Shown here piece by piece: positions 1 through 42,124 of a stretch of DNA of 42,124 nt. This DNA comes from a virus. The notes below the pieces were generated by a model that did no database searches, was not told the origin of the DNA, and worked only from the letters and a program-made list of their open reading frames with translations. Both the position numbers and the translations under genes were made by a program. How positions within the stretch are numbered: position 1 is the first letter of the stretch; the number at the start of each line of letters is the position of its first letter. The stretch spans positions 1 through 42,124 of IMG/VR virus record IMGVR_UViG_3300042554_001816; one strand, 5' to 3'.

Positions 1-2
1 CC

Positions 3-1538
3 GGCACCACCGCCAACAGCGAAACGGTGATCCGCTCGATTGATACGTTCTCAGGCTCATTGCTGGCACGCCTGAAGGTGATCCTGTCTCAGAGGATCGC
101 CAACCAGACATTCAGATACGAGCTGGCTGATTTGATTGGTGCGGCGCTGTCCTACACAATCAACAGCGCCACCAGTGTCACGGTTACTTTCCCCACCACC
201 AACCCGTTCACAGCGGCCAATGTCGGCCAGAGCGTGCGACTGTCGCAAATCACTGGCGCCGCTGGCATCCCAGGCCGCTATGCCATTGCCAGCGTCTCAG
301 GGCTCACAGTCACCTTCACCGTTGCAGCATGGCCGGCATCCGGTAGCGGCACCCTGACCCTGTACGGCTGGAACTACATCCAGTTGGAGTACAGCGGCAC
401 CACTGCGACCAATGCCAGCTTCGACGCACAGCGCCGCGGCTGGAACAGCGGCAACACCACCGCCACGATCAACACCACTGCATCGCCTGGCCATGTCGGG
501 CAGATCAACTTCGACGTATTCACGGTCGGATTCTCTGATGCGCTGGTGGCCAGTAACACCGGCTACCAGTGGACAAACCGAGCCAGCAGGATCGAGAACG
601 TCCCCGATCCTGAGACGGTGCTGTACCTGTTCATCGTGGTGCAGAACGGCAGCACTGCGCCGGCCAGCACCACAACACTGACGACTAGATTCATTCAGAT
701 TGAGGATCAGGGACGGCAGAAGATCCGTGTAGCGAGTAGCGATCCTGTTGGCAGCCATGCGCTGCCGGTGCAGGTGCTGGGCGGTGCGTTGGGCACGCAG
801 CCGGTGAGCGGCACCGTCACCGCCAACATCGGCACAGGCACCGTTGCAGCCGTCACCTCTGCCAACCTGGCGCTGCCGGGCATCATCGCGGATGTGGCCT
901 CAGCCGCGTTGACAACAACCACGACCACGGCGGCATTCACACCGACGTTTGGCACCAGCTACAGCGTCAGCATCCCGGTCACCGCCGTCACGGGCACCTC
1001 GCCAACGCTGGACGTGGCGATCGAAGAATCCGACGATTCGGGCGGTAACTGGTTCAAGGTCTACGACTTCCCGAGGATTACCGGCACGGGAATCTACCGC
1101 TCACCGCTGATCAGGATTGTCGGCAACCGGGTGCGCTACGTGCAAACCGTGGGCGGCACCACGCCATCGTTCACCAGGGCGATCAACCGCCTGCAGAACA
1201 GCAACAGCTCCGAAGCCGTGCGCCAGCTGATCGACCGCTCGATCGTGCTCACCACGCTCAACAGCACCACGCCAAGCCTCGATACCAGGGACGCAGGCAA
1301 CCGCGCCCAGCTGGTGGTGAACATCGGCGCTGCCACCACGGCACCAGCGCTCCAGATGGAGGGCTCCGACGACAATGGCGCCAGCTGGTACGCAATCGGC
1401 ACCCCGCTCACCGCTGTGGCCAGCTCCACGGTGCAGCTGACGGTGGTGGACATCAACGCTGCGCTGATGCGCGTCAGGGTGAGCACCGCCGGCTCAGGCG
1501 TCACCGCTGGCTACGTGATGATCAAGGCCCATGACTGA
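3..1538 (+). CDS. Virion structural protein, 5'-truncated by the window edge
   Basis: The frame is open to the left edge. A GTG at 27 is possible, but codons 3-26 also read sensibly and no ribosome binding site precedes it, so I treat the gene as partial. The protein is rich in Thr, Ser, Ala and Gly, as in beta-structured virion proteins. Two similar C-terminal blocks, around 'EESDDSGGNWFKVYDF' and 'EGSDDNGASWYAIGTP', look like a duplicated beta domain. It lies directly before the scaffold and capsid genes, so a head or neck surface role is likely (inference). Its exact function is unknown. Confidence 0.7.
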   Translation, partial: GTTANSETVIRSIDTFSGSLLARLKVILSQRIANQTFRYELADLIGAALSYTINSATSVTVTFPTTNPFTAANVGQSVRLSQITGAAGIPGRYAIASVSGLTVTFTVAAWPASGSGTLTLYGWNYIQLEYSGTTATNASFDAQRRGWNSGNTTATINTTASPGHVGQINFDVFTVGFSDALVASNTGYQWTNRASRIENVPDPETVLYLFIVVQNGSTAPASTTTLTTRFIQIEDQGRQKIRVASSDPVGSHALPVQVLGGALGTQPVSGTVTANIGTGTVAAVTSANLALPGIIADVASAALTTTTTTAAFTPTFGTSYSVSIPVTAVTGTSPTLDVAIEESDDSGGNWFKVYDFPRITGTGIYRSPLIRIVGNRVRYVQTVGGTTPSFTRAINRLQNSNSSEAVRQLIDRSIVLTTLNSTTPSLDTRDAGNRAQLVVNIGAATTAPALQMEGSDDNGASWYAIGTPLTAVASSTVQLTVVDINAALMRVRVSTAGSGVTAGYVMIKAHD

Positions 1539-1636
1539 TGGAGTACACACTGTTCTTTCCTGCTGATTCCAGCGGCTACGTGGAGCACCCGACCATCGGC
1601 GGTACTACAATCGTCTACCGTACTGTTAGTCTATAG
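1538..1636 (+). CDS. Small hypothetical protein (32 aa)
   Basis: The ATG overlaps the TGA of the upstream structural gene (TGATG), the same coupled arrangement used by many gene pairs in this window. The 32-residue product begins MEYTLFFPADSSGYVEHP and ends at a TAG at 1634-1636. It is not recognised. Support comes only from the overlap and the clean fit between neighbours, so it could be chance. Confidence 0.4.
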   Translation: MEYTLFFPADSSGYVEHPTIGGTTIVYRTVSL

Positions 1637-1657
1637 ACGTCTAAGTAGTACACAACC

Positions 1658-2368
1658 GTGCCCGAAGAACAGCAAGCAGTAGCCGCTCCCGTGGAGCCAA
1701 CTGCCCCTCAGCCTGTGGCTGGTAGCTCCGATCTGGCCGCCCAACTCGACGCACTTCGTGCGAAAAACCAAGAACTGATTGCCGAGCGCCGCAAAGACCG
1801 CGAAAACCGCGAAGCCCTCCAACAGCAACTCGACGAAATTCGCTCCGCTCAAGAACAAGCCAAAACCGCCAAACTTGCCGAATCCGGCGAATACCGAACC
1901 CTCTGGGAAGAAGCCCAGCAAACCGTCTCCGACCTCAAACAACAACTCGCCACCAAAGAATCCGAAGTCGAGCAAATCCGCCAAGGCTTCACCCAAGAAC
2001 AACTCCGCGCCAGTGCAATCGGCCAACTTTCCCAGTCCGGTGCATTGGCGCCCGATCAGCTGTATCGTCTATTGCAGGAGAACCTTCGCGCCAAAGACGG
2101 AAAGCCTGTGGCTTATGTCGGCGGCGTAGAAGTTCCGATTGGCGAATACATCGCCAACCTTAAAAACCCCGGCAGCGGCTACGAGCATCATTTTGCAGCC
2201 ACGAACCGCGCCGGCATGGGTGTAGCAGGTAGTGCCCGCTCCACCGCCCTCCCCGGCCAAGCCAACCCCTGGTCCAAGGACGGCTGGAACATCACTCAGC
2301 AAATGATGATGCTTTCCACCGACCCCGACAAAGCCAGGCTCCTCCGAGCCGAAGCCGGCCTCAACTAG
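1658..2368 (+). CDS. Scaffold-like capsid assembly protein
   Basis: The protein is 236 aa with a GTG start. The N-terminus is Pro/Ala rich. A long Glu/Gln/Lys/Arg-rich coiled coil follows at about residues 25-115 ('LDALRAKNQELIAERRKDR', 'LATKESEVEQIRQGF'). The C-terminal part, after about 120, looks more globular and includes 'GMGVAGSARSTALPGQANPW'. Phage scaffolding proteins are coiled-coil rich and encoded immediately upstream of the major capsid gene, as here. The role would be to nucleate and template procapsid assembly before leaving the shell. No separate prohead protease is visible nearby. Assignment rests on coiled coil plus position. Confidence 0.75.
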   Translation: MPEEQQAVAAPVEPTAPQPVAGSSDLAAQLDALRAKNQELIAERRKDRENREALQQQLDEIRSAQEQAKTAKLAESGEYRTLWEEAQQTVSDLKQQLATKESEVEQIRQGFTQEQLRASAIGQLSQSGALAPDQLYRLLQENLRAKDGKPVAYVGGVEVPIGEYIANLKNPGSGYEHHFAATNRAGMGVAGSARSTALPGQANPWSKDGWNITQQMMMLSTDPDKARLLRAEAGLN

Positions 2369-2414
2369 CCCCTGTGGGGCACCTCCCCAACCCTGACTCC
2401 ACTGGAGCTACCCC

Positions 2415-3527
2415 ATGTCTTCCTTTACCGGAAACTACGGTGCAACTTCGACGTTCCTGTCGAATCTTGTCACCCGCCCCGAATTCCTGCAGTACACGGC
2501 CGAGGGCATCTTCGAGCAATCGAAGTGGGTCCAGAGCGGCATTGTGCAGCGCAACGCTGCCCTTGACGCCCGTGCTGGCGGCACCCGCGTGCGCGTCCCC
2601 TTCTTTGACCCCATCGCCCCGACTGAAACCCAGATCCTCAGCAACAACACCTGGGGCGGCGGCAGCGGCTTCCTCGTTCCCCAGAACGTGACGGCTGACG
2701 AGCAGATCATGTCGATCCTGCACCGTGGCTTCGCCTACGCCGCTGACGACCTCAGCAAGCTGGGCTCTGGCGCCGATCCACTGGCCCACGTCCGCAACCA
2801 GCTGACCGCCGCCATCAACAAGCTGAAGACCGCCACCCTGGCAGCTCAACTGCTGGGCCTGTTCGGCGGCATCACCGGCGCTGGCGTGCTGGGCGCCAAC
2901 CAGACCAACCGGACGTTCGCTGGCGTCCCCGGCTCCATGACGGAAGCCAACTTCCTGAACGTGGCCAACGTGGTGGCCGCCAAGGCCAAGCTGGGTGAGC
3001 GGAGCGACAACCTCGACTCCATCGCCATGCACTCCAACGTGGCGCACTACCTGCAGCAAGTCGGGATGCTGACCTTCAGCACCTCGGCCCTCTCCACCGG
3101 CGGCTCCGTCGTCTGGGGCGGCGGCGGTGTTGGCGTGACTCAAACCGAGGCCGCCTATTTCGCCGGCCTGCGCGTGGTGATCGACGACCAGCTGACCTTC
3201 CTGACCGGCGGCACCTCCACCCACGTGGTGAAGTACCCCGTGTACATGTTCGCCTCCGGCGTCGTGTCCGAGGGCATCCAGCAGGATCTGCGTCTGGCCG
3301 CCGACCGCAACATCCTCTCCATGCAGGATGTGCTGGCCGTGGATTACCACTACGGCTACCACGTCACTGGTACCAAGTGGAACGTTGCCGGCGACAACCC
3401 GACCAACGCTGCCACCACCGGCAACCTGGGCGACACCGCCAGCTGGAGCCTCGTCTACAGCGCCGCCAAACAGGTGCCCATCTGCCGCCTGCTGGTCAAC
3501 ACGCCGTTTGATACTACTGCATACTGA
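2415..3527 (+). CDS. Major capsid protein
   Basis: The protein is 370 aa and begins MSSFTGNYGATSTFLSN. It lies directly downstream of the scaffold-like gene and is followed by a strong terminator. The N-terminal region 'SGIVQRNAALDARAGGTRVRVPFFDP' fits phage coat proteins with an N-arm followed by the HK97-type fold. The central region ('DAIAMHSNVAHYL'-like 'LDSIAMHSNVAHYLQQ' and 'GLRVVIDDQLTF') matches the conserved substrate-like core of this coat family. It forms the icosahedral shell around the packaged DNA. Position, size and recognisable motifs make this one of the safer calls. Confidence 0.88.
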   Translation: MSSFTGNYGATSTFLSNLVTRPEFLQYTAEGIFEQSKWVQSGIVQRNAALDARAGGTRVRVPFFDPIAPTETQILSNNTWGGGSGFLVPQNVTADEQIMSILHRGFAYAADDLSKLGSGADPLAHVRNQLTAAINKLKTATLAAQLLGLFGGITGAGVLGANQTNRTFAGVPGSMTEANFLNVANVVAAKAKLGERSDNLDSIAMHSNVAHYLQQVGMLTFSTSALSTGGSVVWGGGGVGVTQTEAAYFAGLRVVIDDQLTFLTGGTSTHVVKYPVYMFASGVVSEGIQQDLRLAADRNILSMQDVLAVDYHYGYHVTGTKWNVAGDNPTNAATTGNLGDTASWSLVYSAAKQVPICRLLVNTPFDTTAY

Positions 3528-3552
3528 TTTATCAGTACAGCGGTACAAATAT

Positions 3553-3577
3553 GGCCCCCATTACGGGGGCCTTTTTT
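3553..3577 (+). terminator. Rho-independent terminator after the capsid gene
   Basis: A perfect 7-bp stem GGCCCCC/GGGGGCC with loop ATTAC is followed by six T residues. It lies 25 bases after the capsid stop codon and would end the abundant capsid transcript. Confidence 0.9.
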
Positions 3578-3581
3578 ATTA

Positions 3582-3863
3582 TCAAAGCCCGCCTACTCGA
3601 ATCCTCTCCTGCAACTCAAACACTTCCGGCGTATTCATCGTCATCTTGTAAGACTGCAGGAACAACTGCGTTACCACAGCAAGGCTGACCTGGAGCCGCG
3701 TAGAAATCTCCTGCGTACCCAGCCCCTCCTCACTCTGCAGCCGCCGCACCTCCAGCGCCACCTCCTCCAACTTCCTCACTGCATTACCAGGCAATGCAGA
3801 ATTTTCTTTCTGGGCCTCGGCTTCTACGCTGGCCTCAGTTGACTTGCGAGCGGGCATGAGCAT
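3582..3863 (-). CDS. Small HTH-like protein antisense to the head operon
   Basis: The protein is 93 aa (91 aa from the second ATG at 3857). A likely helix-turn-helix spans about residues 45-70 ('GTQEISTRLQVSLAVVTQL'), preceded by an acidic/basic helix. It is the only minus-strand gene in the 20-kb head and tail block. It converges on the capsid terminator, which may serve both directions. Its start overlaps the start of the divergent + gene at 3862, so no promoter space separates them. A DNA-binding regulatory role, or a displaced terminase-small-subunit-like fold, is possible; neither is proven. Confidence 0.6.
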   Translation of the reverse strand: MLMPARKSTEASVEAEAQKENSALPGNAVRKLEEVALEVRRLQSEEGLGTQEISTRLQVSLAVVTQLFLQSYKMTMNTPEVFELQERIRVGGL

Positions 3864-4041
3864 GGTACGTCTCTACGTGTTACAGGATAGTCGCCACTGG
3901 CACGAGGATGTCCCCTACGGCCAACACCTAGAACGCGCCGCCGACATCGAACTGGAGGGCGGCACCGTCTATCACGCCAGCATCCTGCCCAAAACAAGCA
4001 CCCGCCCCACGCGCAGTAGACTCAAACAAAGGCTTTATTGA
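3862..4041 (+). CDS. Small hypothetical protein in the neck region (59 aa)
   Basis: Candidate starts are ATG at 3856 or 3862. From 3862 the product begins MVRLYVLQDSRHWHEDVPYG and has a basic C-terminus. It overlaps the next gene's TTG start by four bases, consistent with translational coupling. It lies between capsid and neck genes, where small head or connector accessory proteins are common. The family is not recognised. Confidence 0.5.
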   Translation: MVRLYVLQDSRHWHEDVPYGQHLERAADIELEGGTVYHASILPKTSTRPTRSRLKQRLY

Positions 4042-4574
4042 CCGTGCCTGCAGTCGTTGACGCCACTCTTAGCGGAGCCTCGGCTAACAGCTACGTAACG
4101 CTGGCTGCTGCCGATACCTACTTCGAGACCGTCCCCGACAGCAGCGACTGGATCGACAAAAGCACCGACGCCAAAAACCGCGCCCTCATCTCCGCCACCC
4201 GCTGGATCGACGGCCTCAGCTTCTACGGCGACCGCTGCACCACCACCCAAGCCCTGAAGTGGCCCCGCGACAACTACACCGTCGACGGCGTTGACCTCGC
4301 CTGCACCCTGATCCCCGAAGGTATCAAGGTTGCTACCTACGAACTCGCCCGCGCCCTCGCCAACGACACCAACGCCATCACCGGCAGCACTGGCACAACC
4401 GGCATCTACGACGAAGTGCAACTAGGCGACCTCCAGGTCAAGTACAAATCCAGCTCCACCACCTCCGGTGTCATCAACAACGTCTTTGACGTCTACCCCT
4501 GGCTCCAGTCCTACCTCGGCTCTTACTGCATGGGCGGCGCTAGCAACCACGCCGTTCGCCTATTCAGAGGTTGA
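4038..4574 (+). CDS. Head-tail connector (adaptor) protein
   Basis: The protein is 178 aa. A TTG start at 4038 overlaps the upstream stop and follows AAAGG by five bases; GTG at 4044 is the alternative. The N-terminal motif 'LSGASANSYVTLAAADTYFE' is characteristic of a widespread phage neck family often annotated 'DnaT-like', found just after the capsid gene. The C-terminal half 'PEGIKVATYELARALAN' resembles gp6/gp15-type adaptor helices. It would bind below the portal and join head to tail. Downstream genes follow the usual adaptor, stopper, completion, terminator order. Confidence 0.75.
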   Translation: MTVPAVVDATLSGASANSYVTLAAADTYFETVPDSSDWIDKSTDAKNRALISATRWIDGLSFYGDRCTTTQALKWPRDNYTVDGVDLACTLIPEGIKVATYELARALANDTNAITGSTGTTGIYDEVQLGDLQVKYKSSSTTSGVINNVFDVYPWLQSYLGSYCMGGASNHAVRLFRG

Positions 4575-4575
4575 C

Positions 4576-4953
4576 ATGAGCCTCGTAGACGACACCTTCG
4601 CCGCCCTTCCCACCGCACTACTAGCGGACTGGGGCCAACCGCTGACGTTCATCAAAACCTCCACCCCCCGCGACTACAACCCCACGACTGGGACCGTCAA
4701 CGGCGCCGACGTATCTATCACCGTTCGCGGCCTCATCACAAATCTCAACTCACGCGAATCCGAAGGTCTCTACCAAACCACCGACCTCCGCATCATCATT
4801 GGTGCCACCGAACTCAACGGGTACTACCCCACCGAAGCCGACCGCATCCAATACCCCCAAGCTGGAGCAACCCGCGAGGCCAAAATCCTCTCCGTCACCA
4901 GCTATCGCGGCGACAACCCCATCTACCACACCCTCATCGTGAGGCCCCAGTAA
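4576..4953 (+). CDS. Head-closure (stopper) protein
   Basis: The ATG at 4576, one base after the previous stop, gives 125 aa beginning MSLVDDTFAALPTALLADWG. Features are 'PLTFIKTSTPRDYNPTTGTV' and a beta-rich C-terminus with 'GATREAKILSVTSYRGDNP', typical of small head-closure proteins that plug the connector after packaging. Second place in the neck gene order supports this. A longer frame opening upstream at 4468 is rejected because it overlaps the preceding gene by 107 bases. Confidence 0.65.
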   Translation: MSLVDDTFAALPTALLADWGQPLTFIKTSTPRDYNPTTGTVNGADVSITVRGLITNLNSRESEGLYQTTDLRIIIGATELNGYYPTEADRIQYPQAGATREAKILSVTSYRGDNPIYHTLIVRPQ

Positions 4954-5495
4954 TGGCCCGCAACGAGCTTCAGCGACTCGCCCAAAACATAGACCGTTTT
5001 GCTGTCGCAGCATTTAGTCGCGGACCAGCGGCCGCCGCAGAAAAAGTGGTCGTCGACTTACAAAAAGCGGGCCCAGTATGGACGGGACGTTTTGCAAATT
5101 CGTGGCAAATTGCCAGCGAAAGCCGCGTAACAGCTGGCACTGGAGCACCCGGACAGCCTCGACCAATCGGTGCTCCTCTACTTAGCGGCCGCGAACTACT
5201 GTTCAAACCTGTCATTAAGTACACCATATCTAATTTTGCTACCGGGCCCCAAGGTCCGTATGCACTACAAGCAATGGATTTAGAGCCCGGAGTATTTATC
5301 AATCCAGGAAGTAACCCCTTGAAACCAACCGAACGAGGTGTCCGTACAAGCGGCATTCGAGGCAATCTAACGGGCACACAGGGCCCCAATAGAATTACCG
5401 CACCACTCGACTGGTTCACTACATATGTACGCGGCGGGGTTATTGACCGCACGGTACGTGTAAGTTTTGACCAAGCTACACGGGGAATCCTATGA
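4953..5495 (+). CDS. HK97 gp10-like tail completion/neck protein
   Basis: The protein is 180 aa; its ATG overlaps the upstream TAA (TAATG). The 'LQKAGPVWTGRFANSWQI' segment near residues 33-50 is the classic gp10-like signature, where a helix precedes a Pro-x-x-TG-x-x-x-x-S turn. Proteins of this family complete the neck or tail end so that head and tail can join. Codons here are less C-rich (aaa, gta, act) than in flanking neck genes, a mild sign of separate origin. Confidence 0.72.
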   Translation: MARNELQRLAQNIDRFAVAAFSRGPAAAAEKVVVDLQKAGPVWTGRFANSWQIASESRVTAGTGAPGQPRPIGAPLLSGRELLFKPVIKYTISNFATGPQGPYALQAMDLEPGVFINPGSNPLKPTERGVRTSGIRGNLTGTQGPNRITAPLDWFTTYVRGGVIDRTVRVSFDQATRGIL

Positions 5496-5923
5496 ACTAC
5501 CAAGCCATTCGCGCCGCCGTCGAAAACCCGCTGCTTTCCGCGTTCGGATCGCTGGTGCCCGCAGTACCCGTCTACTTCGACAACATCACAGCCGCCCCAG
5601 CTAACTCCACCACCGAGTACGTCCGCGTCAATGTTACTTTCGGCGCTACCAACGATCCCACGCTTACCTCCAGCGTGGACAACGCGCGTGGCGCCGTTGT
5701 TATCCGCATTTTCACGGAAAAAGGTCGCGGCCCCGCCCGCACCCAAGCTCTTGTAACCACCGCTGTAGATGTACTTGAAACATTGAACGCCACCGGCAAA
5801 CCCGCCACCGGCGTATTCTTTCGCATTGGAACTATCGACGGCCCAACATTCTCCAGTACAGAAGACTCCCCGCATTTTGTGGGCCGTATCGAAACCTCCT
5901 ACGTCGCCACAGTGTTGACGTAG
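5492..5923 (+). CDS. Tail terminator protein
   Basis: The protein is 143 aa, starting within an ATGA overlap. It begins MNYQAIRAAVENPLLSAFG and continues with beta-rich 'TEYVRVNVTFGATNDPTL' and 'ARGAVVIRIFTEKGRGPART', then a helix. This pattern and size fit gpU-like tail terminators, which cap the tail tube at the head-proximal end and fix its length. It is the last neck gene before the tail tube gene. Confidence 0.72.
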   Translation: MNYQAIRAAVENPLLSAFGSLVPAVPVYFDNITAAPANSTTEYVRVNVTFGATNDPTLTSSVDNARGAVVIRIFTEKGRGPARTQALVTTAVDVLETLNATGKPATGVFFRIGTIDGPTFSSTEDSPHFVGRIETSYVATVLT

Positions 5924-5960
5924 ATCAGATTTCACACAGGCGCTAACCTGTATTAAGCCG

Positions 5961-5990
5961 GGCAGTGCCCGCCCCGAACCCTGCCTTTTT
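5961..5990 (+). terminator. Weak terminator-like hairpin before the tail tube gene
   Basis: GGCAG (5961-5965) can pair with CTGCC (5981-5985), followed by five T residues. The stem is only 5 bp with a 15-base loop, so it may be a weak or read-through terminator that adjusts tail tube expression. Confidence 0.3.
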
Positions 5991-6001
5991 GGTACGCCCC
6001 T

Positions 6002-6772
6002 ATGGCCACCACCGTTCTGTCCGGCACGTCCGGCGCCCTCTACTACAAACCCGCCGGCACCACTGCTGCCTTCGGTCCTTCTGACGTCACCGTCGCTGGT
6101 GCAATCCTCAACGTCGGCAGCTTTTTCAACTTCAAAGTTGGCGATCCGGTCAAATTTCGCGTGGTCAACCAAGCCGGCGGCACCGCTACCGGCACCCTTC
6201 CCGCCGGCATCACGGCTGGCACCACCTACTACGTGATCGGCTACACGGCCGCCACCGGTGCCCTCACGGTTTCCTCAACCCTTGGCGGCTCGGTCATTAC
6301 GATCACCACCCAAGGCACGGCAGTCAGCCCGAACAAATTCGAGGCTTACTACGCCGACTTCGCTGTAGTGGGCCAAGTCCGCAGCTGGAACTTCGACATC
6401 AGCCGCGCTGAAATCGACGTCACCACCATCGGCCAAACCCCCGGTCAGTACGTCCCTTTCCGCAACTACATCTCCGGTTTCGGTGACGGCAACGGTACTT
6501 GCACCGTGTACATGGCCGACGACGACTTCGCCGTGGCCAACCGCATGGTGGAAGACGTGCTCCAGCGCCAGCAGGGCGGTGCAGCCTTCAAGCTGTACAC
6601 CAACCGCATCATCAGCGGCGGCACCGTTGATGAAACCAAGAGCCGCTCCATCACGCTGGAGGCCATCCTCACTAGCGCCGCCCTCTCGGTGGACCCCGAC
6701 AACGCCCAGAGCATCGACATCGCCTTCCGCCCCGCCACCACCCCCACCTTCGACTTTCTGACCACCGCCTGA
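6002..6772 (+). CDS. Major tail (tube) protein
   Basis: The protein is 256 aa, beginning MATTVLSGTSGALYYKPAG, and is beta-rich. The 'VVGQVRSWNFDISRAEIDVTT' segment (about residues 122-142) is the conserved tail-tube motif in which a strand is followed by 'ei.DvTt'. An inserted Gly/Thr-rich domain at about 40-110 ('GDPVKFRVVNQAGG') looks like an extra surface domain. Monomers would stack as hexameric rings around the tape measure. It sits between the tail terminator and the tail chaperones, with a strong terminator right after it. Confidence 0.85.
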   Translation: MATTVLSGTSGALYYKPAGTTAAFGPSDVTVAGAILNVGSFFNFKVGDPVKFRVVNQAGGTATGTLPAGITAGTTYYVIGYTAATGALTVSSTLGGSVITITTQGTAVSPNKFEAYYADFAVVGQVRSWNFDISRAEIDVTTIGQTPGQYVPFRNYISGFGDGNGTCTVYMADDDFAVANRMVEDVLQRQQGGAAFKLYTNRIISGGTVDETKSRSITLEAILTSAALSVDPDNAQSIDIAFRPATTPTFDFLTTA

Positions 6773-6800
6773 TAATCTGCTGGCGCAGTCAGATTCAGCA

Positions 6801-6827
6801 CCCCGGCCTTCCCGCCGGGGTTTTTTA
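6801..6827 (+). terminator. Rho-independent terminator after the tail tube gene
   Basis: A perfect 7-bp stem CCCCGGC/GCCGGGG with loop CTTCCC is followed by TTTTTTATTT. It lies about 28 bases after the stop codon of the tail tube gene. Confidence 0.9.
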
Positions 6828-6839
6828 TTTCTAGTCCGC

Positions 6840-6845
6840 TACACT
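6840..6845 (+). promoter_or_regulatory. Candidate -10 box TACACT for the tail chaperone gene
   Basis: TACACT lies 22 bases before the ATG at 6868, just after a terminator, within CTAGTCCGCTACACT. A nearly identical arrangement (CTAGTACAGCTACACT, same distance to ATG) precedes the holin-like gene. No -35 box is evident. Confidence 0.45.
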
Positions 6846-6867
6846 AGACCAAGAACACCCAACCTCT

Positions 6868-7209
6868 ATGCCCGTTCCAGTCCGCGCCATTGACCGCCTT
6901 AAGAAGGCCGCCAACCTGGAGCCCACCAAAAAGACGATCGAACTTTCCGATGGCAGCGAGTTCGAGATGTGGGTGACGCCGCTGACGATGGCCGAGCGCG
7001 AACGCGCTCAAAAGCAGGCCAAGTCTGACGACGCCAACGCTTTCGCCCTTCAACTCCTCATTACCAAAGCCCTCGACGAATCTGGCGCCAAGCTTTTCAG
7101 CGCCGGCGAAATCGACGTCCTGAAGAACGAGGTCAAGGACAAAGACCTCCAGACCCTGATGCTGGCCATCCTGACCGACGACGCCGAGCCCATCGACCCA
7201 AAGCCCTGA
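6868..7209 (+). CDS. G: Tail assembly chaperone, short form (lambda G-like)
   Basis: The protein is 113 aa, beginning MPVPVRAIDRLKKAANLEP; the centre holds 'EFEMWVTPLTMAERERAQKQ'. Genes between tail tube and tape measure in siphoviruses encode a chaperone pair, a short protein and a frameshifted longer form, that wraps the tape measure while the tube polymerises. This gene has exactly that position and size. It ends ...PIDPKP at TGA 7207-7209, immediately after a canonical -1 slippery heptamer. Confidence 0.85.
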   Translation: MPVPVRAIDRLKKAANLEPTKKTIELSDGSEFEMWVTPLTMAERERAQKQAKSDDANAFALQLLITKALDESGAKLFSAGEIDVLKNEVKDKDLQTLMLAILTDDAEPIDPKP

Positions 7210-7394
7210 GCGCCGAACTCCGCAAAGACAACTGGCTCATGCTCCAATTCGGCGTGGCCAAAGAGCTGGGCCTGAGTCTGAGTGAAGTCCGCAACACCAT
7301 GACCGCCGAAGAACTCCTCGGCTGGAGCGCCTACTTCAGCATCCTCAACGAGGACCAGCAAAGGGAGATCGACAACGCCAAACGCCGCCGCTAA
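6868..7394 (+). CDS. GT: Frameshifted tail assembly chaperone (G-T fusion)
   Basis: A -1 ribosomal shift at CCCAAAG (7197-7203) fuses the short chaperone to a second frame that runs to TAA at 7392-7394. The added tail reads ALSAELRKDNWLMLQFGV..., then 'MTAEELLGWSAYFSILNED' and ends AKRRR. The 'GWSAYFSI' segment is typical of the T part of lambda G-T and its homologues. The second frame has no good start of its own and is otherwise perfectly coding. The ratio of the two forms controls tape-measure loading. The TAA lies in the loop of a terminator hairpin. Confidence 0.85.
7197..7203 (+). other. Programmed -1 frameshift site CCCAAAG
   Basis: The zero-frame codons are CCA AAG (7198-7203), preceded by the C of GAC. 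Slippage by one base re-pairs them as CCC AAA, fitting the X-XXY-YYZ rule and mirroring lambda's GGGAAAG. It lies two codons before the zero-frame stop. Confidence 0.85.
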
Positions 7395-7408
7395 CCCGGC
7401 GGCTTTTT
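7384..7408 (+). terminator. Terminator overlapping the end of the G-T gene
   Basis: A perfect stem GCCGCCG/CGGCGGC with loop CTAACC is followed by five T residues. The stop codon of the frameshifted product lies inside the loop, so translation of the fusion could interfere with hairpin formation. Confidence 0.75.
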
Positions 7409-7446
7409 ACGGCGTAAACTAAGGTACCAGAGTGTGACGCAGCGCC

Positions 7447-9930
7447 GTGGCCGCCTACAGAGCCGACATCGAGATTGGCGTTCGCGGCATACAGCAACTC
7501 CAAAACACCACCAAACAGATTGATCTACTCAGCAAAGGTGTAGACGGAATAAACAAAAGATTCGCCGGCGGCATACAAAGTCTTAGCGCATATGATGCCA
7601 ACCTGGCAAAAGCCGCACGAACACTAAGTAGAGTAAACGCGGGTACTATTGCCGAAACAGATGCAGTCAAGCTATACGTGACTGCCCTGGGACAAGCAAA
7701 TGCAGCCAGAGATCGTCAAAATAGACTTATTCAAGAACAAATTGCGCTGCAGCGCAAAGCTGTAGCTACTGCAGATGCCGGCTTTGGTGTGCAAGGTCCG
7801 GCTTTGCCCCCAACAGGTCGCGGTGGGCGTGGCGGTCGCGGAAGACTCGCCAGCCGGCTTGGGGGTGCCGTTAGCGGCGCGGCAATCGGTGGTGCCTTCC
7901 CGCTGCTGTTCGGCCAAAGCGGTGGAGCAGCTGCTGGTGGCGCCATCGGCGGTCTGGCCGGCGGACTGCTCGGACCAGGCGGCAGTTTTGCCGGCAGCCT
8001 CGTCGGCACCATCCTTGGCGACATCGCCGCCAAAGGCAACGTAGTCAAACAGTTGGGCCAAGACATCGGCTTCTCTGCCGAGCAAACAAAGATACTGGAG
8101 CAATCCTTCAAACAAGCCGGCCGCGAATTCGACAAGTTCCAAGCATCCGTCCAAAACATCCGCGGCTTGGGGCTCGAAATCGACGCCCAAGCCGAAGCCA
8201 TCAAACTCGTCAGCAGGCTCACCGAAAACTACGGTGGCAACATTGACAAAGTCACCAACGCTTTTACCTCAGCCCTCGAATCCGGCAAGGTATCTCAAGC
8301 CACTCTCAACCAACTAACCAGCCAAGGCATCCCAATCCAACAGGCTCTGGCGGACAAATACAACGTCAGCCGCAGCGCCCTGCTGCAAATGGCCAAGGAC
8401 GGCAAAATCTCCGTCCAAGACTTGACCGACACCCTCGTCGAAGTCGGTAATCAGGGCGTAGCTGCCGCCACCAAAACCAGCAACGGCTTCACCCAACTAA
8501 GCACCGCAACCAAGGATCTCGGCAGCGCCTTCCAACAACTCGCTGGGGCAATCGTCACCGCACTTTCTCCGGCACTGGAGTGGCTCGCCGGAAAGATCGC
8601 CGGCATCATCAACCTCGCCGCCCAAGGCGTCCAAGCCGTTGCCCGGATGGTTAGCGGCGGCAGCCAAACAGACGTCGCCGCCTCTGCCATGGCCGGCGCC
8701 CAACTCGTCAAAGAGTTCCCCGAACTCCGCTCCCAGCGCATGGGCGGCCGCGCAGGCAAAGCCCTAGTACAAAACAACACCCTTGCCGTTGGAGCAACCG
8801 GCCAACTAACCCCCGAACAACTCAATCGCTACAACCAGCTCCGCAGCAAGGCTATGGGCACCCTCCAAACGCCCGCGCCCATCAAACAAATTGACGTCTC
8901 AGGCTTGGGGCAACTACCGGGAAAAGCCGACAAGTCTTCAGACAAAGCCGCTAGGGATGCGGCACGCTTAGAAGAACAACGCAAAAAACAACTTGAAACA
9001 GCTGCGCGTCTTGCTGTAGAAATGGATACACGAGTTAAGATGGCTGCCGCAATTACAAAAGAAGAAGAACTCCAAGCCGGGCTAGACCAAGCCCGTATGG
9101 AACGTATGACTAAATACGAAACTTTGTATCAAAAAGCCCTGAGCGACGCCGAACGCGAATTTCTTGTTAGCGCACAACTGGCTGAAATCACAGCCGAAAA
9201 ACTAGAGTACGAAGAAAAAATAAACGACATCCGCTTGGAGCAAGCGACCGCACTGAGCAGCGGCGACACACTCGGACAAGCCCAAGCAGAAATCAACCTG
9301 CTCGCTGCAAAACTGCAAGGTAAAGAACGCGAATACACACTCCAGCTTGCCATCGACGATCTCATTAGGCAAGGCGTTTTAGCGGAAGATGCCCGCAACA
9401 CTGTAGAAGTAGCCGACGAACTAAACCAAAAACTTGAACGGCAAGTCAGCCTTCAAAAGCAAATCCAAGACACCATCAACCAAGTCGGACAAACGACTGG
9501 CGGTGTACTCCAGCAACTCATTTTCAGCACAGATAGCTGGGCAGATAGTCTGACTAACGCACTTAATGCCTTGGCCAACATCCTCTTCCAAGCCGGCCTC
9601 GGTTTACTCGCGGGCGACGATGGTAAGGGTTTCTTCAGCTTCCTTACGGGCGGTTTAGGTAGACGAGCTGCCGGCGGTCCTGTAACCAGTGGTTCGCCCT
9701 ATATCGTTGGCGAACGCGGCCCCGAACTATTCGTGCCTGGCCGTAGCGGCACTATCGTGCCTAACAACAAGCTAGGCGGCGGTGGCACCAGTGTCGTAGT
9801 GAACGTCGATGCCAGCGGCAGTAAAGTACAGGGCGACGATCAACAGGGCAACCAGCTGGGTCGCGTCATCGCCGCCGCAGTTCAGCAGGAACTCATCAAA
9901 CAAAAACGCCCCGGAGGTTTACTGGTGTAA
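7447..9930 (+). CDS. Tail tape measure protein
   Basis: The protein is 827 aa with a GTG start, the largest gene directly after the chaperone pair. The N-terminus is helical. Gly/Ala-rich hydrophobic segments lie at about residues 135-195 ('GAAIGGAFPLLFGQSGGA') and near 700. Long helical coiled coils span about 500-680. The C-terminus contains 'GSPYIVGERGPELFVPGRSG', the conserved tail end of lambda-H-like tape measures. It sets tail length and leaves with the DNA to help it through the membrane. At about 0.15 nm per residue the tail would be near 120 nm (inference). Codons favour CAA and GAA, unlike the J-side genes. Confidence 0.9.
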   Translation: MAAYRADIEIGVRGIQQLQNTTKQIDLLSKGVDGINKRFAGGIQSLSAYDANLAKAARTLSRVNAGTIAETDAVKLYVTALGQANAARDRQNRLIQEQIALQRKAVATADAGFGVQGPALPPTGRGGRGGRGRLASRLGGAVSGAAIGGAFPLLFGQSGGAAAGGAIGGLAGGLLGPGGSFAGSLVGTILGDIAAKGNVVKQLGQDIGFSAEQTKILEQSFKQAGREFDKFQASVQNIRGLGLEIDAQAEAIKLVSRLTENYGGNIDKVTNAFTSALESGKVSQATLNQLTSQGIPIQQALADKYNVSRSALLQMAKDGKISVQDLTDTLVEVGNQGVAAATKTSNGFTQLSTATKDLGSAFQQLAGAIVTALSPALEWLAGKIAGIINLAAQGVQAVARMVSGGSQTDVAASAMAGAQLVKEFPELRSQRMGGRAGKALVQNNTLAVGATGQLTPEQLNRYNQLRSKAMGTLQTPAPIKQIDVSGLGQLPGKADKSSDKAARDAARLEEQRKKQLETAARLAVEMDTRVKMAAAITKEEELQAGLDQARMERMTKYETLYQKALSDAEREFLVSAQLAEITAEKLEYEEKINDIRLEQATALSSGDTLGQAQAEINLLAAKLQGKEREYTLQLAIDDLIRQGVLAEDARNTVEVADELNQKLERQVSLQKQIQDTINQVGQTTGGVLQQLIFSTDSWADSLTNALNALANILFQAGLGLLAGDDGKGFFSFLTGGLGRRAAGGPVTSGSPYIVGERGPELFVPGRSGTIVPNNKLGGGGTSVVVNVDASGSKVQGDDQQGNQLGRVIAAAVQQELIKQKRPGGLLV

Positions 9931-10271
9931 TGGCCAACTTCCCCAGCTATAAGCCGACATACTCGGCCACAAAGACCAGCCAGCCTAAGGTACGCACTGC
10001 ACAATTCGGGGATGGTTACCAACAGCGCATCACCTTTGGGCTCAACCAGAACCCGAAAGAATGGCGTCTTTCTTTTAACGTCAGCGACGATGATGCCGAC
10101 ATCATTGAAGCATTCCTAGATGCGCGTGCCGCAGATGCGGATTCTTTTGGGTGGACGCCACCAAACGAAACAACTAGCTACAGGTGGATTTGCCCTACTT
10201 GGACCCGTGAACTATTTGAATTTGAGCGCAGCAAAATTGACGTGACCTTTACACAAGTATTTGAACCCTAA
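9930..10271 (+). CDS. M: Minor tail protein, lambda M-like
   Basis: The protein is 113 aa, with its ATG overlapping the tape-measure TAA. 'KVRTAQFGDGYQQRITFGLN' and 'EWRLSFNVSDDDADIIEAFL' are hallmarks of the lambda gpM/distal-tail family. It joins the tail tube to the tip complex. It is the first gene of a contiguous M-L-K-I-J run in lambda order. Confidence 0.85.
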   Translation: MANFPSYKPTYSATKTSQPKVRTAQFGDGYQQRITFGLNQNPKEWRLSFNVSDDDADIIEAFLDARAADADSFGWTPPNETTSYRWICPTWTRELFEFERSKIDVTFTQVFEP

Positions 10272-10993
10272 TGGCAGTTCCCGTATCAGATCTTCAGGCG
10301 ATTGCGCCCAGCGCCGTCATCGAACTGTTCGTGCTGGAGCTGAACACGCTGCAGCACGGCGTTAACGACACCTACCGCTTTCACGCCGGCGTCAACCTCA
10401 ACGCCAACGGCGAAGTGGTCTGGGCTGGCAACAACTACATCCGGTTCCCGATTGAGGCTGATGGCTTCACTTATGAGGGCAAGGGCACGTTGCCGCGGCC
10501 GAAGATTCGCTGCAGCAACGTGTTAGGCACAATCACCGCGCTGTTGCTGAGCCTGCCTGACGGCCTCTCGGGTGCCAAAGTGACACGCATCCGCACGCTG
10601 GCCCGCTACCTCGACGCGGTGAACTTCCCCGGCAGCGTCAACCCCTACGGCACGCCGGATCCGACAGCCGAGTTCCCGCGCGAGATCTACTACGTGGACC
10701 GCAAGTCCACCGAGACGCGCGACGTGGTGGAGTTCGAGCTGGCGGCTTCCTTCGATCTCGCCGGCGTGCGGGCTCCAAAGCGCCAGTGCATCAGCAACAT
10801 CTGCCAGTGGAAGTACCGCTCAGCCGAATGCGGCTACGTGGGCACTAGCTACTTCAACGAGAACGATCAATCCGTGGCCACCCTTGCGGCTGACGTGTGC
10901 GGCAAGCGGCTGAGCAGCTGCAAGGTAAGATTCGGCGCGACTGCCGAACTGCCATACGGAAGCTATCCGGGCATCGGGACTTATTTCACATGA
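10271..10993 (+). CDS. L: Minor tail protein, lambda L-like
   Basis: The protein is 240 aa; its start overlaps the M stop. The C-terminal part carries clustered cysteines ('[18 protein letters not shown]' and '[14 protein letters not shown]'), matching the Cys-rich domain that binds an iron-sulfur cluster in lambda gpL. The region '[20 protein letters not shown]' also fits the family. It belongs to the tail-tip hub. From this gene on, Gln and Glu codons switch to CAG and GAG, marking a compositional boundary. Confidence 0.85.
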
Positions 10994-11694
10994 CCGACTG
11001 GCGCACAGCAGCACTCGAACACGCCCAGGCCGAGGATCCCCGAGAGGCTTGCGGCCTGCTGGTGGTGGTCAAGGGCCGCGAGCGTTACTGGCCTTGCCGC
11101 AACCTGGCGGCCGGCGTCGAGCAGTTCATCCTCGACCCGATTGACTACGCCGCGGCCGAGGATGCAGGCGAAATCATGGCGGTGGTTCACAGCCACCCGG
11201 TCACACCGCCGCAGCCAAGCCAAGCCGATATGGTGGCGATTGAGCGCACCGGCCTCGCCTGGTGGATCGTCAACCCGAAGACCGAGGCATGGAGTCCCGA
11301 GCTGCGTCCCACCGGTTACAAGGCGCCTCTGATCGGCCGCGAATGGGTGTGGGGGCTCACCGACTGCTGGTCACTGGTGCGTGACTACTACGCCGAGCAA
11401 GGTATCCAGCTGCGGGATTGGGAGCGGCCGTCTGATCCTGACGCTTTTCTGGCTGACCCGATCTTTGACCGCTGCTGGAAGGACACCGGCTTCCGCGAGC
11501 TGACAGAAGACGAGCCGCTGCAGCCTGGCGACGCCTTGCTAATGAGCATTAGCAGCCCAGGGCTTAATCACGTTGGTGTGTACGTGGGTGAACAGATGAT
11601 TTTGCACCACCTGCAAGGACGCCTCAGCAGTCGTGATCTCTACGGCGGGTGGCTCCTAAAATGCACAGGAAGGAGACTGCGCCATGCTCCGTAA
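10990..11694 (+). CDS. K: Tail tip peptidase, lambda K-like (JAMM + NlpC/P60)
   Basis: The protein is 234 aa; the ATG is chosen in an ATGA overlap with L. The N-terminal half is a JAB/MPN metallopeptidase domain: Glu in '[13 protein letters not shown]' and the metal motif '[14 protein letters not shown]' (His-x-His, Ser, Asp). The C-terminal half is NlpC/P60: nucleophile Cys in '[13 protein letters not shown]' and His in '[10 protein letters not shown]'. Lambda gpK has the same two-domain plan. It is needed for tip assembly and may cut peptidoglycan during DNA entry. Confidence 0.88.
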
Positions 11695-12277
11695 GATCCG
11701 CCTCTACGGCCGGCTGGCCAAGTTTGTCGGCAAGCGTGTGCTTGAGGCTGATGTCGCCAGCGCGGCTGAGGCTACGCGTTTCCTGCTGGCCAACTTCCCG
11801 CAGCTGGAGAAGCACATGGCCGACCAGCATTACCGAGTGAGCGTGGGCAGCTACGACCTGACCGAGAGCGAGCTGCACGACCCAGCTGGGCAGCAGGTAA
11901 TCAAGATCGTTCCCGTCGTCGCCGGCGCCGGCGCGGTCGGCCGGATCATCGCGGGGGTGGCGCTGATTGCGTTGGCCAGTCTGGTGACGTTCGGCACAGT
12001 CGGTGGCCTTTTCGCCGTTGGAGCACTTAATAGCGCTGTATTTGGCATCGGCGCCAGCCTGGTGCTTGGCGGCGTCGCGCAGCTGCTCACGCCAGTGCCG
12101 AAGATACCGCAGGGCGTGGCATCCAACACCGACCAAGACCCTCGCAAGTCCTACAGCTTCTCAGGCATCCAGAACACCAGCCGCCAGGGCCTGCCTGTGC
12201 CGATCGTCTACGGCGAGACCCTGGTGGGCTCGGTGGTGATCTCGGCCGGCATTGACACCGTGCAGGTAGGCGGATGA
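11684..12277 (+). CDS. I: Tail assembly protein, lambda I-like
   Basis: The protein is 197 aa, with AGGAG 12-17 bases before the ATG. An N-terminal beta-grasp-like part ('[19 protein letters not shown]') is followed by two hydrophobic helices at about 75-125 ('[18 protein letters not shown]') and a conserved end '[20 protein letters not shown]'. This is the lambda gpI pattern. It overlaps K upstream and J downstream (ATGA). It assists tip initiation and is not usually a major virion component. Confidence 0.85.
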
Positions 12278-15200
12278 GCAGGATCGTCGGCGCTGGTGGT
12301 GGTGGTGGCGGCGGCAAAGGCGGCAGAGGCGGCGGAACCTACACGCCAACTGAGGCAGCCGACAGCCTCAACTCGACGCAATACGCCACCCTGGTGGATC
12401 TCATCAGCGAAGGCGAGATCGAAGGCCTGAAAGACGGCTTCAAGTCGATGTTCATCGACAACACGCCGCTGCAAAACCCGGACGGCAGCTTCAACTTCCA
12501 GGACCTCGCCGTCTACACGCGCAACGGCACCCAGAATCAGAGCTACGTGCCGATCGCTGCCGACGTTGAGAACGAGGTTGCCGTCAACGTCACGGTGCAG
12601 CAGGCCACGCCTGTGGTGCGCAGCATCACCGACACCACGGTGAACGCCGCGCGCGTGACGATCACAGTACCAGCGCTTCAGCGGTTCACTGACAAGGGTG
12701 ATATCGAGGGCACCGATCTGCGCCTGCAGATTGCCGTGCAGTACAACGGCGGCGGTTACAACACCGTGATCGACGACAGGATCGCTGGCCGCACAGGTGA
12801 TCGGTTTCAGCGCGACTACTGGGTAAACCTGTCTGGCGCCTTCCCTGTGAACATCCGAATGACGCGGATCACGGCGGATAGCAACAGCGCACAGCTAGTC
12901 AATGCCTTCGGCTGGTCAAGCTTCACCGAGATCACCTACGCCAAGTTGCGCTACCCGAACAGCGCATTGGTGGCCGTGCGCGTGGATGCCGAGCAGTTCA
13001 GCTCGATCCCCAGCCGCTCCTATCTGGTCCGCGGCATCAAGGTTCGGATCCCGAATAACGCCACGGTGGACGCGGCCACCGGCCGGCTGATCTACAGCGG
13101 CATCTGGAACGGCAGCTTCGGCGCGGCGCAGTGGTGCTCGGACCCGGCCTGGATTCTGTGGGATCTGCTCACCTCCACCCGCTACGGCTTTGGCGATCAC
13201 ATCCAAGCCGCGCAGCTCGACAAATGGGCGTTCTATGCCGCGAGCCAGTACGCCTCCGAGCTGGTGTCCGACGGCTTTGGCGGCGCCGAGCCGCGCTTTT
13301 CCTGCAACGTCAATATCCAGACCGCCGAGGAGGCCTACAAGCTCATCAACGATCTGTGTTCCACCTTCCGGGCAATGCCCTACTGGAGCACCGGCGCGCT
13401 GACCATCAGCCAGGATAAGCCGGCCGACCCGGCTTATCTGTTCACGCTGGCCAACGTATCCGAGGAAGGTTTCAACTACCAAGGAGGCAGCCTCAAGACA
13501 CGCCCGACCGTGGCAGTGGTCAGCTACCTCGATCTGAACCTGCGCGATATTGCCTACGAGGTGGTCGAGGATCAGACCGCAATCGCCAAGTACGGCGTGG
13601 TGACCACCGAGGTGTCGGCCTTCGCCTGCACCTCCCGTGGGCAAGCTTCGCGCATCGGCGAATGGCTGCTCTACTCCGAGCAGAACGAATCCGAGGTGGT
13701 GACGTTCACCGCTTCGATCGACGCCGGCGTGCTGGTGCGCCCCGGCCAAGTGATCAATATTGCCGACCCGATGCGCGCCGGTGCTCGACGCGGCGGGAGG
13801 ATACGTGCGGCCACTACCCTCTTGATCACAGTAGACAACGCCGCCGACTTGACACCAAGCGGTGGCACGTTCTCGGTGATTCTGCCCGATGGCACTGTGG
13901 CCTCACGCACGGTGAGTGTCGTCGCGGGATCGGTTGTTGCATTGACCTCGCATTTACCGACTGCACCAAACGCGAACAGCATCTGGGTTTACGAGACATC
14001 CAACATCCAGGCCTCGACCTGGCGGGTGCTCAGCGTGGCCGAGCAGGATCAAACACAGTACCAGATCACGGCGTTGGCCTACAACGCCTCGAAGTACGAC
14101 TACATCGAGCGCGGCCGCCCGCTGGCGCAGCGCGACATCACCGATCTCAACGTCATCCCCGAAGCACCCATCAATCTGCAGGCCGTTGAGGCGCTCTACG
14201 AGAGCAACGGCCGGGTGCTGTCCAAGCTGGTCGTGAGCTGGCAGCCGGTGGTCGGCGTCAACCAGTACCGCTACCGCTGGCGGCTGCAGAACGGCAACTG
14301 GACGACATCGACGCAGCAGCGGCCCGATTTCGAGATCTTCGACACCACGCCAAGCCGCTACGAGATCGAGGTCTACAGCGTCAATGCCGCTCTCAAGTCT
14401 TCGGTGTTGCCGGCCAAGCTCACCTTCAACGTCTTCGGCAAGACGGCCCCGCCGGCTGATGTGACGGGCGTCTCGCTGGTGCCGATCGACCAGGCCAGCG
14501 CGATCATCAGCTGGACGGCCTCGACCGAGCTGGACGTGAAGATCGGCGGCAAAGTGCTGATCCGTCACACGCCGCTCCTAGTCGGCGCCATCTGGGAGGA
14601 CAGCATCGAGATCGTGCCGGCCGCTTCCGGCAACCAGACCCAGAAGCAGGTGCCGCTGCTTGAGGGCACCTACCTGCTCAAGTTTGAGGACGACGGGGGC
14701 CGCCGGTCTCCCAACGCCACGCTGATCGTGGCAGATCTGCCGACACCGCTGCCGCGCCTGCTGGTGCAAACCTACGCGGAAGATCAGGAGACGCCGCCGT
14801 TCTCGGGCAACCTCACTGACATGTTCTACAACGAGGAGCTGGACGGCCTCGTTATCAGCACCGGCCCGCTAGTCGATGACCTTGCCCCGAGCGGGCAAGA
14901 GTCCCTGCTGCTTGAAGAGTCTCCCTTTAACGACCTTTACACTTTGGGCTACGGCGAGGCTGCACCCGGCTCTGGAGCAGGGTGGGACGGTTTAACCACG
15001 ATCGACAGCCCGCTGCCGCCGGAGTACGGCGAGTACGAGTTCGGCTCGACGCTGGATATGGGCGGCGTGTTCGACATTAACCTGCAGCGGCGCTTTCTGA
15101 CCCGCGCGATCCTGCTGACCGGGCTCTGGGATGAGAAGGTCGAGCTGATCGACAGCTGGTCCGAGATCGACGAGGGCAACATTGACTCGGTGAACGCGCG

Positions 15201-15624
15201 CCTCTACGTGCGCAGCACCACTGACAACCCCGCTGGCACCCCCACCTGGAGCACCTGGCGCGAGTTCGCCAACGCGATCGTACGCGGCCGCGGCTTCCAG
15301 TTCAAGACGATCGCCACCAGCAACGACCCAAACGTCAACATCCTGATCGACGAACTCGGCTGCATTGTGGAGCTGCAGCAGCGCACCGAGCAGTCGGGCA
15401 CGCTGACCAGTGGCGCAGGCACCTATTCGGTGACCTTTGCCGAGGCCTTCTATCAAACCCCTAGCATTGGAGTGACGGGCTACGACATGGGCACCGCTGA
15501 CTACTTCACGATCGGCTCCGTGACGCGCACGGGATTCCAAGTAACTTTTAGGAACAGTGGCGGGACCGCCGTGAGCCGCCAGTTCACCTACACTGCAATC
15601 GGCTACGGCCGGGAGATCGTCTGA
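12274..15624 (+). CDS. J: Tip attachment / host specificity protein J
   Basis: The protein is 1116 aa. The N-terminus is Gly-rich ('GAGGGGGGGKGGRGGG'), then 'TPTEAADSLNSTQYATLVDL' and 'ISEGEIEGLKDGF', a clear J signature. 'AAQWCSDPAWILWDLLTSTR' at about 286-305 is the conserved central motif. Fibronectin-III-like modules follow at about 625-810 ('PEAPINLQAVEALYES'). The C-terminus ('GVTGYDMGTADYFTIGSV') is probably the variable receptor-contact end. The protein forms the central tip and binds the host surface. Confidence 0.9.
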   Translation: MSRIVGAGGGGGGGKGGRGGGTYTPTEAADSLNSTQYATLVDLISEGEIEGLKDGFKSMFIDNTPLQNPDGSFNFQDLAVYTRNGTQNQSYVPIAADVENEVAVNVTVQQATPVVRSITDTTVNAARVTITVPALQRFTDKGDIEGTDLRLQIAVQYNGGGYNTVIDDRIAGRTGDRFQRDYWVNLSGAFPVNIRMTRITADSNSAQLVNAFGWSSFTEITYAKLRYPNSALVAVRVDAEQFSSIPSRSYLVRGIKVRIPNNATVDAATGRLIYSGIWNGSFGAAQWCSDPAWILWDLLTSTRYGFGDHIQAAQLDKWAFYAASQYASELVSDGFGGAEPRFSCNVNIQTAEEAYKLINDLCSTFRAMPYWSTGALTISQDKPADPAYLFTLANVSEEGFNYQGGSLKTRPTVAVVSYLDLNLRDIAYEVVEDQTAIAKYGVVTTEVSAFACTSRGQASRIGEWLLYSEQNESEVVTFTASIDAGVLVRPGQVINIADPMRAGARRGGRIRAATTLLITVDNAADLTPSGGTFSVILPDGTVASRTVSVVAGSVVALTSHLPTAPNANSIWVYETSNIQASTWRVLSVAEQDQTQYQITALAYNASKYDYIERGRPLAQRDITDLNVIPEAPINLQAVEALYESNGRVLSKLVVSWQPVVGVNQYRYRWRLQNGNWTTSTQQRPDFEIFDTTPSRYEIEVYSVNAALKSSVLPAKLTFNVFGKTAPPADVTGVSLVPIDQASAIISWTASTELDVKIGGKVLIRHTPLLVGAIWEDSIEIVPAASGNQTQKQVPLLEGTYLLKFEDDGGRRSPNATLIVADLPTPLPRLLVQTYAEDQETPPFSGNLTDMFYNEELDGLVISTGPLVDDLAPSGQESLLLEESPFNDLYTLGYGEAAPGSGAGWDGLTTIDSPLPPEYGEYEFGSTLDMGGVFDINLQRRFLTRAILLTGLWDEKVELIDSWSEIDEGNIDSVNARLYVRSTTDNPAGTPTWSTWREFANAIVRGRGFQFKTIATSNDPNVNILIDELGCIVELQQRTEQSGTLTSGAGTYSVTFAEAFYQTPSIGVTGYDMGTADYFTIGSVTRTGFQVTFRNSGGTAVSRQFTYTAIGYGREIV

Positions 15625-17834
15625 TGGCTCAGCACGACTACAACATCGCCAACCAGTCCGGCCAAGCGTTCCGTGCTGACCTGAACAACGCCCTGGCGGC
15701 GATCGTCAGCGGCAACAGCGGCGCATCGGCTCCGAGCACGACGTTCGCCTACCAGTATTGGGTGGACACCAGCACCACCCCGGCAACGTTGAAGCAGCGC
15801 AACAGCGCCAACAACGCTTGGATCACAATCGGCCAGCTGGACACCGCAAACCTTGGTTTGATTCCGGCCGGTGGTGCGAGCATCGTCAATGCTGACGTGA
15901 ACGCATCCGCTGGCATTGTGGCTAGCAAGCTGTCGTTCACCCAAGCTGGTGGTGGCACTGCGCGAACAGTTGACAGCAGGCTGAAAGATTCGGTGTCCGT
16001 GAAAGACTTTGGGGCCATTGGAGATGGCACCACAAATGACACCGCGGCGATTCAAGCCGCACTAAACGCCCACGCAGCCATACTCTTCCCTCCTGGCACC
16101 TATCTTGTTAATGCAAGCCTATCAATTCCAAATAGAGATGCGGTACTTACCGGAAGTGGGTCTCAGACGACAATATTGAAATTTACCGGCGGCACAAATG
16201 GCCTGAGCTGGACTTCCACTTCAAATGCCAACACTCTTTCAATTGAAGGCTTGACGCTTTTGGCCGCGGCAGCCATGACTGGCACTGCTGTTTCTGCGTC
16301 AACAGTTCAGCTTGGACCGGTTGTTGCCGACGTGACGCTGGAAGATGTATGGGCAACTAGGGACACCAGTGGCCATTGGACGAATGGATTTTATTTTAAC
16401 AATTGTCGAAACATTTTTGTTCAACAGTGCAATTTTACTGGGTTGTACGGCACCTCTGTTTGCGGCTTTAAGACGGATGGTCTTTCTCTTGACGCGAGAT
16501 TTTACGGATGCCAAGTAAACGATTGCGGCATTGGTTTCAAGAGTGACGGCACCTCAGAAGGCATGATGCTTTCTCACTGCTTGTCTATTAAAACAGACAG
16601 TGGCGTTGAAAAAATTCACGCGACCGGCCTTGAGCCGTTGATTTCCATCATAGGCTGTCATTTTAATTCTAGAGTTACATGCGTAGATTTATTTAACTGC
16701 CAGCAATCGCAGATTGTAGGGAACCTGTTCTACGCATTTACAGAAACCTCAATGCCTGGATGGACAGGTGTCAGATTGAGTGGCGCCAACAGTAACTATA
16801 ACGTAATTTCCAGCAATACATTTCACGGTCTTGGGTACACCGGAAGCAGAACTGCTGTATATGCAGACAATGGATTGCAGAACATTATTACAAGCAACAC
16901 TATTGTAGGCGCCGATACTGGAGTCTACATAGGAGGCTCAGCTTCTTATTGTTTGTCTGCAATGAATGTTTTTGCTGGCGTCGTAACCAGCAATTCAATA
17001 AGCGGCACTGGTAATAATTTTGTAAATGTTATTGACGACATTTTTGAATCGAATGGCAACAGTGCTTCTGTGCTGCGCTTGACTGACCGAAGCGGGCCAA
17101 CAAACAGCAAGATCGTTGATCTTTCTCAGGACAACGGCGTGTTGGCATTGCTGGCCAGAAACGACAATGGATCGACAAAGCAAAACTACGGCCAGTTTGC
17201 GCCAAGCACTGTTTCTCTTGGGGGCACTCTTAATGAGGAAAGTCTGCGTACCAACGTCGGCACTTTTGCCAATCGAATAGAAGTCGTTGGAAGGGCCACA
17301 GGATTGGGCCCAGAAATTAACGCCGCAGGATCTGATACAAATATCAACTTAGTTTTTAGGCCCAAAGGCACCGGGGCATTTTTCGCAGACTCGCAAGTTC
17401 TTCCTGTTAACGACAACTCCGTCAGCCTTGGCAACAGCACTAACAGGTGGAGCACTGTTTTTGCAGCTACAGGAACAATCAATACGTCTGACGCAAGGCA
17501 AAAACAAGATATTGCCGAGCTAGATGAAAGCGAAATGCGGGTGGCACGGGCTTTGAAGGGGTTAATCCGTAGGTTTCGATTCAAAAGTGCTGTTAGCGAC
17601 AAAGGAGACGCTGCAAGAACTCATTTCGGGATAATTGCTCAAGATGTAATTGAGGCTTTTGCCTCCGAGGGCCTGGACGCTACTCACTACGGTCTTCTCT
17701 GCTACGACGAGTGGGAAGAGTTGCCAGAAGTTGCCGATGAACAGGGCAACATACTCCAAGAATATAGATCTGCTGGTAACCGCTATGGCATCCGTTACGA
17801 GGAACTGCTGTCCTTCGTGCTGGCGGCGATCTGA
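15624..17834 (+). CDS. Tail fibre/spike: beta-helix with C-terminal S74 chaperone
   Basis: The protein is 736 aa, coupled to J by a TGATG overlap. Residues 1-130 form a virion-binding part ending in 'SRLKDSVSVKDFGAIGDGTT', the usual entry to a pectate-lyase-type beta-helix. Repeating Asn/Ser/Gly-rich coils continue to about 480. The last roughly 115 residues start at 'NTSDARQKQDIAELDESE' and include 'HFGIIAQDVIEAF', 'YDEWEELPE' and 'RYGIRYEELLSFVLAAI', a Peptidase_S74 intramolecular chaperone that trims itself off after trimer folding. The beta-helix part is markedly more AT-rich than both ends, suggesting an exchanged receptor-binding module. Confidence 0.88.
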   Translation: MAQHDYNIANQSGQAFRADLNNALAAIVSGNSGASAPSTTFAYQYWVDTSTTPATLKQRNSANNAWITIGQLDTANLGLIPAGGASIVNADVNASAGIVASKLSFTQAGGGTARTVDSRLKDSVSVKDFGAIGDGTTNDTAAIQAALNAHAAILFPPGTYLVNASLSIPNRDAVLTGSGSQTTILKFTGGTNGLSWTSTSNANTLSIEGLTLLAAAAMTGTAVSASTVQLGPVVADVTLEDVWATRDTSGHWTNGFYFNNCRNIFVQQCNFTGLYGTSVCGFKTDGLSLDARFYGCQVNDCGIGFKSDGTSEGMMLSHCLSIKTDSGVEKIHATGLEPLISIIGCHFNSRVTCVDLFNCQQSQIVGNLFYAFTETSMPGWTGVRLSGANSNYNVISSNTFHGLGYTGSRTAVYADNGLQNIITSNTIVGADTGVYIGGSASYCLSAMNVFAGVVTSNSISGTGNNFVNVIDDIFESNGNSASVLRLTDRSGPTNSKIVDLSQDNGVLALLARNDNGSTKQNYGQFAPSTVSLGGTLNEESLRTNVGTFANRIEVVGRATGLGPEINAAGSDTNINLVFRPKGTGAFFADSQVLPVNDNSVSLGNSTNRWSTVFAATGTINTSDARQKQDIAELDESEMRVARALKGLIRRFRFKSAVSDKGDAARTHFGIIAQDVIEAFASEGLDATHYGLLCYDEWEELPEVADEQGNILQEYRSAGNRYGIRYEELLSFVLAAI

Positions 17835-17963
17835 CCCTCGCATAAGGATTTAGGGCTGCACGCAAAACCGCTGACCTCACCATTCTCACCACACTCGCCG
17901 AGATCATCAACGCTCTAGGGCTAGACTGGAGCAACTCGACCTCGCCGGACCTCTAAGTACGTC

Positions 17964-18332
17964 ATGGCTGCTCCCAACATCAAGTCGCCATCAACCGTCA
18001 CAGGCATCTACGGCAAGACCGTGGGTTATGCCGTTACCACCTCGATGGCTGCAGCGCTGAGCAATGGCGCCAGCAGCGGCAAGGTACTGAAAATCAATTC
18101 GGTGTACTGCGCCAACGTGGATGGCGCTGCTGCTGCTGACATCAGCCTGGAGCATTACAACGGCACCACCGGCTTCGCTATCGGCAAGACCATCGCCGTG
18201 CCAGCGGATGCCACTCAGGTGCTGGTGACCCGCGAGGCTTACATCTACCTGGAGGAAGGGCACAGCCTCCGCGCACAGGCCAGCGCTGCTGGCGACCTGG
18301 AGCTGGTCATCAGCTACGAGGACATCAGCTGA
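17964..18332 (+). CDS. Small virion-associated hypothetical protein (122 aa)
   Basis: It begins MAAPNIKSPSTVTGIYGKTV. The whole chain looks like a compact beta-sandwich: 'GKVLKINSVYCANVDGAAAA', 'IAVPADATQVLVTREAYIYL' and 'EEGHSLRAQASAAGDLELVI'. Similar small beta proteins occur downstream of fibres in phages and are usually called structural or decoration proteins. It overlaps the LamG-like gene by one base (TGATG). The function is inferred from fold type and place only. Confidence 0.6.
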   Translation: MAAPNIKSPSTVTGIYGKTVGYAVTTSMAAALSNGASSGKVLKINSVYCANVDGAAAADISLEHYNGTTGFAIGKTIAVPADATQVLVTREAYIYLEEGHSLRAQASAAGDLELVISYEDIS

Positions 18333-19135
18333 TGCTTGGCTTCAACGGCGGATTGATGGGTGTCAGGCGTGTGCCGACAACTGGCGCAGCATCGGGGCTG
18401 TGGTTCCAGAACGAGCAGAGCGTGGCCAAGCGGGCAGGGATTTGGCCTGAAGGTGTTCAAACTGATCCCAATTTTTCTAGTGTATCGCTGCTGCTGCACA
18501 TGGACGGCAGCAACGGCAGCACGACTTTTACGGATAGCAGTTCTAACGCTTTCACAGTTACTGCCAACGGCGATACGCAGATCAGCACCGCACAAAGCAA
18601 GTTTGGTGCGGCTAGTGGCTATTTTGACGGCACTGGCGATTATCTTAGTGTTGCCGATAATGCTGCTTTTGATTTTGGCAGCGGAAATTTCACTATTGAG
18701 TTTTGGCTATATTTAACCGCCAGTGCATCAAACGGCAAGGCAATAATTTCAAAAGGAACATGGCCGACAAATACTAGCTCTTTTTTAATCTACTATGGAG
18801 GCGGCTCTGAAGTTGGATTTTACGCAAGCAGTAGTGGAACTTCGTGGGATATAGGAAATGAGCAGCTCGTATCAAATCCAACAAAAGAAGTATGGCATCA
18901 TTATGCGGTGACGCGAAGCGGCAATGTCTTTCGAGGCTTCTTTAACGGAGTTAAAAACTTCGACCAAACCTATTCAATAACGCTGGAGGATAATGCCAGC
19001 GCCTTAACTATTGGATCAGGCGCGTCAGGCAGTAACGCTATCAATGCTTACATTGATGATCTCCGCATCACCAAAGGCGTCGCTCGCTATACCGCCAACT
19101 TCACGCCACCTACAGCAGCATTCCCGAACGTCTGA
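18332..19135 (+). CDS. LamG/concanavalin-like tail-associated protein
   Basis: The protein is 267 aa. Residues about 50-262 match the laminin-G/concanavalin-A-like lectin pattern: 'VSLLLHMDGSNGSTTFTDSS', 'SKFGAASGYFDGTGDYLSV', 'FTIEFWLYLTAS', 'WHHYAVTRSGNVFRGFFNG' and 'AYIDDLRITKGVARY'. Such domains bind carbohydrate and are common in cyanophage fibre regions. It follows the fibre gene and starts in a TGATG overlap, so it may add a second glycan-binding activity at the tail. The centre is AT-richer than its ends. Confidence 0.78.
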   Translation: MLGFNGGLMGVRRVPTTGAASGLWFQNEQSVAKRAGIWPEGVQTDPNFSSVSLLLHMDGSNGSTTFTDSSSNAFTVTANGDTQISTAQSKFGAASGYFDGTGDYLSVADNAAFDFGSGNFTIEFWLYLTASASNGKAIISKGTWPTNTSSFLIYYGGGSEVGFYASSSGTSWDIGNEQLVSNPTKEVWHHYAVTRSGNVFRGFFNGVKNFDQTYSITLEDNASALTIGSGASGSNAINAYIDDLRITKGVARYTANFTPPTAAFPNV

Positions 19136-19581
19136 TGCTCTACTCCCACCATTCCATCACCCCCGCACCCCTGCCACACCGCATCCGCTTTGCGGACGGC
19201 AGCACCCGCACCGACAGCAGCACCTTCACGCCTGACGAGCTGGAGCGTGCCGGTTACAGCGGCCCTTACGAGCGCCCCGAGTGCAACCCGAAGCTGGAAA
19301 CAATCGACTGGGACGGCAGCGCTTTTGTGGTGCGTCCCTACAGCTTTGATGAGCTGCAGGCGCAGTACGCCAAGATCCGCCAGCGGCGCATCGAGCTGCT
19401 GCAGTCCTGTGACTGGACGCAGATTGCTGACTACGACCTCGGCGCCGATCGTGACGCATGGGCCGCCTACCGCCAGGCCCTGCGCGACCTGGCCGATGCT
19501 GCCAACCCGTTTGACATCACCTGGCCGCAGCCACCTGCGCCTGCATCACCGGAGCCCTCTTCTGAGCGACTCGGCTTATGA
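19135..19581 (+). CDS. Tail assembly chaperone-like protein (p31/APC type)
   Basis: The protein is 148 aa, with its start overlapping the LamG-like stop. Residues 75-130 ('RRIELLQSCDWTQIADYDLG', 'WAAYRQALRDLADAANPFD', ending in WPQP) carry the pattern of the phage tail assembly chaperone family linked with fibres: Arg-x-x-Leu-Leu, DWTQ, WAAYRQALR. The N-terminal 70 residues hold a short 'IRFADGSTRTDSSTFTPDEL' module. It probably helps fold or attach the fibre encoded just upstream. Confidence 0.68.
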   Translation: MLYSHHSITPAPLPHRIRFADGSTRTDSSTFTPDELERAGYSGPYERPECNPKLETIDWDGSAFVVRPYSFDELQAQYAKIRQRRIELLQSCDWTQIADYDLGADRDAWAAYRQALRDLADAANPFDITWPQPPAPASPEPSSERLGL

Positions 19582-19715
19582 CTGTAAAGAGCAAGACCGG
19601 CACCGCTCGCGTTGACCCTCAGCCAAGCCCTCCCAAGACCACCCGCCAAGGCTTCGGCCAACACAGCCGCCCACAGCGTCGCGGCAAGAAGCGTCTTCGT
19701 GGGCAAGGCCGCTAG
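19578..19715 (+). CDS. Tiny basic conserved-looking protein (45 aa)
   Basis: The ATG overlaps the previous TGA (ATGA); the gene ends at TAG 19713-19715. The product starts MTVKSKTGTARVDPQPSPP and continues 'KTTRQGFGQHSRPQRRGKK' and RLRGQGR. From memory, a 'SKTGTARV...SPPKTTRQG...RGQGK'-type peptide recurs near fibre genes of cyanophages; I cannot check this here. High Lys/Arg/Gln/Gly content suggests nucleic-acid binding or a disordered virion peptide. Role unknown. Confidence 0.62.
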   Translation: MTVKSKTGTARVDPQPSPPKTTRQGFGQHSRPQRRGKKRLRGQGR

Positions 19716-19739
19716 TCTACTTAGGTAGCGCCAGCCGCG

Positions 19740-19982
19740 ATGATCGAGGTGATTGCCGCCGTTGCTGGCGCATCCATATCTGTGGCGGCCATGGGCGCTA
19801 TGGGTTTCAGCCGCCGCAGCGACGAAGCCCGAGAAGCGGTAATACGCCTCACATCTGCAGTGGAGCACATCGCCACCCAACTCGAAGTGCTCCACACCGA
19901 CATCAAAGACGACCGCAAAGAAACCTTCACCCGCCTCAACAGCGTCGAACAGCGCGTAACAAAACTAGAGGTCCGCTCCTAA
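19740..19982 (+). CDS. Small membrane-anchored coiled-coil protein (holin-like accessory)
   Basis: The protein is 80 aa. Residues 2-24 ('IEVIAAVAGASISVAAMGAM') form a membrane segment. The remainder is a charged helix with heptads ('AVIRLTSAVEHIATQLEVL', 'FTRLNSVEQRVTKLEVRS'). One-helix membrane proteins with a coiled coil near the lysis genes may act as accessory holins or spanin-like factors. It overlaps the next gene by TAATG. Confidence 0.6.
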   Translation: MIEVIAAVAGASISVAAMGAMGFSRRSDEAREAVIRLTSAVEHIATQLEVLHTDIKDDRKETFTRLNSVEQRVTKLEVRS

Positions 19983-20167
19983 TGCCCGTCATTCGATCCA
20001 CCTCGTATCCCGACGGATACGCCCTGGAACAACTGGAAAACGAGCGCGGCGAAATCTTCTACCGCGCCTGCCGCAACAGCATCTGCCGCTACGCCGAAGA
20101 CGAATACATCGCCCGCATGTACCTCGAAGGCATGGGCTGGGATCCTACACAACCTCCGACGGATTGA
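19982..20167 (+). CDS. Small hypothetical protein (61 aa)
   Basis: It begins MPVIRSTSYPDGYALEQLEN, is followed by 'ERGEIFYRACRNSICRYAED' and ends WDPTQPPTD. It is coupled to the upstream membrane protein gene by a TAATG overlap, so it is probably co-translated with it. Its last 23 bases overlap the tail of the antisense HNH gene. The family is not recognised. Confidence 0.5.
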   Translation: MPVIRSTSYPDGYALEQLENERGEIFYRACRNSICRYAEDEYIARMYLEGMGWDPTQPPTD

Positions 20168-20465
20168 TCCAATCCTCGATCTCTGCCTCCAGTCGCTCAT
20201 CCCAAAACACCTGCGCTCTAAACCAGTCCCTCCACGGCGAACTGGCCTTTTGCACATTGCACGCCAAGCACGCTGGAACCAGATTCCGTGGGTGCGTGTG
20301 CCCGCCTCTGCTCTTTGCTACAACGTGATCTAAGGTCGCAGACCTACCCAAGTCACAATCGCAGTACGCGCATCGGTTCCGCCAGCGCCACAGAATATCT
20401 TGCCTAAACCTTAATTTTGCCTGCTTTTTGTTTAAGTATTCGCCATCTTGAATCTGATGGTCCAT
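20145..20465 (-). CDS. HNH endonuclease, free-standing
   Basis: The protein is 106 aa from ATG at 20465; a TTG at 20471 would add two residues. The HNH fold is complete: 'RCAYCDCDLGRSATLDHVVA' (CxxC, then Asp-His), 'KSRGGHTHPRNLVPACLAC' and Asn in ACLACNVQK. It is encoded against the surrounding late genes and overlaps the previous gene's end by 23 bases, the placement expected for a mobile homing-type endonuclease inserted between modules. It may instead nick phage DNA during replication or packaging. Confidence 0.85.
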   Translation of the reverse strand: MDHQIQDGEYLNKKQAKLRFRQDILWRWRNRCAYCDCDLGRSATLDHVVAKSRGGHTHPRNLVPACLACNVQKASSPWRDWFRAQVFWDERLEAEIEDWINPSEVV

Positions 20466-20536
20466 ACCCAAGCGTGGCTACCCAAAAGGTAGCGACAGCC
20501 AGCAGTTCATGCGCTGGCGCTCTTTTCTAGTACAGC

Positions 20537-20542
20537 TACACT
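20537..20542 (+). promoter_or_regulatory. Candidate -10 box TACACT for the lysis cassette
   Basis: TACACT within CTAGTACAGCTACACT lies 21 bases before the holin-like ATG, in the gap between the antisense HNH gene and the lysis genes. The context repeats the one upstream of the tail chaperone gene. Confidence 0.45.
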
Positions 20543-20563
20543 TCTAGAAGCCTCACTACTCGC

Positions 20564-20707
20564 ATGGACCCCACTACAGCTGCCGCCATCGCTATCGCGG
20601 TTGCCGCTATTTCCGAAGCCCTGAGCCTTTACCCCGGAATCCGTGCCAACGGCATCATCCAAGTTCTGCTGATGGTGGCCAAAGCCGTTTTCCCAAAGCG
20701 CCGCTGA
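20564..20707 (+). CDS. Putative holin (47-aa membrane peptide)
   Basis: The product begins MDPTTAAAIAIAVAAISEAL, then 'SLYPGIRANGIIQVLLMVAK' and AVFPKRR. Two hydrophobic stretches with a short Pro/Gly turn and a basic end suit a tiny hairpin holin. It sits 29 bases upstream of the endolysin with its own candidate promoter. Holins have little sequence conservation, so the call rests on size, membrane character and place. Confidence 0.6.
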   Translation: MDPTTAAAIAIAVAAISEALSLYPGIRANGIIQVLLMVAKAVFPKRR

Positions 20708-20736
20708 GCGCTCCCCTGCCCCAACGCAGCATCCCG

Positions 20737-21864
20737 ATGGCCTCGACCCCAGTACGCCTGGCGGATCTATTCCGCTTCTACAAGGGCCTCCCCCACCAGC
20801 TCGCGGCCATCACCGAACTGGAGCAAGCCCTCCTTAAGGCCGACCCCACCCTGCTGAACCGCGACCGGGACTGGTTCAAAACCTGGAGCGTTGCAGGCAA
20901 ACAAACCAACTTCCCCAACACATGGGAAGGTGTTCTAGAAGCCGCCCGCGTCGCTGGCGCCAAATTCCCCGAACTGGTCGCCGCCCAGTGGGCCCTGGAA
21001 TCCGGCTACGGCAAAATCGTCTCCGGCCGCAACAACTTCTTCGGCCTCAAAGGCACCGGCACCAGCACCAAAACTCAAGAGTTCATCAACAACCAGTGGA
21101 TCACTATTACCGACAGCTTCATTGACTTCCCCGATCTTCTCTCCTGCGTCATCTACCTCGTAGACCACTGGTACAAGGACTACAAACAATACAAAGGGTG
21201 TAATAACGCAAATAGCCGCGAAGAAGCCGCCAAGTGGTTGATCAAAGAAGGCTACGCAACAGACCCCAACTACGCGGGCAAACTGATTGCTCTGATGGAT
21301 CAACACGCTGGAACTAATCCGGCCATCAAACCACAGGAAAAAATCCTCAAAGTCCCTTACGAATACCAGCTAGGCCCTGACGACGGCGCTACTGGTTATC
21401 GCCAGTGCTTTAGTTCTAGCTGTGCCATGGTGGCCCGCTACTACGGAAAAATCTCGGGCGACTACGAATACAACCGTCTGCGTGCTCGTTTTGGTGATAC
21501 TACAGATCCAAAAGCCCAAGTAGCTGCCCTCAAAGCCCTGGGCCTCACTGCCACCTTTGAGATGGACGGCACCGCCGAAGACCTCGAAAACGATATTATC
21601 AACGGTCACCCTATCCCGGTCGGCTGGCTACACAAGAACCACGTATCAAAGCCTGGTGGTACGGGCCATTGGAGCGTCGTTGTGGGATTCACCCCAACGC
21701 ACTTTATTCACTGCGATCCGAACGGTGAAGCGAACCTTGTTCAGGGCGGGTATGTCAGCCATAAGGGCGGTGCAAACGTGGCATACTCCCGCAAGAACTG
21801 GCTGCCTCGCTGGCTCGTCGACGGCAACGACACCGGCTGGTTCATGAAAATCCGCCCCAAGTAA
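20737..21864 (+). CDS. Bifunctional endolysin: glucosaminidase + C39-like peptidase
   Basis: The protein is 375 aa. Residues about 60-190 are a GH73/FlgJ-type muramidase-like domain with catalytic Glu88 in 'AAQWALESGYGKIVSGRNNF' and 'FFGLKGTG'. Residues about 205-370 form a C39-like cysteine peptidase: 'YRQCFSSSCAMVARYYG' (Cys224/Cys229 candidates), His311 in 'GTGHWSVVVGF' and 'HCDPNGE'. One domain would cut glycan and the other peptide cross-links. No signal peptide is visible, so release depends on the holin. It lies directly after the holin-like gene. Confidence 0.85.
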   Translation: MASTPVRLADLFRFYKGLPHQLAAITELEQALLKADPTLLNRDRDWFKTWSVAGKQTNFPNTWEGVLEAARVAGAKFPELVAAQWALESGYGKIVSGRNNFFGLKGTGTSTKTQEFINNQWITITDSFIDFPDLLSCVIYLVDHWYKDYKQYKGCNNANSREEAAKWLIKEGYATDPNYAGKLIALMDQHAGTNPAIKPQEKILKVPYEYQLGPDDGATGYRQCFSSSCAMVARYYGKISGDYEYNRLRARFGDTTDPKAQVAALKALGLTATFEMDGTAEDLENDIINGHPIPVGWLHKNHVSKPGGTGHWSVVVGFTPTHFIHCDPNGEANLVQGGYVSHKGGANVAYSRKNWLPRWLVDGNDTGWFMKIRPK

Positions 21865-21866
21865 CG

Positions 21867-22088
21867 ATGAATCCTCTTGAGCACAGCCTCGAATCCCAGT
21901 TCAACAAAGCCTCCACCGACAAATGGCTGGTGGACCGCTTCAACTCCGGCGACTACCGGGGCCTCCTCGAAGCCGCCCTCATCCTGAACACCCTCCACCA
22001 ACTGGAGCAAACAAAAAGCCGTTGGGCCATCCGCGAAGCCGCGAACAACCTAACGGAACGTTTCGGCCTTGACCGCGACTCGGCTTAA
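21867..22088 (+). CDS. Small helical hypothetical protein (73 aa)
   Basis: The ATG lies two bases after the endolysin stop, so the gene is in the lysis operon. The chain is soluble and helical ('LEHSLESQFNKASTDKWLVD', 'GLLEAALILNTLHQLEQTKS'), with no membrane segment. It may be a regulator or chaperone of lysis. Its stop shares bases with the stop of the convergent minus gene (TTAA). No family is recognised. Confidence 0.55.
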   Translation: MNPLEHSLESQFNKASTDKWLVDRFNSGDYRGLLEAALILNTLHQLEQTKSRWAIREAANNLTERFGLDRDSA

Positions 22089-22495
22089 ACGTGCTCCACG
22101 TTCATCCGATTCACCATCTGCTGGTACAACCCGGTGTAGCACCCGTGCAGCGGATGCCCCGGCTTATCCCGCGAATCCTCCAGATAGAGGCGCTCCAGTA
22201 GATCGGTCCTGGCCTGGTCAGCTTGCACACGCGCCCACGCTTTCTGTGCCCACGCCGCCGGTTTCTTCATGCGCTTCGCCCTCGCCGCCTTTAATCGTGC
22301 ATTCGCCGCAAGACTAGGGCTGGTATGTGACCGCACTAAGGCAGGTTTCCCTGCCACGGGCGGCGGCACATCCACCTGACTCCCCGGGTACTTACACCGC
22401 GTAATCACCAGCGCGTGCTCCAGCGACGTCGCCTTAACCAGCTGGCGCAGCGCCCCACGTCCCGCCAGCCATACCTGCACTTCGTAGAACTCCAT
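22085..22495 (-). CDS. Hypothetical basic protein at the end of the minus operon
   Basis: The ATG at 22495 overlaps the previous gene's TGA (TGATG), giving 136 aa; an in-frame GTG at 22504 is less likely. The N-terminus 'MEFYEVQVWLAGRGALRQLV' and 'EHALVITRCKYPGSQVDV' look like a small alpha/beta domain of the kind seen in phage interaction modules. The middle is Lys/Arg/Ala rich ('NARLKAARAKRMKKPAAWAQ'). It is the last gene of the long minus-strand block. No function is assigned. Confidence 0.55.
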   Translation of the reverse strand: MEFYEVQVWLAGRGALRQLVKATSLEHALVITRCKYPGSQVDVPPPVAGKPALVRSHTSPSLAANARLKAARAKRMKKPAAWAQKAWARVQADQARTDLLERLYLEDSRDKPGHPLHGCYTGLYQQMVNRMNVEHV

Positions 22496-22716
22496 CAGCT
22501 CCACGACCTCGGAAACGCAGGCTCCTCAACACTGTGGACAAACACCGGCGTATCCACCTGGCGCATCACAACCTTGGCTGCCGCCACCGCACACTCATAC
22601 GTGACCCAGCTCGACGCATCCTCCTTGGTCTGCGTAAACCCCACACCATTCCCCGGCCCATAAACCGCCGTGACCCAGCGGTCCCCGGTCATCACCACGT
22701 AGCGCGTCACAATCAA
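22495..22716 (-). CDS. Small hypothetical protein (73 aa)
   Basis: Likely starts are TTG at 22716 or GTG at 22710. The product reads MIVTRYVVMTGDRWVTAVYG, then 'FTQTKEDASSWVTYECAVAA'. It resembles small beta/alpha phage proteins of unknown role and overlaps the downstream gene by one base. A palindrome GGTTAC-TGT-GTAACC lies 8 bases upstream of the start and could be an operator. Confidence 0.5.
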   Translation of the reverse strand: MIVTRYVVMTGDRWVTAVYGPGNGVGFTQTKEDASSWVTYECAVAAAKVVMRQVDTPVFVHSVEEPAFPRSWS

Positions 22717-22723
22717 AAAAGCA

Positions 22724-22738
22724 GGTTACTGTGTAACC
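22724..22738. promoter_or_regulatory. Operator-like palindrome GGTTACTGTGTAACC
   Basis: Perfect 6-bp arms GGTTAC/GTAACC are separated by TGT, in the gap upstream of the minus gene that starts at 22716. The TTAC/GTAA core echoes the TGTTACA arms at 33137-33180. Confidence 0.4.
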
Positions 22739-22790
22739 CTACTACCCCTCCTGCCCAACCAGCCAGACTATGAAGAAATCTGACTGGGAC

Positions 22791-23066
22791 TCATGCGTCA
22801 GTTTCTGACACACCTGGCTGCTGCTTCGAGCGCATTCTTCCCTGCACCCTTCGCTGTACCGACTCCGCCCACGACGCCTTATCAGCCGCCTCTGCTGCTT
22901 TGTAGTCCGATGCTGGCAGGCTTTTCTCCAGTGCCGCATACACCATCTCCCGCAGCATCCCCGTCACTTTCTTCCCTTCTCGTGCCGCCAGTTCCTCGGC
23001 CAGCTTGTATCTGTGCATGTCCAACAGCAGCTGGCAGTACACCTTCTGTCCGTGACGCAGCGGCAT
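22791..23066 (-). CDS. Ribbon-helix-helix-like DNA-binding protein
   Basis: The protein is 91 aa. Residues 1-48 ('GQKVYCQLLLDMHRYKLAEE', 'LAAREGKKVTGMLREMVYAA') follow the Arc/CopG pattern: a short strand, helix, Gly-Lys turn, then a helix with 'LREMVYAALEK'. The C-terminal 40 residues are charged and probably disordered. It could regulate the minus-strand genes. The start codon at 23066 lies 49 bases past the end of the upstream gene, a rare gap in this block that may hold a promoter. Confidence 0.6.
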   Translation of the reverse strand: MPLRHGQKVYCQLLLDMHRYKLAEELAAREGKKVTGMLREMVYAALEKSLPASDYKAAEAADKASWAESVQRRVQGRMRSKQQPGVSETDA

Positions 23067-23115
23067 GATCCCGTATCTAATCTCCTACACAATAGCATAC
23101 TGCGACACACTAGAC

Positions 23116-23325
23116 CTACCAGCGCACATCCTCATCCACCCTTTTCCTCCACGCATTCGACTGCGCCACCCGCGCCCCACCCCTCTGCTTGGAGCACCCC
23201 TTCCTAACCGCCCGCGCCCACTCCAAAAAAGCCGCCGCCCTCTGCAAATCCGCCGTCTTCGCCAACCGAATCTCTCGCTGGAGCCACTCCATCACCAGCT
23301 CCCTCCCCGTGCGGCTGCGACTCAT
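23116..23325 (-). CDS. Small helical hypothetical protein (69 aa)
   Basis: The ATG at 23325 overlaps the preceding gene's TGA (ATGA). The product starts MSRSRTGRELVMEWLQREIR and includes 'LAKTADLQRAAAFLEWARAV', then a very basic tail. This is a helical, Arg-rich protein that could bind nucleic acid. It is in the polymerase operon. Longer frames through this stretch are rejected because the overlap marks this start. Confidence 0.5.
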   Translation of the reverse strand: MSRSRTGRELVMEWLQREIRLAKTADLQRAAAFLEWARAVRKGCSKQRGGARVAQSNAWRKRVDEDVRW

Positions 23326-23489
23326 GCGTCCAACTCTGAGACTCGCAGGATCGACTGAACCGCACACCCCGGATACTCCTTCCGTGCCTGCTGGTGCGCC
23401 TGGAACGCATCCGGCGCCACCACAAAGACATCGAGCATCGGCCCATGAAGCCGATACATCCTGACCCGATACTCGAAGTCCTGCCTCAT
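23322..23489 (-). CDS. Small hypothetical protein after the DNA polymerase (55 aa)
   Basis: The ATG at 23489 overlaps the polymerase TAA (TAATG) and the TGA overlaps the next ATG (ATGA), so both ends fit a coupled operon. The product is MRQDFEYRVRMYRLHGPMLD, then 'VFVVAPDAFQAHQQARKEYP' and GCAVQSILRVSELDA. The strand-helix-strand layout resembles a small interaction domain. No family is recognised. Confidence 0.55.
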   Translation of the reverse strand: MRQDFEYRVRMYRLHGPMLDVFVVAPDAFQAHQQARKEYPGCAVQSILRVSELDA

Positions 23490-25315
23490 TACTTGGCCTG
23501 ATCCCAGCTATCCCCGACCTTAGCCTCAGCCAGCGGCGGAATCTCCCCCAACCACCGAGCCTCTGCATCCTGCATTACCGCCTGGAGCTGGTGCGCCCAG
23601 ACCTCCGCGTGTTCCTCTACGACGAGCAAAATGATTTCGTCATGCACCACGCCGGCCAAGCGCACAACTTCCTCTGTGTCGGATCTAAGGGCAGGCCACA
23701 GCTTGCTGAGCGTAAGTTTGAGCACGGCTGCGCCAGCTCCCTGGATGGGAGTATTGCAGCGCGTGGTGAGCTTGTTATTCTCTCCCGGAAGAAACCGCCG
23801 GAGCCCCGAAACACGGATGGCGACAGATGGATTCTTCGCAGGCGCATCAGCAAGTGCAGCATTTGTACGCTGCCATTTGCTGATCCCTTTATATGCAGCA
23901 TGGAACTTCTGCCTGACTTCCGCCGCCTCATCAAGATCCATCTGGATTCCCATTGTTGCCGCATAATTCCTGAGCCCTTTTGCACCGCTTCCATACAACA
24001 ATCCGAAGTTAGCTGATTTACTAATTTGCCTCTGTTCTTTTGTAACTTCATCCTCACTAACCCCATAAATCTGCATCGCTGTAATCGTATGCAAGTCTTT
24101 CCCCTCCTGGAACGCCCGAGTCATAAGCTCATCTTGAGCTTCTGCCGCCGCCAGCCGCAGCTCCATCTGCGCGAAGTCCGCCACCACAAACTTCCACCCA
24201 GCTGGAGCCTGCACACAAGCCCTAAACCGCTGATCCCTAGGAATCTGCTGGAGATTTGGCGACATACACGACATACGCCCCGTATCAGCTCCCATCTGCA
24301 AATAGCTGGCACGAATATACCCATCATTCGCCACATTCTTTAACAACGTCTCCGCCATCTGCCGCCGCTTCTCTACTTTCTTCCAGCGCAAATAATCCGC
24401 AATAATCCTGTGATCCCCCACATACTCCTGCAGCGCCGCACGACTGGCACTCGGCTTATTCGTCTTTGGATCGACTGGCGCCTGCCCCAACAAAGCCGAA
24501 AACTTCGCCAACAACTGCGCCGGACTGTTGAGGTTAAACACCTGAGGATCCGGTTTCTTACCCTTCGGCCCCGGCTTTGTCTGGAACTTCAGTCGCCCGT
24601 CAATCCCCCGGTGCAGTTTGAAGTTCTTAGGCAACGCGGCATCAAAATCCTCGATGAACTTATCCCCCACTTCCTTATGCTCGATGTCCAGATCCTCGAT
24701 CAGCTGCTCAAGCGCTTTTTTGTTGAACGGCAGCCCGGTCCTCCACAGTTGCGCCATCGCCTGGAGCGCATTGCACTCCAGATACCACGCTGGGTACAGC
24801 CCACCAATCGCCATCCGCTCAGCAATTTCCCGCTCCAGTGCGGTTAGAACCACCACGTCATTGGCGGCATACTCCATCTGATCCCTAGTCAGATCCCCCG
24901 ACCAGTCGCTGCGCTGCTGTTCCTTCGAGATGTCCAGCTTCAGATACCGCCGCACCACATGCTGCAGACCATGCTTGAGGTTGGGCATCCCGTTAGTCAG
25001 CACCCGGCTAGCCAACATGGTGCAAAGAACCGTGCCCGCCGGATAAATCTCATACTCCTGGAGCCACCCGAGATCAAAAACAGCGTTGTGCGCGATCCAC
25101 CGGCGCTCAACACTGAAGAACTCCTCCAGGTCAATCCAATCGTTGTCGTCTAGCTGAAAACAGTCGATGACCACCGGCGTCTTCCCGTAAGTCGCCAACT
25201 GGAGCAGCCGCAGCCCCCCAAAAGTCGGCTGGAGCCCGGTGGTCTCAACGTCAAATGCAACAGTAGTCGCACCCTCCAAAGTCGGAAGGTGCTCAATGCC
25301 AAAGAGAATTTCCAT
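23489..25315 (-). CDS. polA: Family A DNA polymerase with 3'-5' exonuclease
   Basis: The protein is 608 aa and replicates phage DNA. The exonuclease domain shows D22/E24 ('VAFDVETTGLQPTFGG'), N77/D81 ('HNAVFDLGWL') and Y149/D153 ('YAANDVVVL'). The polymerase has motif A with D380 ('VVADFAQMELRLAA'), motif B R429-K433-F437-Y441 ('RQISKSANFGLLYG') and motif C 'VHDE' (D559). The 5'-nuclease domain is absent, as in most phage enzymes. The motif B residue equivalent to E. coli Phe762 is Phe, the wild-type bacterial state. The gene overlaps the following small gene and starts 22 bases after the zinc-ribbon gene. Confidence 0.95.
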   Translation of the reverse strand: MEILFGIEHLPTLEGATTVAFDVETTGLQPTFGGLRLLQLATYGKTPVVIDCFQLDDNDWIDLEEFFSVERRWIAHNAVFDLGWLQEYEIYPAGTVLCTMLASRVLTNGMPNLKHGLQHVVRRYLKLDISKEQQRSDWSGDLTRDQMEYAANDVVVLTALEREIAERMAIGGLYPAWYLECNALQAMAQLWRTGLPFNKKALEQLIEDLDIEHKEVGDKFIEDFDAALPKNFKLHRGIDGRLKFQTKPGPKGKKPDPQVFNLNSPAQLLAKFSALLGQAPVDPKTNKPSASRAALQEYVGDHRIIADYLRWKKVEKRRQMAETLLKNVANDGYIRASYLQMGADTGRMSCMSPNLQQIPRDQRFRACVQAPAGWKFVVADFAQMELRLAAAEAQDELMTRAFQEGKDLHTITAMQIYGVSEDEVTKEQRQISKSANFGLLYGSGAKGLRNYAATMGIQMDLDEAAEVRQKFHAAYKGISKWQRTNAALADAPAKNPSVAIRVSGLRRFLPGENNKLTTRCNTPIQGAGAAVLKLTLSKLWPALRSDTEEVVRLAGVVHDEIILLVVEEHAEVWAHQLQAVMQDAEARWLGEIPPLAEAKVGDSWDQAK

Positions 25316-25337
25316 GCCTGGTAGAGCGTGTACTGTG

Positions 25338-25610
25338 TCACTCTAGCACACTGTCAACCTCCCGCGCCGAGCACAACTCCGCCATCACCGTGCCAGCCTC
25401 AGGAATCCCCAGCGTGCAACGGTGGTACCAATGCACACACTGCCGGCACAACCCGCCATCCTCACACCGCTTGTAGCTGTTGAGCATGGCCTCCAGTCGT
25501 AGTTCCGTCCTACCGGCTTCGCTGGAGCGGTAACACTTGAAGCAGTAAAGAGCGCCCGTTATGGGCTTGCTGCAGGTAGCACACAACCTGCTGTTCTTAG
25601 ATGCACCCAT
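25338..25610 (-). CDS. Cys-rich zinc-ribbon-like protein (90 aa)
   Basis: The ATG overlaps the preceding stop (TAATG). Two CxxC pairs near the N-terminus ('RLCATCSKPITGALYCFKCY') and further Cys in 'CEDGGLCRQCVHWYHRC' and 'AELCSARE' would suit one or two structural zinc sites. It lies between the NrdR-like protein and the DNA polymerase. Such small zinc proteins often contact DNA or polymerase; no specific role can be assigned. Confidence 0.6.
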   Translation of the reverse strand: MGASKNSRLCATCSKPITGALYCFKCYRSSEAGRTELRLEAMLNSYKRCEDGGLCRQCVHWYHRCTLGIPEAGTVMAELCSAREVDSVLE

Positions 25611-25825
25611 TAGGAGAAAACAATTCGTAGAAATCCAGGTAGCCGTTGCATCTTCTCTTTTTTGTCCCGAGCGTGCTTTGCAGCTCCATCAGGCAATTCC
25701 ACTTCTACCGTGAAAAATCTGTGCCCGCAATTAAGACACTTCCGCTGGCGCAATACTGATTCCGCCGTGTCATGACAGGTGCGATACACACCCAGCCTTG
25801 ACGACCCGCACTCAGGACACTGCAT
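25610..25825 (-). CDS. NrdR-type zinc-ribbon protein lacking the ATP-cone
   Basis: The ATG at 25825, giving MQCPECGSSRLGVYRTCHD, is chosen because it matches the NrdR N-terminus; an upstream start would overlap ThyX more. 71 aa. 'CPECGS' and 'VLRQRKCLNCGHRFFTVEVE' reproduce the NrdR zinc ribbon almost exactly, but the roughly 90-residue ATP-cone that senses dATP/ATP is missing. Cellular NrdR represses ribonucleotide reductase genes. No reductase gene is in this window, so it may act on host promoters or be a generic DNA-binding ribbon. It overlaps thyX by 14 bases. Confidence 0.7.
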   Translation of the reverse strand: MQCPECGSSRLGVYRTCHDTAESVLRQRKCLNCGHRFFTVEVELPDGAAKHARDKKEKMQRLPGFLRIVFS

Positions 25826-26444
25826 CGAACACAGCCTCCGCAATTACAGGAAATTGCCGCGCAAAAATCTGCTGGCACTCCAGGGCAATCTGCTGGTGCT
25901 CCAGCTGCGTCCCGTTCGCACTCCGCAGTTGGATGTAGTGGATCCAGCTACGCAAAGTACCGTGCATGTACATCGTGGTCGGCGTACATAGCGGCAAAAC
26001 TCTACGTGCCGTCTCCTTAGCCATACCCGCATCCAACAGCATCTGGTACACCCGATAACTGTCAGACAACACTTCCCCAATCGTCTCCGCCCACTGCTGC
26101 TGGCGCAAAGGATCTACACCATCAACACTGTTCTGCCGATTCGTGACATCCTGCAGTCGCTGGTGCGGAATCTCTGCCGGTGAAGTCTGCGCGTAGCGAG
26201 TCGAAAACTCCTGGAACGAGAACGATCTGTGCCGCAAGATCTGGGCAGCAATGTCGCGCTCAGTGTCAATCTGCACGCACATTGAAGCCATCTCGAACGG
26301 GCTCCAGTGCTGGTGCTTAATCAAATACCTCAACAGCTTTGGAGCGGTCTTGTTGTTATCCGCATTTTCAGGATTAGACACCCTGGCCATGCGAACAATC
26401 AGCCGCTCCGCATCAGGCGTGCAATGCACAAAAGAAACAGTCAT
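25812..26444 (-). CDS. thyX: FAD-dependent thymidylate synthase ThyX
   Basis: The protein is 210 aa from ATG 26444, which overlaps the preceding TGA (TGATG). It converts dUMP to dTMP using methylene-tetrahydrofolate and FAD/NADPH. The ThyX motif RHRxxSxxExSxRY is present at residues 71-84 ('RHRSFSFQEFSTRY'). 'RVSNPENADN' and 'HWSPFEMASM' are also typical of the N-terminal half. Next to dCTP deaminase it forms a dTTP supply unit for replication. Length matches the family (about 200-250). Confidence 0.95.
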   Translation of the reverse strand: MTVSFVHCTPDAERLIVRMARVSNPENADNNKTAPKLLRYLIKHQHWSPFEMASMCVQIDTERDIAAQILRHRSFSFQEFSTRYAQTSPAEIPHQRLQDVTNRQNSVDGVDPLRQQQWAETIGEVLSDSYRVYQMLLDAGMAKETARRVLPLCTPTTMYMHGTLRSWIHYIQLRSANGTQLEHQQIALECQQIFARQFPVIAEAVFDAVS

Positions 26445-26683
26445 CAGTCTTTGTAAGGAGCACAAGCAAGTTTGTTAATCAGCCGGTTCAAATACCAGCG
26501 AGCCTTCATGAAATCCTCCAGCGGATCCTTCTTAAGCCACGCCCTGCTGACGTACTTAATAACCTGCCACTGCAGCCCACCAACCACAGCATCTGGAGCC
26601 GACTTCACCCAGTCCTCAATTACATCAATGACCTCAACTTTACCGCTGTTGTAATGAATCGGATGATCTACGGAATCACTCAT
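26444..26683 (-). CDS. DUF3310 (SaV-like) protein
   Basis: The protein is 79 aa. 'HPIHYNSGKVEVIDVIEDW' and 'GGLQWQVIKYVSRAWLKKDP' with 'EDFMKARWYLNRLI' are the hallmark motifs of DUF3310, a small phage protein often sitting among nucleotide metabolism genes and sometimes annotated nucleotide kinase-like, without firm proof. It overlaps Dcd (ATGA) and ThyX (TGATG), so all three are translated together. Confidence 0.85.
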   Translation of the reverse strand: MSDSVDHPIHYNSGKVEVIDVIEDWVKSAPDAVVGGLQWQVIKYVSRAWLKKDPLEDFMKARWYLNRLINKLACAPYKD

Positions 26684-27192
26684 CCCTTCGATCCCTGCAC
26701 GGTCGTGTCGCCGTAATACCGCCCCGTCACCGAGTAGTCCCTACTTGGCAACATCGACAATCTGTGGAACACCAGCTGAGCTATCCGCATCCCCGGCCAA
26801 AGCGGAACCGGGTGCATAGTCCGCGCATTCTGCAGCTCCAAGGTCAGCCGCCCCTTGTAACCAGGATCGACATACCCTGCCAGCAAATGCTCAATACCCT
26901 CCCTGGCACGACTCGACTTAAGCGTCAGCTGCCCAGCAATACAGTCAGGCAGATAAAACTCCTCCAGCGTCTCAGCCAGCACAAACTCATGCGGCTGGAG
27001 CATGTACGGCTTGTCCTTACTGCAGTCCGCAATCGAGTACGGCACCATGCTGTAACTGGTCGGAATCTCCACCAGCAAGTTGTCACCAAGTCTCACGTCG
27101 AGACTCGCCGGATTCACCAGCTCTTGATCAAAAGGAGTTACAAGACCCCGGCGAACCAGGGTCAAGATCTCCACGTCAGGGAGAATCGTCAC
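26680..27192 (-). CDS. dcd: dCTP deaminase
   Basis: The GTG at 27192, three bases after the upstream stop, gives 170 aa beginning MTILPDVEILTLVRRGLVTP. 'NPASLDVRLGD' (27-37), 'KSSRAREGIEHLLAGYVDPG' (92-111) and 'GRLTLELQN' with catalytic Glu119 are diagnostic. The C-terminal 'GRYYGDTTVQG' is the flexible active-site lid. It deaminates dCTP to dUTP, feeding dUMP to ThyX after a dUTPase step; whether this enzyme also hydrolyses dUTP (bifunctional type) cannot be told by eye. Confidence 0.92.
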   Translation of the reverse strand: MTILPDVEILTLVRRGLVTPFDQELVNPASLDVRLGDNLLVEIPTSYSMVPYSIADCSKDKPYMLQPHEFVLAETLEEFYLPDCIAGQLTLKSSRAREGIEHLLAGYVDPGYKGRLTLELQNARTMHPVPLWPGMRIAQLVFHRLSMLPSRDYSVTGRYYGDTTVQGSKG

Positions 27193-27194
27193 GC

Positions 27195-27581
27195 TCAGCC
27201 CACCGACTCGGCTGTCTGCTGGAGCGCAACACTCTTCCAAGTCCTGCCGAACTTGATGTTGTTGATGGTGGTGCTATGCACGCCAAACTCCGTCGCAATC
27301 TTGGCCACCGACTTACCGCCAGTTGCCAACTGCCGCTTGATCTCCAGCACCTTGCCCTCAGTCAGCAACGACACTCCCCGCCTCCCACGGCTGGATTCAC
27401 GAGTCTTACTTTGAGACTGGGTCTTGCGAGTGATCTTCTCACCGGCAGGCAGCGGGATGGTCTGCTTCGGCTTGGTCAGATCCAGCTCGACGTGCTGGCA
27501 CTGAGTAAGCGCGGCACGGGCCTCGTCAAGAGCTTGCGTGATCAGCTGGAACTGGTGCTCAGAAAGAATGTGCATGTTCAT
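27195..27581 (-). CDS. HTH protein related to homing-endonuclease DNA-binding domains
   Basis: The protein is 128 aa; the ATG overlaps the previous TGA (ATGA). The N-terminal 35 residues are helical; a basic linker follows ('KITRKTQSQSKTRESSRGRR'). The C-terminal part 'LTEGKVLEIKRQLATGGKSV' with 'AKIATEFGVHSTTINNIKFG' and RTWKSV is the HTH that usually ends NUMOD/HNH homing nucleases. The HNH gene at 38697 ends in the same pattern. Here no nuclease is attached, so it is an orphan DNA-binding protein, possibly a regulator placed first before dcd-thyX. Confidence 0.75.
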   Translation of the reverse strand: MNMHILSEHQFQLITQALDEARAALTQCQHVELDLTKPKQTIPLPAGEKITRKTQSQSKTRESSRGRRGVSLLTEGKVLEIKRQLATGGKSVAKIATEFGVHSTTINNIKFGRTWKSVALQQTAESVG

Positions 27582-27775
27582 GGTTCAGAACGGGTGCAGT
27601 GTAGTACAGGATCGCCCTCGTGGTCATCCCACTCGGGAACCAGGCAACAACTAAGAAACAGTGCATTGGGGCACAACTCCTTAGCCGTACTGATGGCGTG
27701 AGCAAGGTCACGGGCCATCAGGTGGAGCGGTGTGGCGTGGCTGAAGGCCACGCGGTACAGCTGGAGCGGTTTCAT
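27578..27775 (-). CDS. Small hypothetical protein (65 aa)
   Basis: The ATG at 27775 overlaps the stop of a 37-residue membrane peptide gene; the stop overlaps the HTH gene's ATG. The product reads MKPLQLYRVAFSHATPLHLM, then 'ARDLAHAISTAKELCPNALF' and 'CCLVPEWDDHEGDPVLHC'. A strand-helix-strand pattern is likely. No family is recognised. Confidence 0.5.
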   Translation of the reverse strand: MKPLQLYRVAFSHATPLHLMARDLAHAISTAKELCPNALFLSCCLVPEWDDHEGDPVLHCTRSEP

Positions 27776-27885
27776 GGCAACCTCAGCAGCAACGGCAGCA
27801 GGCGCACGAAGATCGCCTTGATGCACAGTTCAACCGCTGCGCCGAGGGCGAGCAGCAGGGCGAGGGCGAGCAGGGCGTTAAGCAT
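27772..27885 (-). CDS. Tiny hydrophobic membrane peptide (37 aa)
   Basis: The product is MLNALLALALLLALGAAVEL, then CIKAIFVRLLPLLLRLP. It is almost entirely hydrophobic, with one or two membrane helices. The start overlaps the preceding TAA and the stop overlaps the next ATG, the same coupling used by its neighbours, which argues it is real. Possible roles include superinfection exclusion or an antiholin-type activity, but nothing shows which. Confidence 0.5.
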   Translation of the reverse strand: MLNALLALALLLALGAAVELCIKAIFVRLLPLLLRLP

Positions 27886-28354
27886 CGGCACCCTCCACCC
27901 CAGGCACCGGCTCGATAGTTGTTACGCAGTGTCGCTCAATGATCAACTTGTGGGGGCCATCTTGCGAGTAGGTCTGCAGGTAGCGATTGCCTTCTCGTTG
28001 AACATCCTTCAAGCTGTTGGCAGATCCACCGGCCTGCCACTCACCCTCGGCATCATGCAGTTCCCAGGCGTAGTGAACGCCCTCCAGCTGCGGCACCGGC
28101 TCGATGGCGGGGCGGCCCCAGCGGGCGAGGACAGCGCGGCCGTAGGCCAGCCCACCTTCTGGCTGGTCGATGTAGCGAGTTGTCGCCCACATTGTTATCA
28201 ACTCCGCATCCGTCGGCCCCTGCGGCTCGGGCTGGGCCTCCAGGGCGGCGCGGGCGCGGTCGATTGCCACTGATGATGGCAGAGATTTGATGCCATAAGC
28301 CTTTGCGTCGATCTCGTCTATCAGCTCTTGGCACAGCGCACGAAAGTCAGTCAT
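27878..28354 (-). CDS. Hypothetical protein, paralogue A of a tandem pair
   Basis: The ATG at 28354 (MTDFRALCQELIDEIDAKAY) is chosen because the next gene upstream starts with the same motif and overlaps here. 158 aa. Shared blocks with the neighbour are 'MTD(T)FRALC.EL', 'RARAALEAQPEPQG', 'AVLARWGRPAIEPV' and the C-terminal 'PVPGVEG'. The divergent section 'YAWELHDAEGEWQAGGSANS' sits between. Proteins with these blocks are, from memory, frequent in cyanophages. The modules look like short interaction or regulatory segments. Confidence 0.6.
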   Translation of the reverse strand: MTDFRALCQELIDEIDAKAYGIKSLPSSVAIDRARAALEAQPEPQGPTDAELITMWATTRYIDQPEGGLAYGRAVLARWGRPAIEPVPQLEGVHYAWELHDAEGEWQAGGSANSLKDVQREGNRYLQTYSQDGPHKLIIERHCVTTIEPVPGVEGADA

Positions 28355-28583
28355 TGCCACCCTCCACCCCAGGCACCGGCAGCGCCCAGTGGGGCAGCCA
28401 GTGGGTGTACTTCCACTGAGAAGTCCAGTTGTATTCATGGATGTTATACGATGGAATAACTAACTCCCAGAACTCTTCTATTCCGTCAGTCCTCCAAAGC
28501 CAACACTGCCCCTCCGCATCGCAATCCTCCGGCCCCGGCAGGCGCTCACTCACCGACACCGGCTCGATGGCGGGGCGGCCCCA
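28094..28583. repeat. 27-bp direct repeat in the paralogous genes
   Basis: 27 identical bases occur at 28094-28120 and 28557-28583; they encode the shared 'GRPAIEP' block. The similarity continues for about 15 more bases with two differences. Confidence 0.8.
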
Positions 28584-28757
28584 TCGGGCGAGGACGGCCA
28601 ACATCAAATCACTCAGTTCACAGTGGGCTGATTCCAGGCAGCCACCCCTACGCAGCCACGTTGCCCATGGCTCCCTCTCAAAAGCAAAGCACATCAGGTT
28701 TACGTGGTCCGGCGTAAACCCCTGCGGCTCGGGCTGGGCCTCCAGGGCGGCGCGGGC
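28217..28757. repeat. 39-bp direct repeat in the paralogous genes
   Basis: 39 identical bases occur at 28217-28255 and 28719-28757, coding for 'RAALEAQPEPQG'. The identity at DNA level, while the rest of the two genes has diverged, suggests recent duplication, gene conversion or a recombination hot spot. Confidence 0.85.
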
Positions 28758-28856
28758 TCGGGTAACAAGATCGCACTCATGCCCTTCGTACAGCGAGGTG
28801 CGAGCGTGCAGTGCTTCCACCAGCTCAGCGCACAGCGCACGAAAAGTGTCAGTCAT
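28347..28856 (-). CDS. DUF551-like hypothetical protein, paralogue B of a tandem pair
   Basis: The ATG at 28856 overlaps the preceding TGA. 169 aa. The first 100 residues share blocks with paralogue A. The C-terminal 60 residues follow the DUF551 layout: 'SVSERLPGPEDCDAEGQCWL', a Trp-rich middle ('FWELVIPSYNIHEYNWTS') and a 'YTHWLPHWALPVP' ending. DUF551 proteins are common phage accessory proteins of unknown role. Confidence 0.65.
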   Translation of the reverse strand: MTDTFRALCAELVEALHARTSLYEGHECDLVTRARAALEAQPEPQGFTPDHVNLMCFAFEREPWATWLRRGGCLESAHCELSDLMLAVLARWGRPAIEPVSVSERLPGPEDCDAEGQCWLWRTDGIEEFWELVIPSYNIHEYNWTSQWKYTHWLPHWALPVPGVEGGND

Positions 28857-29091
28857 TGCTACCCTCCAGCTCGGCGGCGATGGCGAGGAGTTGTAGACGG
28901 ATCTCAACCATCTTTGTCAGTGGTAATGCTTGATTCCTGTCGCGCCATTCCTCTTCAAGAACTGGCGGCACCACCTGATCCGCAGCAGCTCGCAGGGCGG
29001 CGCCGATTAAGTGTTGCGTGTCACAGTCGGGTTCAGTGTTATCACAAACGGCATCCAGCACCGCCTGCGCGGCGGGGGAGAGTTCAATCAC
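28849..29091 (-). CDS. Small helical hypothetical protein (80 aa)
   Basis: A GTG start at 29091 sits inside the overlap with the upstream membrane peptide gene. The product begins MIELSPAAQAVLDAVCDNTE, then 'HLIGAALRAAADQVVPPVLE' and 'IRLQLLAIAAELEGSND'. It is mostly alpha-helical. A start motif of this type (LSPAAQAVLDA) recurs in phage proteins of the same neighbourhood type, from memory. No function is known. Confidence 0.55.
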   Translation of the reverse strand: MIELSPAAQAVLDAVCDNTEPDCDTQHLIGAALRAAADQVVPPVLEEEWRDRNQALPLTKMVEIRLQLLAIAAELEGSND

Positions 29092-29206
29092 AACAGCACC
29101 TCAGCGTGAAGCAAAGGGCCAGAGCCATCAACGCCAGCCAGGGATGATTGCCGATCGCCAAACAGGCCGTGGCAATCATCAGCGCCCAAATGAGATACCC
29201 CATCAT
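29084..29206 (-). CDS. Tiny two-helix membrane peptide (40 aa)
   Basis: The product is MMGYLIWALMIATACLAIGN, then HPWLALMALALCFTLRCCCD. Two hydrophobic helices join at a His-Pro turn and end in a Cys cluster. Its ATG overlaps the upstream TGA (TGATG) and its end overlaps the next GTG start. It is a second miniature membrane protein in the same operon. A role in the host envelope (exclusion, antiholin) is speculation. Confidence 0.5.
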   Translation of the reverse strand: MMGYLIWALMIATACLAIGNHPWLALMALALCFTLRCCCD

Positions 29207-29463
29207 CAGCGTTTCCCCAGCTCAATTTGTATAGCAGCCTGAAAGTATCCGGCCGTTTTGATCTGCCGGTACGCCGCCCCAGCGTCATCAGTCTTTTTGT
29301 CTTCGAGCGTGGCATACCTATGCCGCGCCTCCTCCAGTGCCGCCAGCGTATCTACATTTAGCAGCTCAAGATCCCGCACCGGCAGCCCTTGAATCTGATC
29401 CAGATACACCGTCTGCCCCAGCAGAAACGACTTGTAAAAAGGAACCATCGTTGTGTCAGTCAT
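29206..29463 (-). CDS. Small hypothetical protein (85 aa)
   Basis: It starts in an ATGA overlap. The product begins MTDTTMVPFYKSFLLGQTVY and continues 'LPVRDLELLNVDTLAALEEA' and 'RHRYATLEDKKTDDAGAAYR'. It has an N-terminal strand region and C-terminal helices, with an acidic/basic pattern suitable for a small dimer. It is part of the 27.6-30.2 kb run of coupled unknown genes. No family is recognised. Confidence 0.5.
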   Translation of the reverse strand: MTDTTMVPFYKSFLLGQTVYLDQIQGLPVRDLELLNVDTLAALEEARHRYATLEDKKTDDAGAAYRQIKTAGYFQAAIQIELGKR

Positions 29464-29750
29464 GCAAAAAACTTGGGGTCTTGGTGCTTGAAGTGGTTGA
29501 GATCCGTGAGACTCAACTTGAGAATCTCGTGAATGGCCGCCCGGGCAAGACGGCTGGAGCTGATCGTATCGCTGGTGGCGAACACATAGATGAGGTGGCG
29601 ATACAGCTGGGTCAGAGTCCGAGCCCGGACCCAGTACGTGTCGCCTGGGATGGGCTCGGTTCCGTAGCTCCAGTCGTCATAGTCCGGCTGGTTCCGAAGC
29701 TCGCGGGCCTCAGTCGCCCCAATCCGACGTGTCGAGTGGAGCCCAGTCAT
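29460..29750 (-). CDS. Small hypothetical protein (96 aa)
   Basis: The ATG at 29750 gives MTGLHSTRRIGATEARELRN and a 41-base overlap with the upstream gene; a start at 29786 would overlap more. The middle has 'DDWSYGTEPIPGDTYWVRAR', then 'TLTQLYRHLIYVFATSDTIS' and a C-terminal helix. No later start codon is suitable. The role is unknown. Confidence 0.45.
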   Translation of the reverse strand: MTGLHSTRRIGATEARELRNQPDYDDWSYGTEPIPGDTYWVRARTLTQLYRHLIYVFATSDTISSSRLARAAIHEILKLSLTDLNHFKHQDPKFFA

Positions 29751-29967
29751 CAATCCTCTCTGAGAGGAGGTCGCGTAGTTCTGCATCAGTTGCAGGAATC
29801 AAATCCTCATCGTGAAGCTCGAAGGAGCCTCGGCACAAGGCAGGCCCCCACTCTTCTGGGTCAAGGTGCGTCTGCGGACGCACGACCACAGCATCATCGA
29901 CAAGCGCCTCAACGACAAGGTAGTCCCCATCAAACTGCAGATCCTCGATGCTCAGTACGCGGCTCAT
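29710..29967 (-). CDS. Small acidic hypothetical protein (85 aa)
   Basis: The ATG at 29967, in an ATGA overlap with the previous gene, gives MSRVLSIEDLQFDGDYLVVE. The chain is rich in Asp and Glu ('ALVDDAVVVRPQTHLDPEEW', 'ELRDLLSERIDDWAPLDTSD'), with few Lys or Arg. Small acidic early proteins often target host enzymes or mimic DNA, but this is only a compositional hint. Confidence 0.5.
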   Translation of the reverse strand: MSRVLSIEDLQFDGDYLVVEALVDDAVVVRPQTHLDPEEWGPALCRGSFELHDEDLIPATDAELRDLLSERIDDWAPLDTSDWGD

Positions 29968-30191
29968 TTGATTTCCTCGGGTGTAGTAGCGATCTTGCCC
30001 AGCCATGCCTGCCACGCGGCATCCAGAAACTCCAGGAGCTCCTGCAGCTCAGCCAGGCGCTTCTTGTGGAGCGAGGCGTTCAGACCGTGATCCTCAGCCT
30101 GCTTGATCTGCTCCTCCAGCACCAGCACCGCCCAAAAGACGGCGTGGTACCAGGTCATCAGCTTGTCGTTGTCAATAACAGTGCTTGCCAT
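29964..30191 (-). CDS. Small helical hypothetical protein (75 aa)
   Basis: It begins MASTVIDNDKLMTWYHAVFW. The rest is a helical bundle or coiled coil ('AVLVLEEQIKQAEDHGLNAS', 'LHKKRLAELQELLEFLDAAW'). It is the first gene of the minus block that lies below the primase operon terminator; TACTACACATG directly precedes the start and may hold a -10-like element (TACACA), although this leaves almost no leader. No family is recognised. Confidence 0.5.
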   Translation of the reverse strand: MASTVIDNDKLMTWYHAVFWAVLVLEEQIKQAEDHGLNASLHKKRLAELQELLEFLDAAWQAWLGKIATTPEEIK

Positions 30192-30248
30192 GTGTAGTAC
30201 AGAAACACGGGGCCCGTTTCTCCGGGCTTGCCCTTAGCGTTACACAGA

Positions 30249-30275
30249 AACAGCCCAGCGTCAAACCGGGCTGTT
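30249..30275 (-). terminator. Terminator after the primase-helicase operon
   Basis: On the minus strand AACAGCCCGG pairs with CTGGGCTGTT (one mismatch) around a 7-base loop, followed by TCTGTGT. It lies 8 bases past the stop of the gene ending at 30284 and separates the primase unit from the 22-30 kb genes. Confidence 0.55.
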
Positions 30276-30283
30276 GCGTTTCT

Positions 30284-30628
30284 TCACACCGGCACCCCTA
30301 GCTCTTCCGGCTGGTACTGGGTCAGCACGCAGACGTCGGCCCCCTGCCTGAGCGCCCCACCCACGATGTAGTGGAACTGAGCCTGCGCGTCCGGGCACTC
30401 AGCGATCTGGTACTCCTCGATCTCGTAAGCCTTGCCCCGGCGGTACCAAGCCACCCTGATAACGGCCAACAGCTCAAAGGGGATGTCGCCCACGGTGTAC
30501 CCCAGCGTGGGCTTTCTGGGCGGCTTGGGCTGGGGCGCATCGGACTTAGCCACTGGATCCCTCCAAAACAGCCATGCGGCAACCCGCAGCAGCCCTGGGA
30601 AAAAGTTAGGCGACGTGAACTGCCCCAT
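30284..30628 (-). CDS. Hypothetical protein downstream of primase-helicase (114 aa)
   Basis: The ATG at 30628 overlaps the primase-helicase TGA (TGATG). The N-terminus 'GLLRVAAWLFWRDPVAKSD' may be a short membrane or amphipathic segment; then 'GDIPFELLAVIRVAWYRRGK' and 'AYEIEEYQIAECPDAQAQFH'. Translational coupling suggests a role in replication or an adaptor for the helicase. No family is recognised. Confidence 0.5.
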   Translation of the reverse strand: MGQFTSPNFFPGLLRVAAWLFWRDPVAKSDAPQPKPPRKPTLGYTVGDIPFELLAVIRVAWYRRGKAYEIEEYQIAECPDAQAQFHYIVGGALRQGADVCVLTQYQPEELGVPV

Positions 30629-33042
30629 CACTCCCACATCCGTGCGGCTTCCTGCATCAGCTGCTCCAGCTCAGCCTCTGATCGCTGTTCCCCCCTTGGG
30701 GATACCTCCAAAACCTGTCCCACCTGACCAGATCCACTGGTGTCACTGGTTTCTGGGGTGGGACACGTAGGGGCGGTGTCCCAGCTTGTCCCATCTCTCT
30801 TCCCCGAAGGTGGGACAAGGTGGGACACGTCAACAGGCTGTCCCACCTTACTTTCCAGTCCCTGACTAGGTTTTTCATAGGTGGGACACATATTCACACA
30901 CATATCACGCGAGGCAGAAACAGCCTGGAACAAGTGAGCCTGCCCCCCAGTTCCAGCGGTACTACCCCCCACCTCAATCAACCCCCTCGAAACGAGCCTC
31001 TGGAGCGCCTTACGGATGGCGGTGACACTTCCACCGCACAAGGGGTCCGCAGCCAGGTCAGCGCGGCTCAGAGCGCGGGGATACGCAGCCCTAAGGCGCT
31101 GGAGCACCCGGTCCACGATCGACGCCGGACTGGCGCTGTCGCCATCCAGCTCCACGTAGTCCGCCAGCGAGAACGTCAGATCGTTCTCCAGCTTCATCAG
31201 CAGCTTGGAACCGTCCCGCCCCGCCCGAGACTTCTCCACGGTGATGAGGCGGGTGTTGCCCCCCAGTTGCTCCAGCTGGCGCTTGTCGGGCCTCCGAAGG
31301 CCCCAGCACTCGTCGCAGGCATCCCTGATCGCTGTGCTGCCCCTGAACCCGCCGGTCTTGTTCGCGTGGTGGATCAGCAGGATCGTGCAAGCCGGGAACG
31401 TCCGCCCGTTGTTGTTCGCCAGCCAATAAATCGGACTCGCAAACTCCTTCTTGTTCTCATCAAACGCCGACCCCCTACTGCACCCCGTAATCGAGTCGAT
31501 GATCACCAACTTCGGCTGGTGCCTCTCAATCAACTTCACAAAGCGGTAATACCAGTTCAAATCCCACCCCATCACCACCGTCACCGGATCCTCCGACTGG
31601 AACTCCAGATCCCGCAGCTGCTGCTGAACCTGCACCTCGCTCTGGTCGCCATTCAGGATCAGCACCGCCCCCTTCTGCACTGGAACCAGATCACCCCGCA
31701 CGGAGAACGGAATCCCCCTTGCCACATGCTTGGCAATCGTCCACGCCGACATGGACTTGCCATCCCCACCAGCCCCGTGGATCATCACGGTCCCCGGGCA
31801 CGGCAACAGATCCGGGATCAGATACTCAAACTTCAAATCCTTCTCCAGCAGCCTGCTCATCGCCATCTCGTCATCCTGCTGCTCAAACTGCATCTGAGCG
31901 ATCAGCAACCGCTCCAGAGCCCCAGCATCCCTGTACCCAGCTTCCAACGCCAGCACATTCATGGCATGTGCCGCCTCTGCCGGGTTTTGAATCTGCTGGA
32001 TCTCCTTCGCCCGCTTAATCACCTCGGCATAAGTGATAACAACCTGCCGAATCCTGGTGACGTTATCGGCCTCCACCTCAGCCACAACTTTCCGCAGATC
32101 CTCAGAAAGCCACAGCCTTCCGGGCATCTGCTGGTCCGCCAGCCAGAACAGCGAGCCCAGACTCACCGCCCCCTTCCGAAAACTCTTCCACACCTCCTCG
32201 CAAGGGTTCCCATCCACCCAATCCTGAGAAAACTCTGGATCTTCCGCCGACCACGCCGACCACAAGGTCAAGCCAAGGTCAGTCGGCAACTCCGAGTGGA
32301 TCGCCATGCCCACCTTCACCCAATGGTCCCGACTCCCGGCCCCCTGCCCCGGAATCACCATCAGCGCCGACTGCACAATCTCAGCCACCTCAGCGGGGTC
32401 TCGATCCGAGAAATCCAGCGCCTTCCGGTTCTTGATGAACCCGCCATCAGCCACTTCCTTCCCGGCGTGATCGCGCATCTCCGCCAGCAACCACCCTGGA
32501 GCCTCTGGAATGGCCTCCAGATCCCCCTCAAACCCATAGAACCCCTCCGGCGCCTTCCCATCACTGGAGCCCGGATAAGCCCCGTACAGGACGCCCTGGC
32601 GCCCCCACAGCACCTCATACCCCGCCCCGGTATCCGACAACCCAAAGCCCTTTACAACGCCCCACAGAGCCTCTGGGACGCGAAACAGGTACTTCGCCGC
32701 ATTGGCCTTGGTCGAAGTAACGACTGGAGCACCCTCCAGCGTCTCCCCCCACTTCTTTTTCAGCCTGGAGAGGTTGCGATCCACGTCAAGAATCACCAGC
32801 CCCCCACTCCGGGCACCAGTGAACGCCCCCACCGCCCGAAACACCTCCGGCCTCCGCTCGACCTGGAGCGCCACATCCGCCGGCCCCATGACCGTGTGGT
32901 GCGACTTCTCCAGCGGCGTCTTGCCTTTTGAAATTTTCCCGGACTGGATCGCCGCCCCCTGCCTGTAGATCGGCGCATACGCGATCCCAGCAGGCAGCTG
33001 GCGCACAAACGCCAACAGCTCCTGCGTCTTAGCTTGCGACAT
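30628..33042 (-). CDS. Primase-helicase (Prim-Pol + RepA-like ATPase)
   Basis: The protein is 804 aa. Residues about 1-190 look like a primase-polymerase domain: acidic pair in 'GLVILDVD' (82-88) and 'YEVLWGRQGVLYGAYPG' (142-158). A PriCT-like helical module spans about 215-305. The ATPase has Walker A 'HGAGGDGKS' (422-430), Walker B 'KLVIIDS' (511-517) and 'LLIHHANK' (555-562), as in RepA/RecA-type hexameric helicases. A winged helix lies at about 640-693 and a Ser/Thr/Gly/Pro-rich tail at about 700-790. It opens and primes the replication fork. The tail is encoded by DNA carrying eight TGTCCCA-type repeats. Confidence 0.88.
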   Translation of the reverse strand: MSQAKTQELLAFVRQLPAGIAYAPIYRQGAAIQSGKISKGKTPLEKSHHTVMGPADVALQVERRPEVFRAVGAFTGARSGGLVILDVDRNLSRLKKKWGETLEGAPVVTSTKANAAKYLFRVPEALWGVVKGFGLSDTGAGYEVLWGRQGVLYGAYPGSSDGKAPEGFYGFEGDLEAIPEAPGWLLAEMRDHAGKEVADGGFIKNRKALDFSDRDPAEVAEIVQSALMVIPGQGAGSRDHWVKVGMAIHSELPTDLGLTLWSAWSAEDPEFSQDWVDGNPCEEVWKSFRKGAVSLGSLFWLADQQMPGRLWLSEDLRKVVAEVEADNVTRIRQVVITYAEVIKRAKEIQQIQNPAEAAHAMNVLALEAGYRDAGALERLLIAQMQFEQQDDEMAMSRLLEKDLKFEYLIPDLLPCPGTVMIHGAGGDGKSMSAWTIAKHVARGIPFSVRGDLVPVQKGAVLILNGDQSEVQVQQQLRDLEFQSEDPVTVVMGWDLNWYYRFVKLIERHQPKLVIIDSITGCSRGSAFDENKKEFASPIYWLANNNGRTFPACTILLIHHANKTGGFRGSTAIRDACDECWGLRRPDKRQLEQLGGNTRLITVEKSRAGRDGSKLLMKLENDLTFSLADYVELDGDSASPASIVDRVLQRLRAAYPRALSRADLAADPLCGGSVTAIRKALQRLVSRGLIEVGGSTAGTGGQAHLFQAVSASRDMCVNMCPTYEKPSQGLESKVGQPVDVSHLVPPSGKRDGTSWDTAPTCPTPETSDTSGSGQVGQVLEVSPRGEQRSEAELEQLMQEAARMWE
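30716..30889. repeat. Iteron-like array of TGTCCCA / TGGGACA (8 copies)
   Basis: Core copies start at 30716, 30777, 30787 and 30839 (TGTCCCA) and at 30759, 30811, 30821 and 30882 (TGGGACA), within the end of the primase-helicase gene. Several extend to GTGGGACAC or TGTCCCACC. They fall in different codon phases, so coding does not explain them. Placement in the DNA for a disordered linker recalls the lambda origin inside gene O. Confidence 0.75.
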
Positions 33043-33130
33043 GTTAGAGTCTCACACGAGAATGTTCCTGTGCCCCGGCCGGTCGCCCGAGCTGGGGCAT
33101 TTTCTCAGCGTAGCCCCCCGCCCAACCCCG

Positions 33131-33139
33131 TGCTACTGT
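33131..33139 (+). promoter_or_regulatory. Extended -10 promoter TGCTACTGT for the SSB-like gene
   Basis: The TGn-TACTGT arrangement lies 44 bases before the ATG at 33184, in the divergent gap between primase-helicase and the SSB-like gene. The same nonamer occurs on the minus strand at 35966-35974. No clear -35 box. Confidence 0.4.
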
Positions 33140-33180
33140 TACAGGGTTGCCGACACCGGCGACCACATCACCCTGTAACA
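33137..33180. promoter_or_regulatory. Perfect 11-bp inverted repeat before the SSB-like gene
   Basis: TGTTACAGGGT (33137-33147) and ACCCTGTAACA (33170-33180) are exact reverse complements, separated by 22 bases that contain a nested GCCG-ACAC-CGGC hairpin. The right arm ends three bases before the ATG. It could be an operator over the promoter, an RNA structure masking translation initiation, or part of an origin. Confidence 0.7.
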
Positions 33181-33183
33181 CCA

Positions 33184-33768
33184 ATGGGATTCCTCTCCAA
33201 AAACGCCTCAGCCACCGTCTCCAGCACTGGCACCGGCGGCGGCTACCTGCAAGTCTCCAAACTCCCCGACGGCGGCAGCGTCCGCTTCGCCCTCCTCTCC
33301 GACGAACCCCTGGAGTTCTACGAAACCTGGGGCACCAGCTCCGACGGCAAATCCAAGCCGTTCCGCTTTTCATACGAACCCACCTACGAGGACGTGGTGG
33401 CTGAGATGGGCGACTTCGAGCCCCGCGAAGGCCGTGGCGGCCCCGGCACCGCCGACATCAAATTTGCCATAGCTGTTCCTTGCTATTCATTTGATGCTGG
33501 CGCCGTCCAAGTCCTGAGCCTCACGCAGAAGTCCATCCTCAAGGAGCTGGACGCAATCAGCCAAATCCCGGAGTATTCCGAACTTCTGGAATGGGACTTC
33601 CAACTCAGCAAAAAGGGCTCGGGCCTCCTGACTGAGTACACCCTGCGCCCAGTCCCCCGCAAGAAAGGCGCCCAAGAACACATCGACGCAGCCTGGCTGG
33701 AGGCCAAATCCAACGGCTTCGAGATCGACCGCCTCCTCACAGGCGGGAACCCATTCAAGGCTGCCTGA
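33184..33768 (+). CDS. Putative single-stranded DNA-binding protein
   Basis: The protein is 194 aa from ATG 33184; no Shine-Dalgarno is visible. The N-terminus 'GFLSKNASATVSSTGTGGGY' is Ser/Gly rich; then 'LPDGGSVRFALLSDEPLEFY' begins a beta-rich domain, with 'FRFSYEPTYEDVVAEMGDFE' and 'AIAVPCYSFDAGAVQVLSLT'. This layout resembles phage ssDNA-binding proteins of the gp32-like type, and it lies opposite the primase-helicase and next to an exonuclease. The family match is from memory and tentative. A terminator follows. Confidence 0.5.
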   Translation: MGFLSKNASATVSSTGTGGGYLQVSKLPDGGSVRFALLSDEPLEFYETWGTSSDGKSKPFRFSYEPTYEDVVAEMGDFEPREGRGGPGTADIKFAIAVPCYSFDAGAVQVLSLTQKSILKELDAISQIPEYSELLEWDFQLSKKGSGLLTEYTLRPVPRKKGAQEHIDAAWLEAKSNGFEIDRLLTGGNPFKAA

Positions 33769-33798
33769 TACGAACACGTCCGTATGTTGTACGGACAC

Positions 33799-33821
33799 GC
33801 CCCCTTCACCGGGGGCTTTTT
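33799..33821 (+). terminator. Rho-independent terminator after the SSB-like gene
   Basis: Stem GCCCCC/GGGGGC with loop TTCACC is followed by five T residues. A second perfect hairpin, GTCCGTA/TACGGAC (33778-33784 and 33790-33796), sits immediately upstream. Confidence 0.85.
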
Positions 33822-33872
33822 CTTGCCAGTGGCCAATTTTTAAGGTACTCTATGGTTGGGAAAGAGTACTTA

Positions 33873-34727
33873 ATGGCCTCCAATACGCAAGACACCTTAG
33901 CCTCCCTAAGACGTTGGAGACTGGAGCAAGATAACTCTGGCCCATTCAGGGTCTACCGTGATACAAAAGGCACGGTCTACCACTCCGTTACTCACATACT
34001 CAAAGAAACCAGCGACAAGAGCGGACTGGAGCGCTGGGAAGCCCGCCTCGGCCCCACTGAAGCTACACAACAGCGCAACGTGGCAGCCACCCGGGGCAAC
34101 ATGGCCCATTCACAGGCCGAATACCTACTCAAAACTTCACAATCGCTGGCACGTTCCACCGCAAACAAGCGCAATTCCATTCACTGGGACGCCAACGGCC
34201 TGGCCCGCATCCCCGCCCCCATCACACAGTGGGCCCTCAAAAAGGTCCGCCCAAATGTTCCCCGAGTCGGCTGGAGCGCCTCAGGTTACGCCCGCAGCTT
34301 GTCTGACTGGATCACCGAGAACGTCACCGAAATTTTCGCGTCCGAGTTCAGCATCCACCATCCAGCAGGATTTGCTGGAACCTGCGACGCCTTGGTCGGC
34401 CTCAAAAACAATGAGCTGGTGCTAGCCGACTGGAAGACCAGCGTCAGCCGCAAGACCAAACTCGACGACGAGGGCCTGGAGCGCCTCCCGCCGGGCCATT
34501 CATACATCGACCAGTGCGGCGCCTACAGCCTCGGCCTCAAGCACCTCACCGGCCTCCAGCCGACTGGAGCAGCCATCATCCTGGCCCGCCGCTGCGGCAC
34601 CCCCAACGTCCATTCAATGTCGCTCCGCGACTTAAAAGAAGCCGAGGAGTCATTCATGACTCGGGTGGAGCAGTATTTTGCCGGCCTTGTTGACAATCAG
34701 GTTGACAATGCAGCTTTGCCTAGTTGA
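33873..34727 (+). CDS. PD-(D/E)XK (Cas4/RecB-like) exonuclease
   Basis: The ATG at 33873 is preferred because GGGAAAGAG lies just upstream; ATG 33852 is possible. 284 aa. Catalytic residues fit the RecB-type core: Glu158 ('EIFASEFSIHHP'), Asp172 ('FAGTCDALVG'), Asp186-x-Lys188 ('LVLADWKTS') and the QxxxY motif at 214-218 ('DQCGAYSLGL'). 'RGNMAHSQAEYLL' (74-86) is the usual Arg-Gly-x-x-x-His element. It likely processes DNA ends for recombination or degrades host DNA. No Fe-S cysteine set is visible. It carries five CCATTCA copies. Confidence 0.85.
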   Translation: MASNTQDTLASLRRWRLEQDNSGPFRVYRDTKGTVYHSVTHILKETSDKSGLERWEARLGPTEATQQRNVAATRGNMAHSQAEYLLKTSQSLARSTANKRNSIHWDANGLARIPAPITQWALKKVRPNVPRVGWSASGYARSLSDWITENVTEIFASEFSIHHPAGFAGTCDALVGLKNNELVLADWKTSVSRKTKLDDEGLERLPPGHSYIDQCGAYSLGLKHLTGLQPTGAAIILARRCGTPNVHSMSLRDLKEAEESFMTRVEQYFAGLVDNQVDNAALPS

Positions 34728-34761
34728 CAAACTCGCAGTCAAGTCTCAACGCGAGATTCAC

Positions 34762-34770
34762 TGGTACAAT
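34762..34770 (+). promoter_or_regulatory. Extended -10 promoter TGGTACAAT for the HNH/AP2 gene
   Basis: TGG-TACAAT lies 58 bases before the ATG at 34829. A TTGACA at 34724-34729 is too far upstream to be its -35. Confidence 0.45.
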
Positions 34771-34828
34771 GGTTGCCTGAGCGTGGCTGGAACCACCTCA
34801 GGCCGGACAACCTACCATTCAGGCCGTC

Positions 34829-35314
34829 ATGTCACAGTCTAACGTACGTCCTCCCGTGGAGGATCTGTGGGAAAAGTATTCCTACAACCCATTCACTGGA
34901 GCGCTTCACCGCCGTGATAACGATCGCCCGTTGAGAGGCAATCACTGCAGTAGAAGTCACCAACTTTCCATTCATGGAACCGCACGTCATCCTTACGGTG
35001 TTGTTGTATTTGCGTGGGTAAATGGTAGGTGGCCCATTCATGGAATGGAGATAGACCACATTGACCGTAACCCATTCAATCAGCACTGGTACAACCTGCG
35101 AGAAGTTACTCGCCGGCAAAACATGCAGAACACTAGCCGTTCTCGTGGTGGAGCGTATAAAAGCGGGCGCCGCTGGTGTGCAACCATTCTTCTAAACAAT
35201 CAGGCACACCGTTTAGGTAGTTTTTCCACTGAAAAAGAGGCACGCGCAGCTTACCTAGCCGCTTGTGCCTCTAAAGGTCTGGCGTATCTGCCGGACCTTG
35301 TGCTGGCGCTCTAA
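34829..35314 (+). CDS. HNH endonuclease with AP2 DNA-binding domain
   Basis: The protein is 161 aa. The N-terminal 'LWEKYSYNPFTGALHRRDND' is the usual lead-in. The HNH core is 'GMEIDHIDRNPFNQHWYNLR' with 'EVTRRQNMQNTSRSRG', containing the Asp-His, Asn and Asn residues. 'GAYKSGRRWCATILLNNQAH' plus 'LGSFSTEKEARAAYLAACAS' is an AP2 domain. This is a standard mobile homing endonuclease. Four CCATTCA copies lie inside the gene and one in its leader, raising the question whether the motif relates to its target. Confidence 0.9.
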   Translation: MSQSNVRPPVEDLWEKYSYNPFTGALHRRDNDRPLRGNHCSRSHQLSIHGTARHPYGVVVFAWVNGRWPIHGMEIDHIDRNPFNQHWYNLREVTRRQNMQNTSRSRGGAYKSGRRWCATILLNNQAHRLGSFSTEKEARAAYLAACASKGLAYLPDLVLAL

Positions 35315-35318
35315 GTGC

Positions 35319-35735
35319 TCATGTCGTTTGCCTGGTGCGTGGTTTGCTGATGCCGGCATCCGAGCGGACCTTACGGGAGGCGCCCTTGCCTGGCTTCTGT
35401 CTGTTCGCTGGAGCTGCTGGAGAGTCGCGCGGAAAAATTCCCGTAGCCTGTGGAAAAATGTCCGGCGGAATGTCGGCCCCGCCGTTGATCCTCTGGCACT
35501 GTCGCCAGTACGGGATCAGCTCACGCCACAGCTGGATAGGACCCTCGCGACCGTGCGCAGCTTGAAGCGACAGGAGATCCTGCCAATCCGAGGCTTCCAC
35601 GCTGGAACGTTCGATCGCCCAGCGGAGATCCCGTAGGTGCCGTTTCTCTAAGCGGATCTGTTCCCGCTCCTGTTCCCTCTGTTCACGCTGGAGCGACTTG
35701 CGTTCGCGCGATGTGTTCCACTCGCCGCCAGTCAT
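35319..35735 (-). CDS. Basic coiled-coil hypothetical protein (138 aa)
   Basis: The ATG at 35735 overlaps the preceding TGA (ATGA). A long charged helix at about 8-45 ('SRERKSLQREQREQEREQIR') is followed by 'ERSSVEASDWQDLLSLQAAH', 'IQLWRELIPYWRQCQRINGG' and a basic disordered tail ('RQKPGKGASRKVRSDAGISK'). It converges with the HNH/AP2 gene. Net basic charge suggests nucleic-acid contact. No family is recognised. Confidence 0.5.
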   Translation of the reverse strand: MTGGEWNTSRERKSLQREQREQEREQIRLEKRHLRDLRWAIERSSVEASDWQDLLSLQAAHGREGPIQLWRELIPYWRQCQRINGGADIPPDIFPQATGIFPRDSPAAPANRQKPGKGASRKVRSDAGISKPRTRQTT

Positions 35736-35938
35736 GCCCGGATCTGAACGATCAGAACGGGCCGGCCTGCAGCTGTGCACATGCCACAGTCTGTGACGAT
35801 CAGCAGGCCACGGCGCTGGAGCGATCGAATGATCCTGATGGTTTCGTGATCCGATGCGACGGTGTGGCGTCCGGGATGCTGCAGGCAGAATTCGTAGTAA
35901 TACCGCTGCAGGTACCCGAGACCTTTAGGTGTGGGCAT
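35732..35938 (-). CDS. Small winged-helix-like protein (68 aa)
   Basis: The ATG at 35938 (MPTPKGLGYLQRYYYEFCLQ) is chosen because a candidate promoter lies just upstream; longer upstream reading is unlikely. 'HTVASDHETIRIIRSLQRRG' followed by 'LLIVTDCGMCTAAGRPVLIV' suggests helices plus a beta wing. It could regulate the divergent gene at 36042, with which it shares the intergenic region. Confidence 0.5.
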   Translation of the reverse strand: MPTPKGLGYLQRYYYEFCLQHPGRHTVASDHETIRIIRSLQRRGLLIVTDCGMCTAAGRPVLIVQIRA

Positions 35939-35965
35939 GGTGCCTTGGCTCGGCTGTGCTCTGTG

Positions 35966-35974
35966 ACAGTAGCA
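35966..35974 (-). promoter_or_regulatory. Extended -10 promoter TGCTACTGT on the minus strand
   Basis: On the minus strand TGC-TACTGT lies 27 bases before the ATG at 35938. Together with the + promoter at 36007 it makes a divergent promoter pair. Confidence 0.4.
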
Positions 35975-36006
35975 GCAGGCGCAACCCTTGCCAGCTGGCA
36001 CTGATC

Positions 36007-36015
36007 TGGTACAGT
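36007..36015 (+). promoter_or_regulatory. Extended -10 promoter TGGTACAGT
   Basis: TGG-TACAGT lies 26 bases before the ATG at 36042, a normal leader length. Confidence 0.45.
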
Positions 36016-36041
36016 AGCGAGGCATTGAAGCAAGCCCTGCC

Positions 36042-36887
36042 ATGCAACCAACCACACCTAAGACCAGCCCGGCCCTGCTGGAACGGATCAGCCGTCTAGA
36101 CGACTGCGCGGGACAGTGGATCCTCGACCTCCGGGACCGCGGCAATCGCGCATACGATCTGCACCATCTAAGCGCTGGTTTCAGTGCTGCCGGCTTCGGA
36201 ACGATCAAGGATCCTACGGCTGCGCTGGAGTTCTGTTGCGCTAACCGCTGGAGAGACTGCCGCCTTCTGTTCAGTGCCGACAGGTTGAACGATGATTGCT
36301 CATGGCCGGGAGGCTACAGCGCTCCGAGCATTTATCGCTCGAACGCCCGTGTCTTCCGGGATGAGTTCCGCCGCGAGCTGGAACTGGCGGACGGCGACGC
36401 GGACGGGATCAGCTTGGACATCCGGTACGTGTCCGAGGAAATGCTCGAAACGCTGGACAGCTTGGAGGGTTACCCTCTGATCAGTGAGGAAGACCACAGC
36501 GAACTGGAACTGGAACTGCAGGATGAAGCTTGGGAGAGTTGGGCAGCCGCAGATTGGCGGGCGCTTGTGCTGCAGTCGCTGGTTGATCACGCGCCCGACT
36601 CGATCGAGGATCCTGAGGATTGGGCAGAAACTGTCCTGGAGCCCGTTACGGCAGAAGCGCTGCTCGAGCTGTTCCGGGCGTGCTGCGATCAATCCTCAAC
36701 CTACTGGCAGGAAGAGTCGGACGGCGAACAGTGGATCGACCTTAAGCGTGCATCCTCTGCGCTTGATCTGGCGGACCTTAAGGATTTGACCGGGCTAGCA
36801 CTGCTGCCGGCAGATCAGGAGTGGAGGCGTGAACCGTACCCGTGGCCGGACGGATCCGCGGATCCTCTGGCGCCTGCGCTGGTTTGA
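36042..36887 (+). CDS. Highly acidic protein, possible DNA mimic (281 aa)
   Basis: It begins MQPTTPKTSPALLERISRLD. Residues 1-110 are near neutral with 'NRAYDLHHLSAGFSAAGFG'. From about 110 to the end I count about 45 Asp/Glu against 8 Lys/Arg ('SEEMLETLDSLEGYPLISEE', 'DHSELELELQDEAWESWAAA'). Surface-acidic phage proteins often mimic DNA to block restriction or CRISPR enzymes; this is an inference from composition. 'LEGYPLISEEDHSE' recalls a motif in phage proteins of unknown function. It has its own candidate promoter and lies in a GATC-dense stretch. Confidence 0.6.
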   Translation: MQPTTPKTSPALLERISRLDDCAGQWILDLRDRGNRAYDLHHLSAGFSAAGFGTIKDPTAALEFCCANRWRDCRLLFSADRLNDDCSWPGGYSAPSIYRSNARVFRDEFRRELELADGDADGISLDIRYVSEEMLETLDSLEGYPLISEEDHSELELELQDEAWESWAAADWRALVLQSLVDHAPDSIEDPEDWAETVLEPVTAEALLELFRACCDQSSTYWQEESDGEQWIDLKRASSALDLADLKDLTGLALLPADQEWRREPYPWPDGSADPLAPALV

Positions 36888-36917
36888 CGCGATCCTCGCT
36901 GCGCGCGGCTCGCAAGC

Positions 36918-36926
36918 TGCTACAGT
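36918..36926 (+). promoter_or_regulatory. Extended -10 promoter TGCTACAGT
   Basis: TGC-TACAGT lies 34 bases before the ATG at 36961, just after the acidic protein gene. Confidence 0.45.
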
Positions 36927-36960
36927 TACAAACGAGACCCCAACCCTTAGGACTCATCCC

Positions 36961-37230
36961 ATGACGACATTCGAGCACCGCTGGACTGGAACCCACGTGT
37001 CAGGCTCCACGGCCTGCGCTGTGGTGAAGTATCACGGCCCGACCAACACTCGCGGATCCCGTTGGATCGCCACCATTAAGCGTGGTGGTGGTGAAGTGTG
37101 GCGAGCGGCTGTGCCGTTCCAGGATGGGCCGCTAGTGGCTGCCGTTGCCGCGGCTCGTAAGTTCGGCGCAGACTGGACGCCTGAGACCTGCCATAGCATC
37201 GATTCTGATACGTACGCTGTGGGGTTCTGA
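36961..37230 (+). CDS. Small hypothetical protein (89 aa)
   Basis: The ATG at 36961 follows a candidate promoter; a GTG at 36829 would overlap the acidic gene and is less likely. The product reads MTTFEHRWTGTHVSGSTACA, then 'VVKYHGPTNTRGSRWIATIK' and 'AAVPFQDGPLVAAVAAARKF'. A small beta-sheet followed by a helix is likely, like a dsRBD-type or AP2-type layout, but with no clear match. It is coupled to the next gene by TGATG. Confidence 0.5.
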   Translation: MTTFEHRWTGTHVSGSTACAVVKYHGPTNTRGSRWIATIKRGGGEVWRAAVPFQDGPLVAAVAAARKFGADWTPETCHSIDSDTYAVGF

Positions 37231-37409
37231 TGCGGTACAACGTTTGGCTGCTACGTGAGGATGGTACCCCATCACCGGCGGGTCCGTCTTCTATCACCGC
37301 CTCGGGCATTGTTGACGCACAACGAATCGCCGCACGGACCCTCGCAGAATGCCAGGCCTCCGGAGTGCTCACGGGCTGGAGTATCCGTACTGTGACCGAA
37401 CGGATTTAA
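37230..37409 (+). CDS. Small hypothetical protein (59 aa)
   Basis: The ATG overlaps the preceding TGA (TGATG). The product is MRYNVWLLREDGTPSPAGPS, then 'SITASGIVDAQRIAARTLAE' and CQASGVLTGWSIRTVTERI. It looks like strand-helix-strand and ends shortly before a strong terminator, closing a short operon. No family is recognised. Confidence 0.5.
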   Translation: MRYNVWLLREDGTPSPAGPSSITASGIVDAQRIAARTLAECQASGVLTGWSIRTVTERI

Positions 37410-37431
37410 GCGGGAACCCTACCGATCAACG

Positions 37432-37456
37432 GCCCGGCCTCAGTGCCGGGCTTTTT
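37432..37456 (+). terminator. Rho-independent terminator
   Basis: A perfect 7-bp stem GCCCGGC/GCCGGGC with loop CTCAGT is followed by five T residues. It separates the accessory genes from the packaging region. Confidence 0.9.
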
Positions 37457-37494
37457 AGTGGGAGCACAGAGGGTAGCATGGGCCCATAGATTCA

Positions 37495-37959
37495 GTGGAT
37501 CGAACAGTGCAGGAGCCCGAAGCCCAGGAGCCTACGAAATCCACCACGGTGGCCAACGATGAGGCTAAGCGTTGGCGCGGTGGCAAGGGCTCGCAAGTCC
37601 GTATGGATGAGCGGATGAACTTCGCTTACTGCTGCATTCTGGAGGGTGGCACTGTTAGGCAAATTCAGCAACGTGTGATGGATCGCTTTGCGGTGTCTGA
37701 AATCACAGCGCACAGAGACTACAAACGAGCCACCGAACTTCTAACAACAGAGCAAACAGAAACCCGTGCCGGATTGTTAAACCAAATCCAGGCATTGCGC
37801 CTTGCTACTGTTAAAAAAGCACTAGCGAAAGGTCAATTGCAGACTGTGGCAATGCTGCTTAAAGACATGGGCGCTGTGATCGGAGAAGCCGCGCCAGAAC
37901 AGCAGGCTGCAGCCGCTCCCATCCTGCGAGTGGAGATCGACGACAAACGGGCCGGTTGA
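37495..37959 (+). CDS. Candidate terminase small subunit
   Basis: The protein is 154 aa from GTG 37495. An N-terminal disordered basic part is followed by an HTH-like region ('RMNFAYCCILEGGTVRQIQQ', 'RVMDRFAVSEITAHRDYKRA') and helices 'AGLLNQIQALRLATVKKALA', 'KGQLQTVAMLLKDMGAVIGE'. This DNA-binding domain plus oligomerisation helices ('ATVKKA..KGQL.T....LKD') is the common pattern of phage small terminases. It lies 1.3 kb before the large terminase. It would recognise the packaging site. A weak GGCCGG/CCGGCC hairpin overlaps its stop. Confidence 0.6.
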   Translation: MDRTVQEPEAQEPTKSTTVANDEAKRWRGGKGSQVRMDERMNFAYCCILEGGTVRQIQQRVMDRFAVSEITAHRDYKRATELLTTEQTETRAGLLNQIQALRLATVKKALAKGQLQTVAMLLKDMGAVIGEAAPEQQAAAAPILRVEIDDKRAG

Positions 37960-38010
37960 TTTCCGGCCTGTTCTGTGCAACAATACGGGAGCACTTCGGG
38001 GAATCCTCCC

Positions 38011-38181
38011 ATGCTCCGCATCCTGTCCCGTCCCGTCCCGTTCACTGCCGCCACGCTGTCGGCTGTGCTGCTGGCAGTCTTCGCCACTGAACTGGCGAAA
38101 CAGAGCGCTTACGCCTACGGATCCTGTCTCGCCAAGCACGGCTCGGTCGCCTACTGCCGTCTGCTGGTGAGCGGCCGCTAG
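38011..38181 (+). CDS. Small secreted or membrane peptide (56 aa)
   Basis: The product is MLRILSRPVPFTAATLSAVL, then LAVFATELAKQSAYAYGSCL and AKHGSVAYCRLLVSGR. A basic start, a hydrophobic stretch at 10-26 and a short C-terminal part with two Cys could be a signal-anchored peptide with a disulfide. It follows the candidate small terminase. Function unknown. Confidence 0.45.
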   Translation: MLRILSRPVPFTAATLSAVLLAVFATELAKQSAYAYGSCLAKHGSVAYCRLLVSGR

Positions 38182-38190
38182 TGTTACAGT
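38182..38190 (+). promoter_or_regulatory. Extended -10 promoter TGTTACAGT
   Basis: TGT-TACAGT lies about 80 bases before the membrane-HTH gene. A second copy-like TGTGACAGT follows at 38192-38200. The arm TGTTACAG is shared with the inverted repeat at 33137. Confidence 0.4.
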
Positions 38191-38201
38191 GTGTGACAGT
38201 A

Positions 38202-38220
38202 GCGCAGCTCAGGGCTGCGC
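38202..38220 (+). other. Perfect hairpin in the leader of the membrane-HTH gene
   Basis: GCGCAGC (38202-38208) and GCTGCGC (38214-38220) flank loop TCAGG. No T run follows, so it is more likely an mRNA leader structure or operator than a terminator. Confidence 0.45.
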
Positions 38221-38271
38221 TGCTCCACCACGCCGAACAGACTGAGAGAGTACACATTGCATCGCCTCACC

Positions 38272-38463
38272 ATGGCAACCGCAACCACATGCGCCGCACT
38301 GCTGCTGGCGCTGATCCTGCTCCCGCTGCTGGTAATCTGCTGGGCTTCGGAATCTCGGCAACAACGCGCTAGGCGTTGGCGTCGCGCAGGCTGGACACAG
38401 CAGCGGATAGCTGATCGGCTCGGCTGCAGCCGCACCACCGTGCGGCGACTGCTGGCGGCCTAG
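38272..38463 (+). CDS. Membrane-anchored mini HTH protein (63 aa)
   Basis: The ATG at 38272 is preferred; a TTG at 38257 would add five residues. Residues 5-26 ('TTCAALLLALILLPLLVICW') form a clear membrane helix. The remaining 35 residues 'QQRARRWRRAGWTQQRIADR', LGCSRTTVRRLLAA form a Hin/resolvase-like HTH. This layout would tether a DNA-binding domain to the inner membrane. The gene lies upstream of the packaging genes and has a structured leader. Confidence 0.6.
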   Translation: MATATTCAALLLALILLPLLVICWASESRQQRARRWRRAGWTQQRIADRLGCSRTTVRRLLAA

Positions 38464-38472
38464 TACAGCTGC

Positions 38473-38645
38473 ACTACCGAGCCCGGCCACTGCCGGAGTA
38501 GTACGGGCGCACTACCGGGGGCAGGGTCCGGCGATTGGTGGGGCGTGTCGCTGCTCAGGGAACCTGAAGCTACATTCCCAATTCCTTCCTCTGTTACACA
38601 CCGGGGGCAGGGGTCGGTTTCCTGAGGCGCTCAGACTACCGAGCC
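38473..38645 (+). repeat. Direct repeats upstream of the terminase region
   Basis: ACTACCGAGCC occurs at 38473-38483 and 38635-38645, with the related ACTACCGGGG at 38511-38520. ACCGGGGGCAGGG occurs at 38514-38526 and 38600-38612. The 233-base gap 38464-38696 has no gene and could be a packaging-site or regulatory region. Confidence 0.6.
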
Positions 38646-38656
38646 AAAAAATACGC

Positions 38657-38688
38657 ACAGAGCAAGATATAATATGGACAGAGCAAGA
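38657..38688 (+). promoter_or_regulatory. Consensus TATAAT box bracketed by an 11-bp direct repeat
   Basis: TATAAT lies at 38668-38673, 23 bases before the HNH ATG at 38697. ACAGAGCAAGA occurs exactly at 38657-38667 and again at 38678-38688, a 21-base period (two helical turns). This looks like a -10 box inside an operator. Confidence 0.65.
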
Positions 38689-38696
38689 CATCCCGC

Positions 38697-39233
38697 ATGT
38701 GGAAACCGATTTCCGGGTTTGAAACGTTGTACGAGGCAAGCGACACCGGCCAAATCCGCTCCCTGGATCGCATCGTTCGCTATACCCGCCGCGACGGACG
38801 CCGCGTGGAGCGCAAGTACGTTGGCAAGACCTTGCAACCTGGGTTAAACAGCCGTGGCTACGAGATTGTGACGCTCTGCGACGCCACCAACCGCCACCAC
38901 ACCCGCGCCATCCATCGACTGGTACTTGAGACCTTTGTCCGTCTCAAAAATCAGGGCGAAGAGTGCCGCCACCTTGACGGCAACATCCGCAATAACGCAC
39001 TAAGCAACCTCTGCTGGGGCACTACTGCCGAAAACATGGCCGACAAAATTGCCCACGGAACGTGGGTAAGGGGTAGCCGCGTAGGCAACTCTCGCCTTAC
39101 AGAGGACCAAGTACGCGAGATCAAGCGGCGACTGGCGCAAAAAGAACCTCACGCCTCTATTGCACTAGATTACGGCGTCACAAGAGCAGCAATCAGTGCT
39201 ATCAGTGCCGGCTACAACTGGGCTTGGCTATGA
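38697..39233 (+). CDS. HNH endonuclease (NUMOD4 + HNH_3 + HTH) next to terminase
   Basis: The protein is 178 aa. The NUMOD4 start is 'MWKPISGFETLYEASDTGQI'. HNH_3 follows at about 70-125: 'HRLVLETFVRLKNQGEECRH', 'LDGNIRNNALSNLCWGTTAE', 'NMADKIAHGT'. The C-terminal HTH is 'LTEDQVREIKRRLAQKEPHA' with 'SIALDYGVTRAAISAI'. HNH proteins encoded beside terminase genes are, in several phages, needed for terminase cleavage of genome ends (established for HK97-type phages), but the NUMOD4/HTH plan is more typical of homing enzymes. It overlaps TerL by ATGA. Confidence 0.9.
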   Translation: MWKPISGFETLYEASDTGQIRSLDRIVRYTRRDGRRVERKYVGKTLQPGLNSRGYEIVTLCDATNRHHTRAIHRLVLETFVRLKNQGEECRHLDGNIRNNALSNLCWGTTAENMADKIAHGTWVRGSRVGNSRLTEDQVREIKRRLAQKEPHASIALDYGVTRAAISAISAGYNWAWL

Positions 39234-40474
39234 GTGATAACACCATCAGCCTTCGCCACGCCCAAGGTGAGGTATTCAGCTCCCGCAAGCGTTTCCGCGT
39301 CCTAGTGGCTGGACGGCGTTTCGGCAAAAGCTACCTTTCCTGCATAGAACTTCTCCGTGGAGCTATAGAAAGACCCGGAGAAACGTTCTTTTACTGTGCT
39401 CCCACGTACAGAATGAGCAAGGATATTGTATGGAAATTACTTAAAAAGCTAGTCCCCAAAGCCTGGATCAAATCCAAGAACGAAACCGACCTCAAAATCG
39501 AACTCGTCAACGGCTCCACCATCGAACTGAAGGGCACCGAGAACGCCATGGCCCTGCGCGGCCGCAGTTTGGCCGGCGTGGTGCTCGACGAAGCCGCCTT
39601 CATGGACTCCGAGGTCTGGTTCGAGGTCATCCGCCCCGCTTTGGCCGACAAACAAGGCTGGGCCCTCTTCATCTCAACCCCGGACGGCACCGCCAGCTGG
39701 TTCTACGACCTCTGGTGCTACTGCGAGGAAGGCGACGCGGACTGGCAGCGCTGGCAATTCACCACCATCGAAGGCGATAACGTCCCCGCCACCGAAATCG
39801 AAGCCGCCCGCGCCCAACTCGACGCCCGCACCTTCCGCCAAGAGTTTGAAGCCAGCTTCGAAAACCTCTCCGGCCTCGTCGCCATCTCCTTCTCCGACGA
39901 CAACATCGACAAAGTGGTGCAAGACCTCCCCGTCCTACCCCTTTTGCTGGGCGTGGACTTCAACATCGACCCCATGTCAGGCATCTGCGCCGTCAAAAAA
40001 GGCGACGTCCTTTGGGTCTTCGACGAAATCATCATGACGGGTGGCGCCACCACCTGGGATCTCTGCGAAGAAGTCCAATCCCGCTACGGCGTCGAACGCC
40101 GCATCATCGCTTGCCCCGATCCCACCGGCGGCGCCCGCAAAACCAGCGGCGTTGGAGCCACCGACCACAACATCCTCCGCAAATCCGGCTTCACCGTCTC
40201 CAGCCCCCGCTCCCCCTGGAAGATCCGCGACAAAATCACCTGCGTCAACACCGCCCTCTTGGATGCGTCTGGAACCCGCCGCCTCTTCATCCACCCCCGC
40301 TGCAAAGAACTCATCAAATCCCTCCGCACCCTCACCTACGCCCCCGGCACCGGCCTCCCCAACAAAAACCTCGGCGTAGACCACGCCTTCGACGCCCTCG
40401 GCTACCTCTGCCTCCAAACCTTCAACCTCGCCAAACCCGAGAACCTCGGCAAAACCAACTATCGTGTGTGGTAA
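39230..40474 (+). CDS. terL: Terminase large subunit
   Basis: The protein is 414 aa from the ATG in the ATGA overlap. ATPase motifs are Walker A 'AGRRFGKS' (27-34), Walker B 'VVLDEA' (117-122) and motif C 'STPDG' (149-153). The RNase-H-like nuclease has acidic residues D243 ('GVDFNIDPMSG'), D297 ('CPDPTG') and D384/D388 ('DHAFDALGY'). It cuts concatemeric DNA and pumps it into the procapsid through the portal. The length is typical of compact TerL proteins (400-500). No portal gene follows, as would normally be expected. Confidence 0.95.
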   Translation: MSDNTISLRHAQGEVFSSRKRFRVLVAGRRFGKSYLSCIELLRGAIERPGETFFYCAPTYRMSKDIVWKLLKKLVPKAWIKSKNETDLKIELVNGSTIELKGTENAMALRGRSLAGVVLDEAAFMDSEVWFEVIRPALADKQGWALFISTPDGTASWFYDLWCYCEEGDADWQRWQFTTIEGDNVPATEIEAARAQLDARTFRQEFEASFENLSGLVAISFSDDNIDKVVQDLPVLPLLLGVDFNIDPMSGICAVKKGDVLWVFDEIIMTGGATTWDLCEEVQSRYGVERRIIACPDPTGGARKTSGVGATDHNILRKSGFTVSSPRSPWKIRDKITCVNTALLDASGTRRLFIHPRCKELIKSLRTLTYAPGTGLPNKNLGVDHAFDALGYLCLQTFNLAKPENLGKTNYRVW

Positions 40475-40492
40475 GCACGTTCGGTATAAAAC

Positions 40493-40678
40493 ATGGCCCC
40501 CAAAAAGCCCTCCAAAGCCCAGAAAAAAGTCTCAAAAGTGATGCGTGAATACAGCAAAGGCGAACTCCACTCGGGCAGCAAAGAAGGCCCCGTGGTCAAA
40601 TCCCGCAAACAAGCCATCGCCATCGCCATGTCCGAAGCCGGCATGAAGAAAAAGCCCACCAAGAAAGGTAAAAAGTGA
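40493..40678 (+). CDS. DUF6496-like small basic protein (61 aa)
   Basis: It begins MAPKKPSKAQKKVSKVMREY and contains 'KGELHSGSKEGPVVKSRKQA' and 'IAIAMSEAGMKKK'. 'LHSGSK.GP.VKSRKQAIAIA.SEAG' is the signature of DUF6496, a short Lys-rich protein frequent beside packaging genes in environmental phages. It likely binds DNA or another acidic partner. Its stop overlaps the next ATG (TGATG). Confidence 0.8.
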   Translation: MAPKKPSKAQKKVSKVMREYSKGELHSGSKEGPVVKSRKQAIAIAMSEAGMKKKPTKKGKK

Positions 40679-40833
40679 TGGCTAAGCGCGGCCTTTACGC
40701 CAACATCGCGGCCAAACGCAAGCGCATCGCAGCCGGCAGCGGCGAAACCATGCGCAAACCCGGAGCAAAAGGCGCCCCCACCGCCGCCGCCTTCAAGGCA
40801 TCGGCCAAAACCGCCAAAAAGCCCAAGAAATAG
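40678..40833 (+). CDS. Small basic conserved-looking protein (51 aa)
   Basis: The ATG overlaps the DUF6496-like stop. The product is MAKRGLYANIAAKRKRIAAG, then SGETMRKPGAKGAPTAAAFK and ASAKTAKKPKK. From memory, 'RGLYANI.AKRKRI..GSGE.MRKPG.KGAPT..AF' recurs in cyanophages and marine phages. Strong positive charge points to DNA or virion interior binding. The role is unknown. Confidence 0.7.
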   Translation: MAKRGLYANIAAKRKRIAAGSGETMRKPGAKGAPTAAAFKASAKTAKKPKK

Positions 40834-40860
40834 CCTCAATCCTCCCCGCCGAGGCCCCTG

Positions 40861-42123
40861 GTGCAACTAATCCACTCCACCTCCGTTACCACCCCCTACC
40901 CCTTCGGCACCTCCACCGGCGGCGCCGCATCTTCTGCTGGAGCCACCGACGCCTTCGGCCGCATCCGCACCTCCAGTCCCCTCACCCTTTTCGACTCCAG
41001 CCACCGTTACCGCGACAACGGCCTCTGGAGCACCTCCACCGCAACCGGCGGCACCTCAACCTTCGACGCCAGCGCCGGCCTGGTCAACCTCTCCGTAACC
41101 ACGGCCTCCGGTTCCTCGGTCATCCGCGAAACCACCAAATGCTTCTCCTACCAGCCGGGCAAATCCCTGCTGGTCATGTCCACCTTCACCCTCAACGCCG
41201 CCAAAACCAACCTCTGCCAGCGCATCGGCTACTACGGCGCCGCCAACGGCATGTACCTGGAGCTGGACAACACCACCCTCTCCTTCGTCGAACGCAGCTC
41301 CTCTACCGGCTCTCTACTCGAAACCCGCGTCGCCCAATCCGACTGGAACACCGACCCCCTCAACGGCACCGGCCCCTCCAACCTCAACCTCGACCTCACC
41401 AAAGCCCAGATCCTCTGGATGGACATTGAGTGGCTGGGCCTTGGCACAGTCCGCCTGGGCTTCATCATCAACGGCAAATTCATCCACTGCCATTCTTTCC
41501 ACCACGCCAACATCATCACCTCCACCTACATCACCACCGCCTCCCTCCCCCTCCGCTACGAAATCACCAACACCGCCGCCACCGCCAGCGCCAGCACCCT
41601 CAAGCAAGTCTGCTCCACAGTCCTTTCTGAAGGCGGCTACGAACTACGCGGCCTCCAGCAAGCCATCGGCACCACAATAACTTCTCCTCACGTCCTCACC
41701 ACAGCAGGCACATACTATCCAGTCATTTCTTTACGCCTTAAATCCGCTGCACTAGATGCAATTGTTATTCTTACCGCCCTATCTATATTGGCCGCCACAG
41801 CCAACTCAAACTACAGCTGGCGTGTAGTTGCCTCTGCCACAACCACCGGAGGCACTTGGACAAGCGCCGGAACAGATTCCAGCGTCGAATACAACCTAAC
41901 TGGAACAGCAACAACCGGCGGCCGCATTTTGGCCCAGGGCTATTTCAGCTCCACCAACCAGAGCACATCCTCAGTAGACATCCTCAAAGAAGCACTATTC
42001 AAATTCCAGCTGGAACGCAACGGCCTCACAACAACCCCCTACGAATTAAGCCTTGTTGTCGCGGCCAGCTCGTCAACGTCTAACGTACATGCATCCATGG
42101 ACTGGGAGGAAATCAGCCGCTAA
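40861..42123 (+). CDS. Virion structural protein ('DAFGRIR' type)
   Basis: The protein is 420 aa with a GTG start at 40861. 'GATDAFGRIRTSSPLTLFDS' (about 32-51) is the signature of a widespread structural family in cyanophages and related phages, followed by a beta-sandwich region ('CFSYQPGKSLLVMSTFTLNA', 'WMDIEWLGLGTVRLGFIING'). It lies between terminase and the right edge, where portal and head genes are expected next. The stop TAA is at 42121-42123, one base before the edge. Codon bias changes toward less C-rich usage after about 41680. Confidence 0.75.
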   Translation: MQLIHSTSVTTPYPFGTSTGGAASSAGATDAFGRIRTSSPLTLFDSSHRYRDNGLWSTSTATGGTSTFDASAGLVNLSVTTASGSSVIRETTKCFSYQPGKSLLVMSTFTLNAAKTNLCQRIGYYGAANGMYLELDNTTLSFVERSSSTGSLLETRVAQSDWNTDPLNGTGPSNLNLDLTKAQILWMDIEWLGLGTVRLGFIINGKFIHCHSFHHANIITSTYITTASLPLRYEITNTAATASASTLKQVCSTVLSEGGYELRGLQQAIGTTITSPHVLTTAGTYYPVISLRLKSAALDAIVILTALSILAATANSNYSWRVVASATTTGGTWTSAGTDSSVEYNLTGTATTGGRILAQGYFSSTNQSTSSVDILKEALFKFQLERNGLTTTPYELSLVVAASSSTSNVHASMDWEEISR

Positions 42124-42124
42124 T

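Follow-up and report, generated by a model that had tools for sequence, protein, structure and literature searches.

A mirrored array of TGTCC sites inside a phage primase-helicase gene is a candidate replication origin and covaries with the gene's winged helix

The primase-helicase gene and the sites within it

The window analysed here, meaning the whole 42,124-bp IMG/VR virus record, carries on its minus strand a gene for a putative initiator of 804 amino acids (30628-33042), identified by its open reading frame and Pfam matches and combining Prim-Pol, PriCT-2, AAA_25 and winged-helix domains. The Prim-Pol-like domain (residues 40-184; 32491-32925, minus strand) is a weak match under the Pfam cut-off (E 0.0028), with an LDVD motif present. 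Its usual histidine motif looks replaced (NAAKYLF), and priming by the 804-residue protein may therefore be atypical. The PriCT-2 domain (residues 224-302; 32137-32373, minus; E 8e-14) is followed by a RecA-like ATPase of the AAA_25 family (residues 404-564; 31351-31833, minus; E 7e-19) with the Walker A motif GAGGDGKS. Pfam returned these domains instead of a Toprim primase or an SF3/D5-type helicase, and the O-like family of phage lambda was absent among the Pfam and PHROGs matches. On the opposite strand, an open frame of 703 codons (30820-32931) is probably a by-product of codon usage.

The full-length AlphaFold2 model of the protein is poor (pLDDT 47) and is interpretable for the winged helix alone. 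Modelled by itself, that domain (residues ~640-707; 30922-31125, minus) has three helices and a two-stranded wing, with a pLDDT of ~80 in the core; Foldseek matches it chiefly to winged-helix regulators (best E 0.002). A sequence profile search of the PDB gave no match to the full alignment and weak matches only to the winged helix. The predicted recognition helix spans residues 673-685 (30988-31026, minus). The tail beyond the winged helix is predicted, at low confidence, as coil, and then as a short C-terminal helix. This conserved predicted helix (residues ~789-803; 30631-30678), which lies 3' of the repeats described next and ends in LEQLMQEAARMWE, is possibly a partner-binding helix.

A sequence scan places eight exact copies of TGTCCCA, four on each strand, in the 3' part of the gene between 30716 and 30888. 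In gene order, the six sites that proved universal among relatives are site 1 (30882-30888, minus), site 2 (30839-30845, plus), site 3 (30821-30827, minus), site 4 (30777-30783, plus), site 5 (30759-30765, minus) and site 6 (30716-30722, plus); the two optional inner sites are at 30811-30817 (minus) and 30787-30793 (plus). The first-pass annotation had described this cluster inside the primase-helicase gene, its differing codon phases and a single further copy elsewhere, and all of this holds: phases 0, 1 and 2 are all used, and the remaining copy is at 7688 on the minus strand. Absent from that annotation was an exact dyad. The four plus/minus pairs share a common centre at 30802, with site centres 83, 40, 22 and 12 bp away on both sides, mirrored orientation and successive spacings of 43, 18, 10, 24, 10, 18 and 43 bp.

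Chance is a poor explanation for this arrangement. When eight sites were placed at random 200,000 times, four such dyad pairs never arose, and none of 300 dinucleotide shuffles of the 1.2 kb around the gene end contained any 7-mer with eight copies. Over the whole window TGTCCCA is not clearly in excess (9 copies against 5.3 expected, a count reached in 7 of 100 shuffles). The exact 8-mers TGTCCCAC are all in the array and nowhere else in the window, and the full six-site geometric pattern has the array as its sole match there and was never matched in window shuffles.

Other elements accompany the sites. Conserved spacer elements lie between sites 6 and 5 (30728-30749, here CCAGATCCACTGGTGTCACTGG) and, as its mirror, between sites 2 and 1 (30851-30870, here CTTTCCAGTCCCTGACTAGG); both centre on CCAGT/ACTGG, are placed symmetrically in the outer 43-bp gaps, and form a second dyad-related motif that may be a second protein site. 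The most AT-rich stretch by the array (30865-30918) is a candidate unwinding element. Family-wide, mean GC is 44% in the 30 nucleotides just beyond site 1 and 60% in the gene; the patch is modest, its lowest 40-mer having 37.5% GC, and no strongly AT-rich block is present. The first-pass annotation had proposed GC skew as a check, and genome-wide skew has no turn at 30.8 kb. Skew was set aside as an origin marker, its detrended extremes lying off the array at 7250 and 19060.

Conservation of the array and distant homologues

A protein scan of IMG/VR matched 270 relatives, of which 80 were kept, with 69 distinct full-length genes among them. In all 69 the array is present inside the coding sequence with its geometry intact, as two mirrored half-arrays around an invariant TGTCC core. 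One half-array reads TGTCC, then GGACA 45 bp further on, start to start, then TGTCC after 16-17 bp, and the other is its mirror image; spacings are fixed, at 43/45 and 16/18 bp. Of the six universal positions, four are intact in all 69 genes and two in 67/69; the inner sites are optional. Total array lengths (161, 173, 194, 206 and 230 bp) differ by multiples of three, as befits coding sequence, and the length of the centre varies in threes. A search of all viral contigs with the TGTCC/GGACA pattern, as geometry alone, gave 105 matching stretches, and each of the 104 that were read encodes the tail of this initiator gene. The half-array pattern occurs solely at the array in 10/10 long phage records.

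The constraint is also visible in the codons. Glycine is encoded by GGA at two site columns in 69/69 and 69/69 genes, against 5% in the gene body, and cysteine by TGT at two others in 68/68 and 67/67, against 26%. Serine TCC (64/65, against 19%) and aspartate GAC (69/69, against 41%) follow the same rule. Synonymous identity is raised over codons ~708-785 (approximately 30688-30921, minus), with z of ~4 at the peaks, and this region spans the spacer elements and the AT-rich stretch outside site 1. It had been suggested that the DNA repeats might persist in homologues while the protein tail diverges, and this is what we see: the site codons are fixed and the residues between them vary.

The family is one of uncultured phages as far as our scans reach. 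No close relatives were found in the GTDB genomes, and among phage isolates there were likewise none, the ATPase domain alone being matched at 28-29% identity; no cultured phage of the array-bearing family was found. The S-CBS4, ctVRi840 and CyRepA1 relatives were rejected as array bearers, having no convincing motif cluster, and the CyRepX literature mentions neither AAA domains nor iterons.

Searched against plasmids with tblastn, the protein matched cyanobacterial records only. A gene of Anabaena cylindrica plasmid pANACY.03 (L224), ~29% identical over the ATPase and winged-helix stretch, has in its tail (L224:3417-3640) a cluster of TTGTCCAA sites that was equalled in 0/300 shuffles; the TGTCC core is that of the phages, the spacing is another, and the helix LRKALSRL is similar to phage recognition helices. 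Other motifs, AGTCAACA (0/300 shuffles) and AACCTAAC (1/300), occur in the tails of the Nostoc HK-01 and Nostoc C057 homologues, in a geometry unlike that of the phages. In two Nostoc plasmid records these 3' tail clusters lie at L225:3428-3690 (AGTCAACA) and L227:3470-3650 (AACCTAACAC) and are partly dyad-arranged. Homologues from Synechocystis B12 and Gloeothece were rejected as array bearers, with motif clusters not above shuffles, as was that of Aulosira (L226), where the repeats are outside the gene and not significant.

These comparisons suggest that tail arrays may be an old habit of this protein group, and the plasmid homologues that bear them suggest a cyanobacterium as the phage host. 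A cyanophage-like structural protein in the window is compatible with such a host. This virion protein (40861-42123) is ~70% identical to proteins of Puniceispirillum phage HMO-2011 and cyanomyoviruses, far closer to isolates than the DNA polymerase or primase genes of the window are.

Covariation and exchange of winged helix and sites

TGTCC is invariant across the family; the bases that follow it vary between phages and change together across all the sites of one phage. The extensions include CACC, CACT, CATT, CCCC, CGG, AGCT, AACT, TNTTT and other types. Agreement at the extension bases is 0.84, 0.68, 0.68 and 0.80 within arrays, against 0.42, 0.33, 0.36 and 0.47 between arrays.

The extension type is tracked by the winged helix. 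The extension was compared with the 248 variable columns of residues 1-708; residue 677, which lies in the predicted recognition helix, predicts it best, and the ten highest-ranking columns all fall within residues 667-703. When residues 674, 675, 677, 679 and 680 are taken as a helix key, keys map almost one-to-one to extensions: TARAL goes with CACC, AGRAL with CACT, TAKAT with CCCC, AGKAT with CGG, SAQAT with AAC, AGTAT with AGC and AAGAL with the T-type. The nearest neighbour in the winged helix predicts two extension bases in 46/69 cases, compared with 12/69 for the N-terminal 600 amino acids and 33/69 for the best control block. On the tree of the N-terminal part of the gene the site motif changed at least 15 times, and in independent pairs on that tree a C in the motif accompanies R or K at residue 677 by about 8:0 (median p 0.008). 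In different backgrounds, too, similar helices are paired with similar sites. The winged helix had been proposed as a possible binder of the repeats, and that it best predicts their sequence strengthens the proposal; we take direct binding of the array by the gene's own winged helix to be strongly suggested by this covariation.

Comparisons of close relatives point to how such pairs change. Between phages more than 90% alike elsewhere, a block of ~540 bp comprising the winged helix and the array is replaced between flanks of ~95% identity. In the clearest pair (L016/L029), 60-bp windows are mostly 92-100% identical up to about codon 620 (one is 80%), fall to 47-82% across the winged helix and the array, and recover to 95-100% immediately downstream; the pairs L040/L047, L025/L028 and L017/L020 follow the same pattern less sharply. 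The predicted DNA-binding domain and its sites are, on these alignments, exchanged together. The block corresponds in the window to approximately 30628-31185 on the minus strand. Since binding domain and sites lie within ~0.5 kb of one gene, they would be inherited and exchanged as a single specificity cassette, and the position of the array beside the DNA-binding domain would keep initiator and origin matched through recombination.

A broader proposal, to which we give about even odds, is that the winged helix and its cognate dyad origin form an exchangeable cassette of at least ten site types, swapped between phages that are nearly identical elsewhere, as though origin identity were selected for. 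The block exchange suggests diversifying selection on origin identity in these phages, and the same has been reported for the PLE satellites of Vibrio (PMC8263062). If this is true, interference between co-infecting phages or escape from defences that target origins can be imagined as the cause. Because the helix keys stand in a nearly one-to-one relation to the site sequences, the family would also provide a readable recognition code for winged helices, and its naturally occurring helix/site pairs offer ready data on how an initiator winged helix may read DNA.

The array as a candidate origin

We propose that the array is an intragenic replication origin, bound by the product of the gene that contains it and loading two opposed helicases, and we put the probability of this reading at roughly 0.7. 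We infer the origin function from the identity of the likely binder, the uniqueness of the array in each genome and analogy with known systems. The C-terminal winged helix of the primase-helicase would bind TGTCC-N4 sites in the 3' part of its own gene, with TGTCC as the shared core; residue 677 of the recognition helix, together with 680, and the wing would read the next three to five bases. Each half-array, of three to four sites, would position one protein ring, the two in opposite orientations. DNA would open in or beside the array, two helicases would start outward from the dyad, and the attached primase domain would prime both forks to give a bidirectional theta start. Membership of the ATPase family is our ground for assuming ring formation and helicase polarity, and we infer the ring loading, the place of melting and the bidirectionality. 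A family-A polymerase is encoded in the window itself, and the ORFs tested there revealed no second helicase. Few uncultured phages have a known replication origin; here, sequence alone points to a strong candidate, and a geometric pattern, specific to one gene family in our scan, identifies it in at least 100 viral contigs. The array would meet two coding needs together, those of a protein tail and of binding sites.

The array could instead be an operator, through which the initiator or another regulator controls its own operon or the next gene while replication starts elsewhere. In favour of this, the following ORF (30284-30637) has the array ~80 bp upstream of it, and repression loops can be built on dyads with several sites. 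However, it sits at the 3' end of its gene, far from the gene start, no promoter-like match was found near it, and exact TGTCCCAC sites are absent from the rest of the window. In some pairs of phages that keep the array (L009/L049 and L018/L049) the downstream DNA is unrelated, which disfavours an operator of the next gene. We regard a regulatory role as unlikely.

Physical linkage and joint exchange could account for part of the covariation between array and winged helix; at the extreme, linkage would be all there is, adjacent parts travelling together while another protein binds the sites. Exchange does occur in blocks. The predicted recognition helix and wing nevertheless rank first within the winged helix, similar helices keep similar sites in different backgrounds, and the domain that covaries belongs to a replication protein. 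As the recognition helix ranks above the rest of the swapped block, recognition is favoured, though short of proof, and linkage as the whole explanation seems to us rather improbable.

To about the same degree we doubt that the array acts as a large stem-loop (cruciform) in which structure counts and not site sequence, as proposed for the origin of plasmid pRN1. Each plus/minus pair and the entire array are inverted repeats, and in pRN1 and phage BIP-1 a stem-loop lies 3' of a gene that combines prim-pol, helicase and winged helix (PMC4234260). But spacers of the same phage agree with each other's complement at 0.51 and with that of other phages at 0.48, and the core is invariant, with fixation at the level of codons. 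An origin of the pRN1 type would be expected to keep structure as sequence diverges; here the spacers do not clearly evolve as pairs, and for this reason the array is read as protein-binding sites and not as a hairpin. It has two traits of an iteron origin, namely a motif clustered at one place in the genome and a linked initiator whose DNA-binding domain tracks the sites by covariation.

Partition (centromere), packaging (pac/cos) and site-specific recombination systems also use arrays of inverted sites, and packaging sites may be intragenic. Against such a function, which we think very unlikely, site specificity follows the winged helix of the primase-helicase, the terminase gene is ~8 kb away, and no partition or recombinase gene was identified in the subset of the window's ORFs that was tested. 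Finally, protein-level selection for CP..GQ..VS..D..CP..GQ tail motifs might have produced the repeats incidentally. The dipeptides of these motifs are indeed conserved, but the idea is already contradicted by codons fixed far from gene usage (above all glycine GGA and cysteine TGT) and by sites that occupy both strands and several frames of a predicted coil, and it deserves next to no credence.

With an origin bound by its own gene product as the preferred reading, the parallel with lambda gene O drawn by the first-pass annotation is a fair one for the position of an origin inside an initiator gene; the module would work more like P4 alpha, SaPI Rep and PLE RepA/ori. The N15 repA gene also contains its origin. 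In lambda, the origin lies within the coding sequence of O (PMC7157519), as the candidate sites do here, in a predicted coil linker or tail, but O is not a primase-helicase, unlike the 804-residue protein. The repC gene of repABC likewise has its origin inside the initiator coding sequence, with no repeats shown (PMC3155836). The mirrored half-array geometry is not reported for lambda O, repC or N15 repA in the literature consulted.

P4 uses an SF3 helicase, and its origin is outside the alpha gene. The phage gene differs in having Prim-Pol/PriCT-2 and AAA_25 domains and repeats inside the gene. P4 alpha unites a Toprim-type primase, a helicase and a winged helix that binds origin repeats in one polypeptide (PMC4234260), and the 804-residue protein is alike in joining primase, helicase and a C-terminal winged helix linked to repeats by covariation. 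RSF1010 divides helicase, primase and iteron binding among RepA, RepB' and RepC (PMC4234260), three tasks that one protein would hold in the phage. SaPI Rep and SCCmec Cch2 are self-loading initiator helicases whose C-terminal domain binds short iterons beside their own gene (PMC7581432). Their origin is directly downstream of the gene, whereas the phage array is internal, strictly dyad-symmetric and constrained together with coding sequence, and the phage ATPase, unlike theirs, is of the AAA_25 family. In the PLE satellites, the DNA-binding domain of RepA_N covaries with the origin, and the pair has been exchanged on several occasions, with the remainder of RepA conserved (PMC8263062). The phage winged helix and array likewise covary and swap as a pair; the PLE protein is a RepA_N initiator whose DNA-binding domain is N-terminal and whose origin is intergenic, while the phage has primase-helicase, binding domain and candidate origin in one gene. 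For the prim-pol/helicase/winged-helix proteins of pRN1 (ORF904) and phage BIP-1, the origin or candidate origin lies 3' of the gene (PMC4234260); it is a stem-loop without iterons, and the helicase is SF3, as opposed to repeated sites and AAA_25. Iteron-binding initiators beside their genes, swapped domain/origin pairs and origins inside initiator genes are thus already known. The combination of strict mirrored geometry, a RecA-type ATPase, a one-gene cassette and a near-deterministic helix/site relation is undescribed in the open-access literature searched.

Elsewhere in the window, a dCTP deaminase-like gene lies at 26680-27240, and two HNH endonucleases (34829-35314 and 38697-39233), one with NUMOD4, are probably of the homing type.
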